A stretch of 64,000 nt of DNA from Chthoniobacteraceae bacterium (GTDB lineage: Bacteria > Verrucomicrobiota > Verrucomicrobiia > Chthoniobacterales > Chthoniobacteraceae), in NCBI GenBank assembly GCA_947476255.1, contig CANJPY010000007.1, positions 1-64,000 of the forward strand. The letters are read 5' to 3'. The notes below the pieces were generated by a model that saw nothing but the letters and a program-made list of their open reading frames with translations, was not told the DNA's origin and did no database searches. Each line of letters begins with the position of its first letter. The stretch's first letter is position 1. A program made the position numbers and the translations under genes. This document shows, in pieces, positions 1 to 64,000 of this stretch.

Positions 1-270
1 AAACCCGCGCCTGCACCGCTCCCAACTCCAGCACCAGCTCCAACGCCCGTTCCACCAAAACCGGAGCCTCCCGCCTCTCCCAAACCCGCGCCCGCTCCGC
101 TCCCAACTCCAGCACCAGCTCCAACGCCCGTTCCGCCAAAACCGGAGCCTCCCGCCTCTCCCAAACCCGCGCCTGCACCGCTCCCAACTCCTCCACCCGC
201 TCCAACGCCAGTTCCACCAAAACCCGAGCCTCCCGCCTCTCCCAAACCAGCGCCCGCTCCAGCTCCAACA
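1..270 (+). repeat. 81-bp in-frame tandem repeat encoding KPAPAPLPTPAPAPTPVPPKPEPPASP
   Basis: Copies begin at 1, 82, 163 and 244 (spacing exactly 81 bp); the last copy degenerates. Confidence 0.92.
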
Positions 271-1452
271 CAAGCGCCGCCAAAACCTCAACCTGTCTCC
301 CAAAAACCGCAAACACCGGCTCTCCCTGTTCAGATCATTACAGCAGAACGACAACGTCGTGTGTTCTCCCCTCTACCGCGCCCAGAAACGATCCAACTGT
401 CTGCAGGAAATAAACATGCAATCATCGTTCGGCCCGACGGCTCAATCTGGAGCTGGGGCGCCAATGACCATGGCCAGCTTGGAGACGGATCCTTTCAAGG
501 AAGCGCGTTCCCCATTCAAACCGGGCTGCGACTCTCTCAAGATCATTACTGGGTGGCGGCAGCGGCAGGCACCGATTGCTCCCTTGCCCTGCGAGAGGAC
601 GGAACCGTTTGGACCTGGGGCCGCAATGATAATGGCCGCCTAGGAGTCCCCGGAGAAACTGATTCCACAACGCCCAAAAAAGTCTCCCTTCCGCTCCCGG
701 CAATCCTCATTGCGTGCGGTCATGAATCAAGCTTTGCGGTTCTCTTTGATGGGTCCCTGTGGGGGTGGGGCCAAAACACTCATGGCCAACTCGGTTTAGG
801 AGATCGAATCCAACGCACGCAACCGGTCAAAATTCCCGTCAGCGCTCAGATCAAGCAGCTTGTTGTGAGAAAAACGAGCACCTATGCCCTCGCTACAAAC
901 TCTTCCGCCTGGATTTGGGGCGACGGGTACTCTGCGCGAACTGGCGTCCTCTCAAGCCGTGACAGAACCAGGCCAAGCCGCATTGACGCCGAAAGCGACT
1001 GGAATTATATAACTGGTGGTGATGGACATACGATAGGCCTCCGCTCCGACGGATCGCTCTGGGGCCTCGGAGAAAACCAACTCGGGCAACTCGGGGACGG
1101 AAGTCGCCAAAGCAGAATTACACCCGCCCAAACTGGACCCCAAACCCAATGGAACAACCTCGATGCAGTCGGCCGTCGCTCGTATGGAATCACTCGCAAA
1201 GGAGATCTTTTTGCATGGGGCGAGAATCCTGCAGGCACGCTCGGAACGGGTAACACGCTGCCGCGGGTCACTCCCACACAAGTTCTTCCTCAAGGAGGCT
1301 GGCTACGCATTGTTGCAGGAGAGACATTCACGCTGGGCTTGCGGATTGATGGAACCGTGTGGGCTTGGGGCGAAAATTCCCACGGGCAATTAGGCTCGGC
1401 CAAAGTGCTTAACTCATGGACCCCTCTCGAGGTGGCCCTGCCCAAAAATTAA
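1..1452 (+). CDS. RCC1-repeat (regulator of chromosome condensation-like) protein with N-terminal Pro-rich tandem repeats; 5' end outside window
   Basis: Frame 1 is open from base 1 through the listed ORF 361..1452. About seven RCC1-type motifs (e.g. DGSIWSWGANDHGQLGDGS, DGTVWAWGENSHGQLGS). Confidence 0.85.
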   Translation, partial: KPAPAPLPTPAPAPTPVPPKPEPPASPKPAPAPLPTPAPAPTPVPPKPEPPASPKPAPAPLPTPPPAPTPVPPKPEPPASPKPAPAPAPTQAPPKPQPVSQKPQTPALPVQIITAERQRRVFSPLPRPETIQLSAGNKHAIIVRPDGSIWSWGANDHGQLGDGSFQGSAFPIQTGLRLSQDHYWVAAAAGTDCSLALREDGTVWTWGRNDNGRLGVPGETDSTTPKKVSLPLPAILIACGHESSFAVLFDGSLWGWGQNTHGQLGLGDRIQRTQPVKIPVSAQIKQLVVRKTSTYALATNSSAWIWGDGYSARTGVLSSRDRTRPSRIDAESDWNYITGGDGHTIGLRSDGSLWGLGENQLGQLGDGSRQSRITPAQTGPQTQWNNLDAVGRRSYGITRKGDLFAWGENPAGTLGTGNTLPRVTPTQVLPQGGWLRIVAGETFTLGLRIDGTVWAWGENSHGQLGSAKVLNSWTPLEVALPKN

Positions 1453-1619
1453 TCTCCCATCCAAGTTCCTGCCCCCGACGACTTCCCTGCACTTCACGCA
1501 GAAAATCGGTTCGCTCCCTAGGCTCGCCCAGCTCGACGACAAAGACCATTCCCCAACTCAGGGATGCCGCCATTCAAGGACACCAACCTGCGTGGAGGCG
1601 CCAAACTCGACCGCGCGCT

Positions 1620-3212
1620 TTAAAACTTCTTTCGCAAAGTATACGCAGCTCGGACATTCAATGGCGTCAAGCCCTTTTCTGTGTACAACTTATCAAGGAA
1701 AAAATCGTACACGAAATTCTCGCGAAGTTCGCTAAAGATCAATTCCGCACAGTTTCCATCCTCGGTTAAAATGACGTCCGTTGGTTTCAGCCATTCTTCC
1801 TCGAGCTCAGGAGAACCGTACTCCACGTGGTACGCATAAGTGTATCTGCGAACCACCCACAAATCCTTTTGATTGCACGAAGCTGAGAGCGGTTGAGTGA
1901 AATGCACCTTGAAACCAGTCTTCGTCAGATTAATTTCCAAGGCTTCCAGCGGCGCCTTTCCCACCGGTTCAACAACGCCCAAGTTCTCTCCCCCAGGCCA
2001 CGTCAAATGGGTGCGGCCAACCCACAGCCCATCTCCTAAAAAGGCCAGTCGATGCAAACCCGCCTTCAACGCTGGCGCTTCGATAAACGGATAGCACGCT
2101 CCCTGCCAGACGCCATTAATCCGCTCCGTTGTCACGCGCAACAACTTTGGCACGTTCATTTCTCCAATCACGACCTGCCCGCCATACGGCCCCCAGGCGC
2201 GACTCCTAGGAATACGCACCATCTGCGTGGGCGAGTTCGCGTAGGACATATGCGGAAACCAGACCGCCGCTGGAGTGCGTATTTTATTGAGTTTCTCAAC
2301 CGGCACCTCAAGCGGCGGCTGCTTTCCCCAATCCTCGCGCCAAGGCAACGAGGCTGGGTGCCCATAAAAACCGCCCCGCTGCACTACATGAAGCTCGCTG
2401 GAACCACGCCAGTCTCCCTGATTGTCGGAAACCAAAAGGTTGCCCTCAGCATCGAAGCCCAAACCATCCGGTGAACGAAATCCACTTGCGAAGGGCTTGG
2501 CCTTTCCCGTCGCCGGATCCACTTCCATCACCCACCCTCGCCACGGAACCCGCGAATACATGCGCCCTGCGAGCTTGCTGTTTTTTTTCCAATCCCCGTA
2601 AAACTCCTTACGCTCAAGCCCCACGGGAAGCCACTGACCTCTCACCTCGGGAAATACCGTATCTCCGGAGGAAGCAAGATTCAGCGCCACAAACAATTTT
2701 CCCTGCGCATTACGAACCGGCCCAAAAGCGAACTCGTGATAGTTGCCCGTCATTCCAAAACCGTCCCAGACAGTCTCATACGTATCCGCCTTGCCACTGC
2801 CAATCGAATCGCGCAGACGCGTCAACTCCGGGCGCTGCATCACCAAGAGGCTTCCGTCGGGTTCATTCAGCAGTCCCAACGGCTCGTGCAGACCTTCTGC
2901 AAAGATGGACCATTCCTTCTTAGACGGATTGTAAAACGCGACCTGCCCTCGATGAAAAGCGACCGCCATACGCCCGTCGGGCATTGGACATAAAGCACCC
3001 ACCTGCGGATCCACTCCCTGCGGTCCTTTAACCTCGGTAATTTTGTAATATTTGGCCACCAACGCATCCCGCTCGGAAGCCGCACCGCCCCCAGCTGCTG
3101 GATTTGACACAGGGGCCACAGGCCGTGGCAACGCAACATTCTCGGCGCCAGTGGCAAACTGAGCCATCGCTCCAATCGCAGCAAAACTAAAAGTGAAGAC
3201 TCGGCAGGTCAT
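1620..3212 (-). CDS. Secreted PQQ-dependent sugar dehydrogenase-like / L-sorbosone dehydrogenase-like beta-propeller protein
   Basis: ORF with signal-like start MTCRVFTFSFAAIGAMAQF; motifs such as GFRSPDGLGFDAEGNLLVSDNQGDWRGSSELHVV typical of this family. Confidence 0.7.
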   Translation of the reverse strand: MTCRVFTFSFAAIGAMAQFATGAENVALPRPVAPVSNPAAGGGAASERDALVAKYYKITEVKGPQGVDPQVGALCPMPDGRMAVAFHRGQVAFYNPSKKEWSIFAEGLHEPLGLLNEPDGSLLVMQRPELTRLRDSIGSGKADTYETVWDGFGMTGNYHEFAFGPVRNAQGKLFVALNLASSGDTVFPEVRGQWLPVGLERKEFYGDWKKNSKLAGRMYSRVPWRGWVMEVDPATGKAKPFASGFRSPDGLGFDAEGNLLVSDNQGDWRGSSELHVVQRGGFYGHPASLPWREDWGKQPPLEVPVEKLNKIRTPAAVWFPHMSYANSPTQMVRIPRSRAWGPYGGQVVIGEMNVPKLLRVTTERINGVWQGACYPFIEAPALKAGLHRLAFLGDGLWVGRTHLTWPGGENLGVVEPVGKAPLEALEINLTKTGFKVHFTQPLSASCNQKDLWVVRRYTYAYHVEYGSPELEEEWLKPTDVILTEDGNCAELIFSELRENFVYDFFLDKLYTEKGLTPLNVRAAYTLRKKF

Positions 3213-3214
3213 GA

Positions 3215-4420
3215 TCAGGGGGTATGGGTGTGGAAATTCTTGGAAACTGGGGCCGACGTATCCTTGTTGGGAGGCGCGTCTTTTCGTTCTAAAAACACGC
3301 TGAACTCTTTGGCTTTGTTCGCCGGGACCTCCATTTGTCCTTTGCGTTCCACCGCGTCCGGGCATTTCAAGACAACGCTCAAATCTTGTACAACAAGCAC
3401 CTTCGCTTTGACTTGCGGGAGGCGGAACCGCACCTCAAGCACGTTTCCAGCAGCTCTCACGAGTTGAAAGACCTCCTGTTTTCCCACCTTAAAATGAAAC
3501 TCTGGAAGCCCCTCCTTGAGGGCATAGCCGAGAAATTGGGCCTCGGGATTCATATCGCTTTTCCCACTCCCAAAACGAATCAGCGGCGTTGCGGCACTCC
3601 ACCAAGCGGCGTCTCCGAGTTCCGCCATATCCCGCCCACTCCCACGCCAATGCCGCGTTCCATCCAAAAACGGCCCGCTCCAAGCGTACCGAATCCTGCA
3701 GCTCACCGCGTCAAAGCAATAGTTCAAGGTTCCGGGCAAAGCCACGGCAATGGGAGCAGGACCCGCTTCGGGCATGAAAATACGCTGCACAAACGGCCGG
3801 CGACCGCCTCCCACAAGTCCCTTTTCCAAAGTTAATTGCGGAATATTTTTGTCCTGCGCTAGAGAGGGCATTTGCACCCCAACGTAAAGAGCCCCGTACA
3901 TCACCATTCCATGCCCCGGCACAGAGCACACGTAGCCGTATATCCCTGCCTCCTCTGGTGTTACAAACTTCAACTGCACCTTCCCTTCAGGATCCACAAC
4001 CTTCCCGCTGGACGCCAAAACAGCCTGATGCTCAGGTATAAAGCCTTTGTTGGGACCCGTTTCCCCCATCTCCATCGCTGCCTTCACCACCTCCTGTACC
4101 ATGCCGGGTTTCACGAGAACAAAGTTGTGCGGTTGGTGGGAAACGTCCGTGTTCTGAATCTCCAACTGCAAGGACTCCCCGGGTTGAGCCTCCAAACGGG
4201 GGGGATCAAAACGCAGCCCCTCCGCCATTTGCAATGTGATTACTCGCGCCTTTTTGGGAGCTTTCTTCGGAACCGCAACTGCCTCATTCGAAGCGCTCGA
4301 AGTCGCCTCAGGCTTGCTCGTTCCGGGGGAAACCACCGCTGGCGCCTGCGCCAAAAGCGACGAGATTGACCCGCCTAAAATCAAACTCAGACCGCAAAAA
4401 ATCACGCTGGGGGATGCCAT
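3215..4420 (-). CDS. Cupredoxin (plastocyanin/azurin-like) domain protein
   Basis: Signal peptide plus LEIQNTDVSHQPHNFVLV...GIYGYVCSVPGHGMVMYGALYV type-1 Cu-like motif. Confidence 0.75.
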   Translation of the reverse strand: MASPSVIFCGLSLILGGSISSLLAQAPAVVSPGTSKPEATSSASNEAVAVPKKAPKKARVITLQMAEGLRFDPPRLEAQPGESLQLEIQNTDVSHQPHNFVLVKPGMVQEVVKAAMEMGETGPNKGFIPEHQAVLASSGKVVDPEGKVQLKFVTPEEAGIYGYVCSVPGHGMVMYGALYVGVQMPSLAQDKNIPQLTLEKGLVGGGRRPFVQRIFMPEAGPAPIAVALPGTLNYCFDAVSCRIRYAWSGPFLDGTRHWRGSGRDMAELGDAAWWSAATPLIRFGSGKSDMNPEAQFLGYALKEGLPEFHFKVGKQEVFQLVRAAGNVLEVRFRLPQVKAKVLVVQDLSVVLKCPDAVERKGQMEVPANKAKEFSVFLERKDAPPNKDTSAPVSKNFHTHTP

Positions 4421-4684
4421 ACTTTGGAACTATCAGCTTTTCCAACCTTCCAAAGTCTATTTTAAATCATCTCTATGCTTTTATGAGTCATCCGCCACTA
4501 GGCTCCCTTTCGCGATTCAATGAAGCACCGTGCAACTTGGATGCCCTAAAAAGATTTCGTCAAACGCCTAACCCACGCCAGTCTCCGAGAGCTCCCTAAG
4601 CTCAGGATCTCCGGGTCAGCGCTCGATGCTTTCCAAAACAAACAATTCAGCCAAATATACAGCCCCCCCACTCTTCTACAATTT

Positions 4685-5731
4685 ATGAGCCAGCCCATCG
4701 GATTTGCCATTGTTGGATCCGGCATGATTGCCGAATTTCACGCCCGCGCCATCTCTCAGGTTCCTGAAGCGCGACTGGTTTCAGTCTATTCACGGCAGCC
4801 CGACAAATGCCGGGAATTCGCAGCCCTCGTCGGCGCGCGCGCCGCCTCCAGCCTCGCAGAGCTTGTCGCCGACCCCGCTGTTCAGGCTGTATGCATCACA
4901 ACCCCCAGTGGCGCGCACGCCGAGGCCGCGGTTCCCCTGCTCGCCGGAGGCAAATCTGTTTTGTGCGAGAAACCCATGGATGTTTCCCTGGCTTCAGTGG
5001 ACAAAATCATTGCGGCGGCCCATCAAGGCGGAGGCATCCTCGCCGGCGTCTTCCAGAACCGATTGGGACGCGGGGCCCAGCTCTTGAAACAAGCCGTAGA
5101 AGCCGGCCGTTTTGGCCGCCTCAGTTTGAGCAGCGCCTACATCAAGTGGTGGCGCACGGACGCCTACTACACGACCTCCAACTGGAAAGGGACTTGGAAA
5201 CTGGATGGAGGAGGCGCCCTCATGAACCAAGGAATCCATGCCGTCGATCTCCTCCAGTGGCTCGTTGGACTCCCAAAACGGGTCGGTGCCTTCGCCGCCA
5301 CCCGGGCGCACGCAATGATTGAAACAGAGGATACTTTATCCGCCACGCTTCAATTCCCCGACGGCTCCCTGGGCGTCATTGAGGCCGCCACTTCCAGTTT
5401 CCCCGGTTCGGATCTGCGCATTGAAATCACTGGAGACAAAGGATCAGCGGCGATCGTAAACGACAAAATCGTCCGGTGGGACTTTGCCGAAACACTTCCT
5501 TCCGACGTTAACGTGATGGCCAACGAACAGGGCGGAATAATCGGGGGAGGCACCGCGGACCCCAAGGCAATCAGCGTGGAAGGACACCGCCGCCTTGTCG
5601 AGGACCTGGCGTTGGCGATCCGCGACAAACGCGCGCCGATGATTCCTGGAGAGGAAGCGCGGCGCGCCGTCTCAATCATTGTCGCCTGTTACGAAAGCGC
5701 GCGCACGGGTAAAATTGTGGACGTCATCTGA
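4685..5731 (+). CDS. Gfo/Idh/MocA family oxidoreductase
   Basis: N-terminal Rossmann IGFAIVGSGMIAEFHARAI and CEKPMDVSL motif. Confidence 0.88.
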   Translation: MSQPIGFAIVGSGMIAEFHARAISQVPEARLVSVYSRQPDKCREFAALVGARAASSLAELVADPAVQAVCITTPSGAHAEAAVPLLAGGKSVLCEKPMDVSLASVDKIIAAAHQGGGILAGVFQNRLGRGAQLLKQAVEAGRFGRLSLSSAYIKWWRTDAYYTTSNWKGTWKLDGGGALMNQGIHAVDLLQWLVGLPKRVGAFAATRAHAMIETEDTLSATLQFPDGSLGVIEAATSSFPGSDLRIEITGDKGSAAIVNDKIVRWDFAETLPSDVNVMANEQGGIIGGGTADPKAISVEGHRRLVEDLALAIRDKRAPMIPGEEARRAVSIIVACYESARTGKIVDVI

Positions 5732-5778
5732 ATACGACGCCTCCCAAAGGCCATCCTTATGGCTTTAAACAGCTGTTT

Positions 5779-6159
5779 TTGCTCGTGGGCATTGCAATGC
5801 TTCCGACGGCTGCGACCGTGTGTTTTGAGCTGAAATGGAAGCCCCCACCTGAGTTTCGGGAACTCAAAGCCTCGGAAGCAAAGGCCAGAACTCGTGAATA
5901 CGTTTGGGTTGACGTGCGTTCTCCGGAACGCTTTCACCTTGATCATGTTCCAGACGCTGTTCCGTTTGATGAATCAAACGCCCCCGAGGGCCTCGAACAC
6001 ATAACCCGCCTGCGCGTTGGAAGACAAAAGATCGCAGTTTATGGGGAAGGCGCAGGCAGTGACCGCGCTTTACGGGTTGCAAGGTTGCTGAAAAAACAGC
6101 TGCAAACCAAAGACATCGTTTTATTGGAGGGAGGCTGGGCATCGTGGCCGAGAGAATAA
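5779..6159 (+). CDS. Rhodanese-like domain protein
   Basis: VWVDVRSPERFHLDHVPDAVPFD and C-terminal LLEGGWASW; the active-site Cys loop appears to be YGEGAGSDRA (no Cys). Confidence 0.65.
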   Translation: MLVGIAMLPTAATVCFELKWKPPPEFRELKASEAKARTREYVWVDVRSPERFHLDHVPDAVPFDESNAPEGLEHITRLRVGRQKIAVYGEGAGSDRALRVARLLKKQLQTKDIVLLEGGWASWPRE

Positions 6160-6620
6160 GAAAACCTTCGTTCCGGACTTTGTTAGGCGCGTTCCTACGG
6201 GTGCTCGTTTCGGGAATTTTTCTGAGCGCCGGCATTCTCAAATTAAAGGATGCCGATGGAACGCTTGTCGCAGTTTATCAATACAAACTACTCTCCTGGG
6301 AAGCGTCGGGAATTGTCGCCACTTTCCTTCCCTTTCTTGAGATCACAGCGGGCGTGGCACTCTGGATCCCGCGCGTCAGGCTCGGAGCGAGCCTCCTCTC
6401 GATGTGTTTAACCCTCATTTTCATGGCGGCGCTGGGTTCCGCTTTGGCTCGAAACCTCGATGTCAGTTGCGGCTGCTTTGGCACCACGGACCTGCTCACC
6501 ACAAGCGGCGTCCGCCTCGCACAGGATGCCGTTCTCCTCCTCACTTGCGGCGCTCTCTGGAGATACGAGCGCTCTAAATATTCCTCAATGTTGCATTCTG
6601 ACGAAGAGAGTGGTTATTAG
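6144..6620 (+). CDS. DoxX/MauE-family membrane protein
   Basis: Four hydrophobic segments; GIFLSAGILKLKD... LDVSCGCFG typical of MauE/DoxX-like proteins. Confidence 0.7.
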   Translation: MAERIRKPSFRTLLGAFLRVLVSGIFLSAGILKLKDADGTLVAVYQYKLLSWEASGIVATFLPFLEITAGVALWIPRVRLGASLLSMCLTLIFMAALGSALARNLDVSCGCFGTTDLLTTSGVRLAQDAVLLLTCGALWRYERSKYSSMLHSDEESGY

Positions 6621-6640
6621 GTGCGAAATATATCCCATTT

Positions 6641-7348
6641 ATGCTTAGCCGCCGCGAAGCCCTTAAAACCCTCGCCCTTTCCACGGGTGCCATCGCCCTG
6701 AGTTCCACCGCCTCAACGGCACAACAAGCCCTTGGAGAGGTGCACAAACTGCCGCCCCTAGGATACGATTACGACGCCCTGGAGCCCTTTATCGATGCAG
6801 AAACCATGAAACTCCACCACGATAAGCATCACGCAGCTTACGTGGCGAAGCTCAACCAAGCTCTCGAAAAAGAACCAACCCTCGCTTCGCGAACTATCGA
6901 GGAGCTCCTTAAAAACCTCGACTCGGCCCCTGAATCCGTCCGAACAGACATTCGCAATCAAGGTGGCGGCCATTACAACCACACCCTCTTCTGGCAGTTG
7001 CTTCGCAAAAAAGAAAACGCTGGACCTCAGGGAGATATTGCCAAGGCGATCACCGCAACTTTCGGTTCGCTCACCGCCTTGGAAGAGCAAATCCAGGCTG
7101 CCGGCCTCAAACAGTTTGGAAGCGGCTGGGCCTGGCTTGTTTTGCGCGCGGGAAAACTGGTGGTGGAATCCAGCGCGAATCAGGACTGTCCCCTGAGCTC
7201 GGGCGCCTACCCTCTCCTGTGTGTTGACGTCTGGGAACACGCCTACTACCTCAAGTACCAGAACAAACGTGCGGATTATATCAAAGCAGTCCTCCAAATT
7301 CTTAATTGGGACGTGATTGCAGACCGCTACAGACAGGGCAAGGCGTAG
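6641..7348 (+). CDS. Fe/Mn superoxide dismutase with twin-arginine-like signal
   Basis: YDALEPFIDAETMKLHHDKHHAAYV, GSGWAWLV, DVWEHAYYLKYQNKRADYI; N-terminus MLSRREALKTLALSTGAIAL. Confidence 0.92.
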   Translation: MLSRREALKTLALSTGAIALSSTASTAQQALGEVHKLPPLGYDYDALEPFIDAETMKLHHDKHHAAYVAKLNQALEKEPTLASRTIEELLKNLDSAPESVRTDIRNQGGGHYNHTLFWQLLRKKENAGPQGDIAKAITATFGSLTALEEQIQAAGLKQFGSGWAWLVLRAGKLVVESSANQDCPLSSGAYPLLCVDVWEHAYYLKYQNKRADYIKAVLQILNWDVIADRYRQGKA

Positions 7349-7379
7349 ACGTCACACGTTCGCACTCCTTTCCTGCCGA

Positions 7380-8303
7380 ATGCTTTCGACGGCCACTGTC
7401 TCCCAGCTCAAGGCCCCAAGCCGCTTGCGAACTTGGCTGCAGTTGTTCCGCGCCCCGAATCTGTTTACGGTCCCGGGCGACCCCATCGCAGGCTATCTCA
7501 TTTCAAACGCCGGGTTTACCGATGTTTCCTTGCTTCTTGTGGCAACATCCAGCCTTTGCTTCTACGGAGCGGGTCTTTTGCTCAATGATCTCGTTGACTT
7601 AGCGGAAGACAAAACCGACCGCCCCAGTCGTCCCTTGCCCGCGGGGCACGCATCGCTGCAATCCGTCAGACGCGTCCACTGGTTGCTTAACCTCGTTGGA
7701 ATCCTCTTCCTGATCGGCACAGGCTCCACAAGAGCGGTTCTCGCGGGTGTTGCGACTGTCGCTGCAGTTTGGTCTTATAACTGCCTCACGAAGAAAGTCC
7801 CTGTCGTCGGAGCGCTCAACATGGGCCTTTGCCGCACCTTAAGCATGCTCACTGGCGCGCTTGCGGGCCCAAGCCCGTTTTCCGTCCCAATCGCCGCACT
7901 GATGGCCGTCACCGCCGGACTCTACATCGCCGCAGTCACAAATTTGGCACGCTTTGAAACTAAAACGTCGCTCGCGTTTGCTCCCCGTTTTTTTCCGGTG
8001 CTTGCGCTGCTTCCGGGATTAGCCCTGGGAGTGCAGAACGCCCTCTATTCCCCGGACAAACTTCCTTCCGCTATCCTGTTCGGCGCCACACTTCTGGGCG
8101 GCCTCAGCCTTCTGCAGCGCTTGGTGTTGCGCCCCAATCCACTGCCTCCCCTCATTGGCGCACACATCCGTTTGTTGCTTCCCTTTCAGGCGGCGGCCTG
8201 CTGGTTTGGAGCGTCTCAAAGCGTGGGACCAGCCTTTGCGGTGGCTCTGGTAACCCTTTGGCCGGTGAGCCGGATGGTTTCGCGGCGGTTCTACGCAAGT
8301 TGA
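7380..8303 (+). CDS. UbiA-family prenyltransferase, EboC-like
   Basis: Multi-TM protein with LFRAPNLFTVPGDPIAGY...LLNDLVDLAEDKTDRPSRPLPAG; the NDxxDxxxD pattern is UbiA-like. Confidence 0.7.
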   Translation: MLSTATVSQLKAPSRLRTWLQLFRAPNLFTVPGDPIAGYLISNAGFTDVSLLLVATSSLCFYGAGLLLNDLVDLAEDKTDRPSRPLPAGHASLQSVRRVHWLLNLVGILFLIGTGSTRAVLAGVATVAAVWSYNCLTKKVPVVGALNMGLCRTLSMLTGALAGPSPFSVPIAALMAVTAGLYIAAVTNLARFETKTSLAFAPRFFPVLALLPGLALGVQNALYSPDKLPSAILFGATLLGGLSLLQRLVLRPNPLPPLIGAHIRLLLPFQAAACWFGASQSVGPAFAVALVTLWPVSRMVSRRFYAS

Positions 8304-8328
8304 AATCTGTAACGATTCCCCATCCCTG

Positions 8329-9954
8329 ATGAAAATTGGCTTCGCGCAAATCAATCCGACCATCGGTGATATGGCAGGCAACCGCGGCAAAATCCTCGAG
8401 TCCTACCACGCTCTGGTCGCTCAGGCTGCGGCCATTGTTGTCACACCGGAACTTGCCTTGACGGGCTATCCTCCTCTGGACCTCCTTTTTGAATCCGATT
8501 TTGTACCCCGAAATCTGGCAGCGCTCGAAGACCTCGCAGCAACCACTGGGAGCGTTCCCCTCGTTGTCGGCTATGTCGACCGGCACCACGGCACCGGCAA
8601 CCCGTTGCGAAACGCGGCGGCCGTTCTCCAGAACGGAAAAATTGTGGCGCGCGTCTTCAAATCACTCCTCCCCACCTACGACGTTTTTGATGAAGCCCGC
8701 TACTTTGAGCCGGCGGAAACCGTTTCAATCGTAGAACTTTCCGGGAGCCCTGTCGGAATCACTTTGTGCGAAGATATCTGGACCGAGCCGCATCTCCCCA
8801 GACCCTATTACCCCAACTCACCGGTGGGCGACCTTGTCGCACAAGGGGCCACTCTCATTCTCAATCTGAGCGCATCTCCTTTCACAATGGGAAAACCTCA
8901 GCAGCGGCTCAGCATGCTCTCAGACGTTGCCCGAAAACACAAAGTCGCCATCGCTTATTGCAATTGCATCGGAGCCAACGACCAACTCGTGTTCGATGGA
9001 AATTCACTCCTGATCGGAGCCGATGGACTCCCTCGCCTTGCACTTCCCTCCTTCCGAGAGGCCAACAGCGTAGGCGACACCAACGCCCCGCCGCGTCAAA
9101 TCGCCTTCGGCGAATCCTCCGAAGATTTATACCACGCGCTCGTGCTGGGAGTGAGGGACTATCTGCAAAAATGCGGCTTCAGGTCCGCCGTACTCGGTCT
9201 CAGCGGCGGAATCGACAGTGCCGTGACAGCCTGCATTGCGGCCGAAGCACTGGGGCCCGAAAATGTTCTCGGAGTGACCATGCCCACTCTTTATTCCAGC
9301 GAGGGAAGTATCAACGACTCCGAGTCACTGGCAAAAAATCTAGGCATTCATTTTCTCAATATTCCCATAGGACGCGCCTTCGAGGTTTTTCAAGCGCAGT
9401 TTACTGACATTTTCAAGGGCCTTGCTCCCAATGAGACCGAAGAGAACATGCAGCCTCGCCTCCGCGGGATGACCTTAATGGCCCTCTCCAACAAACTAGG
9501 ACACCTCGTGTTGTCCACCGGCAATAAAAGCGAACTGGCCGTTGGTTATTGCACTCTTTACGGCGACATGTGCGGAGGCCTCGCCGTCATCAGTGACGTC
9601 CCGAAAATTGACATCTACAAACTCGCCCGCTGGATCAATCGCGAGAACGAAGTCATCCCCCAGAACACCATCGACAAACCGCCCAGCGCGGAACTCAAGC
9701 CCGATCAACGCGACCAAGACACTCTTCCCCCCTACGAAATCCTCGATCCAATCCTCCGCTTGTATGTCGAGGAACAACTTTCCTGTGAGGATATTATCGC
9801 CAAAGGTTTTGAGCCCGAAACTGTGCGGTGGATCCTGCGCCGCGTTCGCTTAAACGAATACAAAAGGGCGCAGGCAGCCCCCGGCATCAAAGTCACCACC
9901 CGTGCCTTTGGATTGGGCCGTCGTATGCCGATTGCCCACCGCTACACCCCCTGA
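8329..9954 (+). CDS. nadE: Glutamine-dependent NAD+ synthetase
   Basis: N-terminal nitrilase domain (LCEDIW) plus synthetase LGLSGGIDSAVTACIAAEALG and STGNKSELAVGYCTLYGDMCGGLAVISDV. Confidence 0.93.
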   Translation: MKIGFAQINPTIGDMAGNRGKILESYHALVAQAAAIVVTPELALTGYPPLDLLFESDFVPRNLAALEDLAATTGSVPLVVGYVDRHHGTGNPLRNAAAVLQNGKIVARVFKSLLPTYDVFDEARYFEPAETVSIVELSGSPVGITLCEDIWTEPHLPRPYYPNSPVGDLVAQGATLILNLSASPFTMGKPQQRLSMLSDVARKHKVAIAYCNCIGANDQLVFDGNSLLIGADGLPRLALPSFREANSVGDTNAPPRQIAFGESSEDLYHALVLGVRDYLQKCGFRSAVLGLSGGIDSAVTACIAAEALGPENVLGVTMPTLYSSEGSINDSESLAKNLGIHFLNIPIGRAFEVFQAQFTDIFKGLAPNETEENMQPRLRGMTLMALSNKLGHLVLSTGNKSELAVGYCTLYGDMCGGLAVISDVPKIDIYKLARWINRENEVIPQNTIDKPPSAELKPDQRDQDTLPPYEILDPILRLYVEEQLSCEDIIAKGFEPETVRWILRRVRLNEYKRAQAAPGIKVTTRAFGLGRRMPIAHRYTP

Positions 9955-10003
9955 CGTCCTCTCCCCCGGACTCTACTCCGCGGGAGGAATCGCAAACCGT
10001 CCC

Positions 10004-10960
10004 ATGACCGATAGACTACCCGCCCTGAACGGCGCGCTCGTTGCGGATGCACTCGCAATGCCCGTGCACTGGTACTACGACCGCATCGCCTTAAAGCGCG
10101 ACTACGGACTGGTTGACCGCTATCTTTGCCCCCGCAATCCTCATCCAGACAGCATTCTGCATCGCTCCAGCTACAAGCCCGAATTTCCAGTGGCAGACAT
10201 TCTCCACGATCAGGCCAAATACTGGGGCCAGCACGGAGTCCACTACCATCAGCAATTAGAAGCGGGAGAAAACACCCTGAACCTGCAACTGAGCAGCGCC
10301 CTCTACAAACAAGTACACGCTACGGGACGCTACGATGCAAAAGCGTGGCTTCACCTCTACGTGGACTGCATGAGGCTTCCGGGGTGGCATCGCGACACTT
10401 ACGTGGAGGAATATCACCGCGCTTTCTTCACAAATCTGGCACGAGGCAAACAACTCGAAGACTGCGGCACCGCCGATATCCACATCGGCGGCCTTGCCAC
10501 CGTACCCGCTTTGTTCGCAGGCCTAAATAGTGGGGGCGAGGAATTTGTGGGGATCGTCCGCCGGCATGTCTCCCTCACCCACCGTTGTCCAGAGGTGATC
10601 GAAGCCGCCATGGCATTCGCGCGAATCCTGCTCGCCATCGAGACTGGCAGCGGGCTCAGAGAAGCCATTTATGAACATGCATCCGGTTGGGCGGGGGAGA
10701 AGAAATTCTCGAAATGGAGCAAAGAGCCCGATGAAATGGTTGTGGGACAACATCTCAGTACCGCCTGTTACATTCAGGACGCCTTTGCCGCGGCTCTATA
10801 TCTGGCTTGGAAATATGCTGATGACTTTTCCTCCGGAATCATCGCCAATGCCCATTGCGGCGGTGATAACTGCCACCGGGGTGCCGTCATAGGCGCGCTT
10901 TTGGCAATGGAAAAGGAAGTTCCCTCGCGCTGGCTAGACGGCTTAAAAACACGCCACTGA
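10004..10960 (+). CDS. ADP-ribosylglycohydrolase family protein
   Basis: LNGALVADALAMPVHWYYD start and C-terminal GGDNCHRGAVIGALLA; start ATG at 10004. Confidence 0.75.
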   Translation: MTDRLPALNGALVADALAMPVHWYYDRIALKRDYGLVDRYLCPRNPHPDSILHRSSYKPEFPVADILHDQAKYWGQHGVHYHQQLEAGENTLNLQLSSALYKQVHATGRYDAKAWLHLYVDCMRLPGWHRDTYVEEYHRAFFTNLARGKQLEDCGTADIHIGGLATVPALFAGLNSGGEEFVGIVRRHVSLTHRCPEVIEAAMAFARILLAIETGSGLREAIYEHASGWAGEKKFSKWSKEPDEMVVGQHLSTACYIQDAFAAALYLAWKYADDFSSGIIANAHCGGDNCHRGAVIGALLAMEKEVPSRWLDGLKTRH

Positions 10961-11016
10961 GCGCGTTTAAACAATGGCGCCCCGCCCCGCCGACCGCTCA
11001 AGCAACATCCATCCTT

Positions 11017-11472
11017 TTATTTAACGGAGATCAGTTCGACCTCAAAAATAAGCGCCTCATCAGGTCCGATACTTCCGCCCGCACCTTGGGATCCGTAAGC
11101 CAGATTCGAGGGCACATACAGTTCGGCCTTGCCACCTTCTTTCAAAAGTTGGAGCCCTTCCGTCCAACCCTTGATCACACGATTGAGCGGAAACTCGGCA
11201 GGCTTGCCCCGCTTGTAGGAACTATCGAATTCCTTGCCATCGATGAGACGGCCACGGTAATGCACAACCACGGTGTCCGTAGCCTTCGGCTGCTTGCCGC
11301 TTCCCGGGCTGATTGTCTTGATCTGAAGTCCACTGGGCAAGGTGGTCACACCCGCCTCCTTCGCATTCTGCTTGAGGAAAGTTTCGCCTTTGATCAACGC
11401 GCTTTGGGCCAGCACGAGCGCAGGCGCGAAGGTGACAGAGAGTCCAATTCCGAGGATTGATAGAAGACGCAT
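11017..11472 (-). CDS. FKBP-type peptidyl-prolyl cis-trans isomerase, exported
   Basis: VVVHYRGRLIDGKEFDSSYKRGKPAEFPLNRVIKGWTEGLQLLKEG...YGSQGAGGSIGPDEALIFEVELI. Confidence 0.92.
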   Translation of the reverse strand: MRLLSILGIGLSVTFAPALVLAQSALIKGETFLKQNAKEAGVTTLPSGLQIKTISPGSGKQPKATDTVVVHYRGRLIDGKEFDSSYKRGKPAEFPLNRVIKGWTEGLQLLKEGGKAELYVPSNLAYGSQGAGGSIGPDEALIFEVELISVK

Positions 11473-11573
11473 CAGAGAACTCTGCACGATTCAAACGGTC
11501 CCCTGCAAGACTTGCAAACAACAAGGCCAAGAAGGGGCAGCCTCCATCCACACCGTGCACACAACGGCCCGCT

Positions 11574-14471
11574 TTACTTCCGTGCCTCTGGGGTGACATT
11601 CAGACGGGTCAGCACACCTTTGCGTTCCACCACAACCCCCACTGGTTCACCGATTTTCACAGCATCCAGAGCGTAGGTATAATCGTAGATGTTGGCTATT
11701 TTCTGTTTTCCAAACTCCACAATCACGTCCCCTCCCTGCAGGCCTCCCTTTTCCGCCGGACTGCCGGCGCGGACACCACTGAGTTTCACCCCTTTCACCT
11801 CGGTTGCATAATCAGGAATAGACCCAATGTACGCACGCAATGTCTCACGCGAACCGGATTCCTGCTGCGCAGACCGTTCCACCCTCGCGAAATCAGGCCT
11901 CTCAGGAGACTCCACAAGGTCCTGAATCAATAAAGAGGCAAACTTAGTGACTCGCTCCAAACCCGAAAAATCAAGCTTTTCGGGCGTATCGCTCGGACGA
12001 TGATAGTCCTCATGCGATCCCGTAAAAAAGCTGAGTACGGGAATGCGCTTGGGATAAAAACTCGTAGTATCCGTGGGCAGATAAGGATCATCCTGAAGAG
12101 CAAGATTGAACCCTGCCGCAACGTTTCGTTTTTCAATCAGCTTCTTCCAGGCCTTTGAGGAAGCAATTCCCTGCAAACTCAAGCGGTTCTCACGCAAACG
12201 ACCGACCATGTCAAAATTCAAATACGCCACCACTCGGCTCAATTCCACGGGAGGCTTTTCAGCAAACGCCGCGGAACCGATCAGCCCGATTTCCTCTCCA
12301 GACCAGAAACCAAGAATCACTCCGCGCTTAAAGCGCTCAGGTTTTGTCGCTCGCTCTTGGGCAAGAAACGCTCCCATTTCCATCAATAGCGCGGTGCCTG
12401 AGGCATTGTCGTCCGCTCCATGGTGAATGGCGTTTTCCTCGCCGGAACGTGCCAAAGAATTGGCTTCCGCTCCTTTTCCAAGATGATCGTAATGAGCCCC
12501 CGCGAGCACCCACTCTCCCGTGGAATTAGGTCCGGGAGGAATGATTGCAACGACATTGCGATCGACGCCCCGCTTGTGCTCAACCCCTGTCTCCAAACGC
12601 ACCTTGACCCCAGGCAGGGCAAATCCTCCCGGAACGTGAGGGTTCTCGTTATCCAACTCAGCTTGAATCTGTTTCACAGACTTTCCTGTGCCGGCAAGCA
12701 ACGCCTCCGCAACCTTGAGACTCACGGAGTGAGCCAAGATACCGGACCCTGCGAGGGAATTATCTGACGACAACCCTAAGAGCTCGCCCGGTTGAGACGA
12801 TGCTGGACCAGAAACCACCAGGACCGCCTTGGCCCCCCGCTCGCGGGCAAGCATGGCCTTATAGCGGAGTCCTGCATATCGATTGAGCTGGGCGCGCCTC
12901 GCCGCATCCACGCCCTCTGGCACATACCTGAGCAAAAGAACAACCTTGTCCTTCACTTCAATTCCATCGTACGAGTTGTAACGCAAGGCATCCTTGGCCT
13001 CGGGAACGGACAACCCGTAGCCGGCAAACACCACTTCGGCCTCGGCCGAACCTGAGTCGCTGAATGGCAAAGGGCGAAAATCTTGCTCGAGTTGAAAAAC
13101 TTGCTCCTTGGCTCCGGTTAAAAGAAGAAGCGAATTGTGCTCCCTCTTCAGCGCAACCCCGGCAGGAAAATCGAACTCCTGTGCAAAACCTTTTTCAGGC
13201 GCTCCAACCCCGCTGGATTTTAAATATTGCTCTATCCAATCTGCCGCTGCCTTGGCTCCCGCACTGCCAGTACGACGACCTTCACGCTCCGGCGAAGCCA
13301 ACCACTCCACCTGCGCTTGCAAATCAGTGGCTCGGATCTCCGCAGAAAGCGACCCTGCAACAGACGCACGCAAAGGACTTTGCTCCAGCGCTTTCAGCGC
13401 AGCCGCATCATTCCAGTCCGCAATGTGTATCTGCGACCTTTTGTCGCTGCTGCGGTTGGTCGTCCAACTCAAGCGCTGCCCATCCGGAGAAAAAACAGGA
13501 AGGCCGTCAAAGCCTGGAGTGAAAGTGACGCGCACCGGTTCGCGACGCCCTTCGGCATCTGCAATAAAAAGTTCGAAATTGTCGAACCCAAGCTTGTTAG
13601 CCGTAAAAATAATGTACTTTTGGGACGGGTGAAAATAGGGCGCCCACGACATGCAGCCAAAATCAGTGAGCCTGCGAACATCCCCCCCATCAAGTGCGAC
13701 ACTATAGATATCCGCATTCATGCCCGCCGCATCAAAGCGCCTCCACAAGATTCGCTTACCGTCCGGAGAAAAGAACGGACCACCGTCGTATCCCGGGCTT
13801 TGCGTGATCCGACGCACGTTGGACCCGTCCGCGTTCATCACGTAAATATCCGCAAAAAACGCGGGATCCCTGTCGAACCGGGCCCGGTCTTGCGAGGACA
13901 GATTTTCAAGTGGATAGGCCGCACGCGTTGACGAAAAGACAATCAAAGAACCATCCGGAGAGAACGACGCCTCTGCATCGTAACCTGGAGAAGCCGTCAC
14001 GCGATTGATCTGAGAACCGTCCGTATTCGCCGTGTAAATCTCATACTCCGGATCGTAGTCCCAAGCATAACGGCGCGTTTTTCCGGAAGCACGAAACTCC
14101 AATTCCGACTTCTGTTTGGCTTCGGCCTGTGGATCTTCGTGCGTGGAGGAGAAAAGCATCCGCTGCGTTTTCGGCTGAAAAAACGCACAGGTGGTCTTCC
14201 CACTGCCGGGCGACACACGACGGGCATCTCCTGACTCCAGATCAAGGAGGTATATCTGATAGAACGGGTTGGAGGCATCACGTTCACTTTGAAACAGGAG
14301 CGCCTTGCCATCCGGACGGAAGTACCCTTCCCCACTGCGCACCCCTTCAAAGATTAATTGGTGCGTGTTTTTTAGAAAATCAGTTTCCTCGGCCGCGTTG
14401 AGCAACGGGCCGCAAAAAAATGCGGTTAGACTCAGTGCCAAAATCTTGGGGGTACGCATAAACCCAGTCAT
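11574..14471 (-). CDS. Large secreted M28-family metallopeptidase with N-terminal TolB/PD40 propeller, PA-like domain and C-terminal PDZ
   Basis: Repeated SPDGxxIxxxS propeller motifs, GAHYDHLGKG...HHGADDNASGTA M28 motifs, C-terminal GSPAEKGGLQGGDVIVEFG PDZ. Confidence 0.82.
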   Translation of the reverse strand: MTGFMRTPKILALSLTAFFCGPLLNAAEETDFLKNTHQLIFEGVRSGEGYFRPDGKALLFQSERDASNPFYQIYLLDLESGDARRVSPGSGKTTCAFFQPKTQRMLFSSTHEDPQAEAKQKSELEFRASGKTRRYAWDYDPEYEIYTANTDGSQINRVTASPGYDAEASFSPDGSLIVFSSTRAAYPLENLSSQDRARFDRDPAFFADIYVMNADGSNVRRITQSPGYDGGPFFSPDGKRILWRRFDAAGMNADIYSVALDGGDVRRLTDFGCMSWAPYFHPSQKYIIFTANKLGFDNFELFIADAEGRREPVRVTFTPGFDGLPVFSPDGQRLSWTTNRSSDKRSQIHIADWNDAAALKALEQSPLRASVAGSLSAEIRATDLQAQVEWLASPEREGRRTGSAGAKAAADWIEQYLKSSGVGAPEKGFAQEFDFPAGVALKREHNSLLLLTGAKEQVFQLEQDFRPLPFSDSGSAEAEVVFAGYGLSVPEAKDALRYNSYDGIEVKDKVVLLLRYVPEGVDAARRAQLNRYAGLRYKAMLARERGAKAVLVVSGPASSQPGELLGLSSDNSLAGSGILAHSVSLKVAEALLAGTGKSVKQIQAELDNENPHVPGGFALPGVKVRLETGVEHKRGVDRNVVAIIPPGPNSTGEWVLAGAHYDHLGKGAEANSLARSGEENAIHHGADDNASGTALLMEMGAFLAQERATKPERFKRGVILGFWSGEEIGLIGSAAFAEKPPVELSRVVAYLNFDMVGRLRENRLSLQGIASSKAWKKLIEKRNVAAGFNLALQDDPYLPTDTTSFYPKRIPVLSFFTGSHEDYHRPSDTPEKLDFSGLERVTKFASLLIQDLVESPERPDFARVERSAQQESGSRETLRAYIGSIPDYATEVKGVKLSGVRAGSPAEKGGLQGGDVIVEFGKQKIANIYDYTYALDAVKIGEPVGVVVERKGVLTRLNVTPEARK

Positions 14472-14565
14472 AGCAGGCACCGGCAAAAACATCCAGTCAG
14501 ACGAAGAAACAGGCCGTCTAAATGCAAACATCGCTCGCATCCTCCGCTCAGGCGTTATAGTTGCC

Positions 14566-16203
14566 ATGCTGTACATGACGAAATCTGCTCTCTTTAAGAA
14601 CGCTTGGCCATGGCTGGCCGCCGGTGTTTCCGGAGTTTCGCTGGCGCTTTGTTTTGCGCCTTGGAACCAGCCCTTTCTCATCTGGATCGCACTTTTACCA
14701 CTGCTTGCCGCCTTGTGGGCGAGCCCGAAAGATACCTCAGGAAGAAAAGCCGCTCTACTCGGATACACCACAGGACTCACATTTTTCACCGCCACATTCT
14801 ATTGGCTCTCAGAGCTTGCCGGACTCTTCGACAGCCCCGCCCTGCTCGGGTTGCCCCTCCTCCTTGCCGTCTACCTAGCCGTCTATCCCGCTCTTTGGGC
14901 CTGGCTTGTGGCGGTTCCTCCACAGCCGGCAAAAACAAATGCCGGCTCATCTTTGCGAAACATTACCTTCGCGGTGCGTGCTGCATGTGCATGGGTCGCC
15001 CTCGATTGGGTGCGTGGATGGCTTTTCACGGGGTTCGGCTGGAATACGCCCGGCATTGCTCTCCATGAAAACCTCTCACTGATCCAGATAGCGGATCTCT
15101 TTGGGGTTTACGGCATCACCTTCGTGATTGTTTATACCACCACGATAATGGCGCTTGTGCTAAGGCGGATTTTCCTCGTGGCAACCCTCCGCGAACTCCC
15201 CAACCTTCGGGGTGAACTGATGACAGCCATCCTCCTCGTGGGCATTTCGGTGAGCTATGGAGTGCGATGTGTCGTGCAATACAACACCAAAGGCACGGTC
15301 CCATTCAGAGTTCTTGCGGTGCAACCCAATATCCCACAGGAAGAAAAGTTTGAAACACAGGAAGAGGATGCTGTTCTCAAAAAAATAGAGGATTTAATGC
15401 AGGTCGTCAGTGCTATCCAGCCTCCCGCGGACCTTATTTTATGGCCGGAAGCAGCGACTCCGCGGGGCATGTTTGCCGACGAAGCAAACCGCGACTTTAC
15501 CCTTCGGCAATTCGAACGCGGCAACGCTCCTCTTTTGCTTGGGACTATTGAACCGGGCCCTCTGGAGCCGTCGGGCACGGAGATGCAGGAATACAATTCC
15601 GCCGTCCTTATTACCGGAAAAGATGCTCCGCTCCAAAGCTATCGGAAACGGCACATTGTCCCGTTTGGTGAGTTCTTGCCCTTTAGGGATTGGCTCCCCC
15701 GTTGGGTTCGGCTGCTGGTTCCAGGGGACCTTGCCCCCGGCAAAGACGACAACCTTTTGTTTTTGGACAAACCGTCCATGCGCATCGGAGCACTCGTCTG
15801 CTTCGAAGACAGCCTCGCGAGCGAAACGCGCGCTCTTGTCCGAGCAGGTGCGCAAGTCTTGATCAACTTAACAAACGACTCCTGGTTCAGCAGTAGCGCC
15901 GCAACTGTGCAGCATTTAGCCAACGCCAAATTTCGAGCGGTGGAAACCCGTTTGCCTATGATCCGCTGCGCAAATACTGGAGAAACCTGCGCAGTCGATC
16001 CCCTTGGACGTATTGACCAACGCCTTATCGCCTTCACTGAAGGTGTCGACACATTTGTGGTGAACCCGCCCGCCAACCCAGCACAGACCCCCTATACGCG
16101 TTTTGGCGATCTTTGGATAGCGGCGTGCGGCCTGGCTGCACTCGTCCTAGCCAAGGGGCGTTTGCAGAAGCCAAAAGGGACTCTAGCGGCATCCCAGGAG
16201 TAA
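14566..16203 (+). CDS. lnt: Apolipoprotein N-acyltransferase
   Basis: Multi-TM N-terminus plus nitrilase domain: ILWPEAATPRG, YRKRHIVPFGEFLP, LVCFEDSL, INLTNDSWF. Confidence 0.9.
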   Translation: MLYMTKSALFKNAWPWLAAGVSGVSLALCFAPWNQPFLIWIALLPLLAALWASPKDTSGRKAALLGYTTGLTFFTATFYWLSELAGLFDSPALLGLPLLLAVYLAVYPALWAWLVAVPPQPAKTNAGSSLRNITFAVRAACAWVALDWVRGWLFTGFGWNTPGIALHENLSLIQIADLFGVYGITFVIVYTTTIMALVLRRIFLVATLRELPNLRGELMTAILLVGISVSYGVRCVVQYNTKGTVPFRVLAVQPNIPQEEKFETQEEDAVLKKIEDLMQVVSAIQPPADLILWPEAATPRGMFADEANRDFTLRQFERGNAPLLLGTIEPGPLEPSGTEMQEYNSAVLITGKDAPLQSYRKRHIVPFGEFLPFRDWLPRWVRLLVPGDLAPGKDDNLLFLDKPSMRIGALVCFEDSLASETRALVRAGAQVLINLTNDSWFSSSAATVQHLANAKFRAVETRLPMIRCANTGETCAVDPLGRIDQRLIAFTEGVDTFVVNPPANPAQTPYTRFGDLWIAACGLAALVLAKGRLQKPKGTLAASQE

Positions 16204-16263
16204 GCGACGGCAACGCGAACGATAGCGCGTGACACCACCTGTCAGCTTGAAGAGATTTCTTGT

Positions 16264-17127
16264 GTGAAATCACTCCTCTCCCTCCTTCTTCTGCTCACAC
16301 TACCCGCTCTTGCAGCGGAATCTCCATTCGCCAATCTTCCTGATGCGATCCCGCTCTGGGCAAACGGCGCACCGGGTTCAGAAGCCAGAGTTGCGGAGCG
16401 CGAAACCCTCGAGGGATCAAATGTCTCGAACGTCCACAACCCGTCGATCACTGCCTATCTACCGCCTCCCGATAAAAACACAGGACTGGCTGTTCTCATT
16501 GCACCCGGAGGAGGCCATTCCAAGCTGTGCTTGGGACACGAAGGTTATGCTTTGGCTGAATGGTTTCAGCAGCGCGGGATGGCAGCTTTCGTCTTGAAAT
16601 ACCGACTCGCACGCGAAAAAAACTCCGCGTACACCGTTCAGGAACATGCCATGGCTGATACTCGGAGAGCACTTCGCACCATCCGCTCAAAGGCGGGCGC
16701 TTGGGGCATTCAAGGGAATAAAATTGGCGTCCTCGGCTTCTCCGCGGGCGGCGAACTCGCTGCATTTGCGGCGATGCAATCTGATGCGGGCAATCCCAAT
16801 GACAAGGATCCCGTCGAAAGAGCAAGTTGTCGGCCTGACTTTCAGGGCCTTATCTACCCGGGCACATCCTCCTTGTTTACCGTCGAAAAAGGCATGCCTC
16901 CCCTTTTCATCGCCTGCGGATACGGAGACCGGCCCGATATTTCCGAGGGCATGGCGTCTCTCTACCTAAGGTACAAACAGGCTGGGATCAAAGCGGAACT
17001 CCATATCTACTCAAATGCCGCGCATGGCTTTGGATACCGCCAGGGCACGACAACGGCTGCCGGAGACTGGCCTTTACGCTTTCAAGAATGGTTGCGCGAC
17101 AGCGGTTTCCTTGTTGCCACGCCCTGA
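16264..17127 (+). CDS. Secreted alpha/beta hydrolase (xylan esterase-like)
   Basis: Signal peptide, IAPGGGHSKL, LGFSAGGELAA nucleophile elbow, C-terminal SNAAHGFG. Confidence 0.8.
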   Translation: MKSLLSLLLLLTLPALAAESPFANLPDAIPLWANGAPGSEARVAERETLEGSNVSNVHNPSITAYLPPPDKNTGLAVLIAPGGGHSKLCLGHEGYALAEWFQQRGMAAFVLKYRLAREKNSAYTVQEHAMADTRRALRTIRSKAGAWGIQGNKIGVLGFSAGGELAAFAAMQSDAGNPNDKDPVERASCRPDFQGLIYPGTSSLFTVEKGMPPLFIACGYGDRPDISEGMASLYLRYKQAGIKAELHIYSNAAHGFGYRQGTTTAAGDWPLRFQEWLRDSGFLVATP

Positions 17128-17211
17128 TTTTTTACAGCCCGGCACTCTCGCTACTTGGTGGATACCGAAACCCTTCAGTCTCAGCCATAGAAGGCATCAT
17201 ACTGTAAACCG

Positions 17212-17271
17212 ACGCGTTCCATGCTATAGAACAGCGGGGTCACCGTACAAAGTGAACCCCGTGGAACGCGT
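17212..17271. repeat. Nested inverted repeat over the miaB 3' end
   Basis: Outer arms ACGCGTTCCA/TGGAACGCGT, inner arms CGGGGTCAC/GTGAACCCCG. Confidence 0.85.
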
Positions 17272-18591
17272 GATTTTCACATCGAAAATTTCTCCGATGT
17301 GACGAGGTCCGCCTTCAAAGACCACGATCTTGTTCCCGGGGGTGCGCCCGGACAATGTGTCCGGGTTGGTTTTGCTGGGGCCCTCGCACAACACCTGCAC
17401 CAATTTCCCGACAAGTTCCGCGCTCTTTTCCTTGGCGAGATCATCAATAATGGCCAACAAATCCTTGTTGCGCGACTCTTTGACCTCTTCAGAAACCTGC
17501 TCTTCCATCGTGGCGGCTGGCGTATCCTTCCGCGGTGAATACCGGAAGATAAACGCATTATCGAACCCCACCTGCGCTACCAGTGCGCGGGTCTGCGCGT
17601 AGTCTTCCTCGGTTTCACCGGGAAAACCCACGATGACATCCGTGGTTACGGCAATGTCTGGCCGCGCGGTCCGAATGTCTTCCACAAGCTTCAAATACTT
17701 GGCCGCGGTATAACCTCGATGCATTTGCTTCAACAACCGGTCCGAACCGGATTGCAAAGGCAAGTGGACATGCGGCATGAGTTTGGGCAAACGTCCAAAA
17801 CATTCCACAAGATCGGGACGAAACCCTATTGGATGCGGGGAGGTGAAACGAATGCGCTCAATTCCCTCTACCTCGTGCACCGCTTCAATCAACTGCACAA
17901 ACGGACTTTTGCCAGCCACTTTATCAAACTCATGCCGGCCATAGAGATTCACAATCTGCCCGAGCAAGGTCACCTCGCGAACCCCATTCTGCGCGAGACC
18001 TTTCACTTCAGCGACGATTTCTGAAATACGCCTTGAACGTTCGGCCCCGCGCGTACTGGGGACAATGCAGAAAGTACAACGCATGTTACACCCCTGCATA
18101 ATCGAAACAAAGGCAGTGGCTTGACGCTCCTTCAGGATGTGCTCACGAATGCTCTCCTGCGAACCAGCCTCCTCTGCGATGTCGACGATGGAAAAACGAG
18201 CGTCGTCCATGAGGGAATCCCGCATGCGGCGGCGGCGGTGCACCAGATCCTCCACATAGTCGGCGACCTTGTGAAACTTTTGTGTTCCCACCACAAGGTC
18301 CACGTGCCCCATGTCGCGCACCAATTCCGCCCCGCGACTTTGCGCCATGCACCCGAGAAACCCAAACACCATTTCCGGTTTTCCAGAACGCAACCGGCTC
18401 AGCATCCCCATTTTCCCGATCGCCTTTTGCTCCGCCATGTCCCGAACACTGCACGTGTTGAGCAGCACCACGTCTGCCTCAGCCTCGCTCTGCGTGAGTT
18501 CATAGCCGCGGGATACCAGATCCCGGGCGACTTGTTCCGAGTCGCGCTCGTTCATCTGACAACCATACGTTTTGAGAAAGACTTTGGGCAT
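17224..18591 (-). CDS. miaB: tRNA-2-methylthio-N6-dimethylallyladenosine synthase
   Basis: KTYGCQMNERDSE, radical-SAM MQGCNMRCTFCIVPSTRG, C-terminal TRAM-like domain. Confidence 0.93.
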   Translation of the reverse strand: MPKVFLKTYGCQMNERDSEQVARDLVSRGYELTQSEAEADVVLLNTCSVRDMAEQKAIGKMGMLSRLRSGKPEMVFGFLGCMAQSRGAELVRDMGHVDLVVGTQKFHKVADYVEDLVHRRRRMRDSLMDDARFSIVDIAEEAGSQESIREHILKERQATAFVSIMQGCNMRCTFCIVPSTRGAERSRRISEIVAEVKGLAQNGVREVTLLGQIVNLYGRHEFDKVAGKSPFVQLIEAVHEVEGIERIRFTSPHPIGFRPDLVECFGRLPKLMPHVHLPLQSGSDRLLKQMHRGYTAAKYLKLVEDIRTARPDIAVTTDVIVGFPGETEEDYAQTRALVAQVGFDNAFIFRYSPRKDTPAATMEEQVSEEVKESRNKDLLAIIDDLAKEKSAELVGKLVQVLCEGPSKTNPDTLSGRTPGNKIVVFEGGPRHIGEIFDVKITRSTGFTLYGDPAVL

Positions 18592-18685
18592 GAGGATAGA
18601 AAACACACTATGCACCAAAACACGCGTGCGCGGCAAAGCCGAATGTCTAAGCCGTAAAACTGCCAAGTGCGATCAACATCGACTC

Positions 18686-21600
18686 CTACTCGATCGGAAA
18701 TTCCACCTGACTGTCGAGCAACTCTCCAGTGAACCGGTCTATGGCAACGTGCACCCAAGCACGGCGCTCCGCCGCCACCACAAAAGCATTTAACCCTTCA
18801 ACTCCCTTGCCCGCCACCAACCCCAACCCCGTTCTCGGGTACCTGCCAGTCTGCACAATCACGTCGATAAGCAGATTCCACACCCTCGTATCTCCCATAT
18901 CCGCCAACGCCCTCACCGCGCTCTGACGCGCCGGTTCACCGACGAAGGACGGCTTGATCTTCGCTGCGAATCCATCGTAGAGACTGCTCCCAATGCCCCC
19001 TTTCCCTTGACCCGGCATCCCTTTCCAGCGCCCCACAAGATCAGATAGATTTCTTAAGGGTTGGCGCTTGGATTCCTCCAAAAGAGCTGCAGCAAGGGAT
19101 TCCACTTCGGCTTTCAGCAAAGGATCCGATTCATCGGCGTCTCCGCTTCGAGATGCCCCATTCAACGCTGCCTTTAAAACTGGAAGCTGTCTGGTGTTAA
19201 GATTGATCCGCCCCGCGGCAAGAGGCGACGGCAACTCAAGAGAAGACACAGCAAAGATATCCAGCAACCCAGCATACCCAGACTCTGCTGTCGAAAGGTC
19301 CAGTTGCTTCCAAGGATTCCCGGACGAGGTAAAAGCAATCTCACCCACATTTCGGAACGGCCTGTTTAATAACCGCGGCCGCGCGATCTCATCCAGGGGA
19401 GAATTCTTGGGAGCCGCAGCCCCCATACCCCGGCGAATCACGCCATCGGCATCAGCGTAGTCCATGGAAGAAGCGCCCGCATTCACAAAATAGGTGCTTA
19501 CAAGCTCTTCGAGAGTCTGCCCCTCCTGCTCTAAAACGGGTCCCAGTCGACATGTCCGAGGATCTGGGAAGACAATAAGAGGTCCTTCGAAATTATAGTC
19601 GCGCGTACCAATCGTAATCTCGGGCGACAAAGGGACTGTCTTTTCATCATAAGGCACCCACGTATCGTTCTCCTCCGGTCCGGACGCCTGCTCAAAGTAC
19701 TCGAGTCGGTAGGTGATTAACGGCGGCGCCTCGATTACAAAACTAGAGGGCAGCACCGAGTAAGTCTTTGTCCCCACTGTTGCTGAAAACGCCCGAAACA
19801 CATCAGCGATGCGCACCCCAAAAATAAGGTTCCCAGCTGAATCTCGGGACGATTTTTGATGACCGATGATCCCGACAGGCACCGGTTTGTAAAAAGCGTT
19901 GTGACGGGCGTCGTCTGAAAAAAACCGAAACTGTTCACCATCAGGTTTAAGCTCTTCCGCAAGTGGCTGAGAAGCGGCTTCTGGAACAACAGTCGCCCCT
20001 TCCTTCATTGGTTCAACCTGTCTCGCCGTTACGGAAAACGATTTATCACACGTCACCACGAGTCTCAGCTCTTTAGACGATTTTCCATCCACGCCGAGAT
20101 TCCTTAAGCGATGGGGATTCCAGAGATACACCTTCTGCCAGATCTGCGTGTCCGTGTGCTCACCCGAGCCCGCCTTTCTTCTAAATTTTATTAGGCCTCC
20201 TGAGGCCGAAACAAACGCTTGAAACGGGTCCTCCGACTGCCGGGTACTTACACACGTTCTGACACCTTGGAAGTAAGGCAAATCTTCGATGCCCTTCAAA
20301 ACCCGCCCGCCATCTTCCGGGGCGAAACTTATTGCTGTTGGAAAATCGTCTGCATCGTATTGATCAATAAGATTCGCTGCGATTTGTATCACGGCAATAT
20401 CCAAAGATGTCTCCCACTCCTCGCGCACCAAAGGATGATTGGGAGCCAAAACACCGGCTTGAATCGCGGCTTTCAGCATTTCTATAAAATCTGGTTCCCG
20501 AGCGTGCCCAGCAGGCAGAGCGGAAACTTCGTAGAGAGTCAGAATTCTCGATACTCCATTTCGATAAATCCAGGGTTCATGGACAGACTCGCGTGTCAGG
20601 CCGAAAAACCTTTCTATTTCACTACCCTCCCCAGCGACTGCACGATGTCCTACCAGGGCGAGGCGAGTCAGAGGAAAGCGCCTGTTGACCAGCGGTTCGC
20701 CGACCTGCGCGCGTTTGCCATCCCCCCGCACAAATGGCTTTACCACGCGAACCTGTAAAAAAGGTGGGTTCAAACGCTTGAGGTAATCTTGGTGTTTTGG
20801 ATCCGCATCCCAACCAGCGCCGTCATTCCCCCCTTCCGAAGGGGCCATAATCGGGGGGGGCGAAGGCACCAATCTACCAGGCTGGGGAGGAGACAAACTG
20901 GGTTGCTCAAGCGATCGGCTGAATGTTCCCACATACTGCAAAAAGTTTTCCCGCGCGTCGGGCAAACCAGAACGATGATTCCGGACCATACGCGTGAGGC
21001 CGACACGCCCCGTCCACTGCCGGTTACCAATGGGGGTCCGCCCGGGAATTCCAAGTGGCATGCGAAGCAAATCCAGCGGGTATCCCGGACGCTTCAAACT
21101 CCCCTCGTCCCGCCAGGAAATCAATGCATCGTTAAATGCAACAGCTTGTAAATCAGACATTCCCGCGTCCCGGAGAAGACTGCACAAGTCCAGAAAATGC
21201 GGCGTACCCTTCGCCCCTATGAAGGAGGGACTCACTTTTGAAATAGACCCGGCGACGGAAATATCTGCGAGCCCACCCTCGTCAAAAATCATGAAGGCAT
21301 ACCTCGCAACGATGGGATTGGATTCGTTCGTAAGCAGGTTCAGTCGCTTCTCGCCACCGCCCGTTAAAAGATACCAGTCAGGAACAGGCGGTGGAACTCC
21401 GGGTGACAACAAACCGGTTAATTTCCACCGGTCACTTGAAACAAAAATCTTATTTTTGGAAAGCTCTTCGCTCGAAACGGGCGCAGCTGGCAAGGCAGGT
21501 GGCACAATCTTCGCCCAAGGATACGCCTCAGGAGCGTGGTCCGAATTAAAGAAAGCAGCATCTCGGCTGCTCCATTTCACGAGGTTAGGCTGATTCTCCG

Positions 21601-21988
21601 GCGCATTTCTCGAGGGCACGGCTGCCCATGCATTGGACGGAAACATTAACCTGCCCTTCCCTGCCGGGGTGAGAAAAGACACAAAAGGAGAACCGTCAGG
21701 CGCGCTAGGGTTTTGAGACCCTGCAACCATCTCGTTCTCAAGATTTGTCAGAATCTGTTTCCAAGCCACCTCCAGCATCTGTCCCGCACGCTCCCCCTCT
21801 AAAGCCGAGGTTGAAACTGAAACGTATTTGCCAGTCGTAGACAAAAACAGAGTGACCATTGCAGTCAAAACCGCCGTCAAAAGAAGCACCAAGACCAAGG
21901 CGGCTCCGGACTTCGAGCGCGTGATGTCCGGGCAAAAAGAAGCGGAGAGCGGGCACCGAGTGAAGTTGGGGTCAGAACCCATATTCAT
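18686..21988 (-). CDS. Verru_Chthon cassette protein A-like (large pilin-type N-terminal TM protein)
   Basis: GAALVLVLLLTAVLTAMVTLFLSTTGKYVSVSTSALEGERAGQMLEVAWKQIL N-terminus followed by a very long domain with SAPDGSPFVSFLTPAGKGRLMFPSNAWAAVPSRNAPENQP, as I recall for TIGR02600. Confidence 0.65.
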   Translation of the reverse strand: MNMGSDPNFTRCPLSASFCPDITRSKSGAALVLVLLLTAVLTAMVTLFLSTTGKYVSVSTSALEGERAGQMLEVAWKQILTNLENEMVAGSQNPSAPDGSPFVSFLTPAGKGRLMFPSNAWAAVPSRNAPENQPNLVKWSSRDAAFFNSDHAPEAYPWAKIVPPALPAAPVSSEELSKNKIFVSSDRWKLTGLLSPGVPPPVPDWYLLTGGGEKRLNLLTNESNPIVARYAFMIFDEGGLADISVAGSISKVSPSFIGAKGTPHFLDLCSLLRDAGMSDLQAVAFNDALISWRDEGSLKRPGYPLDLLRMPLGIPGRTPIGNRQWTGRVGLTRMVRNHRSGLPDARENFLQYVGTFSRSLEQPSLSPPQPGRLVPSPPPIMAPSEGGNDGAGWDADPKHQDYLKRLNPPFLQVRVVKPFVRGDGKRAQVGEPLVNRRFPLTRLALVGHRAVAGEGSEIERFFGLTRESVHEPWIYRNGVSRILTLYEVSALPAGHAREPDFIEMLKAAIQAGVLAPNHPLVREEWETSLDIAVIQIAANLIDQYDADDFPTAISFAPEDGGRVLKGIEDLPYFQGVRTCVSTRQSEDPFQAFVSASGGLIKFRRKAGSGEHTDTQIWQKVYLWNPHRLRNLGVDGKSSKELRLVVTCDKSFSVTARQVEPMKEGATVVPEAASQPLAEELKPDGEQFRFFSDDARHNAFYKPVPVGIIGHQKSSRDSAGNLIFGVRIADVFRAFSATVGTKTYSVLPSSFVIEAPPLITYRLEYFEQASGPEENDTWVPYDEKTVPLSPEITIGTRDYNFEGPLIVFPDPRTCRLGPVLEQEGQTLEELVSTYFVNAGASSMDYADADGVIRRGMGAAAPKNSPLDEIARPRLLNRPFRNVGEIAFTSSGNPWKQLDLSTAESGYAGLLDIFAVSSLELPSPLAAGRINLNTRQLPVLKAALNGASRSGDADESDPLLKAEVESLAAALLEESKRQPLRNLSDLVGRWKGMPGQGKGGIGSSLYDGFAAKIKPSFVGEPARQSAVRALADMGDTRVWNLLIDVIVQTGRYPRTGLGLVAGKGVEGLNAFVVAAERRAWVHVAIDRFTGELLDSQVEFPIE

Positions 21989-22064
21989 CGGAGCTCCGCG
22001 TCTCCGCGAGAGAACCAGCAAGGCTCCTCCTCCTTTTATCCGGCGAGGAGCCATACTGCATTGT

Positions 22065-25000
22065 TTACGCCTCGGCCGCCTCTTCCACCTCATCCCCCGG
22101 TTCATTGCGGTCGATATTACCGACCACTTGAACGTCTCGGTGGGTTGGGAATCCTGTTCCTGCAGGAATAAGATGTCCCATGATGACGTTTTCTTTAAAG
22201 CCACGCAGTCGATCAACTCGGCCCAAGGTAGCGGCTTCCGTCAAGACCCGTGTCGTATCCTGGAAGGATGCGGCCGAGATAAACGATTCCGTTTCCAAAG
22301 ACGCCTTCGTAATTCCAAGAAGTACCGGTGCAGCTTCAGCGGGTTTTCCACCCATCTCCACAACGCGTTTGTTTTCGTCTTCAAAGGTCAAGCGATCGAG
22401 TTGGTCACCCCACAGAAGCTGTGTGTCACCTGGTTCGCTCACCTTCACCTTGCGCAACATCTGGCGGATGATGATTTCGATGTGTTTGTCCGCGATTTCC
22501 ACGCCCTGAAGACGGTAAACCTCCTGCACCTCGTTCACCAGATGTTCCTGAAGCGCCTGTGGTCCAAGAACCTCCAAGATATCATGCGGAGGCACGGGAC
22601 CTTCAGTCAACTGCTGCCCCTTCTTCACGAAGTCGCCTTGCAGCACGATCAGATGCTTGTTCAGAGGCACTAGATGCTCTTCTTCAGCTCCGGTTTCAGG
22701 ATCCACCACGATCACTTTGCGCTTTCCACGCACGTTGGCGCCGATCTGAACCTGTCCGTCGATCTTCGCAATCTCAGCGGCATCCTTGGGACGACGGGCT
22801 TCGAAAAGCTCCGCCACGCGCGGCAGACCGCCCGTGATGTCCTTGGTCTTTGCCACCTTACGCGGCGTCTTGGCGAGAAGTTGCCCGGCCTGAACCTTTT
22901 TGCCCTCGGAAACAACAACCACGGCGCCTGCCGGGATCGAGTAACTGGCACGCACCTCATCCGTCTTCTCATCCATGATCACAATCTGAGGATGCTGATC
23001 CTGCTTGTGTTCGATCACCACGGTCCCCATCAGGCCCGTCGCTTCGTCCACTTCGCGCTTCACAGTCACACCTTGAACCATGTCCACAAACTTAATCTTC
23101 CCACCGTGTTCGGTCAGAATCGGTACGTTGTGCGGATCCCACTGCGCGAAGGCCTGACCCTTGGTCACTGCCCCCCCATCCGGCACGCTGATCACTGTTC
23201 CGAGCACCATATTGTAGCGCTCCGTCTCAAGGCCAGTTGCATTGTGCAACGTAATGGATCCATTGCGGTTGAGAACAATGTAATCGCCCTCGATGCTTTT
23301 TACAACGCGCAGGTCGTTGTAGCGCACCAGACCGTCGTTCTTGGCTTTAACGACTGGCTGTTTGAAGGTCTGCGAGGCCACCCCACCGATGTGGAAAGTA
23401 CGCATCGTCAACTGCGTTCCTGGCTCGCCGATCGACTGCGCCGCAATAATTCCAACTGCCTCGCCCATACGCACACGCTGACCAGTGGCCAAACTGCGTC
23501 CATAGCAAAGAGCACAAACGCCCCGCTTGGATTCGCACGTTAGAACGGAGCGAATCTTAAGTTGTTCCATCCCCAGCGAATCGATCGCCGTAGCGGCCTC
23601 TTCACTGATGATGTCTCCACGGGTGACATACACTTTTTGGGAGACGGGGTCCTTGACCGATTCACAACTCGTCCGGCCGATGAGGCGCGTACGCAGGTCA
23701 ACCACCTCTTCGTCTCCTTCGTAAATCGGACGAACGGTGATCCCGTTGACAGTGCCACAGTCTTCGAGCGAGATAATGACGTCCTGGGAACAATCCACCA
23801 GCTTGCGAGTAAGATAACCAGAGTCAGCCGTTTTAAGAGCCGTATCCGCGAGACCCTTACGCGCACCGTGCGTGGAGATGAAATACTCCAACACGGACAA
23901 ACCTTCGCGGAAGTTGGCGGTAATCGGCTGTTCGATGATCGAACCGTCGGGCTTTGCCATCAGACCGCGCATCCCAGCGAGCTGCTTCACCTGCTGACGG
24001 TTGCCTCGGGCACCGGAGTCCACCATCAAATACACAGGATTCAACTCCTTGCGACCTTCGTTGTGCTCCAAAGTTCGGAACATGACGTTGGCAATTTCTT
24101 CCCCTGCGTGCGTCCAAATGTCCACGACCTTAGCGTAACGTTCGCCGTCGGTGATGATCCCGCGTTTGTACTGCTGCAACACCTGGGCAACCTGCTTGTG
24201 GGCACTGGCCAATTCAACTTGCTTCTCGTTCGGGATGATCATGTCCTTAATCCCGATGGAAACACCTGCGCGCATCGCCCAGGTGAATCCGAGACTCTTG
24301 AGTCGATCCAAAGAATCTACGGTGGCCTGATGTCCCGCCGCATTATAAGTGCGGAAGATAATGTCGGAGATTTGTTTCTTGCCAGCGGCTTTGTTGAAGA
24401 AACCAAGCTGCTCTGGCCAGATCTCGTTAAAAATTACGCGCCCCACAGTGGTCTCAATCACCCGCGCCGTGGTGTCACCAAAGACAGTGTGCTGCCCGAG
24501 GTTCGGATTTTGAAAACGAATTTTATCGTGCACTTTCACCGCACCGTCGGTGAGAGCGAACTCGACCTCCGCCGCGTTGGCGAAGAGCGGCATCCGCTTG
24601 CCTTCCGTATCCGCGTGTTTACGAGGATTCTGGGTGAGGTAGTAGCAACCAAGAACAATGTCCTGAGAAGGCGTCGTCACAGGCTTTCCGCTCGAGGGCG
24701 AGAAGATATTGTTGGAAGCAAGCATCAGCATGCGGGCTTCCATCTGCGCTTCCACCGAAAGCGGGACGTGTACCGCCATCTGGTCACCGTCGAAGTCAGC
24801 GTTATACGCCGTACAGACGAGCGGATGAATCCGAATGGCTTCGCCCTCGATCAATAGAGGTTCAAAAGCTTGGATCGAAAGACGATGCAACGTAGGCGCA
24901 CGATTCAGGAGCACCGGATGCCCCTTGGTGACCTGCTCCAAGATGTCCCAGACCTCCGGCGTCTGCCGGTCGATCATCTTCTTGGCGCTTCGAACCGTAT

Positions 25001-26183
25001 GCACATAGCCGCGCTCCTTGAGAACACGGATGATGAAGGGCTCGAACAACACAAGCGCCATCTTCTTCGGCAAACCGCACTGGTGCAGTTTCAATTCGGG
25101 ACCGATAACGATTACGGAACGTCCGGAATAATCGACGCGTTTTCCAAGCAGGTTTTGACGGAAGCGACCGCCCTTCCCCTTGAGCATGTCGGAAAGGGAC
25201 TTGAGAGGACGGTTGCCCGCGCCGGTGACAGCCCGACCGTGACGACCGTTGTCAAACAGGGCGTCAACCGCTTCTTGGAGCATGCGTTTTTCGTTCCGGA
25301 TGATGACGTCAGGCGTCTTCAACTGCAGGAGGTTACGCAAACGATTGTTGCGGTTGATCACACGCCGGTAAAGATCGTTCAAGTCGGAGGTCGCGAACCG
25401 TCCACCTTCAAGAGGCACCAGCGGACGCAAGTCCGGAGGAATGACGGGAAGAACTTCCAAGATCATCCACTCGGGGCGGGTTTTACTGTTGGCAAACCCC
25501 TGGACAAGCTTCAAGCGCTTGGAGAGCTTTTTCTTCACCTGCTTGGAGCGGGTGTTGCCCATTTGTTCTTCGAGATCCTTCTGAGCGCCCACGAGGTCAA
25601 TGAGAGCAAGAAGCTTGCGAATAGCCTCTGCACCCATGCCCGCGTCGAAGCTGCCCTCTCCGAAGGAATCCACAGCCTCACGGTACTCGGTCTCACTAAG
25701 TAACTGACCTTTGACGAGACCGGTGTGGCCGGGATCGATCACAAGGTAGTCTTCATAATAAATGATCCGCTCAAGCTGGCGGCCTGACATATCCAGCATC
25801 AACCCAATGCGGGAGGGCATACACTTGTAAAACCAGATGTGCGTCACAGGCACAGCGAGTTCAATGTGCCCCATGCGCTCACGACGCACGCGTGCAAGCG
25901 TCACTTCAACGCCGCAGCGGTCGCAGATCACACCCTTGTGCTTGATACGCTTGTATTTGCCGCAGGAGCACTCCCAGTCGCGGGTAGGGCCGAAAATCTT
26001 CTCACAGAAAAGGCCGCCCTTTTCTGGCTTGAAGGTGCGGTAATTGATGGTTTCTGGGTTCTTAACTTCACCCAGGCTCCATTGACGAATTGTGTCGGGA
26101 GCCGCAACGGTGATGCCCACCTGGTCAAAGCCAGGGAGATGCTGATCACCAACTAATTCGCGGAAGGAAGGAGTTTCACTCAT
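22065..26183 (-). CDS. rpoC: DNA-directed RNA polymerase subunit beta'
   Basis: [38 protein letters not shown] and many other hallmark motifs; start [13 protein letters not shown]. Confidence 0.97.
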
Positions 26184-26213
26184 ACAGAAGAAAGACGGTG
26201 CGCCAGAAAATGA

Positions 26214-26245
26214 GGCCATCCGGCGTGGCGGGACGCCGGATGGCC
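26214..26245. repeat. 13-bp perfect inverted repeat between rpoB and rpoC
   Basis: GGCCATCCGGCGT-ggcggg-ACGCCGGATGGCC. Confidence 0.9.
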
Positions 26246-26255
26246 AAAGGGTTTT

Positions 26256-29200
26256 TTAGAACGTGACGTGAGGAATCAAGGGACCGGAATTCTCAGTGCG
26301 CGGCCCGACTTTGACATCGAGACCGAGTGACTGCATTTCCTTGATCAACACATTAAAGGACTCAGGCGTGCCAGCTTCCAAAGAGTTGTCACCTTTGACA
26401 ATTGCTTCGTAAATCCGCGTACGGCCCTGAACATCGTCTGACTTCACCGTCAGCAATTCCTGCAGAGTGTAGGCTGCGCCATAAGCTTCAAGCGCCCACA
26501 CCTCCATCTCCCCGAAGCGCTGGCCGCCGTATTGCGCCTTACCCCCCAGCGGTTGCTGGGTGACAAGAGAGTACGGACCAACGGCGCGGGCATGAATCTT
26601 GTCGGCAACCAAGTGGCCGAGTTTGAGCATGTAAATATAACCAACAACGACCTGCTGGTCGAATGCGTCTCCAGTGCGACCGTCAAAAACCGTTGCTTTT
26701 CCAGTTTCAGTCACCCAAGTGAAGCCTTCTTTCTCGCGAGCTTGTTTGAGGAAATCAAAAATCTGAGATTCCTTGATGCCGTCGAAGACGGGAGTTGCGA
26801 CCTTGAACCCGAGAGCCTTGGCTGCGACCCCCAGATGGGTTTCCAACACCTGACCCACGTTCATTCGGGAAGGCACCCCGAGCGGATTCAACACGATATC
26901 AACGGGCTTGCCATCGGAGAGGAACGGCATGTCTTCTTCAGGAACAATGCGGGCAACCACCCCTTTGTTTCCGTGACGACCGGCCATTTTATCCCCTACT
27001 GAAAGCTTGCGCTTGGACGCGATGTAAACCTTCACCTGCTTGATGATGCCGGGATCAATGTCATCCCCGCTCTCGAGTTTATCCATCGACGACTCGTGCT
27101 CATTTTCCAATTCCTGGAACTTTGGCTCGAACTCGCTGATGATATCCCGGATCTTGTTACGGATCGGAGATGGATCGATATCGACGTGATCGTAAACCTG
27201 CGCCAGTTTGCGCAGCAATGTCTTGGTGATCTTCCGATTTGCAGGAATGATGATCTCGCCAGTCTGGGCGTTCACAACATCGAGCGGAATCTTTTCACCG
27301 AGCAGGATGTTGGCCAGAGCTTCCGTGAGTTCTTCGTGCAACTCATCCAGCTTTTTCTGGTGATGCTCTTCGGCTTCCTTCTGCTGGCGCTTGGACTCGC
27401 TCGGACTCAGCTTGATCTTGGCAACTTCCTTGCGGCTGGAGACCTTCACATCCATCACAATGCCGTACGTACCCGAGGGCACAGTCAGCGATGTATCTTT
27501 GACGTCGGCGGCCTTCTCACCGAAAATGGCACGCAACAGACGCTCTTCTGGTGCGAGTTCAGTTTCGCTCTTGGGCGTGATCTTTCCAACAAGAATGTCA
27601 CCCGGGCGAATCTCAGCCCCCACGCGCACAACGCCATCCGGTCCCAGATTACGCAACGCTTCCTCCGAAACATTCGGAATATCACGCGTGATTTCTTCAG
27701 GACCAAGCTTTGTGTCGCGAGCGCCGCACTCGAACTCGTCAATGTGAATGGAGGTGTAGATGTCCTCTTTCACCACACGCTCAGAGATCGTGATGGCGTC
27801 TTCGAAGTTGTATCCATTCCAAGGCATGAACGCGACAAGGACGTTACGCCCAAGGGCGAGTTCACCGTTGTCGCAGTTTGGTCCGTCGGCGACCACCATC
27901 CCCTTGGTGATCTTGTCTCCCTTGCCCACGATTGGGCGCTGGTTGACGCAAGTGCCTGCATTGGAACGCATAAACTTACGCAGATCGTAAATATACACGC
28001 CCTCCGAAGGATCATGACGGAATTTCTTCTTCGCCTCGGGAATCTCGCCGTCTGTCGTGATCACGATTTGATCCGCAGTCACGCTCGCAACGACACCATT
28101 GCCCTCGGCAACAATCACTGCGCGTGAGTCCCGAGCGACCTTGGCTTCCATTCCAGTGCCAACCAAGGGCGCCTCGGAGATGAGCAGAGGCACGCCTTGA
28201 CGCTGCATGTTCGAGCCCATCAGAGCCCGGTTCGCATCATCATGCTCGAGGAACGGAATCAACGAGGCAGCCACAGAAACAAGCTGCTTCGGGGAGATGT
28301 CCATGTAGTGAACCTTATCCGGTTCAACCTCAAGGAAGTCGCCCCCCGAACGCACTGCGACTTTGTCGGTCAGGAACTTGCCACTCGCGTCGACGGGTAC
28401 GCTCGCCTGTGCGACGAGGAAGTTTTCTTCCTGATCCCCAGTGAGATACTCGATTTTGCTGGTGACTTTGCCATTGGTTACCTTGCGGTACGGCGTTTCA
28501 ATAAATCCGAAATCGTTGATTTGAGCATAGCTCGAGAGCGAGGAGATCAAACCAATGTTGGGACCTTCTGGCGTCTCAATCGGACAAATACGGCCGTAGT
28601 GCGACGGGTGAACGTCACGCACCTCGAACCCTGCACGATCACGGCTCAGACCCCCTGGTCCGAGGGCCGACAAACGGCGCTTGTGCGTCAACTCCGCCAA
28701 GGGGTTCGTCTGATCCATGAACTGACTCAACTGGGAACGACCAAAGAAGTCGCGAATCACCGCCGAGAGAGCCTTGGGGTTGATGAGCTTCTGAGGCGTC
28801 ATCCCTTCGATATTCATGTCGAAGAGAGCCATGCGCTCCTTTACCAGACGCTCCGTACGGGCAAGGCCCACGCGGCACTGGTTTGCAAGAAGTTCGCCCA
28901 CGGTACGCACACGACGGGACCCCAAATGGTCAATGTCGTCCAAACGTCCTTCTCCCGTGCGGAGTTGGATGAGATACTTCATCGCGCCAACAAAGTCTTC
29001 CTTGGTGAGCACTCGCTCTTCCGGACTGACTTTGAGACCGAGTTTGGAGTTGATCTTGTGACGTCCCACGCGACCGAGATCGTACTTCTTGGGATCGAAA
29101 AAGAGTCTCTTGAGCAGGCCACGAGCGTTCGGTACCGACGGAGGATCGCCAGGCCGCAGGCGGCGGTAGATTTCCTTGAGCGCTTCTTCTTCGGTATCAA

Positions 29201-30062
29201 CAGGATCCTTTTTTAGGGCCTTGATGATCGTGTCGTCACCCTTGAGGTCGACGACTGAGACATTCTTAATTCCAAGAGCGAGAATCTGGCCGATGGTCGC
29301 CTTGGTGAGAGGTTCGAAGGCGCGGGCGACGGTGATTTCACCGTCCAAAACGGAGTTTACCAACACCTTGCTGGCAAAGGACTCCTCCTCAAGAGAGTCA
29401 CTCAGTTTGAGAGTCTCGATGTCGTAGAAGAGAGAAATGATTTCTTCGTCCGTGCCGAATCCAAGGGCACGCAGGAGAGTGGTCGCAAGAAACTTGCGGC
29501 GGCGCTTGCGGCGATCGAGGTAAACGTAGAGAAGATCATTCGTGTCATACTGGACTTCCATCCAAGAGCCACGGTCGGGAATGATCCGGAACGAATAGAG
29601 AACCTTGCCGTTGAGATGCACGGAGGATTCAAAGGCAATGCCCGGAGAACGGTGCAACTGCGAAACAACAACGCGCTCTGCGCCGTTGATCACAAAAGTG
29701 CCCTGAGGGGTCATCAAGGGTATTTCACCCATGTAGACCTTTTCTTCCCGGGTGGCCCGCTCTTCCCTGAGGGAGAAAGTGACATAGAGCGGCGCAGAAA
29801 AGGTCTGCGACTCGCGCATGCACTCGCGGACGGACATTTTGGGGTCGCCTATTTCGAAGGAATCGAACTGCAGCACGACTTTTTCGTCGTAGCTGGAGAT
29901 GGGGAAGACCTCCGAAAAGACAGCGTGCAAGCCGGTGCTTTTGCGGCGGCTTAGAGGCACGTCTTTTTGAAGAAACTCCAAATAGGAGTTTAACTGGATC
30001 TCGATAAGGTTTGGCGGCTCGGCGCCTTCCTTGATTTTGCCGAAGTTAATACGCTCAGACAT
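26256..30062 (-). CDS. rpoB: DNA-directed RNA polymerase subunit beta
   Basis: Hallmark motifs ([75 protein letters not shown]). Confidence 0.97.
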
Positions 30063-30331
30063 GAGTGGGCTCGGTGGATACGGAGGCTGCGGGCAAAAAA
30101 CCGCAGAGGCGCACACAGAACGATCCATCCCGTCCCTCGACCAACCCGGAGTGGGTTGGCGAATTCTGGGTGGACGCCATTGTGCGCGACTCTGCGGTAA
30201 TCAATAATTTTATCAGAACCGTGGGTTGTTGATCTTCTGGGAGAAAGACACGCCCGGCAAGCGTAAATGGAGCCTGCCGGACGCGCAAATAGGGACGGCA
30301 GGAATAGATCCCGCCGTTAAGCCAAAAAAGA

Positions 30332-30709
30332 CTACTTGATTTCGACCTTGGCGCCTGCGGCCTCGACCTTCTTCTTGATGTCTTCCGCTTCCTGCTTAGT
30401 GACACCTTCCTTGAGGGCCTTGGGAGCGCTTTCAACCAGAGCCTTGGCTTCCGCCAGACCGAGGCCGGCAACTGCCGCGCGGACTTCCTTAATGACGCCA
30501 ATCTTGTTAGCGCCGGCTTCCTTCAGAATGACATCGAAGGAGGTTTTTTCTTCCACGGGAGCAGCGGCAGCCACAGGGCCTGCTGCAGCCACAGCCACAG
30601 GAGCGGCGGCGCTGACGCCCCACTTCTCTTCGAGTTGCTTGACGAGATCTGCGACCTGGAGAATGGTGAGACCACTGAGTTGCTCAACCAATGCGTGTGT
30701 ATCGGACAT
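30332..30709 (-). CDS. rplL: 50S ribosomal protein L7/L12
   Basis: Ala-rich hinge and [72 protein letters not shown]. Confidence 0.97.
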
Positions 30710-30916
30710 ATGTTTCTGATGGTATCGTCGCTTTCCGGAGCTCCGGATCAATTAAGGGAAAGGGCCCTTCCCCCGACGAGGAACCTATTTTATGTTGTGG
30801 GTTTTAAGTGGAGCCAACCCCAAGGAGGAAGGCCCCGTTTCTCGCCGGCTTGCGCCGACAAAAGGTTTTTGAGCAAGGACGAGCCTCTCGGCCCGCCCCA
30901 GCGTGAAGGCTCCAAA

Positions 30917-31471
30917 CTACTCGGCGGCAGCCTGTTCTGCGGCGGGTTCTTCGGCGGCGGGTTTCCCTTCCGCATCGACCTTTGCCTGCAGTACTCGGGC
31001 GAGGGAAGCTGCGGGTTCGTTGAGCACCCGCACCAACTGCGTCGCGGGCGCCTGAAGGACCCCGAGGAGGGTTGCCAACAGCACTTCGCGAGAAGGCAGG
31101 TCTGCGATTGCATTAATTTGGTCGGCGGAGACCGCAAGGTTGTCCACCACACCAGCACGGATCGCAGGCTTTTTAAACTCAGCAGAGAACGTCTTCACCA
31201 CCTTGGCGGCGGCGGCCACGTCCTTGTCACCGGTCACGATCGCCGTCTGACCACGGAGATCAGGAATCTCGGGCATTCCAGCGCCCACCAAAGCACGACG
31301 CAGGAACGTGTTCTTCACAACGTGGAACTCGGCGCCCACGGCGTAGAGACGATTGCGAAGCTCGGAGAATTGAGTAACCTTGAGACCCGTGTAATCCGCC
31401 ACAAAAAGGAACGGCGAAGCGTTCAGGCGGCTGGCGATGTCTTCAACAATAGAGGCTTTTGCAGGATGCAT
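30917..31471 (-). CDS. rplJ: 50S ribosomal protein L10
   Basis: ORF between L1 and L7/L12; FLFVADYTGLKVTQFSELRNRLYAVGAEFHVVKNTFLRRAL. Confidence 0.95.
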   Translation of the reverse strand: MHPAKASIVEDIASRLNASPFLFVADYTGLKVTQFSELRNRLYAVGAEFHVVKNTFLRRALVGAGMPEIPDLRGQTAIVTGDKDVAAAAKVVKTFSAEFKKPAIRAGVVDNLAVSADQINAIADLPSREVLLATLLGVLQAPATQLVRVLNEPAASLARVLQAKVDAEGKPAAEEPAAEQAAAE

Positions 31472-31485
31472 GTGAGTGTTCCTCC

Positions 31486-32187
31486 TTAGAATTTCAAGAA
31501 TGGCGTGGAATCCACACGGACCCCAGGCGACATGGTGGAGGCGAGAGTGATGTTTTCCACAAAGCGTCCCTTCGCAGAGGAAGGCCTCGACTTCACGATC
31601 GCATCGATCACTGCCGTACCGTTCTCAAGGAGCGCCGTTTCGGAAAAGGAAAGTTTACCCACGGGAACCGAGATGTTTCCGTTTTTATCAAGCTTGAACT
31701 CCACTCGCCCTGCCTTGACTTCACGCACGGCCTTCGCCGTGTCGTCGGTCACGGTGCCGGTCTTCGGGTTCGGCATCAAGCCACGTGGCCCGAGTACTTT
31801 CCCCAGTTTCCGAACTTCCGCCATACAAGCCGGAGTGGCGATTGCGACGTCAAAGTCCTGAAACCCGCCAACGCACTTGTCGACGAGGTCTTTGTACCCC
31901 ACAAATTCCGCCCCCGCCTCACGGGCTGCTTCCGCAGAAGCGCCTTCGGCGAAAACCAGAACGCGAACCGATTTGCCTGAACCATGAGGAAGCGGACAGG
32001 TGCCGCGAACCATCTGGTCCGACTGACGGGGATCAACGCCCAAGCGGAAGGAGAGAGTGACAGTTTGGTCGAACTTTGTTGCGGGAAGGCTTTTGAGCGT
32101 GCTCAATGCTTCCGCAAAAGGATGCGGCCGTGGAGCGCCCACCTTTTCGGCGGCGGCGCGATAACGTTTTGATCTTTTGATTGCCAT
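31486..32187 (-). CDS. rplA: 50S ribosomal protein L1
   Basis: [15 protein letters not shown]...[12 protein letters not shown]; start at 32187. Confidence 0.96.
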
Positions 32188-32277
32188 AGGTTTATGCAGT
32201 GCTATCGAAAGCCGCTTTATTGCGACATTCTCCTGCGGGCCCGACGAGCGGGCTGGAAAGAATGAGGGAAGACAAAA

Positions 32278-32304
32278 CTTTGGCAACCTTTTTTCGTGCC
32301 AAAG
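32278..32304 (-). terminator. Terminator-like hairpin upstream of rplA (minus strand; stem CTTTGGCA/TGCCAAAG followed by TTTTGTC)
   Basis: Perfect 8-bp inverted repeat with a following T-run on the minus strand, between the GH16 stop and rplA start. Confidence 0.55.
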
Positions 32305-32437
32305 TGAGAAAAATTTTGGATTCCGCCGCCGCCGGACATCCTCCCCTGCTCCCATTGACCTGCCCACCCGTTCCAAAGAAGCCTAATCCCGTTCCTTTTA
32401 CACCACCCTCAAGCGGTCCGGCGCTTTGGGCCCCGCC

Positions 32438-33340
32438 CTATTTCTCGCTCGCCGCCAGAGAGGGCTGTCGCCACACCCTCACATAGTCCACCTCAAAATA
32501 ATTTGGAAACAGCGTCTGCGCATCAGGTTCCCCCGATGGCCCAATGCGGCTGCTCACCCCGTTGCTAAGGATCACATACATGGGAACCGAAGGCACGTGA
32601 AGGCCCCTGGATTCCTTCTTCACCACCCCGTTCTGAATCCAAAGTGCTCGCCCGGGCGTCCATAGGAGCCCATAGGTGTTCCAGGAGCCTTCAAAATCCA
32701 CATCGGTGTTTCCATCGCTGTCCCAATTGATTTCCGGAAAATTTCCGTGGCAGAGCCCCAAATGCATCATCTTTTTGCCGGCGTAATACTCCGCGATATC
32801 AAACTCCGGCGGCCAGTGGTGCTGCTGGGGCATCAGCCAAAAACACGGCCAGGCGCCGCGACCGCCGGGAAATTTCGCCCTGATTTCAATGTAGCCGTAT
32901 TGAAACGAAAAGCTGTCGTGGGATGAAATCATCCCGGCGCTGTAATCATACACTCCGGGTGGGTTGTCCCCCTCGACGTTGCGGTTGTCCGCACGCAACC
33001 GCAGATGCCCGTTCTCAAGGAGCACGTCCTCGTCGCTCAGATAGTTAAGATAGCTGTCATTATGATATCGGTCACCCCACCTTCCAAAGACACGCAGGCT
33101 GGTACTCCAAAGGTCTCGGTTGAGAGTTTTGCCTTCAAACCGGTCCTCCAAAGCCAACTCAAACCCGATGGGCGGCAGAACCTGCACACCTTCTTGAAGG
33201 CGATCCACGCCCGGCGAAGCCTTCTGGGTTGCATTCGTCTGGCCCGCAGGCACTCCGGAAAGGCCGTCGCCCGCCTCCAGACGGCCCACATTCACGCCCC
33301 CCGTGATTACGAGCGCCGACATTACCAGTGCTTTGTACAT
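32438..33340 (-). CDS. Secreted glycoside hydrolase family 16 protein
   Basis: Signal peptide; GH16 catalytic signature EFDIAE in WPPEFDIAEYYAGKK; GYIEIRAKFPGGRGAWPCFWLMP. Confidence 0.88.
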   Translation of the reverse strand: MYKALVMSALVITGGVNVGRLEAGDGLSGVPAGQTNATQKASPGVDRLQEGVQVLPPIGFELALEDRFEGKTLNRDLWSTSLRVFGRWGDRYHNDSYLNYLSDEDVLLENGHLRLRADNRNVEGDNPPGVYDYSAGMISSHDSFSFQYGYIEIRAKFPGGRGAWPCFWLMPQQHHWPPEFDIAEYYAGKKMMHLGLCHGNFPEINWDSDGNTDVDFEGSWNTYGLLWTPGRALWIQNGVVKKESRGLHVPSVPMYVILSNGVSSRIGPSGEPDAQTLFPNYFEVDYVRVWRQPSLAASEK

Positions 33341-33455
33341 GGTTTCGTTCTAACAGAACCCATCCCGCACCGCACACCCATTTTGATGTTTGCCGAGGCA
33401 CGCACCGTGTCCTATAATGTCCGACCCGGGTTATCCCGCGGTCCGCTCTTTACTC

Positions 33456-33950
33456 ATGTCCAGCCAACTGCCGCCTCGTCCCGAATCCTGCGCCACCCCT
33501 TGGAGGGTTGCGATCGTAGCCAGTCTGTATAATCCCATCTGGGTAGACGGCTTGGTTTCACATTTCGAATCTGAACTGCGCACCATATGCCCCCGCGCTA
33601 AGATCCAAGTGCACCGGGTGCCCGGTTCCTTTGAGTTGCCGCTCGCGGTGGAACTGATTGCCGCGGGCAAGAGAGTCGACGCCATCGCGGCTTTCGGCGT
33701 CCTCTTGAATGGCGAAACCGCTCATGCCACACTGGTCGCGCAGGCGATCACAAACGCTCTTCTCGGAAGCTCTCTCAAACATCACCTTCCCGTACTCCAT
33801 GAAGTACTTTTGGTGCAGGGAGAAGCGCAAGCTGCAGCCCGCTGCCTGGGGGCCGATCTCAACCGCGGCACCGAAGCCGCCCGGGCCGCCGTGCGGATGC
33901 TGCGCGCACTCGAAAGCATCAGGCTTCCACACCCGTCCCAAACCGCATGA
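33456..33950 (+). CDS. ribH: 6,7-dimethyl-8-ribityllumazine synthase
   Basis: VPGSFELPLAVELIAAGKRVDAIAAFGVLLNGETAHATLVAQAITNALL; stop overlaps nusB start (ATGA). Confidence 0.88.
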   Translation: MSSQLPPRPESCATPWRVAIVASLYNPIWVDGLVSHFESELRTICPRAKIQVHRVPGSFELPLAVELIAAGKRVDAIAAFGVLLNGETAHATLVAQAITNALLGSSLKHHLPVLHEVLLVQGEAQAAARCLGADLNRGTEAARAAVRMLRALESIRLPHPSQTA

Positions 33951-34510
33951 GTGACTCCCGCAGCAACCAAAAAGGCGATCGCCCGCAAGCCGGCCTGCGC
34001 CGGGAAGGCCGGGAGGCTGCAATCCAGTTTCTTTTCCAGCTGGATTTCAACCAGGATGAAAAAACAGCTCCAGATGCTGACTTTTGGAAATTGCGCAACG
34101 GGACGGAAGACCCGGACGAGCTCAATCCCATCCCCTCCCGGAATCCCATCGCACCGAAGGCGCGAGCCTTCGCCGAGGCGTTGGTCTTGGGCGTTTGCAC
34201 GCACCGCGTCCAAATCGACGAACTCATCACGCGTTTCGCCAAAAACTACCAGCTATGCCGCCTCGCAGCCGTGGACCGCAACATCCTGCGCTTGGGCGTG
34301 TACGAGTTTCTCTACAACGCGGAAGTCCCGCCTGTTGTAGCGATCAACGAGGCCATTGAACTCGCAAAACAATTCGGGTCCGAGGATTCCGGTCGCTTCG
34401 TCAACGGTCTTCTCGACCGCATTCGAGCCGAGGTTCCCCGCCCCTCCAGAAAGCCCTCCACAGGGGCATCCATAGCCTCCGAGGCGCCCACCGGCATTTC
34501 CGCCGCCTAA
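33947..34510 (+). CDS. nusB: Transcription antitermination factor NusB
   Basis: REGREAAIQFLFQLDFN...VDRNILRLGVYEFLYNAEVPPVVAINEAIELAKQFGSEDSGRFVNGLLDRI. Confidence 0.92.
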   Translation: MSDSRSNQKGDRPQAGLRREGREAAIQFLFQLDFNQDEKTAPDADFWKLRNGTEDPDELNPIPSRNPIAPKARAFAEALVLGVCTHRVQIDELITRFAKNYQLCRLAAVDRNILRLGVYEFLYNAEVPPVVAINEAIELAKQFGSEDSGRFVNGLLDRIRAEVPRPSRKPSTGASIASEAPTGISAA

Positions 34511-34542
34511 CGCCCTCTTCCCAACCCTCGTCCCCGCAAGTC

Positions 34543-35391
34543 ATGGCATTCGGCTTTTTAAAATCTCTGGTCCAGCGCTTTACGGGACGTCCCGTAGACT
34601 GGGAAGAACTCGAAGAAATGCTCATCCGCTCCGACTTGGGGGTTCCAATGTCGATGCGCATTCTCAAGAATCTGCAGGCGCTTCCGGAAAAGATGACCGC
34701 CGAGAAAGTGGTGGAAGTGGCGCGTGAAGAAATCCTCAAGGTCCTGCCACGCGACACCCATATGGTGCGGCCCCTACCCGACCGCCCCAAGGTCATCCTG
34801 ATTGTGGGCGTCAATGGAACGGGAAAAACAACCTCGACGGCAAAGCTGGCACATCTTCTTAAACGCAAAGGGCACAGTGTGATCCTCGCAGCTGCCGACA
34901 CTTTCCGGGCCGCCGCCATCGAACAGCTCGAAGTGTGGGCGGAGCGCATCGGATGCGAACTGATCAAAGGCCCCTACAACGCGGACCCGGCCGGGATATG
35001 CCACGATGCGTACAAGGCCGCTGTGGCGAGAGACGCTGAGTTTTTGATTTGTGACACAGCGGGCCGACTGCACAACAAGTTCAACCTCATGCAGGAGCTT
35101 TCGAAAGTGCGCCGAGCCATCGGAAAAACCGATGCCACAGCGCCCCATGAAACGCTGCTTGTCGTGGACGCAACAACGGGCGGAAACGCCCTCGTCCAAG
35201 CGCGCGAATTCAAAGAAGCCACCGGGCTCACGGGCCTCATCGTGACAAAGCTCGATGGCTCTGGCAAAGGCGGCTGCGTTGTTGCGATCCAAAACGAACT
35301 CGGGATTCCCACGCGCTTCACAGGCACCGGAGAAGGCATCGACGAGCTGGATTTCTTTGAGTCCCGCCGTTTTGTAGAACAGATGCTCTAG
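34543..35391 (+). CDS. ftsY: Signal recognition particle receptor FtsY
   Basis: VILIVGVNGTGKTTSTAKLAHLLKRKGHSVILAAADTFRAAAIEQLEVWA, DTAGRLHNKFNLMQEL, KLDGSGKGG. Confidence 0.96.
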   Translation: MAFGFLKSLVQRFTGRPVDWEELEEMLIRSDLGVPMSMRILKNLQALPEKMTAEKVVEVAREEILKVLPRDTHMVRPLPDRPKVILIVGVNGTGKTTSTAKLAHLLKRKGHSVILAAADTFRAAAIEQLEVWAERIGCELIKGPYNADPAGICHDAYKAAVARDAEFLICDTAGRLHNKFNLMQELSKVRRAIGKTDATAPHETLLVVDATTGGNALVQAREFKEATGLTGLIVTKLDGSGKGGCVVAIQNELGIPTRFTGTGEGIDELDFFESRRFVEQML

Positions 35392-35449
35392 AAACAGACG
35401 CCCTCGAAAACGAGGCATTCTTTCCGGTTCTTCAAATCACCCCGTCCTT

Positions 35450-36499
35450 GTGAACGCAGAAGCCGCAAAAGTCCTGCGCCGCCAACTGGCTGCTTGGTTT
35501 CACAAAAACGGCAGAACGCTGCCGTGGCGTGACAGCCCCTCGCCCTATGCCGTCCTCGTCTCGGAATTCATGCTGCAACAAACGCAGGTGCTTTCCGTGA
35601 TTCCCTATTTTCAGCGCTGGATGGAAAAGTTTCCCACGCTGGCCGCCCTCGCTGCAGCTCCTGAGGAGCAGGTGCTGCATCTCTGGCAGGGCCTCGGCTA
35701 TTACTCGCGAGCGCGCAACCTGCACCGCGCGGCACAAAAGGTTGTCACGGACTTCGGGGGCCAGATCCCGTCGGACCCCAAGCAATTATCGACACTCCCC
35801 GGCGTGGGCCCCTATTCTGCGGGGGCCATCAGTGCGTTCGGCTTCGACATGCCAGCCGCCGCCGTGGACGCAAACATCGCACGCGTTCTAGCACGCATTT
35901 CAAACCAACACACCCCGATCGATAGCACCGAGGGAGCACGGTTGGTTTGGGCACTCGCAGAGGCGCTGCTACCAGAGGGTTCCGGCGGACGCCTGCACAC
36001 CTCGGCCCTCATGGAGTTGGGCGCACTTGTGTGCCTTCCCAAAAATCCCAAATGCCTCGTCTGTCCGATCCGCGCCTCCTGCACCGCCGTCGATCCGGAT
36101 TCCCTCCCGCGCAAATCTCCCCGGCGGGCCACTGTGGCGCTGGATGAACACGCGTGCTGGATTGTCGCCAACGCATCGGTACTTTTGGAACAACAGAAGG
36201 GCCGGCGCTCGGGCGGTTTGTGGAAACTGCCCGTGATTGCGCCCCCCCGGGAGGCGAAGCCTCTTTTTCAAACGACCTATCCCTTCACTCACCATAAAAT
36301 TACGCTGCAAGTACACGCGGCACCGGCGCCTGTATTCACCTCTGAACATCAGCGCTGGTTTGCACTTGGGCGTGTTTTAGACGAGGCTGCCCTGCCCGCC
36401 GGCCATCGCCGTGCGGTGGTTGCCCTGCTTGCTTTAGAAAATGTTGGAAACGGGGTGAGCCACGCGCGCGAGGAAGGCCGAGGGAATCGGGAATTTTAA
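35450..36499 (+). CDS. mutY: A/G-specific adenine glycosylase
   Basis: LPWRDSPSPYAVLVSEFMLQQTQV, LPGVGPYSAGAISAF, Fe-S motif CLPKNPKCLVCPIRASC; GTG start. Confidence 0.92.
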   Translation: MNAEAAKVLRRQLAAWFHKNGRTLPWRDSPSPYAVLVSEFMLQQTQVLSVIPYFQRWMEKFPTLAALAAAPEEQVLHLWQGLGYYSRARNLHRAAQKVVTDFGGQIPSDPKQLSTLPGVGPYSAGAISAFGFDMPAAAVDANIARVLARISNQHTPIDSTEGARLVWALAEALLPEGSGGRLHTSALMELGALVCLPKNPKCLVCPIRASCTAVDPDSLPRKSPRRATVALDEHACWIVANASVLLEQQKGRRSGGLWKLPVIAPPREAKPLFQTTYPFTHHKITLQVHAAPAPVFTSEHQRWFALGRVLDEAALPAGHRRAVVALLALENVGNGVSHAREEGRGNREF

Positions 36500-36586
36500 C
36501 TTCCGCGGGGTGGGTATCACCACCAAACGGCCAGGCTGCCCAAGGGCAGCTTGTTAAAAAGTTCCATCAAACTCCCGCCGTGAGTC

Positions 36587-38953
36587 ATGCACCTTTCAGC
36601 CCCAATCCAATCCCTGACGATCCCAGACCTCTGGCAACAGCAGGCCGTGTTGGCGCTGCGGGAAGGCTTTGACGTCGTTGTCCACGCCCCCACGGGCGCG
36701 GGAAAAACGTTCATTTTTGAACTGCTCTACGGCACACTCAAGGGGCAGGCTGTCTTCACCGTGCCCACCCGGGCCCTTGCGAATGACAAACTTGCAGAGT
36801 GGCGCAAACGCGGCTGGGATGTCGGCATCGCCACCGGCGATCTCGCTGAAGGGTTAGACCGACGCGTTGTCGTCGCCACACTCGAAACCCAGCGCACACG
36901 CTTGCTTGAAGGCCACGGCCCCAGACTCCTCGTCATCGACGAGTACCAGATGATTTCCGACCCCGTGCGTGGCGTGCACTACGAACTCGCCATCGCCCTA
37001 GCGCCCGAGAACACGCAACTCCTCCTTCTGAGCGGTTCAGTCTCCAACCCGCAGGACGTTGTCGGCTGGCTCAACAGAATCGGGCGCAAGGCACGTCTCG
37101 TATCACACAGCGAACGGCCCGTGCCACTTGAAGAAATCGACCTCCCCAACCTGAGCGACCGCTCCCCCAGTGCCATCCGCTCCTGGTGGCCCCGAATGAT
37201 CCGAAACGCTCTCTCCGAGGATTTGGGCCCCATTCTCCTGTTTGCCCCGCGCAGAAAAGCCGCCGAACAACTGGCCGCTGAAATCGCGGCGACTCTCCCT
37301 CCGTGCCAGCCCCTGTCGCTGTCCGAATCCCAGACGCAGCTCGCAGGCCGCAATCTCGCGCGCCTCCTCAAAAACCGCGTCGCCTTTCACCACAGCGGCC
37401 TGTCTTTTGCGCAGCGCGCACAGCTTGTCGAACCCCTTGCCAAAGCGGGACAACTGCGCGTTGTTGTGGCAACCATGGGACTTGCCGCCGGCATCAATTT
37501 TTCAATGCGCTCCGTCGCCGTTTCCGGCACGTCCTATCTCATTGGGGCCTTTGAGCGCAAAGTCACAGCTGCGGAGCTGCTCCAAATGTTCGGCAGAGCG
37601 GGACGCCGCGGCTTGGACGAGACGGGTTACGCACTGGTCACCCAACACCCCCCGCGTCTGGGGGACGCGCACCCCCTTCCCCTTAGACGCAGCAACCAGC
37701 TTGATTGGACCACCCTGCTCGCGGTCATGCATCACGCCGCCTTGCGCGGGCATCCCGCCCTGCCCGCCGCGATACGCCTCAACGAACGCCTCTTCTCACT
37801 GGCGAGCGTCGCCGTGGGATGCGAGCACGCCCTCACCACAGGGCCCACTCCCTGCGGCTTGCACGTGGATGCCGAACGGGCCCGCTTTCTGCGCCGAGGC
37901 ACGCAGGAAATGTGGAGTTCGCGCGGCGACTGGGAGGAGCACCCCAATGTCTGCGAGGTGCCTCTTGCAGAGGCATGGCTTCATATTCCAGGAGAAAACG
38001 GGGCGCCCGGCCGCTGGGTGCCTGCCGAAAGCCAGGCCGCCTTCATGCAAAAATTTGGCAAAGGCCCGCTCTGCCGTCTGCCCGGCGAAACCAAACGCTA
38101 CGGACGCGAGTTGCATCTCGGCGTTCGCCAGGGCGACGGCACCCTTCAACTGGCCCCAAAATTACGGGAAGCGCTTGCGACCAAATTTGTGTCCGCCGAA
38201 GATTTGAGTACAGCCGTTCTGGCCAAACTTCCCGAGTTGACGGGAGGCCAGCCATGCCAGCTTTTACCACGTGGTGACCAGTTGTTTGTTCAAATCAGTT
38301 TTGGAGCGGCTCTGCAAAAGACATTCCGCGACAGCGCCGGCCGTGCGCTCTTGGAACCGCCGCAACGCAGGACTGTGCCCGCGGCTTGCGAAGGATGTTC
38401 CGAACGAAACTGGTGTGAAAACGTCCCCATCACAGACTCCGCAGCGATGGCATGGCGAATCCTCGGACTGATCGCACCAGACGGCATCCCCACCCGACGC
38501 GGTGTTCTCTTTTCATTTTTTCAACACGGTGAGGGCCTTGCCATTGCGGCAGCCTTGGAGGATCCGAGTTACTCCGTTGACGACCTTGTATTTGATGTCG
38601 CTGATCTTCGGGGAGGCCCCCGTTTTTGCGACGAAGACGGGCAGATGCCCGGCCGTTTGGCCATGGTCTCCCAGCGCACCTTCCGCAGTGCAGACCACGA
38701 AGGCTACCTGCGCTTTGGCATTCCTTCGGAGTACGGCGCTGGCGCAAGTGAAGCGGTCCGCGGCATCGTGCAACACGGACTGCCACGCCAACAACTGCTT
38801 AACGAAACCCTGCGCATGGGTGATATCGAACGCGCCCTTCTTGAGTGGCGCAGCCTCCTGCGCCACATCGCCCATGCGCCCGCTTACGACTGGGACCGAT
38901 GGAAAGCTCTCCAAGACACCGCGCAAAAAACACTCGCCGCGCTGCCTGTGTAA
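36587..38953 (+). CDS. Ski2-like superfamily 2 DEAD/DEAH-type helicase
   Basis: Walker A HAPTGAGKTF, motif II VIDEYQMI, motif III LLSGSV, motif VI QMFGRAGRRG; C-terminal Cys cluster CEGCSERNWC. Confidence 0.85.
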   Translation: MHLSAPIQSLTIPDLWQQQAVLALREGFDVVVHAPTGAGKTFIFELLYGTLKGQAVFTVPTRALANDKLAEWRKRGWDVGIATGDLAEGLDRRVVVATLETQRTRLLEGHGPRLLVIDEYQMISDPVRGVHYELAIALAPENTQLLLLSGSVSNPQDVVGWLNRIGRKARLVSHSERPVPLEEIDLPNLSDRSPSAIRSWWPRMIRNALSEDLGPILLFAPRRKAAEQLAAEIAATLPPCQPLSLSESQTQLAGRNLARLLKNRVAFHHSGLSFAQRAQLVEPLAKAGQLRVVVATMGLAAGINFSMRSVAVSGTSYLIGAFERKVTAAELLQMFGRAGRRGLDETGYALVTQHPPRLGDAHPLPLRRSNQLDWTTLLAVMHHAALRGHPALPAAIRLNERLFSLASVAVGCEHALTTGPTPCGLHVDAERARFLRRGTQEMWSSRGDWEEHPNVCEVPLAEAWLHIPGENGAPGRWVPAESQAAFMQKFGKGPLCRLPGETKRYGRELHLGVRQGDGTLQLAPKLREALATKFVSAEDLSTAVLAKLPELTGGQPCQLLPRGDQLFVQISFGAALQKTFRDSAGRALLEPPQRRTVPAACEGCSERNWCENVPITDSAAMAWRILGLIAPDGIPTRRGVLFSFFQHGEGLAIAAALEDPSYSVDDLVFDVADLRGGPRFCDEDGQMPGRLAMVSQRTFRSADHEGYLRFGIPSEYGAGASEAVRGIVQHGLPRQQLLNETLRMGDIERALLEWRSLLRHIAHAPAYDWDRWKALQDTAQKTLAALPV

Positions 38954-38998
38954 AACCAAATCTTGGTTAAAACCTCCACTCTTCGAGGACACACCGCG

Positions 38999-39325
38999 TT
39001 ACGCCTTCTTCACAAAACAGGCCTTCAAACCAATCGCGCTGCCCTCAATCTTGCAGGAAATCTCGTGGTCTCCCTCGACCAACCGAATGCCCTTGGCCTT
39101 TGTCCCGCCCTTGATCACCTGCGAGGACCCTTTCAGCTTCAGATCTTTAATCAAAGTGATCGAGTCTCCGTCATTAAGGACCGAGCCATGGGCATCCTTC
39201 ACCACCCGGGTCGAAGGCCCTTCCGACGCACGCTCCCACTCGTGCCCGCACGTGACACATTCCCAACGCTCGGCGTGGGCTAAAACTTCGGTCATCGTGC
39301 ACTCGGGACAGGCGGGATTGCTCAT
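38999..39325 (-). CDS. PhnA/YjdM-family zinc-ribbon protein
   Basis: CPEC...WECVTCGHEW ribbon, VKDAHGSVLNDGDSITLIKDLKLKGSSQVIKGGTKAKGIRLV. Confidence 0.88.
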   Translation of the reverse strand: MSNPACPECTMTEVLAHAERWECVTCGHEWERASEGPSTRVVKDAHGSVLNDGDSITLIKDLKLKGSSQVIKGGTKAKGIRLVEGDHEISCKIEGSAIGLKACFVKKA

Positions 39326-39456
39326 AGTCCGTCCATTTATCGGATATTTCGTATAAAACTCAATCGAAGCCTTTCAGATATTCCCTCCCACAAAATGCAG
39401 GTTCCATTCATATGCCATTGCCCAAAAGGCTCCTGAATGGCATTCAGAGAAGCTCC

Positions 39457-40590
39457 ATGCGAGTTCCTCTCCTTGACCTCAAACTTCAATACTCCCCGTT
39501 AAAAGCAAAAATCCTTTCGGCTATCGAACAGGTTGCGGATTCACAGCACCTTGTCTTGGGGCCTCAGGTCGACAAACTGGAGGCGGACATTGTGACCTAC
39601 ACGGGCGCCAGCCATGCCATTGGAGTTTCCTCAGGGACGGACGCGCAACTCGTGCTCCTGATGGCGCTGGGAATCGGCCCGGGAGACGTTGTTGTGACCA
39701 CCCCCTACACCTTTTTTGCCACGGCGGGTTGTGTGGAAAGATTGGGCGCACGGATTGTTTTCGCGGACATCGATCCCGCGACGTACAACCTTTCTCCAAG
39801 TGCATTGGCAGAAGTACTTTCAAAAACGGAGAGGGTGAAGGCCATCATACCCGTGCACCTTTACGGGTGTTGTGCCGATATGGAGGCGATTTGCGCGCTC
39901 GCCGTACAACACGGCATCCCAGTGCTCGAAGACGCTGCGCAAGCCCTCGGGGCCTCCCACCCCATGGGTGCGGCCGGCGCCATCGCAGAGGCCGGTTGGT
40001 ATTCGTTTTATCCCACGAAAAATCTCGGCGCGTTCGGCGACGCTGGAATGGTCACATGCAGGGACGCAGGCCTCGCCACAAAGATCCGAAGCCTCCGCAA
40101 CCACGGTATGGAGCCCCGATACTACCACCATTCAGTGGGCGGCAACTTCCGCTTGGACGCCATTCAGGCGGCCGTCCTCAACATCAAGCTGCCACATCTT
40201 GACTCCTGGGGAGCCGGGCGGCGAGAGCGCGCGGCTTTTTACCGCTCCGCTTTTGCAAAGGCCGGGCTGGACAAAGTGCTCACCCTTCCCGTGGAACCCT
40301 GGTCCGAAACAGGCGTCGGCACCCATCACATTTACAACCAGTTTGTGGTGCGCGCCCCCAGACGGGACGCGCTGCGCGCCTTCCTTTCCGAAGCGGGAAT
40401 CGGCTCGGAAATCTACTACCCCCTTCCCCTGCACCTTCAGGAGTGTTTCAAACACCTTGGGTACGGACTGGGCGCATTTCCTGAATCCGAACGTGCCGCT
40501 CAAGAGAGCCTTGCGCTTCCCATCTTTCCCGAACTCCTGGCGGAGCAACAAGCATACGTCGTCGAAAAAATCGCCGCTTTCTACGCCTGA
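39457..40590 (+). CDS. DegT/DnrJ/EryC1/StrS-family aminotransferase
   Basis: VPLLDLKLQYSPLKAKI, SSGTDAQLVLLMALGIGPGDVVVTTPYTFFAT, FYPTKNLGAFGDAGM. Confidence 0.93.
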   Translation: MRVPLLDLKLQYSPLKAKILSAIEQVADSQHLVLGPQVDKLEADIVTYTGASHAIGVSSGTDAQLVLLMALGIGPGDVVVTTPYTFFATAGCVERLGARIVFADIDPATYNLSPSALAEVLSKTERVKAIIPVHLYGCCADMEAICALAVQHGIPVLEDAAQALGASHPMGAAGAIAEAGWYSFYPTKNLGAFGDAGMVTCRDAGLATKIRSLRNHGMEPRYYHHSVGGNFRLDAIQAAVLNIKLPHLDSWGAGRRERAAFYRSAFAKAGLDKVLTLPVEPWSETGVGTHHIYNQFVVRAPRRDALRAFLSEAGIGSEIYYPLPLHLQECFKHLGYGLGAFPESERAAQESLALPIFPELLAEQQAYVVEKIAAFYA

Positions 40591-41362
40591 ATACGCCCTT
40601 CAAGAACTCTCCCTTGAGGAGGGCACGAGTTGCCTGAACGCGCGCAGGCTCGCTTTGTTCCAACTCGTTCCAGTCCACCTCGCCCCAGTCTATGAAATGA
40701 GCGTCCTCTTGCGGACCGCTCCAATCAATTTCATTCCATTGCACTTCCCCCCAATCAATCGCGATGGAATCCACCCTCCAATCCAAGTCTTCAAAGAAAA
40801 CCTCGCCCCAGTCAATTGCCACGTAGTCACTCGTGCTGGCAATCCCCGTGTTGTCCAATTCGCTCCAATCGACCTCACCCCAGTCGATGTAATAAGCGTC
40901 CCCTCCATAACGCCAGTCCAATTGATTCCACCCCACCTCTCCCCAATAAATAGACGAGGCCACGCCATCAGCCCAATCGATCTCGTCCCAACCGACGTTC
41001 CCCCAATAAATCACCGTCCAATCTCCCCCCGCGCCCCAATCCAGTTCAGACCAGTCCACCCACCACCAGTTGATCGCAACCGCATCACCCAGCTTCCAAT
41101 CCAATTCCCCCCAGTCAACCTGCCCCCAATCAATAAAGGCTACACTTCCATCATCCCAATTGAGTTCAGTCCAATCCACCTCACCCCAATCAATGTAACC
41201 TGCATCGCCTCCGGCGGCCCAATCAAGTTCGCTCCAGTCCACCCCGCCCCAGTAAATATCCGCACCTTCTCCACGGGCCCAGTACACCTCATTCCACTGG
41301 ACATCCCCCCAGTCAATCCCGTCCGCAGCCCCGCCAGCCCAGTCCAAATCACTCCACCCCAC
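40448..41362 (-). CDS. Trp-rich ~20-aa tandem-repeat protein, unknown family; true start probably near 41507 through a frameshift
   Basis: About 12 units of consensus xxAxxIDWGEVDWSELDWxxG. Variation between copies is largely at minus-strand third codon positions (Leu CTT/CTC/TTG/CTG, Val GTG/GTT, Asp GAC/GAT in equivalent positions). Confidence 0.75.
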   Translation of the reverse strand: MGWSDLDWAGGAADGIDWGDVQWNEVYWARGEGADIYWGGVDWSELDWAAGGDAGYIDWGEVDWTELNWDDGSVAFIDWGQVDWGELDWKLGDAVAINWWWVDWSELDWGAGGDWTVIYWGNVGWDEIDWADGVASSIYWGEVGWNQLDWRYGGDAYYIDWGEVDWSELDNTGIASTSDYVAIDWGEVFFEDLDWRVDSIAIDWGEVQWNEIDWSGPQEDAHFIDWGEVDWNELEQSEPARVQATRALLKGEFLKGVFRRRKRRFFRRRMLVAPPGVRERWEAQGSLERHVRIQEMRPVRTQGV

Positions 41363-41470
41363 ATCCCCCCCAATAAATATCGTCGGCTACTCCGGAATTC
41401 CAGTCCAAACCAGCCCAGTCAACATGTTTCCAGTCAACATCTTCCCCTCCTCCATTAGCCCAGTCAATGG
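40600..41470 (-). repeat. Degenerate ~60-nt tandem repeats encoding [ILV]DW[GS]E-type pentads
   Basis: Regularly recurring minus-strand GAYTGGGGNGARGTNGAYTGG-like blocks. Confidence 0.85.
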
Positions 41471-41563
41471 CGGACCAGTATTCATCTTCAGCTGAGGAAA
41501 TGAACATCGATTGATTAATTATAAAAACCCTGGTGAGTTAATAGTTTCGGTTTCAGAATCCCT

Positions 41564-42334
41564 TCATTCCAAGCCAGCGTTAGCCCCTAGATCATCCCTG
41601 GCCAACACTCTTCGCAACGCTTTTGCCAACTCCACACAGGCCGCCCGACCCGATGCATAAACGCAATGCACCAAATCCGCATCAACACAAATCCCCTCGT
41701 CCAACACAATCCTGCGTTGGACGCGCTTGAGCCGAACGCCAGCCCTGTCTTTGCCTTGAACCGACTCAGACTCAACCAAGGCAAGAGTGACCTCGGGCTC
41801 GAGATTCACCTTTTTCAGGCGTCCGGACAACTGACGGGCAAGCAACTTTTCCAAAAGCTCCAAGGACCTTAATTCAGGAAACATTCGCACGCCTCCGTTC
41901 AACCTCTTTGCGATCAATGCAGCAAATAGCGCAGGCGATTTACCTCTCCCGACTCCCTCTCCTCCTGAAACCTCCGAAGACGCTGTTAAATCTCCTCCTG
42001 CCTGGGCCGTCAGGACTCCATTCAAAGCACTCAAAAAACGGACATTGATACTCCGCATCTCGGCGAGCCCCATGGCCAGCAACATCAACTGGGACCTTCC
42101 CCCTAAAGTTGCAAAATCCTCCCTTGCAATACCCTTTATCAAACTGGGCTGGGCACCTTCAAACGCGAGATAGTCTGATTCTCTGCACGCAAACACCGAA
42201 GCGTGAGAGAGAAAAAAAAGCCTCCGGCAATCCTCCATCGCTGCCAAATATCTTGCGACCAACACGTCCAGCGCCGTAGGAACTCGACCGGGCTTAAAGC
42301 CTTCCGCAGGAAATTTAGAAGGAAGATCGCTCAT
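41564..42334 (-). CDS. Hypothetical protein of unknown family, directly upstream of the Trp-repeat gene
   Basis: Long ORF, no competing gene on the other strand, start MSDLPSKFPAEGFKPGRVP; no recognised domain. Confidence 0.7.
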   Translation of the reverse strand: MSDLPSKFPAEGFKPGRVPTALDVLVARYLAAMEDCRRLFFLSHASVFACRESDYLAFEGAQPSLIKGIAREDFATLGGRSQLMLLAMGLAEMRSINVRFLSALNGVLTAQAGGDLTASSEVSGGEGVGRGKSPALFAALIAKRLNGGVRMFPELRSLELLEKLLARQLSGRLKKVNLEPEVTLALVESESVQGKDRAGVRLKRVQRRIVLDEGICVDADLVHCVYASGRAACVELAKALRRVLARDDLGANAGLE

Positions 42335-42486
42335 AAACTCAAATATCAGTCTAAACAAAGCTCCTCAAACCCATTGCCGCAATCTGCAACCCGCGCCGCC
42401 CCAGACAGAGGCGCCGCATTTTGATAGTCCCCCCGGTCTGCTGGAACCCGAATACAATCCGTCGCAAGTAAAACGGGCGGAGGCTT

Positions 42487-43200
42487 TCAGTTTTGGAGAT
42501 TTTCGTCCTTTTTATCCTTTCGTTTCCCGGGCTGCGAGCCACCCGAGGGGTTCGCAGGAGCGGCCTGCGGACCGCTTGGCACTGGCGGCCGGGAAGCTCT
42601 TTGAACCGTACCCGGAGCCCCTGTTGGAACGTTCCCTCCACCTGCGAAAGGGCTGCTTGGAACACTGTGGGGCGGCGCCGTTTGCATCGATGGAGGCAAA
42701 GGGCGCTGTTGTCTTGGTGCAGCCACGCCGTGGGAAGGATCACGGGGGAAAGATTGGGGCGGTACCGATTGAGGATAAACACGCGCCGGCGGTGCGCCCT
42801 GATAACGATGGTCCACCACACGCTGAGGCTGATAAGTTGGCCTTGCCAGAGAGGGATGAGGAACCGGTGGGGCACTGTGTGTGTGGACGACCGTTCGAGT
42901 GATCACAGCGCGGTGGCCGTAATAGGGATGTTGGTAGTTATAGACCCCTCTGTGAGGCAAATCGCTGACGTAGTATCGCCGGCCACGGCTCACGTAGAAG
43001 TATTGCCCGGAGACAAAGTAGTAATTGACTCCACCCGAGATGTAGTAGGGCGTTTGAACGAGGACGGGCTCCCTCACATAAGGAAGTGACGACGCCGGCC
43101 TATAGTAACCGGGGGCATATCCAGTGTCATAAGTTTCTACAACGCACCCTGAAAGCAGGCCCAAGGTGAGAATCATCAGTCCGGATTGCGCTGCTTTCAT
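42487..43200 (-). CDS. Putative Tyr/Pro-rich lipoprotein
   Basis: Lipobox-like LGLLSGC; repeated Tyr-rich N-terminal half and Pro-rich C-terminal half. Confidence 0.7.
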   Translation of the reverse strand: MKAAQSGLMILTLGLLSGCVVETYDTGYAPGYYRPASSLPYVREPVLVQTPYYISGGVNYYFVSGQYFYVSRGRRYYVSDLPHRGVYNYQHPYYGHRAVITRTVVHTHSAPPVPHPSLARPTYQPQRVVDHRYQGAPPARVYPQSVPPQSFPRDPSHGVAAPRQQRPLPPSMQTAPPHSVPSSPFAGGGNVPTGAPGTVQRASRPPVPSGPQAAPANPSGGSQPGKRKDKKDENLQN

Positions 43201-43699
43201 TAAGGTTTCTTTAAAAGTTGAGGGAGGAAAATCGCTCCGTTTTTATGAGCGATGTGTCAAGGAAGGCTTTCTAGATTGGTTGAGCGGACTTCTTGTGAAG
43301 TCTCGACAAAGCAACTCTCTGGTTTGTATTTCCCGAAGACCATCCCTCCATTCAGGAACCTCAGCAAGTTACGTTTGAAGAATAATCGTATCATTGATGA
43401 CTTCGCAAGAAAACTTGCATGTAGATTGTCACGCAATCGATTTTATCTCGGCCGACACGTCTTGCGTAAGTTCGCATGATAATTGCGCCGTAGTTGCATC
43501 AAGGCTGAAAAAATGTGCGATCGACCACTCCAAGCATAGCCCGTAATTGCCGCGCCCAACCCAAGCCAGCACAACCAACTGCCAAAGCGATTCTTACGCC
43601 TGCACCGAAGCCAGAACCCTGCGGTCTCCAAGTTTTATTTGGCACGCCCCGCCCTTTGGTACAGCCAGCCCTTTGACATGCCGCAAGCCCCCAGACTCC

Positions 43700-44059
43700 C
43701 TACAGTTCCACCACTTCAGAAACGTGCTTGTGCGCCAGCAGCATCCTTTCGTGCTCCGCCTCCTCCATCCCTTCCCGAATCAATTCCTCCCCCAAATTAG
43801 CCTCGTCCTGAGTTCCCACCTGCACCCCAAACCGCTCCGATCGCCCCCCTTCCACATCCACGGCGCACGCCACCTCGTTCGCAATGCTACGTCCATGCAG
43901 TTCCCTGCGCGCCTCCTCCCAGTCCGCCGGCGAAGGAATCTCGCGCTCCTGGATCTCCGCAATCTCACGCGCCCTCTGCTCCACCAAGTCCTGATCCGGA
44001 GTCCCCAACCCCATCGCCCCCACCATGATTTTTGCATTCACCGGTTTGCGTATGTTCAT
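43700..44059 (-). CDS. Hypothetical acidic protein (~119 aa)
   Basis: MNIRKPVNAKIMVGAMGLGTPDQDLVEQRAREIAEIQ...; amino acid composition plausible for coding, no family recognised. Confidence 0.5.
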   Translation of the reverse strand: MNIRKPVNAKIMVGAMGLGTPDQDLVEQRAREIAEIQEREIPSPADWEEARRELHGRSIANEVACAVDVEGGRSERFGVQVGTQDEANLGEELIREGMEEAEHERMLLAHKHVSEVVEL

Positions 44060-44354
44060 TCCTACTGGTACGCGCGAGCTCAAAGAATGCAACAGGGCGC
44101 GAAAAACGTACCCCCCGCAGCCAAGACCATCGAAATGCCGCACGCCTGAAGCCGCCGTTCACAGGCCGGCTTGAGCCTACGGGGTGAGACCTGGCTGAGA
44201 ATCAGGGGCAGAGCTTAGCCCGAAGGCGCCCGCAAATACCGGAACGGGCACAACTCATCGGCTGCCTCTGTCAACCCCACCGGAGATTTTCGCAGAACCT
44301 TACCAACCCCAGACAGCGTGTCTGCTTGGGCGTCTTTTCATGCGTCGTTTCAAC

Positions 44355-44594
44355 CTACAATTTTGAGTGACTGCCGTCGCAAAGCGCTCCTTTGGCGCTG
44401 TGCTTGCAGCCGCAGAAATACACGGTCCCACTTTTCTCAGCCTTGTACGGCGTAGGGGTAAATTCGCTGCCCTTATGCGCCCCGTCACAAAACGGTTGAC
44501 TGGCGCTTTTGCCACAAGAACACCAGTAGTACGTCTTTCCTGCTTCGACTTCCACGGGACAAGGGGCTTTTTGCGCGATGTTAGGGGTGCTCAT
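44355..44594 (-). CDS. CDGSH iron-sulfur domain protein (two motifs)
   Basis: CSCGKSASQPFCDGAHKG and CGCKHSAKGALCDGSHSKL. Confidence 0.92.
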   Translation of the reverse strand: MSTPNIAQKAPCPVEVEAGKTYYWCSCGKSASQPFCDGAHKGSEFTPTPYKAEKSGTVYFCGCKHSAKGALCDGSHSKL

Positions 44595-44663
44595 TCCGAC
44601 AGTCTGCACCAAACCCGTTTTTCGCAAAGCGGGAAATTTCCAAGGCCAGTCCGCGGCCGCTCT

Positions 44664-46445
44664 TCATTCTCCTTTTGGAGGCGGATTCATCGCCATTTCC
44701 ATCACGAGCGCGGCCAACCCCTGCGTTGCTTCATCGAGCGCTGCGACAGCCTTTTTGAGAGGTTGAGCAGCCCCGCCCGCGAGCTTGTCACGCACCTCTG
44801 CTTCACACCCCATAATGCGGGCCCGCTCCTGGTCGCTCAAACGATCTCCCGCCATCGCAAGCGCCTTCGCCACCGACGGCAACATTTCCTCGGCCTTCAG
44901 ACGTGCTTCGGTAAACACGCGCGCATTCATGTCCTCGAACGCGTTTTCAAGGGCGTCTCCCAGCATTTTTTCAACGGCTTCGTCGCTCACTTCCACCGCG
45001 CTCGTCATGCTCACCACCTGTTCCAGACCCGTCGCGGTGTCACGCGCGAGGACGGACAAAATGCCGTTGGCGTCGATCTCAAACTGCACCCCCACCCTCG
45101 CTTGTCCCTTCGGCAGCGGCTGGAAAGGAATTTCAAACCGCCCCAATTCCCAATTGTCGTTTGCGAGCTCCCGCTCCCCCTGCAGAACCCGAATCAGCAT
45201 GGCCCGCTGCCCTGGAAGAGCGTTCGTAAACATTTCACCGGCCTTGCACGGAATCGTGCTGTTGCGGGGCAGTATGATGTTCATGAGTCCGCCAAAAGTC
45301 TCGATTCCAAGAGAAAGCGGCGTGATGTCCAAAAGCACCACCTGGGTTAATGTTCCTTCAAGGATGGCCGCCTGCAGCGCCGCGCCCTCCGCCACCGCCT
45401 CGTCCGGGTTGCGCGTGCAATTTGGAATGCGTCCAAAAACCTCCCCGGCGACCCTCCGCACCAAGGGCATGCGGGTACTGCCGCCAACCAGTATCAGCTC
45501 ATCAAGGGCAGAGGGCTCCATGTTTGCATCGGCAAGTGCCCGCAAGCAGTGTGCCCGTGTTTTTTCCACCCACGGCAGGGCGATCTGCTCCAACATCGCG
45601 CGCGTCAGCACGAACTCGCTAGAACTCACGGACTCCAAAAACGGCAAATTCACCACAGTCTCTTCCGCGTCAGAAAGCCTGTGTTTGGCCTCAATCGCAG
45701 CCTCCAACAGACGGGCGCGGGCAGCAGGATCCGTGACCACAAAGCCACACTCCTCCTCCAGATGGCGTACCAACGATGCATCAATATTATCCCCGCCAAG
45801 CCGGGTGTTCCCGTTCGTAGACAACACCTGAAACACACCTCCCGTCAGCTCCAGAATCGACACATCAAAGGTGCCGCCGCCAAAGTCGTACACGGCTATC
45901 CGCGTGTTTTCCGACATCCGCTCCAAGCCGTAAGCAAGAGCGGCCGCAGTCGGTTCATTCACGATGCGCACCACCTCGAGACCGGCGAGCTCCCCCGCTC
46001 TTTTTGTCGCAGTGCGCTGGGCGTCATTGAAATACGCGGGCACAGTAACAACCGCCTTATCCACGGCACACCCCAGAGCGCGCTCCGCGTCGGCCTTGAG
46101 TTTTCGCAAAATCTCCGCAGACACTTCTTCCGGAGATACAGTTCTATCACCAAGATCAATTTGCACCGGTGCCCCGCGTTCGCCCGCCAACCCATAGGGC
46201 ATATCGGGGGACTCCTCCCCGATCCTGCGCCCCATGTAGCGTTTGACCGAAAACACCGTTCTCTCAGGTCTTAGCACGCGCATCCGCTCGGCCGCGCGCC
46301 CTACCAACGGCTCGCCCTCTTCCGGGTAATGGACCACAGAAGGAGTCAAACGCCGGCCCCCTTGATCTGCAATGAGGGTCACAAAACCTCCGTCGTAAAC
46401 TCCAATGAGTGAGTTTGTTGTCCCAAGATCAATTCCAACAATCAT
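44664..46445 (-). CDS. Hsp70/DnaK-family chaperone
   Basis: MIVGIDLGTTNSLIGVY, VYDFGGGTFDVSILEL, LVGGSTRMPLVRR. Confidence 0.93.
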   Translation of the reverse strand: MIVGIDLGTTNSLIGVYDGGFVTLIADQGGRRLTPSVVHYPEEGEPLVGRAAERMRVLRPERTVFSVKRYMGRRIGEESPDMPYGLAGERGAPVQIDLGDRTVSPEEVSAEILRKLKADAERALGCAVDKAVVTVPAYFNDAQRTATKRAGELAGLEVVRIVNEPTAAALAYGLERMSENTRIAVYDFGGGTFDVSILELTGGVFQVLSTNGNTRLGGDNIDASLVRHLEEECGFVVTDPAARARLLEAAIEAKHRLSDAEETVVNLPFLESVSSSEFVLTRAMLEQIALPWVEKTRAHCLRALADANMEPSALDELILVGGSTRMPLVRRVAGEVFGRIPNCTRNPDEAVAEGAALQAAILEGTLTQVVLLDITPLSLGIETFGGLMNIILPRNSTIPCKAGEMFTNALPGQRAMLIRVLQGERELANDNWELGRFEIPFQPLPKGQARVGVQFEIDANGILSVLARDTATGLEQVVSMTSAVEVSDEAVEKMLGDALENAFEDMNARVFTEARLKAEEMLPSVAKALAMAGDRLSDQERARIMGCEAEVRDKLAGGAAQPLKKAVAALDEATQGLAALVMEMAMNPPPKGE

Positions 46446-46496
46446 AGTTTGAAAAAAATTACAAAACTGCACTCAAATCCAGACACGGGGCGTCAC

Positions 46497-47306
46497 TCAA
46501 AACTCCTGGCGACACTGCGCATGCGCCTCCAAAGTTTCCCGAGTGATGAGATACTTTGAGCCACAGCGCGGGCAGGACATGCGAATCGCCAGATCCTCTC
46601 CGAAAAGTCCCTCGGGATCGCTCTTCAAGACGGGCACGAGCACATCCAACATTCGGGCCTGATTACAACCGCACTCCCAGCGATACTGGCGCGTCTCCAG
46701 CAGACTGAGCGTCTCTCTGGCATCCATAGAACGAACGTCTTCGAGAGTAAGCCCTTCGATCCATCCCTCTTCGCAATCTGGCTGCGCTGAAATGAGCACA
46801 AAGTCCTCGGGTTGAATTTCAAACACTCGTGCGACGCGCTGTTCGCTTTGCGCGTAAAACCATTCGAAAGCACCAAAAACTGTGTCTCCCTGGAATTCGA
46901 CAGTGCTGCGTCCGGGACTGGACACCCCGCGCACCACGTCGGCACAAAAAAGGTTGCGCCCCGTTTTCTTGACGTCTTCGGTAAAAATCTGGCCGACAAT
47001 TCGTCCTTTCGGGTTGTCACCGACCACAAAGAGATTCAGCGAAGGGGATTCGAAATGAAGCGTCCAGGCAGCGACCTCGTTCCAGGGACGCGAAGCGCAG
47101 TGCAGAACCATGGCCGCGAGCGCTTCCTTCATCATCCCATCGTGGCTGGGGGAATGCTGCACCCCCAACTGGCCTTGGTGCAGATAGTAGTCCAAGTACA
47201 ACTCCCCGAGGTGTGCGCGTGCGAGCAACGCATTGCGGCCGCGCACAAAATAACTGCGCACTTCTAGTGAGGACTCCGGTGCAGCCGGCTCGATGCCTGA
47301 TTCCAT
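46497..47306 (-). CDS. hslO: Hsp33 redox-regulated chaperone
   Basis: C-terminal CGC...CPRCG (CxC-n-CxxC) Zn/redox switch and Hsp33-like N-terminal domain. Confidence 0.85.
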   Translation of the reverse strand: MESGIEPAAPESSLEVRSYFVRGRNALLARAHLGELYLDYYLHQGQLGVQHSPSHDGMMKEALAAMVLHCASRPWNEVAAWTLHFESPSLNLFVVGDNPKGRIVGQIFTEDVKKTGRNLFCADVVRGVSSPGRSTVEFQGDTVFGAFEWFYAQSEQRVARVFEIQPEDFVLISAQPDCEEGWIEGLTLEDVRSMDARETLSLLETRQYRWECGCNQARMLDVLVPVLKSDPEGLFGEDLAIRMSCPRCGSKYLITRETLEAHAQCRQEF

Positions 47307-47382
47307 TCGCAGGACTCTACGCAGAATATGTGAGTGTGAAAAAACTTTTGTCTGTGTAAATCTATTCTGGAAGGTTGTATGG

Positions 47383-48414
47383 ATGATGAAAACCCTCTCG
47401 ATCAACGCATCCCTTGCCACCCTTGCGTTTGCAAGCCTCACAGCCCCCAGCGTGCAGTTATTCGCCGCAGATGCCGCGCCCAAACGCGTCCTCGTTGTGA
47501 CCGTGACCACGGGCTTCCGGCACAGTTCCATTGCAACAGCTGAGCGCATTTTACAGAAGATCGCCAGCGACTCCAAGGCGTTCACCATCGTGGACCTGGT
47601 ACAGCAGCCGACCACCGTGATTCCACGCAAACCAAACGCGCCCCGTGCCTTGCCGGACAATGCGGACGACAACGCCAAAAAGCGTTTTGAGGCCGATATG
47701 AAGCGCTATCAGGAAGCGCTGGCGCAATGGACGCCGGAATTTGAAGCCACGGCGAAAGCTGCGCAGGAACAGTTCAACAAGGAAATTGTTTCAAGCCTCT
47801 CGCGCCTCGCCCCCGCCGAACTGGAGGCAAAACGCATTGACGGCGTGATTTTTGCAAACACCACGGGCGACCTCCCCCTTCCGGACAAGGAAGGCTTCAT
47901 CAAGTGGGTGGAAAACGGCCACAGCTTCATGGCGATGCACTCCGCCAGCGACACACTGCACGGCTTCCGCCCTTACATCGAACTTCTTGGGGGCGAATTC
48001 GAAACCCACGGGGGCCAGGCCTCCGTGGCCCTCACTGCCCTAGACGCCGCACATCCCGCAGCCGCCGGACTCCCCTCGCCCTGGCCCATTGCCAAGGAGG
48101 AGATGTACCACCTCAAAACCTACGACAGAAGTCGTGTACACGATATTTTCGCCTCCCCGACCGTGCCCATGGACGGCAAGCCAAATCAAGGACAAGAGTC
48201 GCATTTTCCAGTGTCCTGGGTGAGGGAACAAGGAAAAGGGCGTGTCTTTTACACCTCCCTTGGACACCGCGAGGACGTATGGGATGATGACTCCAGTCTC
48301 GCCAACAGGCTCAATCCTCCGGAAGTCGCGCAGCAGTACCAAAAGCACATTCTCGGAGGCATCCGCTGGGCTTTGGGCTTGGCCGAGGGCAGCGCAAAGC
48401 CTCAGGTAAAGTAA
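47383..48414 (+). CDS. ThuA-domain protein, exported
   Basis: RVLVVTVTTGFRHSSI, GHSFMAMHSASDTLHGFRPYIELLGGEFETHG, GRVFYTSLGHREDVW. Confidence 0.87.
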   Translation: MMKTLSINASLATLAFASLTAPSVQLFAADAAPKRVLVVTVTTGFRHSSIATAERILQKIASDSKAFTIVDLVQQPTTVIPRKPNAPRALPDNADDNAKKRFEADMKRYQEALAQWTPEFEATAKAAQEQFNKEIVSSLSRLAPAELEAKRIDGVIFANTTGDLPLPDKEGFIKWVENGHSFMAMHSASDTLHGFRPYIELLGGEFETHGGQASVALTALDAAHPAAAGLPSPWPIAKEEMYHLKTYDRSRVHDIFASPTVPMDGKPNQGQESHFPVSWVREQGKGRVFYTSLGHREDVWDDDSSLANRLNPPEVAQQYQKHILGGIRWALGLAEGSAKPQVK

Positions 48415-48456
48415 CCGAAAACGCGCTCCAGTTGATCACCGCGAAATAAACGAAGC

Positions 48457-48487
48457 AAAGGCCGCCCCGAAAAGGGCGGCCTTTTTT
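48457..48487 (+). terminator. Intrinsic terminator after ThuA gene
   Basis: AAAGGCCGCCC-CGAAAA-GGGCGGCC followed by TTTTTT. Confidence 0.88.
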
Positions 48488-48656
48488 CTATCCCGCCCGA
48501 ACCCGAAGCGCCCCAGAAACCGCCCCACCCCAGGCCTGCAAATTCATCCCCTGTCCCTTGTGGTGGCTCATTTTTAAACCCCAACAGATTGTGCTCGGGG
48601 CAGATTTCAGTTGTCGCCACGGTTCTCTGCAGTATCCTAATCGGCTGTTCCCTTAA

Positions 48657-51296
<2,640 letters not shown>

Positions 51297-51379
51297 GGAA
51301 GCGGCCGCCGAAAAAAACATTCCTCTTTAAACCAGTTTCCGGAACCGAGGCTCAACCGCCCTGTCCTTCTTAAGCCAAG

Positions 51380-53962
51380 ATGTACTCCAAGAACGAAAAA
51401 ATTCAAAAAGTGAACGTAGCCGACGAGATGTCCCAGTCCTTTCTGGCATACTCGATGTCGGTGATCGTCTCCCGCGCCCTGCCTGATGCGCGGGACGGAC
51501 TCAAGCCCTCCCAACGCCGCATTCTTTTTGCGATGAGCGAACTGGGGATCACCCCGACCCGCAAACATTTGAAGTGCGCGAAAATCGTCGGTGAAACCAT
51601 GGGTAACTACCATCCCCACGGTGACCAGGCCATTTACCCGACGCTGGTGCACATGGCCCAGTCCTGGGCGATGCGCGAAATGTTGATCGAAGGCCAGGGA
51701 AACTTCGGCTCCGTCGAAGGAGATCCACCAGCGTCCATGCGGTACACCGAGGCGCGCTTGCGCCATCTCGGTGCGTCCCTGATGGACGACATGGAAAAGG
51801 ACACGGTCGATTTCGTCCCCAACTATGACGAAACCCGGGAAGAGCCCACCGTGCTTCCTGCGGCCTGGCCTAACCTGCTCGTCAATGGCGGCACAGGGAT
51901 CGCGGTCGGGATGGCTACCAACATACCTCCCCACAACCTGACCGAAATCATCAACGCGATTTGCGCCCAGATTGACGACCCGGAAATCACCATCGACGGG
52001 CTCATGGCCCATGTCAAAGGACCGGATTTCCCCACGGGCTGTATCCTTCTTGGAACCAAACCAATCCGCCAGTACTTCGAAACGGGCAAGGGCTCCCTGC
52101 GCGTGCGAGGCAAAGTTTGCGTGGAAGAAATGAAGGGCAACCGCGAGGCCGTCATTCTCACGGAAATTCCCTACAACGTAAACCGGGCTGAACTCATCAA
52201 GCGGATCGCGGATCTCGTGAACGAGAAGATCCTCACAGATATCAGCGCCGTCCGCGATGAATCCACGGAAGAAACACGCGTTGTCATCGAACTTAAACGC
52301 GACGCGAATCCGAAGGTAGTCATCAACAACCTGTACAAGCACACGTCGCTTGAAACGACGTTCTCCGTGGCGATGCTCGCCATCGATCACGGCCGGCCGA
52401 AGCTGCTCTCTCTCAAGGAAGCGATCTCCTGCTACATCGAGCACCGCCGCGAAGTCATTCTGCGCCGGACACGCTTCCTACTGCGTCAGGCGGAGGAGCT
52501 TGCGGAGAAACTCGAGGGTTTCCTCATCGCGCTCGCACATCTGGATGATTTCATCCGGATCATCCGCGATTCCCGCGACCGTGAGGATGCGCGCACCAAG
52601 CTCATGGCCCTTTCCTGGAGCCGTGAAATCGTGCAGAAGATCGGGATTCTGATTCGCAGTGAGGCCCGGCTTGTGAATGGCAATTACAAGTTTACGGAAC
52701 GCCAAGTAAACTCAATTCTGGACCTGCGCCTCTACCAGTTGACCGGTTTGGAGCGTGCGAGCATTCAAAAGGAATACCTAGAGCTCTTGGAAACCATCCG
52801 AGACCTCGTAGACATTCTCGCACGCGAGCTACGCGTGTTCACCATCATCAAAAAGGAGCTTGGCGAGATCCGCAGCAAGTACGGCAACGAGCGTCTCACT
52901 CAAATCGTTCCCGACGAGGGCGAAATCTCGATTGAAGACCTCATCGCCAACGAGTCTACGGTGATCACGATCACCCACAAGGGCTTCCTCAAGCGCACTG
53001 CCGTGGCGAACTACCCAACACGCAACCGTGGCGGCACGGGCATGAAGGGGATGCAGACGCGAGAGGCCGTGAATCCCGAAGACGAGGATGACTTCGTAGA
53101 GCATCTCTATACGGCGACCACCCATGACTACCTGATGTTTTTCACGCAGTCAGGGCGCTGTTATGTGGAACGCGTTTTCGAACTCCCCGAAGGCAGCCGA
53201 GCTTCCAAGGGACGTTCCATCGCCAACTTCCTCCAATTACGTCCCGATGAAAAAATTGCGGCCACGATCCGGATCACTGGCCGGAAGACGGATGAAGACA
53301 CTTTCACAGACAAGCTCAACATCGTGTTTGCGACCCGGACGGGTATTGTTAAAAAATCGAACCTGCGTGACTTCAAGAACATCCGCAAGGGTGGCTTGAT
53401 CGCGATCAAAATCGAGGAGGGAGACGCCCTCATCGCAGCGAATGTGACGGACGGCAACAGCGAAATGGTGTTGATCTCGCGTCATGGCATGAGCATCCGA
53501 TTCAGCGAGGACGAGGTCAAAACCCAATCCCGCGACACCATCGGTGTGTGGGGCATCCGCTTGGAAGAGGGAGACCAAGTGGTGGCCGCGGTCCTTGTAA
53601 ACAACGACTGTACACTTCTCGTGGCGGGCGAAAACGGCATTGGAAAACGGACGCCCTTTGAGGACTACCGACTTCAAGGCCGCGGAGGCAAGGGCATCAT
53701 CACGATGAAGACCGGTGACAAGACCGGCGAAGTCGCGGGCGCTCTGGCCGTGCGCGAGACCGACGAACTGATGCTCATCACTACGAAGGGCAAAATGGTG
53801 CGGACACGCGTGCGACAGATTCGCGAAGCCGGACGGAATACGATGGGGGTCAAACTCATCGACTTGAAAGCTGGCTCGAAGCTCCAAGCCATTGCTCCCG
53901 TTATCGGAGACTCGGACGCCACAGACGAGGTCACTGCCGACCTTCCTCCGCCAGCGGAATAG
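51380..53962 (+). CDS. gyrA: DNA gyrase subunit A
   Basis: [29 protein letters not shown]-type motif, catalytic region SMRYTEARL, GyrA-box-like LQGRGGKG. Confidence 0.95.
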   Translation: [860 protein letters not shown]

Positions 53963-53986
53963 AAGGAAATTAGGACTTGATCGAAC

Positions 53987-54018
53987 ACGGGGCTGAAGCA
54001 ATTCAGCCCCGTTTTGTT
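53987..54018 (+). terminator. Intrinsic terminator after gyrA
   Basis: ACGGGGCTGAA-GCAA-TTCAGCCCCGT followed by TTTTGTTT. Confidence 0.85.
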
Positions 54019-54074
54019 TGCTGGTTTTGCGCTCGCTTCAATCTCGTTTTAGTCGAATCATATCGCCTCCTCTC

Positions 54075-55088
54075 ATGAACCCATCACTGTTTCCCTCCCT
54101 AGTTCTATGCCTAACCCTTGCGTCAGGCGCGCATGCCGCCGACGCAAAGTTCAACATCAAGGAAGACGCCCATGGCGTCGCAGTCACCGTGGATGGCAAA
54201 CCCTTCGCCAATTACGTGCTCGACCAGACCAACAAACCGTTTCTATTCCCAGTGTACGGCCCCACGGGTAAAGCAATGACCCGCGCCTTCCCGATGCAGG
54301 ATGTCCCCGCGGAGGCAAAGGCTCAGCGCGACCACTTTCATCATCGTGGAATCAATTTCGGCCACGAAAGCATAAGCGGCACGGACTCGTGGAGCGAACG
54401 CGGGACGCATGAACCTGGGCTCAACAATCCCAAAGCCGCCGAATCTGCGCAAAAGAGAATCGATGCGCTGGGTTCGATCAAACACGTTAAGTTTACTGAG
54501 CTCAAGACAGACTCTGACACGGCGGTCGTCGCCGAGGTATGCGAGTACGTGGACGCACGTGGCAAGCGCCTGTTGACGGAAGAACGGCGCCTGACTTTTA
54601 GAGCGACAGGCGAAACACGCAGCATCGATTTCGATCAGGATTTCCTGGCCACCGACGGGGATGTTACGTTGGACGACCGCAAGGATGCAGGGCTCTCGAT
54701 CCGCGTTCCAACGAGCATGGCCGTGGACAGCAAAGAGGGTGGGAAGATTGTAAACAGTGAGGGAATCGCAGACAAGGAGGCATGGAGCAAGGCCGCCAAG
54801 TGGTGTGATTACACTGGCCCCGTGGAAGGCGAAGCGCTCGGGATTGCGTTTCTGAACCATCCCAGCAGCTACCGTTACCCCACGCGCTGGCACGTGCGCA
54901 CGTACGGCCTTTTCACCGCGAATCCATTTGCATCCAAGCAATACGACAAGGAGCTTCCCGAGAACGCCACGGTCTTGAAGTCAGGCGAACGCCTTAAACT
55001 CCGGCACCGTTTTGTCTTCCACAAAGGAGATTCCGAAACCGCAGGCATCGCGAAAATGTTCGAAGCCTACGCGAAAGAAACGCGCTAA
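54075..55088 (+). CDS. PmoA-family (DUF6807-like) exported protein
   Basis: Signal peptide; DQTNKPFLFPVYGPTGKAMTRAFPM...DHFHHRGINFGHESISGTDSW. Confidence 0.8.
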   Translation: MNPSLFPSLVLCLTLASGAHAADAKFNIKEDAHGVAVTVDGKPFANYVLDQTNKPFLFPVYGPTGKAMTRAFPMQDVPAEAKAQRDHFHHRGINFGHESISGTDSWSERGTHEPGLNNPKAAESAQKRIDALGSIKHVKFTELKTDSDTAVVAEVCEYVDARGKRLLTEERRLTFRATGETRSIDFDQDFLATDGDVTLDDRKDAGLSIRVPTSMAVDSKEGGKIVNSEGIADKEAWSKAAKWCDYTGPVEGEALGIAFLNHPSSYRYPTRWHVRTYGLFTANPFASKQYDKELPENATVLKSGERLKLRHRFVFHKGDSETAGIAKMFEAYAKETR

Positions 55089-55146
55089 AACGTCCGCAAG
55101 AATAGTCTCCGCCGAGGACGGAACGTTTGAACCACTGTAGAGAAAC

Positions 55147-55181
55147 CCGTCCTCCCCCAAACAGGTGAGGACGGATTTATT
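55147..55181 (+). terminator. Intrinsic terminator after PmoA-family gene
   Basis: CCGTCCTC...GAGGACGG followed by ATTTATT. Confidence 0.7.
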
Positions 55182-55183
55182 AC

Positions 55184-55778
55184 TAGAGTAGGGAGACGAG
55201 GGTGGTTTGCGGCCACCACCACTCCTTGTCCTCCTCTCCCCCTCATCGAACCGGACGGGCGGGTTTCCCGCAGCCGGCTCTCGGAGGCTGTTCTCCGGTT
55301 TGCTTCATTTGCATTGCCGTGTGGCGTTCGTGGGGAAACGAGTCAGACCGTATTGCCCATGCAGGCGTTCTTCCTGCCCCCCTTGGCTCCCTCGGAGTTA
55401 CCCGATTTCTTCCCTACTATGGGGGCTCTGACTTCTGTCGGAGGTCCCTTGACCTCCTCTCCCAACAGATCTCCTGTGTTCATTGCATTTCCCTTTCCTG
55501 ACATACAATCACCAACCACCCCAGCTTCCTCCTCAACATGACTCGTGTTCGGATGTTGGGGATCGCCACCATAGGCGGCGGGACTTCGTCTGTTGACCGT
55601 AGACTCGTCGAAAGGTTGAGGCCGAATCGTGTTCACTTTGGTGATGGTCTGTCAGGTTCTCTCTGTGGCTTTCCCCCCCGCCTCACGGCGACGCAGTGAC
55701 TTCAATTCCTCATCCAGTTCACCGCACCGGATGGCCGAGGTCTTCCACGTCGGAGGGATGTGCAGCTTCACAGCGCAC
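55184..55778 (-). mobile_element. ORF-less (or ORF-degenerate) group II intron; boundaries approximate
   Basis: Minus strand: GTGCGCTGTG 5' end at 55778, ACAGAAGTCAGAGCCCCCATAGTA-type core motif, domain V GAGCCGGCTGCGGGAAACCCGCCCGTCCGGTTC (55248..55280), 3' end CTCCCTACTCTA. Confidence 0.78.
55248..55280 (-). ncRNA. Group II intron domain V hairpin
   Basis: GAGCCGGC...GGGAAACCC...GUCCGGUUC: catalytic AGC near the 5' base, GAAA tetraloop, 2-nt-type bulge, matches known DV layout. Confidence 0.85.
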
Positions 55779-55827
55779 GATCAGATGCTTCCGACATCTG
55801 ATCCCTCATTGCCGTTTCTAGGTTAAA

Positions 55828-55850
55828 GAGATGCAGTTGTTCTGCATCTC
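55828..55850 (-). terminator. Hairpin GAGATGCAG-AACAA-CTGCATCTC followed by TTT on the minus strand
   Basis: Perfect 9-bp inverted repeat downstream of the minus-strand gene 55951..56721. Confidence 0.6.
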
Positions 55851-55950
55851 GATGGTCAAGGGGGCGACGATCCTCCTCTGCCATCCCCTTCTTTTTCCCT
55901 CCCAACCGAGATGAAAAAGCAGCCCGACGCAGAATTCGCCTCCTCCTTCT

Positions 55951-56721
55951 TTACTTGGGAGAACGCGCTACCGCCGGGCCATCCACGTCGAGGTAGGTTG
56001 GTGTGCTGTCTCTTCCAGGCGATTCGATGCGCAACTGTTTTAAGGTAGTGACTTGGTCGATCGACTGAATCTGCCGAACCGTTAACCTCTTTAACAAACT
56101 GCCATCGTCTCCGTAGGACTCGCTCTTGAGAAAAGCCGCGTCCGCCTGACTCACCCACACCAGAACCTCTTTGTAGGGAGAAGATACCCCCGCAGGACGG
56201 CGCACCCGTATCTTCCAGCACTTCGCCAACATGAGAGACTCTTCTCCTTCCAAGGTTGCCTGTCCCCAGTATAAAAACCTCAGAGACAGGTCCTCGTAAC
56301 AGACTCCCATGTCCGCAATATCATCCGAAAAGTTGACTTTTTTAACGGCCTCCTCGGCGGTGGAGACTTCAAGGGAGGAAGACTTCTCGCCAAAGTGAAG
56401 AGTCACCAGCATGGGCGCCGGCGGCTTGGCATTGGGGAACTCAAATCGCACCTTCGGTCCGTCCATCACCATTCGATACGAGAGAGAACGCGGACCCTTG
56501 CGCAGCTTGCCCTGCAGTGTCTGTTTGATGGAAGCTTGGGCCTCGCGCACTCCTTTGAGCAATGCGGCGGGGTCGATTTTCTGCCCTGACTCGGTCGCGG
56601 CAATTACAGATCCGCCTCCGAAAAAATCGACAGCCTCCCCGGCGACTAGCAAAGTAGCCGCCCTCAAAAACAGACGCATGCCGCCGATGCAGGCAAAATT
56701 CCCCAAGGTTTTCCATTTCAT
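55951..56721 (-). CDS. LolA-like outer-membrane lipoprotein-sorting-type protein
   Basis: Exported; GKLRKGPRSLSYRMVMDGPKVRFEF...SQADAAFLKSESYGDDGSLLKRLTVRQIQ. Confidence 0.65.
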   Translation of the reverse strand: MKWKTLGNFACIGGMRLFLRAATLLVAGEAVDFFGGGSVIAATESGQKIDPAALLKGVREAQASIKQTLQGKLRKGPRSLSYRMVMDGPKVRFEFPNAKPPAPMLVTLHFGEKSSSLEVSTAEEAVKKVNFSDDIADMGVCYEDLSLRFLYWGQATLEGEESLMLAKCWKIRVRRPAGVSSPYKEVLVWVSQADAAFLKSESYGDDGSLLKRLTVRQIQSIDQVTTLKQLRIESPGRDSTPTYLDVDGPAVARSPK

Positions 56722-56766
56722 ACAACGTCGAGCACTCATAGTTTCCTTTACCTTTTCACGAACCTA

Positions 56767-57450
56767 ATGGACAGCCACCTTCTTTTTTTGCTCAACAGCA
56801 AGTGGACGCATCCTTTTCTGGATCGCCTGTTGGGCGTTCTGTCTTGCATGGATTTCTGGATGCCTCTGTTTGGACTCGGCGCGGGCCTTCTTGTTTGGAA
56901 ATTCAAAGTTCGCGGCGCCGCTTGCCTTGTTTTTATCGCAATTGCCGTCCTTGGAAATGAGGAACTGATCTCTCAACCGCTTAAAAACTGGACCGCACGC
57001 GCCCGGCCGCATCAGGCGTTGGAAGGCGTTCGTCGGGTGGAAATGGCTCATATTAAACCGAGATTGTTCGCAGTTTTTGCGCCGATGCAAATCAGCCACT
57101 CCGGCCCCCCCAGTCTGGATGCCTCCCCAAAACGCTCCTTCCCCTCCTCACACACCCTCAATGCAGTCACACTCGGCCTGACCTTCGCTCTCTTGTTTCA
57201 AGCGCGTCTCTGGCTCTGCCTTCCCTTGCTCATGGCTTGGTCCCGCGTGTACACGGGCGCTCACTGGCCCAGCGACGTGTTAGCCTCCCTTGCCATTGGG
57301 CTCGTCTTTAACGGTGCCCTGCTCCTTGCCGCGGAGTGGGTGTGGCGAAAACTTCTTCCACGCTACCACACAGAATGGGTGCACCGCTGGCCCTCTTTTC
57401 TGTTACCCTTCTGCGTCACCTTTCCTCCCGTCCGAGATTCAAGAGCTTAA
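56767..57450 (+). CDS. PAP2-family membrane phosphatase
   Basis: ARARPHQ, KRSFPSSHTLNAVTLG, SRVYTGAHWPSDVLASLAIG. Confidence 0.9.
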   Translation: MDSHLLFLLNSKWTHPFLDRLLGVLSCMDFWMPLFGLGAGLLVWKFKVRGAACLVFIAIAVLGNEELISQPLKNWTARARPHQALEGVRRVEMAHIKPRLFAVFAPMQISHSGPPSLDASPKRSFPSSHTLNAVTLGLTFALLFQARLWLCLPLLMAWSRVYTGAHWPSDVLASLAIGLVFNGALLLAAEWVWRKLLPRYHTEWVHRWPSFLLPFCVTFPPVRDSRA

Positions 57451-57459
57451 ACCCTTTTC

Positions 57460-59064
57460 ATGAACCCAAAACGCTGGCTTTTTACCGCCCTCGCTCTCCT
57501 CACCATCCTGCGTATCTGGATGACAGGAAACATGGAACTCGCTCCTGACGAATCCTATTACTACTTGTGGAGCCAGCACCCCGATGTTTGTTACTTCAGC
57601 AAGGGCCCCGGGGTAGCGGCCGCCATCCGCATCGGCACCGATCTCTTGGGGGCCACAGAACATGGGGTGCGCTTCCTGAGCCCGCTCCTCTCGCTCGCGA
57701 CGAGCCTGCTCCTGTTTCTTTTCGCACGCCGCCTTTTTTCCGAGCAAATCGCGGTTTGGACGGCCCTCGCCATGAACTTCCTGCCGATTCTCCAAGTCGG
57801 CAGCGTCGTCATGACTATTGATCCCCTCTCCATTTTTTTCTGGACCGCAGCCCTCTTCACTTTCTGGCTGGCGCTGGAAAGATCGACTTCCCCAGAAGAC
57901 GAACATCTCCGGGAGGGCTGGAGCTGGTGGTGGCTGGCCACGGGCGCTCTGATTGGACTCGGTTTTCTCTGCAAATGGACCAACGCCATGCAGTTAGTCT
58001 CCATCATTCTCGTGCTTGTGTCCTGCCGCCGGATGAGGCGCCAGTTTTTCAAGCCTGGGTTCTGGCTGATGCTCCTGGTCTTTCTGGTTTTTCTGCTGCC
58101 GCCACTCCTTTGGAATGCGCAGCACCAGTGGATCACCTTTAACCACCTTACCCATAGGGGCGGGATTGGTCAGCCTTTCCGTATCCACATTGGCGAACCC
58201 TTGGCGTTTTTAGGCGCCCATGCAGGGGTGTATTCCCCGCTACTTTTTATAGCCATTGTCATCACTCTTTGCCGCGAATTCCCCAGAGCCAGAGATCATT
58301 TCAATCCTCGTTTCCTCATTGCTTTCGCCCTGCCCTTGTTGCTCATGTACTTTATCCTCTCGCTCAAAAAAGCAGGGGAAGCCAACTGGACGGCTCCTGC
58401 CATGGTTTCAGCTGGCATCCTTGCCGCGGCAGACTGGGTTGAACGGGCGCGACGCAGCGCTCATGTACGCCGCTTCTTGGGCATCAGTCTCGGGTTCGGC
58501 TTGGTTCTGAGTGTTCTCATCATGAACATCGATCTGCTGCGTTCCTTGGGGCTCCCCTACCCCTACAAAAAGGATCCCACCACCCGCTTGAGAGGGTGGA
58601 TCACCGCCGCGGACGCCGTTGAAAAAGTGCGTGCCGCGCGCGAAAAAGCCCTCGGTGCGCCCGTGTTTTTAATTGCAAACGGCCGGGGTGTCGCATCCAG
58701 CGTCGGCTTCTACCTCAAAAACAAACGGATGGAAGGCCCGGGACACCCCCCCATTTACACTCCAGAGTCCCAGTCCATCGATGACCAGTTTTCCTTCTGG
58801 CCGCGCTACGACCAGTTCGTACCCTACAAACCCGGCCAACGCCCCGCAGACGCCCTTTACACAGAAGAAGCAGGATATAACCCCTTCCACGGGCGCACTG
58901 CTCTTTTTATCTCAGACTCCACAGACAACGATGCGCCAAGTTCGATCCTCGGAGGGTTTGAAAAAGCAGAACTCATCGCCTGCGTCGATATCGAGCGCCG
59001 CGGCTGGCGGTTGCGCCAAATCCGTATTTTTGAGTGTACCAATTATCATAGCCGTTCGCTTTAA
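57460..59064 (+). CDS. GT39/ArnT-like glycosyltransferase, multi-TM
   Basis: MELAPDESYYYLWSQHPDVCYFSKGPGVAAAIRIGTDLLGATEHGVRFLSPLL. Confidence 0.87.
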   Translation: MNPKRWLFTALALLTILRIWMTGNMELAPDESYYYLWSQHPDVCYFSKGPGVAAAIRIGTDLLGATEHGVRFLSPLLSLATSLLLFLFARRLFSEQIAVWTALAMNFLPILQVGSVVMTIDPLSIFFWTAALFTFWLALERSTSPEDEHLREGWSWWWLATGALIGLGFLCKWTNAMQLVSIILVLVSCRRMRRQFFKPGFWLMLLVFLVFLLPPLLWNAQHQWITFNHLTHRGGIGQPFRIHIGEPLAFLGAHAGVYSPLLFIAIVITLCREFPRARDHFNPRFLIAFALPLLLMYFILSLKKAGEANWTAPAMVSAGILAAADWVERARRSAHVRRFLGISLGFGLVLSVLIMNIDLLRSLGLPYPYKKDPTTRLRGWITAADAVEKVRAAREKALGAPVFLIANGRGVASSVGFYLKNKRMEGPGHPPIYTPESQSIDDQFSFWPRYDQFVPYKPGQRPADALYTEEAGYNPFHGRTALFISDSTDNDAPSSILGGFEKAELIACVDIERRGWRLRQIRIFECTNYHSRSL

Positions 59065-59128
59065 CGGAGGGAAACCTCACCCTCTTTTTTTGCATTCCTG
59101 TCCGTTTTAAGGAATAGATATCACCCAC

Positions 59129-59830
59129 ATGCTTTCTGTAGTCATTCCACTGTTTAACGAAGAAGACAATATCGTCCCACTTTGCGAAGAAATCACCACA
59201 GTTCTTGCAGGACGCCCTTACGAAATTGTTTTGGTCGATGACAAGTCCACTGACCGGACGCTGAAGCAAATTCCTTCCAAGCCTGAAATTCGTGTCATCG
59301 CTTTTTCAAAAAACACAGGACAAAGCGGGGCAATGTATGCGGGTATTCACGCCGCTCTTGGAGACGTGCTCATCCTGATGGACGGAGACCGGCAAAACGA
59401 CCCCTCAGACATTCCCAAACTTCTTGCGGAGCTGGACAAAGGATTCGACCTCGTCTGCGGTTATCGGGCCTCCCGGAAAGACACCCTTGTCAAAAAACTC
59501 ACCTCGCTGGTGGCCAATACCGTGCGCTCTCGTTTTACACGCGATGGCGTGCGCGACACTGGCTGCACTCTCAAGGTGCTCCGCCGCCAATGCCGCGAGG
59601 CCCTTCTTCCCTTTAATGGAATGCACCGCTTCATTCCAGCGCTGATCAAAGGCATGGGCTATCGCATCACGGAAATGCCGGTCAACCACCGCCCCAGAGT
59701 GGCTGGCGTGAGCAAGTACGGCTTCGGCAACCGCGCACTTCGGGCAACCCTGGATATGTTTGCGGTGCGCTGGTTGCTCTCGCGCCAGATCCAAATTAGG
59801 GTCGATTCCTCGCATCAGGAACCCTCCTAA
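59129..59830 (+). CDS. GT2-family glycosyltransferase (DPM1-like)
   Basis: LSVVIPLFNEEDNIVPLCEEI, VLVDDKSTD, LILMDGDRQNDPSDIPKL. Confidence 0.92.
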   Translation: MLSVVIPLFNEEDNIVPLCEEITTVLAGRPYEIVLVDDKSTDRTLKQIPSKPEIRVIAFSKNTGQSGAMYAGIHAALGDVLILMDGDRQNDPSDIPKLLAELDKGFDLVCGYRASRKDTLVKKLTSLVANTVRSRFTRDGVRDTGCTLKVLRRQCREALLPFNGMHRFIPALIKGMGYRITEMPVNHRPRVAGVSKYGFGNRALRATLDMFAVRWLLSRQIQIRVDSSHQEPS

Positions 59831-59922
59831 AGGCTCTCAAAAGACTCTCGGCCGTCTGCTCTCTGCGCTCTTCTGCGTCCCTTCCTTCGGAAGTGCGCTT
59901 CCCTTACCCTTCGCTTTTTTGG

Positions 59923-61053
59923 ATGATTTACCTCGACGCAAACGCCACCACTCCTCTTGACCCGCAGGTGCTTGAATGCATGCTCCCCGCTCTTTCCCTC
60001 CACTATGGGAACCCCTCTTCGAGCCATTTCGCCGGCCGGCAAACCCGCGCGCTCATTGACACGGCGCGCGATGACCTCGCTTCCCTTCTCGGCTGCAAAT
60101 CCCACGAACTCATTTTCACCTCCGGGGGCACCGAGTCCGACAACCTTGCCATTCTCGGACTAGCCCGCGCCAATGCTTCCAAAGGCCGCCATCTCATTAC
60201 CTGCCAGACAGAGCACCATGCAGTCCTGCACGCGTTTGACTACCTAGAACGCAAAGAAAATTTCACCGTCACACGCCTTGGCGTTAATGCTCTGGGCCAA
60301 TTGGACCCAGAAAAGCTCCAATGCGCCCTGCGCCCAGACACCACTCTGGTTTCTCTCATGAGCGCGAATAACGAAACAGGGGTCAAACAACCTCTCCGCG
60401 AGATCAGCGAAATCTGCAGAAAAGCTGGCGTCTTATTTCACTCTGACGCAGTACAATCCTTTGGCAAAGAACCCTTGGATCTATCCCTTTTTGATGGCCT
60501 CAGTCTGGCTGCCCACAAGTTTTATGGACCAAAGGGGGCGGGCCTCCTTTTTCTCAAAGGGGGCATCTCCCTCGAAGCTGTCCAACTCGGAGGAAATCAA
60601 GAGGGGCAACGGCGGCCAGGCACGGAAAACCCGCCTGCAATCGTCGGCATGGCTGCGGCTGCAAAACTTGCTCTCTCCAGGCTGCACGAGGATACGACTC
60701 TCTTGGCTCCTCTACGCGACAGATTGGAGGCTGGAGTTCTTGCGCGCTGCCCTGATGTCACAGTCCATGGAGCGGGCGCCCCCAGGATTTGGAACACAGT
60801 GAATGTGAGTTTTCCCGGCTCTGACGCCGAGAGCCTTTTAATGGCGCTGGATTTAGAAGGCGTCTGCGCCTCCAGCGGTTCAGCATGCATGGTGGGTTCA
60901 TTGCAACCCAGCCACGTCCTTCAAGCAATGGGCGTTCCCCCCCACCGAGCGGCAAGCGCCGTGCGATTCTCTTTGGGAAGAACCATCACACTGGAAGACA
61001 TTGATGCCGCAATTGGCACAGTAGCCAGAGTGTGGGACCGACTAAGCGCATGA
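59923..61053 (+). CDS. Cysteine desulfurase (NifS/IscS-like)
   Basis: MIYLDANATTPLDPQVLE, FTSGGTESDNLAI, SLAAHKFYGPKGAG, ASSGSACMVGSLQPSHVL. Confidence 0.93.
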   Translation: MIYLDANATTPLDPQVLECMLPALSLHYGNPSSSHFAGRQTRALIDTARDDLASLLGCKSHELIFTSGGTESDNLAILGLARANASKGRHLITCQTEHHAVLHAFDYLERKENFTVTRLGVNALGQLDPEKLQCALRPDTTLVSLMSANNETGVKQPLREISEICRKAGVLFHSDAVQSFGKEPLDLSLFDGLSLAAHKFYGPKGAGLLFLKGGISLEAVQLGGNQEGQRRPGTENPPAIVGMAAAAKLALSRLHEDTTLLAPLRDRLEAGVLARCPDVTVHGAGAPRIWNTVNVSFPGSDAESLLMALDLEGVCASSGSACMVGSLQPSHVLQAMGVPPHRAASAVRFSLGRTITLEDIDAAIGTVARVWDRLSA

Positions 61054-61667
61054 ATATTTTTGCAGCCTTCAGAAAACCAAATCCGCAAAAACCCACCACC
61101 CCTGAACCCCTGGGAACCTACGTCCCAGCGGTCCCGTCCCACCTCAAACCCGCCCCTGACCTGGTACGCTTAGCTCGCACTGCACTCGACAAGCTCGGGT
61201 TGGAGGCACTCGCCAAAAAACTCACCGTCTTTTGGAACCCCAGAATGCGAAGCACTGCGGGCCTGGCCTATCCAAGCAGCATCCAAATCGTCCTCAACCC
61301 CCGACTTGTGACTTTCGGCACAGCGGAGGTTGAACGCACTCTTTTTCATGAACTTGCGCATCTTGTGGCACACCATCGCTGCGGACGCCGCAAAATCGCG
61401 CCTCACGGCCCAGAGTGGCGTCAAGCCTGCCACGACCTCGGACTTCCCAACGAAACACGTTGCCACGATCTCCCTCTGCCCCGGCGAAAGCTGTTGCGTG
61501 AATTCATCTACCAATGCCCGTCCTGCGAATCCCTTTTAGAGCGGGTGCGTGCCTTCCGAAGACCAGCCGCGTGCATGGGATGCTGCAGAAAACATACCTC
61601 GGGCCGCTATGACGAGCGCTTTAAACTCGTGCGTGTGCGCCGCAACCCTACCGCATCGACCCCCTGA
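61050..61667 (+). CDS. SprT-like zinc metalloprotease-domain protein
   Basis: HELAHLVAHHRCGRRKIAPHGPEWR and C-terminal CPSC...CMGC ribbon. Confidence 0.82.
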   Translation: MNIFAAFRKPNPQKPTTPEPLGTYVPAVPSHLKPAPDLVRLARTALDKLGLEALAKKLTVFWNPRMRSTAGLAYPSSIQIVLNPRLVTFGTAEVERTLFHELAHLVAHHRCGRRKIAPHGPEWRQACHDLGLPNETRCHDLPLPRRKLLREFIYQCPSCESLLERVRAFRRPAACMGCCRKHTSGRYDERFKLVRVRRNPTASTP

Positions 61668-61730
61668 ACATTGAACGCACCACCACTACAGCGAGTCTGA
61701 AGAAATTGGTTCCCCCCCCTTTCCACCCCC

Positions 61731-62960
61731 ATGCGTCTTTCAAATTCCTCTCCCATCCATTTGACATACTGCCAGAACATCCACCCTGGCGAAACATGGG
61801 AAGAACACTATCAGGCACTTGCCATAAAGGCCGTCGCTGTTCAAAAGGCGCTTTCTCAAGCGAGTCCCTTCGGTCTGGGGCTTCGCCTCAGCGCCACAGC
61901 AGCGCAGGAACTCCTCACCCCGCAAGCCCTCCAGCTGGGGCGCGACCTCTTCGCGGCACAAAACCTATACCCTTTTTCAATCAATGGCTTTCCTTATGGG
62001 AAGTTTCACAGAGGCCCCGTAAAGAGCGACGTCTACGCCCCAGACTGGCAAACCCCCCAGCGCCTTCAATACACTCTGGAGCTCGGCCGTACCCTCGCAG
62101 CCTGGTTGCCGGAAGGGGTCGAGGGCAGCATCAGTACCGTTCCCGGCTCCTACGCTCCGTGGATAAAATCAAGGGATCAGCAACTCGAAATGGCCCGCAA
62201 CCTCGGAGCCGTTGCCGTTGATTTCGCCAAAATCGAAGCAGACTCAGGCCGCTTCCTCCATCTTGGTCTCGAACCCGAACCGGATTGCTTTTTAGAAACC
62301 ACCGCACAAACCATCTCCTTCTTCCAAGACGCCCTCGAGCAAGGGGCCATTGAACATATCCGCCGTGCTCTAGGCACAGGCACCGAAAGAGCTCTCGAAA
62401 TATTAAGACGCCACATCGGTGTGTGTTTCGACACCTGCCATGTCGCTCTCCAATATGAGAACCTCGCGGAATCCCTGCTCGCCTACAAACGCTCCGGAAT
62501 TCGCATTTCGAAAATTCAACTCAGTGCTGCGCTGCGCACACCCGCGACACGCGAGGGTGCTGAAGCCTTAAAAGCCTTCAGCGAACCGACCTACCTTCAC
62601 CAGGTCAAAGGCCTCAAATCCGATGGAACCGTCCACTCCTGGCCCGATCTTCCCGAGGCTCTTGAGGCTCTTGAGGCGCGTGAGCCGCGTGAGGCGCTCG
62701 CCGACACCCCTTGTCTCCAAGAAATTCGCGTCCATTTTCACGTCCCTCTTTTTGTAGCACCCTCCACGCCGCTTTCCTCCACCGCAGACACTCTTGATGA
62801 AGCCTTCTGGAAAGAAGTCCTTAATGGAGCCTGCCCCCATCTGGAAATTGAAACCTATACCTTTGATGTCCTTCCCAAAGAAGTACATCCAGGCGACATT
62901 GTGGAAAGTATCGCAAGGGAATACCGATGGGTTTTGGAAAAAATCAAACCCCTGCTCTAA
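61731..62960 (+). CDS. eboE: EboE-like metabolite traffic protein (TIM-barrel)
   Basis: HLTYCQNIHPGETWEE...FSINGFPYGKFHRGPVKSDVYAPDW...EGSISTVPGSY matches EboE as I recall it. Confidence 0.78.
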   Translation: MRLSNSSPIHLTYCQNIHPGETWEEHYQALAIKAVAVQKALSQASPFGLGLRLSATAAQELLTPQALQLGRDLFAAQNLYPFSINGFPYGKFHRGPVKSDVYAPDWQTPQRLQYTLELGRTLAAWLPEGVEGSISTVPGSYAPWIKSRDQQLEMARNLGAVAVDFAKIEADSGRFLHLGLEPEPDCFLETTAQTISFFQDALEQGAIEHIRRALGTGTERALEILRRHIGVCFDTCHVALQYENLAESLLAYKRSGIRISKIQLSAALRTPATREGAEALKAFSEPTYLHQVKGLKSDGTVHSWPDLPEALEALEAREPREALADTPCLQEIRVHFHVPLFVAPSTPLSSTADTLDEAFWKEVLNGACPHLEIETYTFDVLPKEVHPGDIVESIAREYRWVLEKIKPLL

Positions 62961-63126
62961 AAGCTGGCCCGCCCGCAGGCACCCCTGAGGGCCTTCCCTG
63001 GAATCCCAAGGTCATGCGCAGGTTTGGATTCTCCTTCTAGAAACCGCAGCGACTACCCGCAGGCGCCTGTAGCCTTAAATCCCTCACCCGAGGGTTTTGC
63101 GGTGGGCACCGAAGCGCGCTCACGCC

Positions 63127-63957
63127 CTACCCCACGGACCGCAGGCGCACCTCGCCCACGTCCAACCCCAACGACTGCTCTGCGACCTTCAAAAAGGAAG
63201 TGGAGGGATCCGTCAAGGCCACTTGCAGCCCTCCGTTTTGCCCATCCGCGCAGGAAAGCCCCCTCGCCTCAAGCACTGACTGGACCTCAAGCGCACAATT
63301 TCTCGCAGAATCCACCAATCGCACAAAAGGTCCCACATGTTTCTCCAAGGCCTTGTACAAGAGCGGATAGTGCGTGCACCCGAGCACCAGGGTATCGATG
63401 CCTTTCTCGAGCATGGGATCCAGATACCGAGCAATCACCTGCGCCGTCACCCCGTCGTCCAACCAACCCTCCTCAATTAAGGGCACCAATAGCGGGCAGG
63501 CCTGCGCCTCTACGCTCACTTCGGGCCGCAATGCGTGGATCGCCCGCTCATAAGCCCGGCTTTGTACCGTCGCACGGGTTCCCATCACCCCCACACGCTG
63601 CGTCTTGGTCGCAGCCACCGCCGCCGCCGCTCCAGGCTCAATGACCCCAATCACAGGCACATCCAACGTCTCCCTCAAGCGGGACACTGCCAAAGCCGAG
63701 GCCGTATTACACGCCACAACAATCAGTTTCGCCCCCTCCTCCAACAACATCCGACTGATCTCAAAACTGTACCGCTCGATGGTGACCGCACTTTTGCCTC
63801 CATACGGCACACGGGCCGTGTCCCCTATGTAATAAATCTGCTCTCCGGGAAGCAACCCACGCAAAGCCGCAGCCACCGTCAACCCTCCAATCCCAGAATC
63901 AAACACCCCTATTGGCAGGGCACACGACGAACGACGGATTTCAGCCTTTTCAACCAT
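63127..63957 (-). CDS. murI: Glutamate racemase
   Basis: IGVFDSGIGGLTVAAALRGLLPGEQIYYIGDTARVPYGGKS, VVACNTASA, LVLGCTHYPLL. Confidence 0.95.
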   Translation of the reverse strand: MVEKAEIRRSSCALPIGVFDSGIGGLTVAAALRGLLPGEQIYYIGDTARVPYGGKSAVTIERYSFEISRMLLEEGAKLIVVACNTASALAVSRLRETLDVPVIGVIEPGAAAAVAATKTQRVGVMGTRATVQSRAYERAIHALRPEVSVEAQACPLLVPLIEEGWLDDGVTAQVIARYLDPMLEKGIDTLVLGCTHYPLLYKALEKHVGPFVRLVDSARNCALEVQSVLEARGLSCADGQNGGLQVALTDPSTSFLKVAEQSLGLDVGEVRLRSVG

Positions 63958-64000
63958 GATTTCAAATTTGTAGCCACCACCACACAGCCTCTGTCTCTTT

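Follow-up and report, generated by a model that had tools for sequence, protein, structure and literature searches.

The minus strand of the window (the whole 64,000-nucleotide stretch of a Chthoniobacteraceae bacterium contig analysed here) carries, at 55778..55183, a group II intron of 596 nt that lacks a reverse transcriptase (RT) of its own. Judged by sequence comparison, it is a chimera, with its first two thirds from one intron lineage (type 1) and a catalytic back third from another (type 2). Type 1 is a verrucomicrobial lineage that is ORF-less in metagenome-assembled genomes (MAGs) of Prosthecobacter and has RT-bearing copies elsewhere in the class. Type 2 is an RT-bearing family with ~40 copies in the host genome, where its own 3′ ends are found, and its full-length form was seen in congeners only. 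We infer that the element is probably a non-autonomous remnant left in an intergenic region by deletion or recombination involving one intron of each type; the mixed composition itself can be read from the alignments.

Intron ends were set by comparison with relatives and with the ~40 genomic copies. The 5′ end (55778..55774) reads GUGCG, aligns with that of the relatives and agrees with the group II consensus GUGYG. A conserved DIII segment, ACAGAAGUCAGAGCCCCCAUAGUA (55438..55415), was recognized by reading the sequence and by alignment, and domain V (55280..55248), located by its Rfam match, has an AGC triad. All three lie where the original prediction had put them, and its interpretation, an RT-less group II intron, is borne out by covarying DI–DIII, a domain V match and a DVI-like hairpin, with no RT present. 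The 3′ end that it proposed, CUCCCUACUCUA, does occur at that place, but the terminus is better set at 55183. It had also dismissed the internal ORF at 55343..55636 as not RT-like; the ORF is indeed unsupported as a gene, but a frameshifted remnant of an RT C-terminus lies at 55376..55311.

The Rfam model Intron_gpII (RF00029) matched DV–DVI across its whole length in a 1-kb search, at 39.8 bits (E = 3.8e-6). This covariance-model match, proposed earlier as a check on domain V, is marginally under the curated gathering score of 40, and a default Rfam scan at the gathering threshold therefore reported nothing for the intron. The DVI hairpin in the window is longer than that of the model. Folding of DV–DVI gave −52 kcal/mol (z = −3.5 versus shuffles), and compensatory changes were found in 32 of the 73 predicted consensus pairs of DI–DIII across eight sequences. 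Domain VI (55183..55240, minus strand), delimited by the Rfam alignment and folding, contains a candidate branch-point A at 55189; the Rfam alignment places the motif CCUAC within it, and a single-sequence fold leaves CCUAC in a single-stranded tail. The intron terminates in AG rather than the AY of group II introns; in place of its final G, U is found in 41 of the 44 type-2 sequences aligned. Because altered termini are known among group II introns (PMC4424553), the AG end weakens the claim of activity and not that of family membership.

Two lineages were distinguished by similarity within the host genome (5.15 Mb in 189 contigs, with an assembly fragmented at intron repeats) and in related genomes. 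The type-1 module comprises DI–DIII, or intron nt 1–402 (55377..55778, minus strand), and is delimited by similarity to relatives, the identity profile and covariation. From nt 1 to ~400, it aligns with a 713-nt ORF-less intron in a Prosthecobacter MAG (71% identity over 415 nt, E = 2e-47), in which no RT match was found; a second Prosthecobacter MAG contains a type-1 intron of 573 nt. Within the host genome, the first ~203–219 nt have a single other match, 98% identical, on contig C172. The type-1 core motif was absent from the viral contigs searched.

The type-2 module (55183..55374, minus strand) consists of the end of domain IV with the RT remnant, DV and DVI. Its ~192 nt share ~95% identity with the 3′-terminal part of a 1947-nt RT-bearing intron in congener G009 (locus L142) and have ~40 matches at 90–97% in the host genome, mostly at contig ends. 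The RT frame of the G009 intron is open and matches TIGR04416 above its cut-off as well as the Pfam domains RVT_1 and GIIM, with no endonuclease domain reported by that domain search; congener G013 has a near-identical copy of this intron. A windowed identity profile puts the lineage switch near intron nt 402–405: in 50-nt steps, identity to type 2 is 36–58% over nt 1–350 and 80–98% over nt 401–596, where identity to type 1 is 33–66%. Immediately past this junction sits the frameshifted, 22-residue remnant of the type-2 RT ORF, which matches the C-terminal end of that RT with 77% identity over 22 aa (E = 4e-5).

Targeting by the type-1 half was assessed by scanning all alignment columns for an EBS1 register among 15 family members, scoring how well each register pairs with the final five exon bases of the member itself (matched) and with the exons of the other members (crossed) (one member, L171, scored zero owing to an empty exon slice). 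The best register gave 4.13 of 5 pairs for matched exons versus 2.62 for crossed ones, compared with 2.93 matched pairs for the next-best register. In the window it corresponds to GGUCA (55594..55598, minus strand), which pairs with IBS1 UGAUC at the end of the 5′ exon (55779..55783, minus strand) through four Watson–Crick pairs and one G–U pair; the domain I fold and the EBS1–IBS1 pairing that the original prediction required are both present. Directly upstream of the intron, a hairpin with a 10-bp stem (55779..55803, minus strand; −12.7 kcal/mol) is matched in stability by 2% of background windows. Type-1 introns insert directly after such a DNA hairpin: the 32 nt upstream of the insertion sites average −12.4 kcal/mol across 17 family members versus −5.9 in the background, with individually unexceptional stability at the single sites C172, L172, L170 and L225. 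Loci L211–L229 represent a class-wide, hairpin-targeted group II intron family whose domain V has the AGC triad and whose EBS1–IBS1 signature is clear.

The intron is flanked on one side by a LolA-like gene in the same orientation and on the other by a convergent DUF6807 gene. The target hairpin of the intron forms the left portion of a dispersed palindromic element whose left end, CCTAGAAACGGCAATGAGG, occupies 55804..55822 (minus strand) and has ~30 further genomic copies, many at contig ends. Copies of the element have ends CCTAGAAACGGCAATGAGGG and CCCTCATTGCCGTTTCTAGG, measure ~63 nt or 290–460 nt and mostly have TTA/TAA flanks (also at L059, L065, L067 and L068). The element serves as an insertion site for both intron types. 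Contig C55 carries the 3′ half of a type-1-like intron and, after it, CCTCATTGCCGTTTC, with which the palindromic element would be expected to continue; the window lacks this remainder, and its 3′ exon reads TAATAA, like those that follow type-2 introns. The window's 3′ junction (CTCTA/G TAA) likewise resembles type-2 ends (CTCTAT/TAA or TTA), whereas the 3′ exon begins with C in seven of the eight type-1-like introns that could be read. The 5′ ends of type-2 introns on contigs C122 and C168 lie one base beyond the right edge of palindromic elements.

These features are best explained by the following sequence of events. A type-1 intron, as its sequence supports, would have inserted through EBS1–IBS1 immediately past the inner hairpin of a palindromic element. 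A type-2 intron would have been located elsewhere in the genome or would have formed a tandem with the first, at the element's right edge. The two copies would then have recombined, or the DNA between them would have been deleted, with breakpoints within or close to domain IV; this would have joined type-1 DI–DIII to type-2 DV–DVI and its 3′ exon and removed the RT ORF. Such an event accounts for the composite intron body, for a 3′ exon of type-2 character and for the absent half of the element, and internal deletions in other type-2 copies fit it. The gene blocks on either side, gyrA–DUF6807 and LolA–PAP2–GT, are both conserved in congeners, where each has a contig of its own; in the window they meet at the intron. 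This break in synteny is consistent with recombination rather than decisive, because congeners differ in their gene content downstream of the LolA-like gene. Searches of congeners by DNA similarity and synteny found no empty site, and no parental tandem arrangement of type 1 and type 2 was found.

Under an alternative explanation that we regard as unlikely, the intron is an active non-autonomous ribozyme that depends on the type-2 RT, acting in trans, for splicing and mobility; template switching in the course of target-primed reverse transcription would have produced it, and it would have been inserted as a unit. It shares its 3′ end (the domain IV tail, DV and DVI) with the RT-bearing type-2 family, its insertion site offers both an EBS1–IBS1 match and a hairpin, its 5′ half recurs on C172, and ORF-less introns are known to be mobilised in trans in Thermosynechococcus (PMC2882425). 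The C172 copy, at another site and with its 3′ half unassembled, might mean that the chimera exists twice, which would favour mobility. However, insertion as a unit at UGAUC should have left the remainder of the palindromic element after the intron, where it is absent, and the type-2-like 3′ exon, the terminal G and an assembly without an intact type-2 RT also speak against this explanation. Of the two possibilities raised by the original prediction, RT service in trans or a remnant, the latter is favoured. We consider it less probable still that the intron is a modular ribozyme, in which the DI–DIII targeting of one lineage works with the DV–DVI of another, so that, itself RT-less, it borrows the 3′ end and with it the RT of the genome's dominant intron and keeps its own hairpin target.

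The intron could also be an ordinary deletion derivative of one RT-bearing parent after loss of its ORF, like the TeI3 introns of Thermosynechococcus. In its favour, the RT C-terminus remnant flanks the junction, type-2 copies with internal deletions occur in the genome, and type-1-like RT-bearing introns exist in the class, with a type-1-like RT fragment on C55 (66–68% identical to the RTs of G356 and G293). The identity profile nevertheless disfavours a single parent, as the two halves match different lineages, and we hold this origin to be very unlikely. The least probable explanation, which we would give hardly any weight, is an assembly chimera of unrelated intron fragments: the ~40 near-identical 3′ ends do break up the assembly, but the contig is continuous across the locus, and private substitutions occur throughout the window's type-2 part and beside the junction.

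As a product of fusion between the two lineages, the intron has kept its target pairing and domain V; given its altered last base and the lack of an RT, we regard it as a non-autonomous remnant that probably splices poorly. Splicing, or rescue and mobilisation by an RT in trans, is possible. The search of the genome for RT-bearing copies that the original prediction had suggested recovered ~40 type-2 3′ ends and RT fragments, but no intact type-2 RT in the host assembly, which is fragmented at these repeats. Also against activity, domain V of the window copy has two substitutions relative to the type-2 consensus, one of them common to a single other sequence. Overall, the copy diverges from that consensus by 4.7%, compared with roughly 1–3% for most copies; this modest divergence counts in favour of activity and does not support strong decay.

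Among known systems, the TeI3 families of ORF-less introns in Thermosynechococcus elongatus, which are mobilised in trans, are similar in the loss of the domain IV ORF, the remnants of RT ends, the presence of RT-bearing relatives in the same genome and the retention of EBS (PMC2882425). They differ in that a single ORF deletion in a single parent gave rise to them and in being actively mobilised, whereas the intron in the window combines two lineages, and any activity is hypothetical. Group IIC (bacterial class C) introns insert after the stem-loops of terminators or attC sites (PMC4424553, PMC10190682), and the window intron resembles them in directly following a hairpin and in its short EBS1–IBS1 pairing. 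Membership of class C would be tentative. The best PDB match of the type-2 RT is the GsI-IIC RT (E = 2.9e-58). In contrast to the CGC triad of the IIC structure (PMC10190682), the domain V triad is AGC in the window, in the type-2 intron L142 and in the type-1 relatives. A family that combines hairpin-directed insertion with an AGC triad in domain V is relevant to the reach of stem-loop targeting outside CGC-type IIC introns. The inter-lineage chimera offers a natural test of the interchangeability of domain I and domains V–VI between families, and shows how intron-rich genomes may produce non-autonomous introns through recombination.

Elsewhere in the genome, ~40 contig ends carry the type-2 3′ end (for example L017–L055, on contigs including C1, C20, C34 and C36), which makes the type-2 intron a main cause of assembly fragmentation. 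The surplus of 3′ ends over 5′ ends (~40 versus about five) could suggest heavy, LINE-like 5′ truncation of type-2 copies. We do not claim this, as the surplus more likely arises because left-flank contigs stop inside the palindromic element. The internal deletions of type-2 copies differ from one another (113^1028 in L177 on C168, 1146^1667 in L123 on C60 and 1281^1572 in L036 on C61). Loci L027 (C52), L032 (C127) and L034 (C182) have a common junction at nt 1686 of the L142 intron, at which the RT ORF adjoins a palindromic element; the end of the element could be read in two of them, C52 and C182. At positions 1–370 of L036 (C61), a segment of a type-2 RT is directly bordered by the 3′ end of an intron, and a type-2 intron end lies antisense within another RT gene at positions 1–90 of L055 (C129); introns thus appear to be nested in introns. 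The 5′ ends on C31 and C128 belong to divergent type-2 relatives. A separate group II intron RT was found at positions 613–2781 of L009 (C97), with an open frame of 723 codons and its own domain V downstream.
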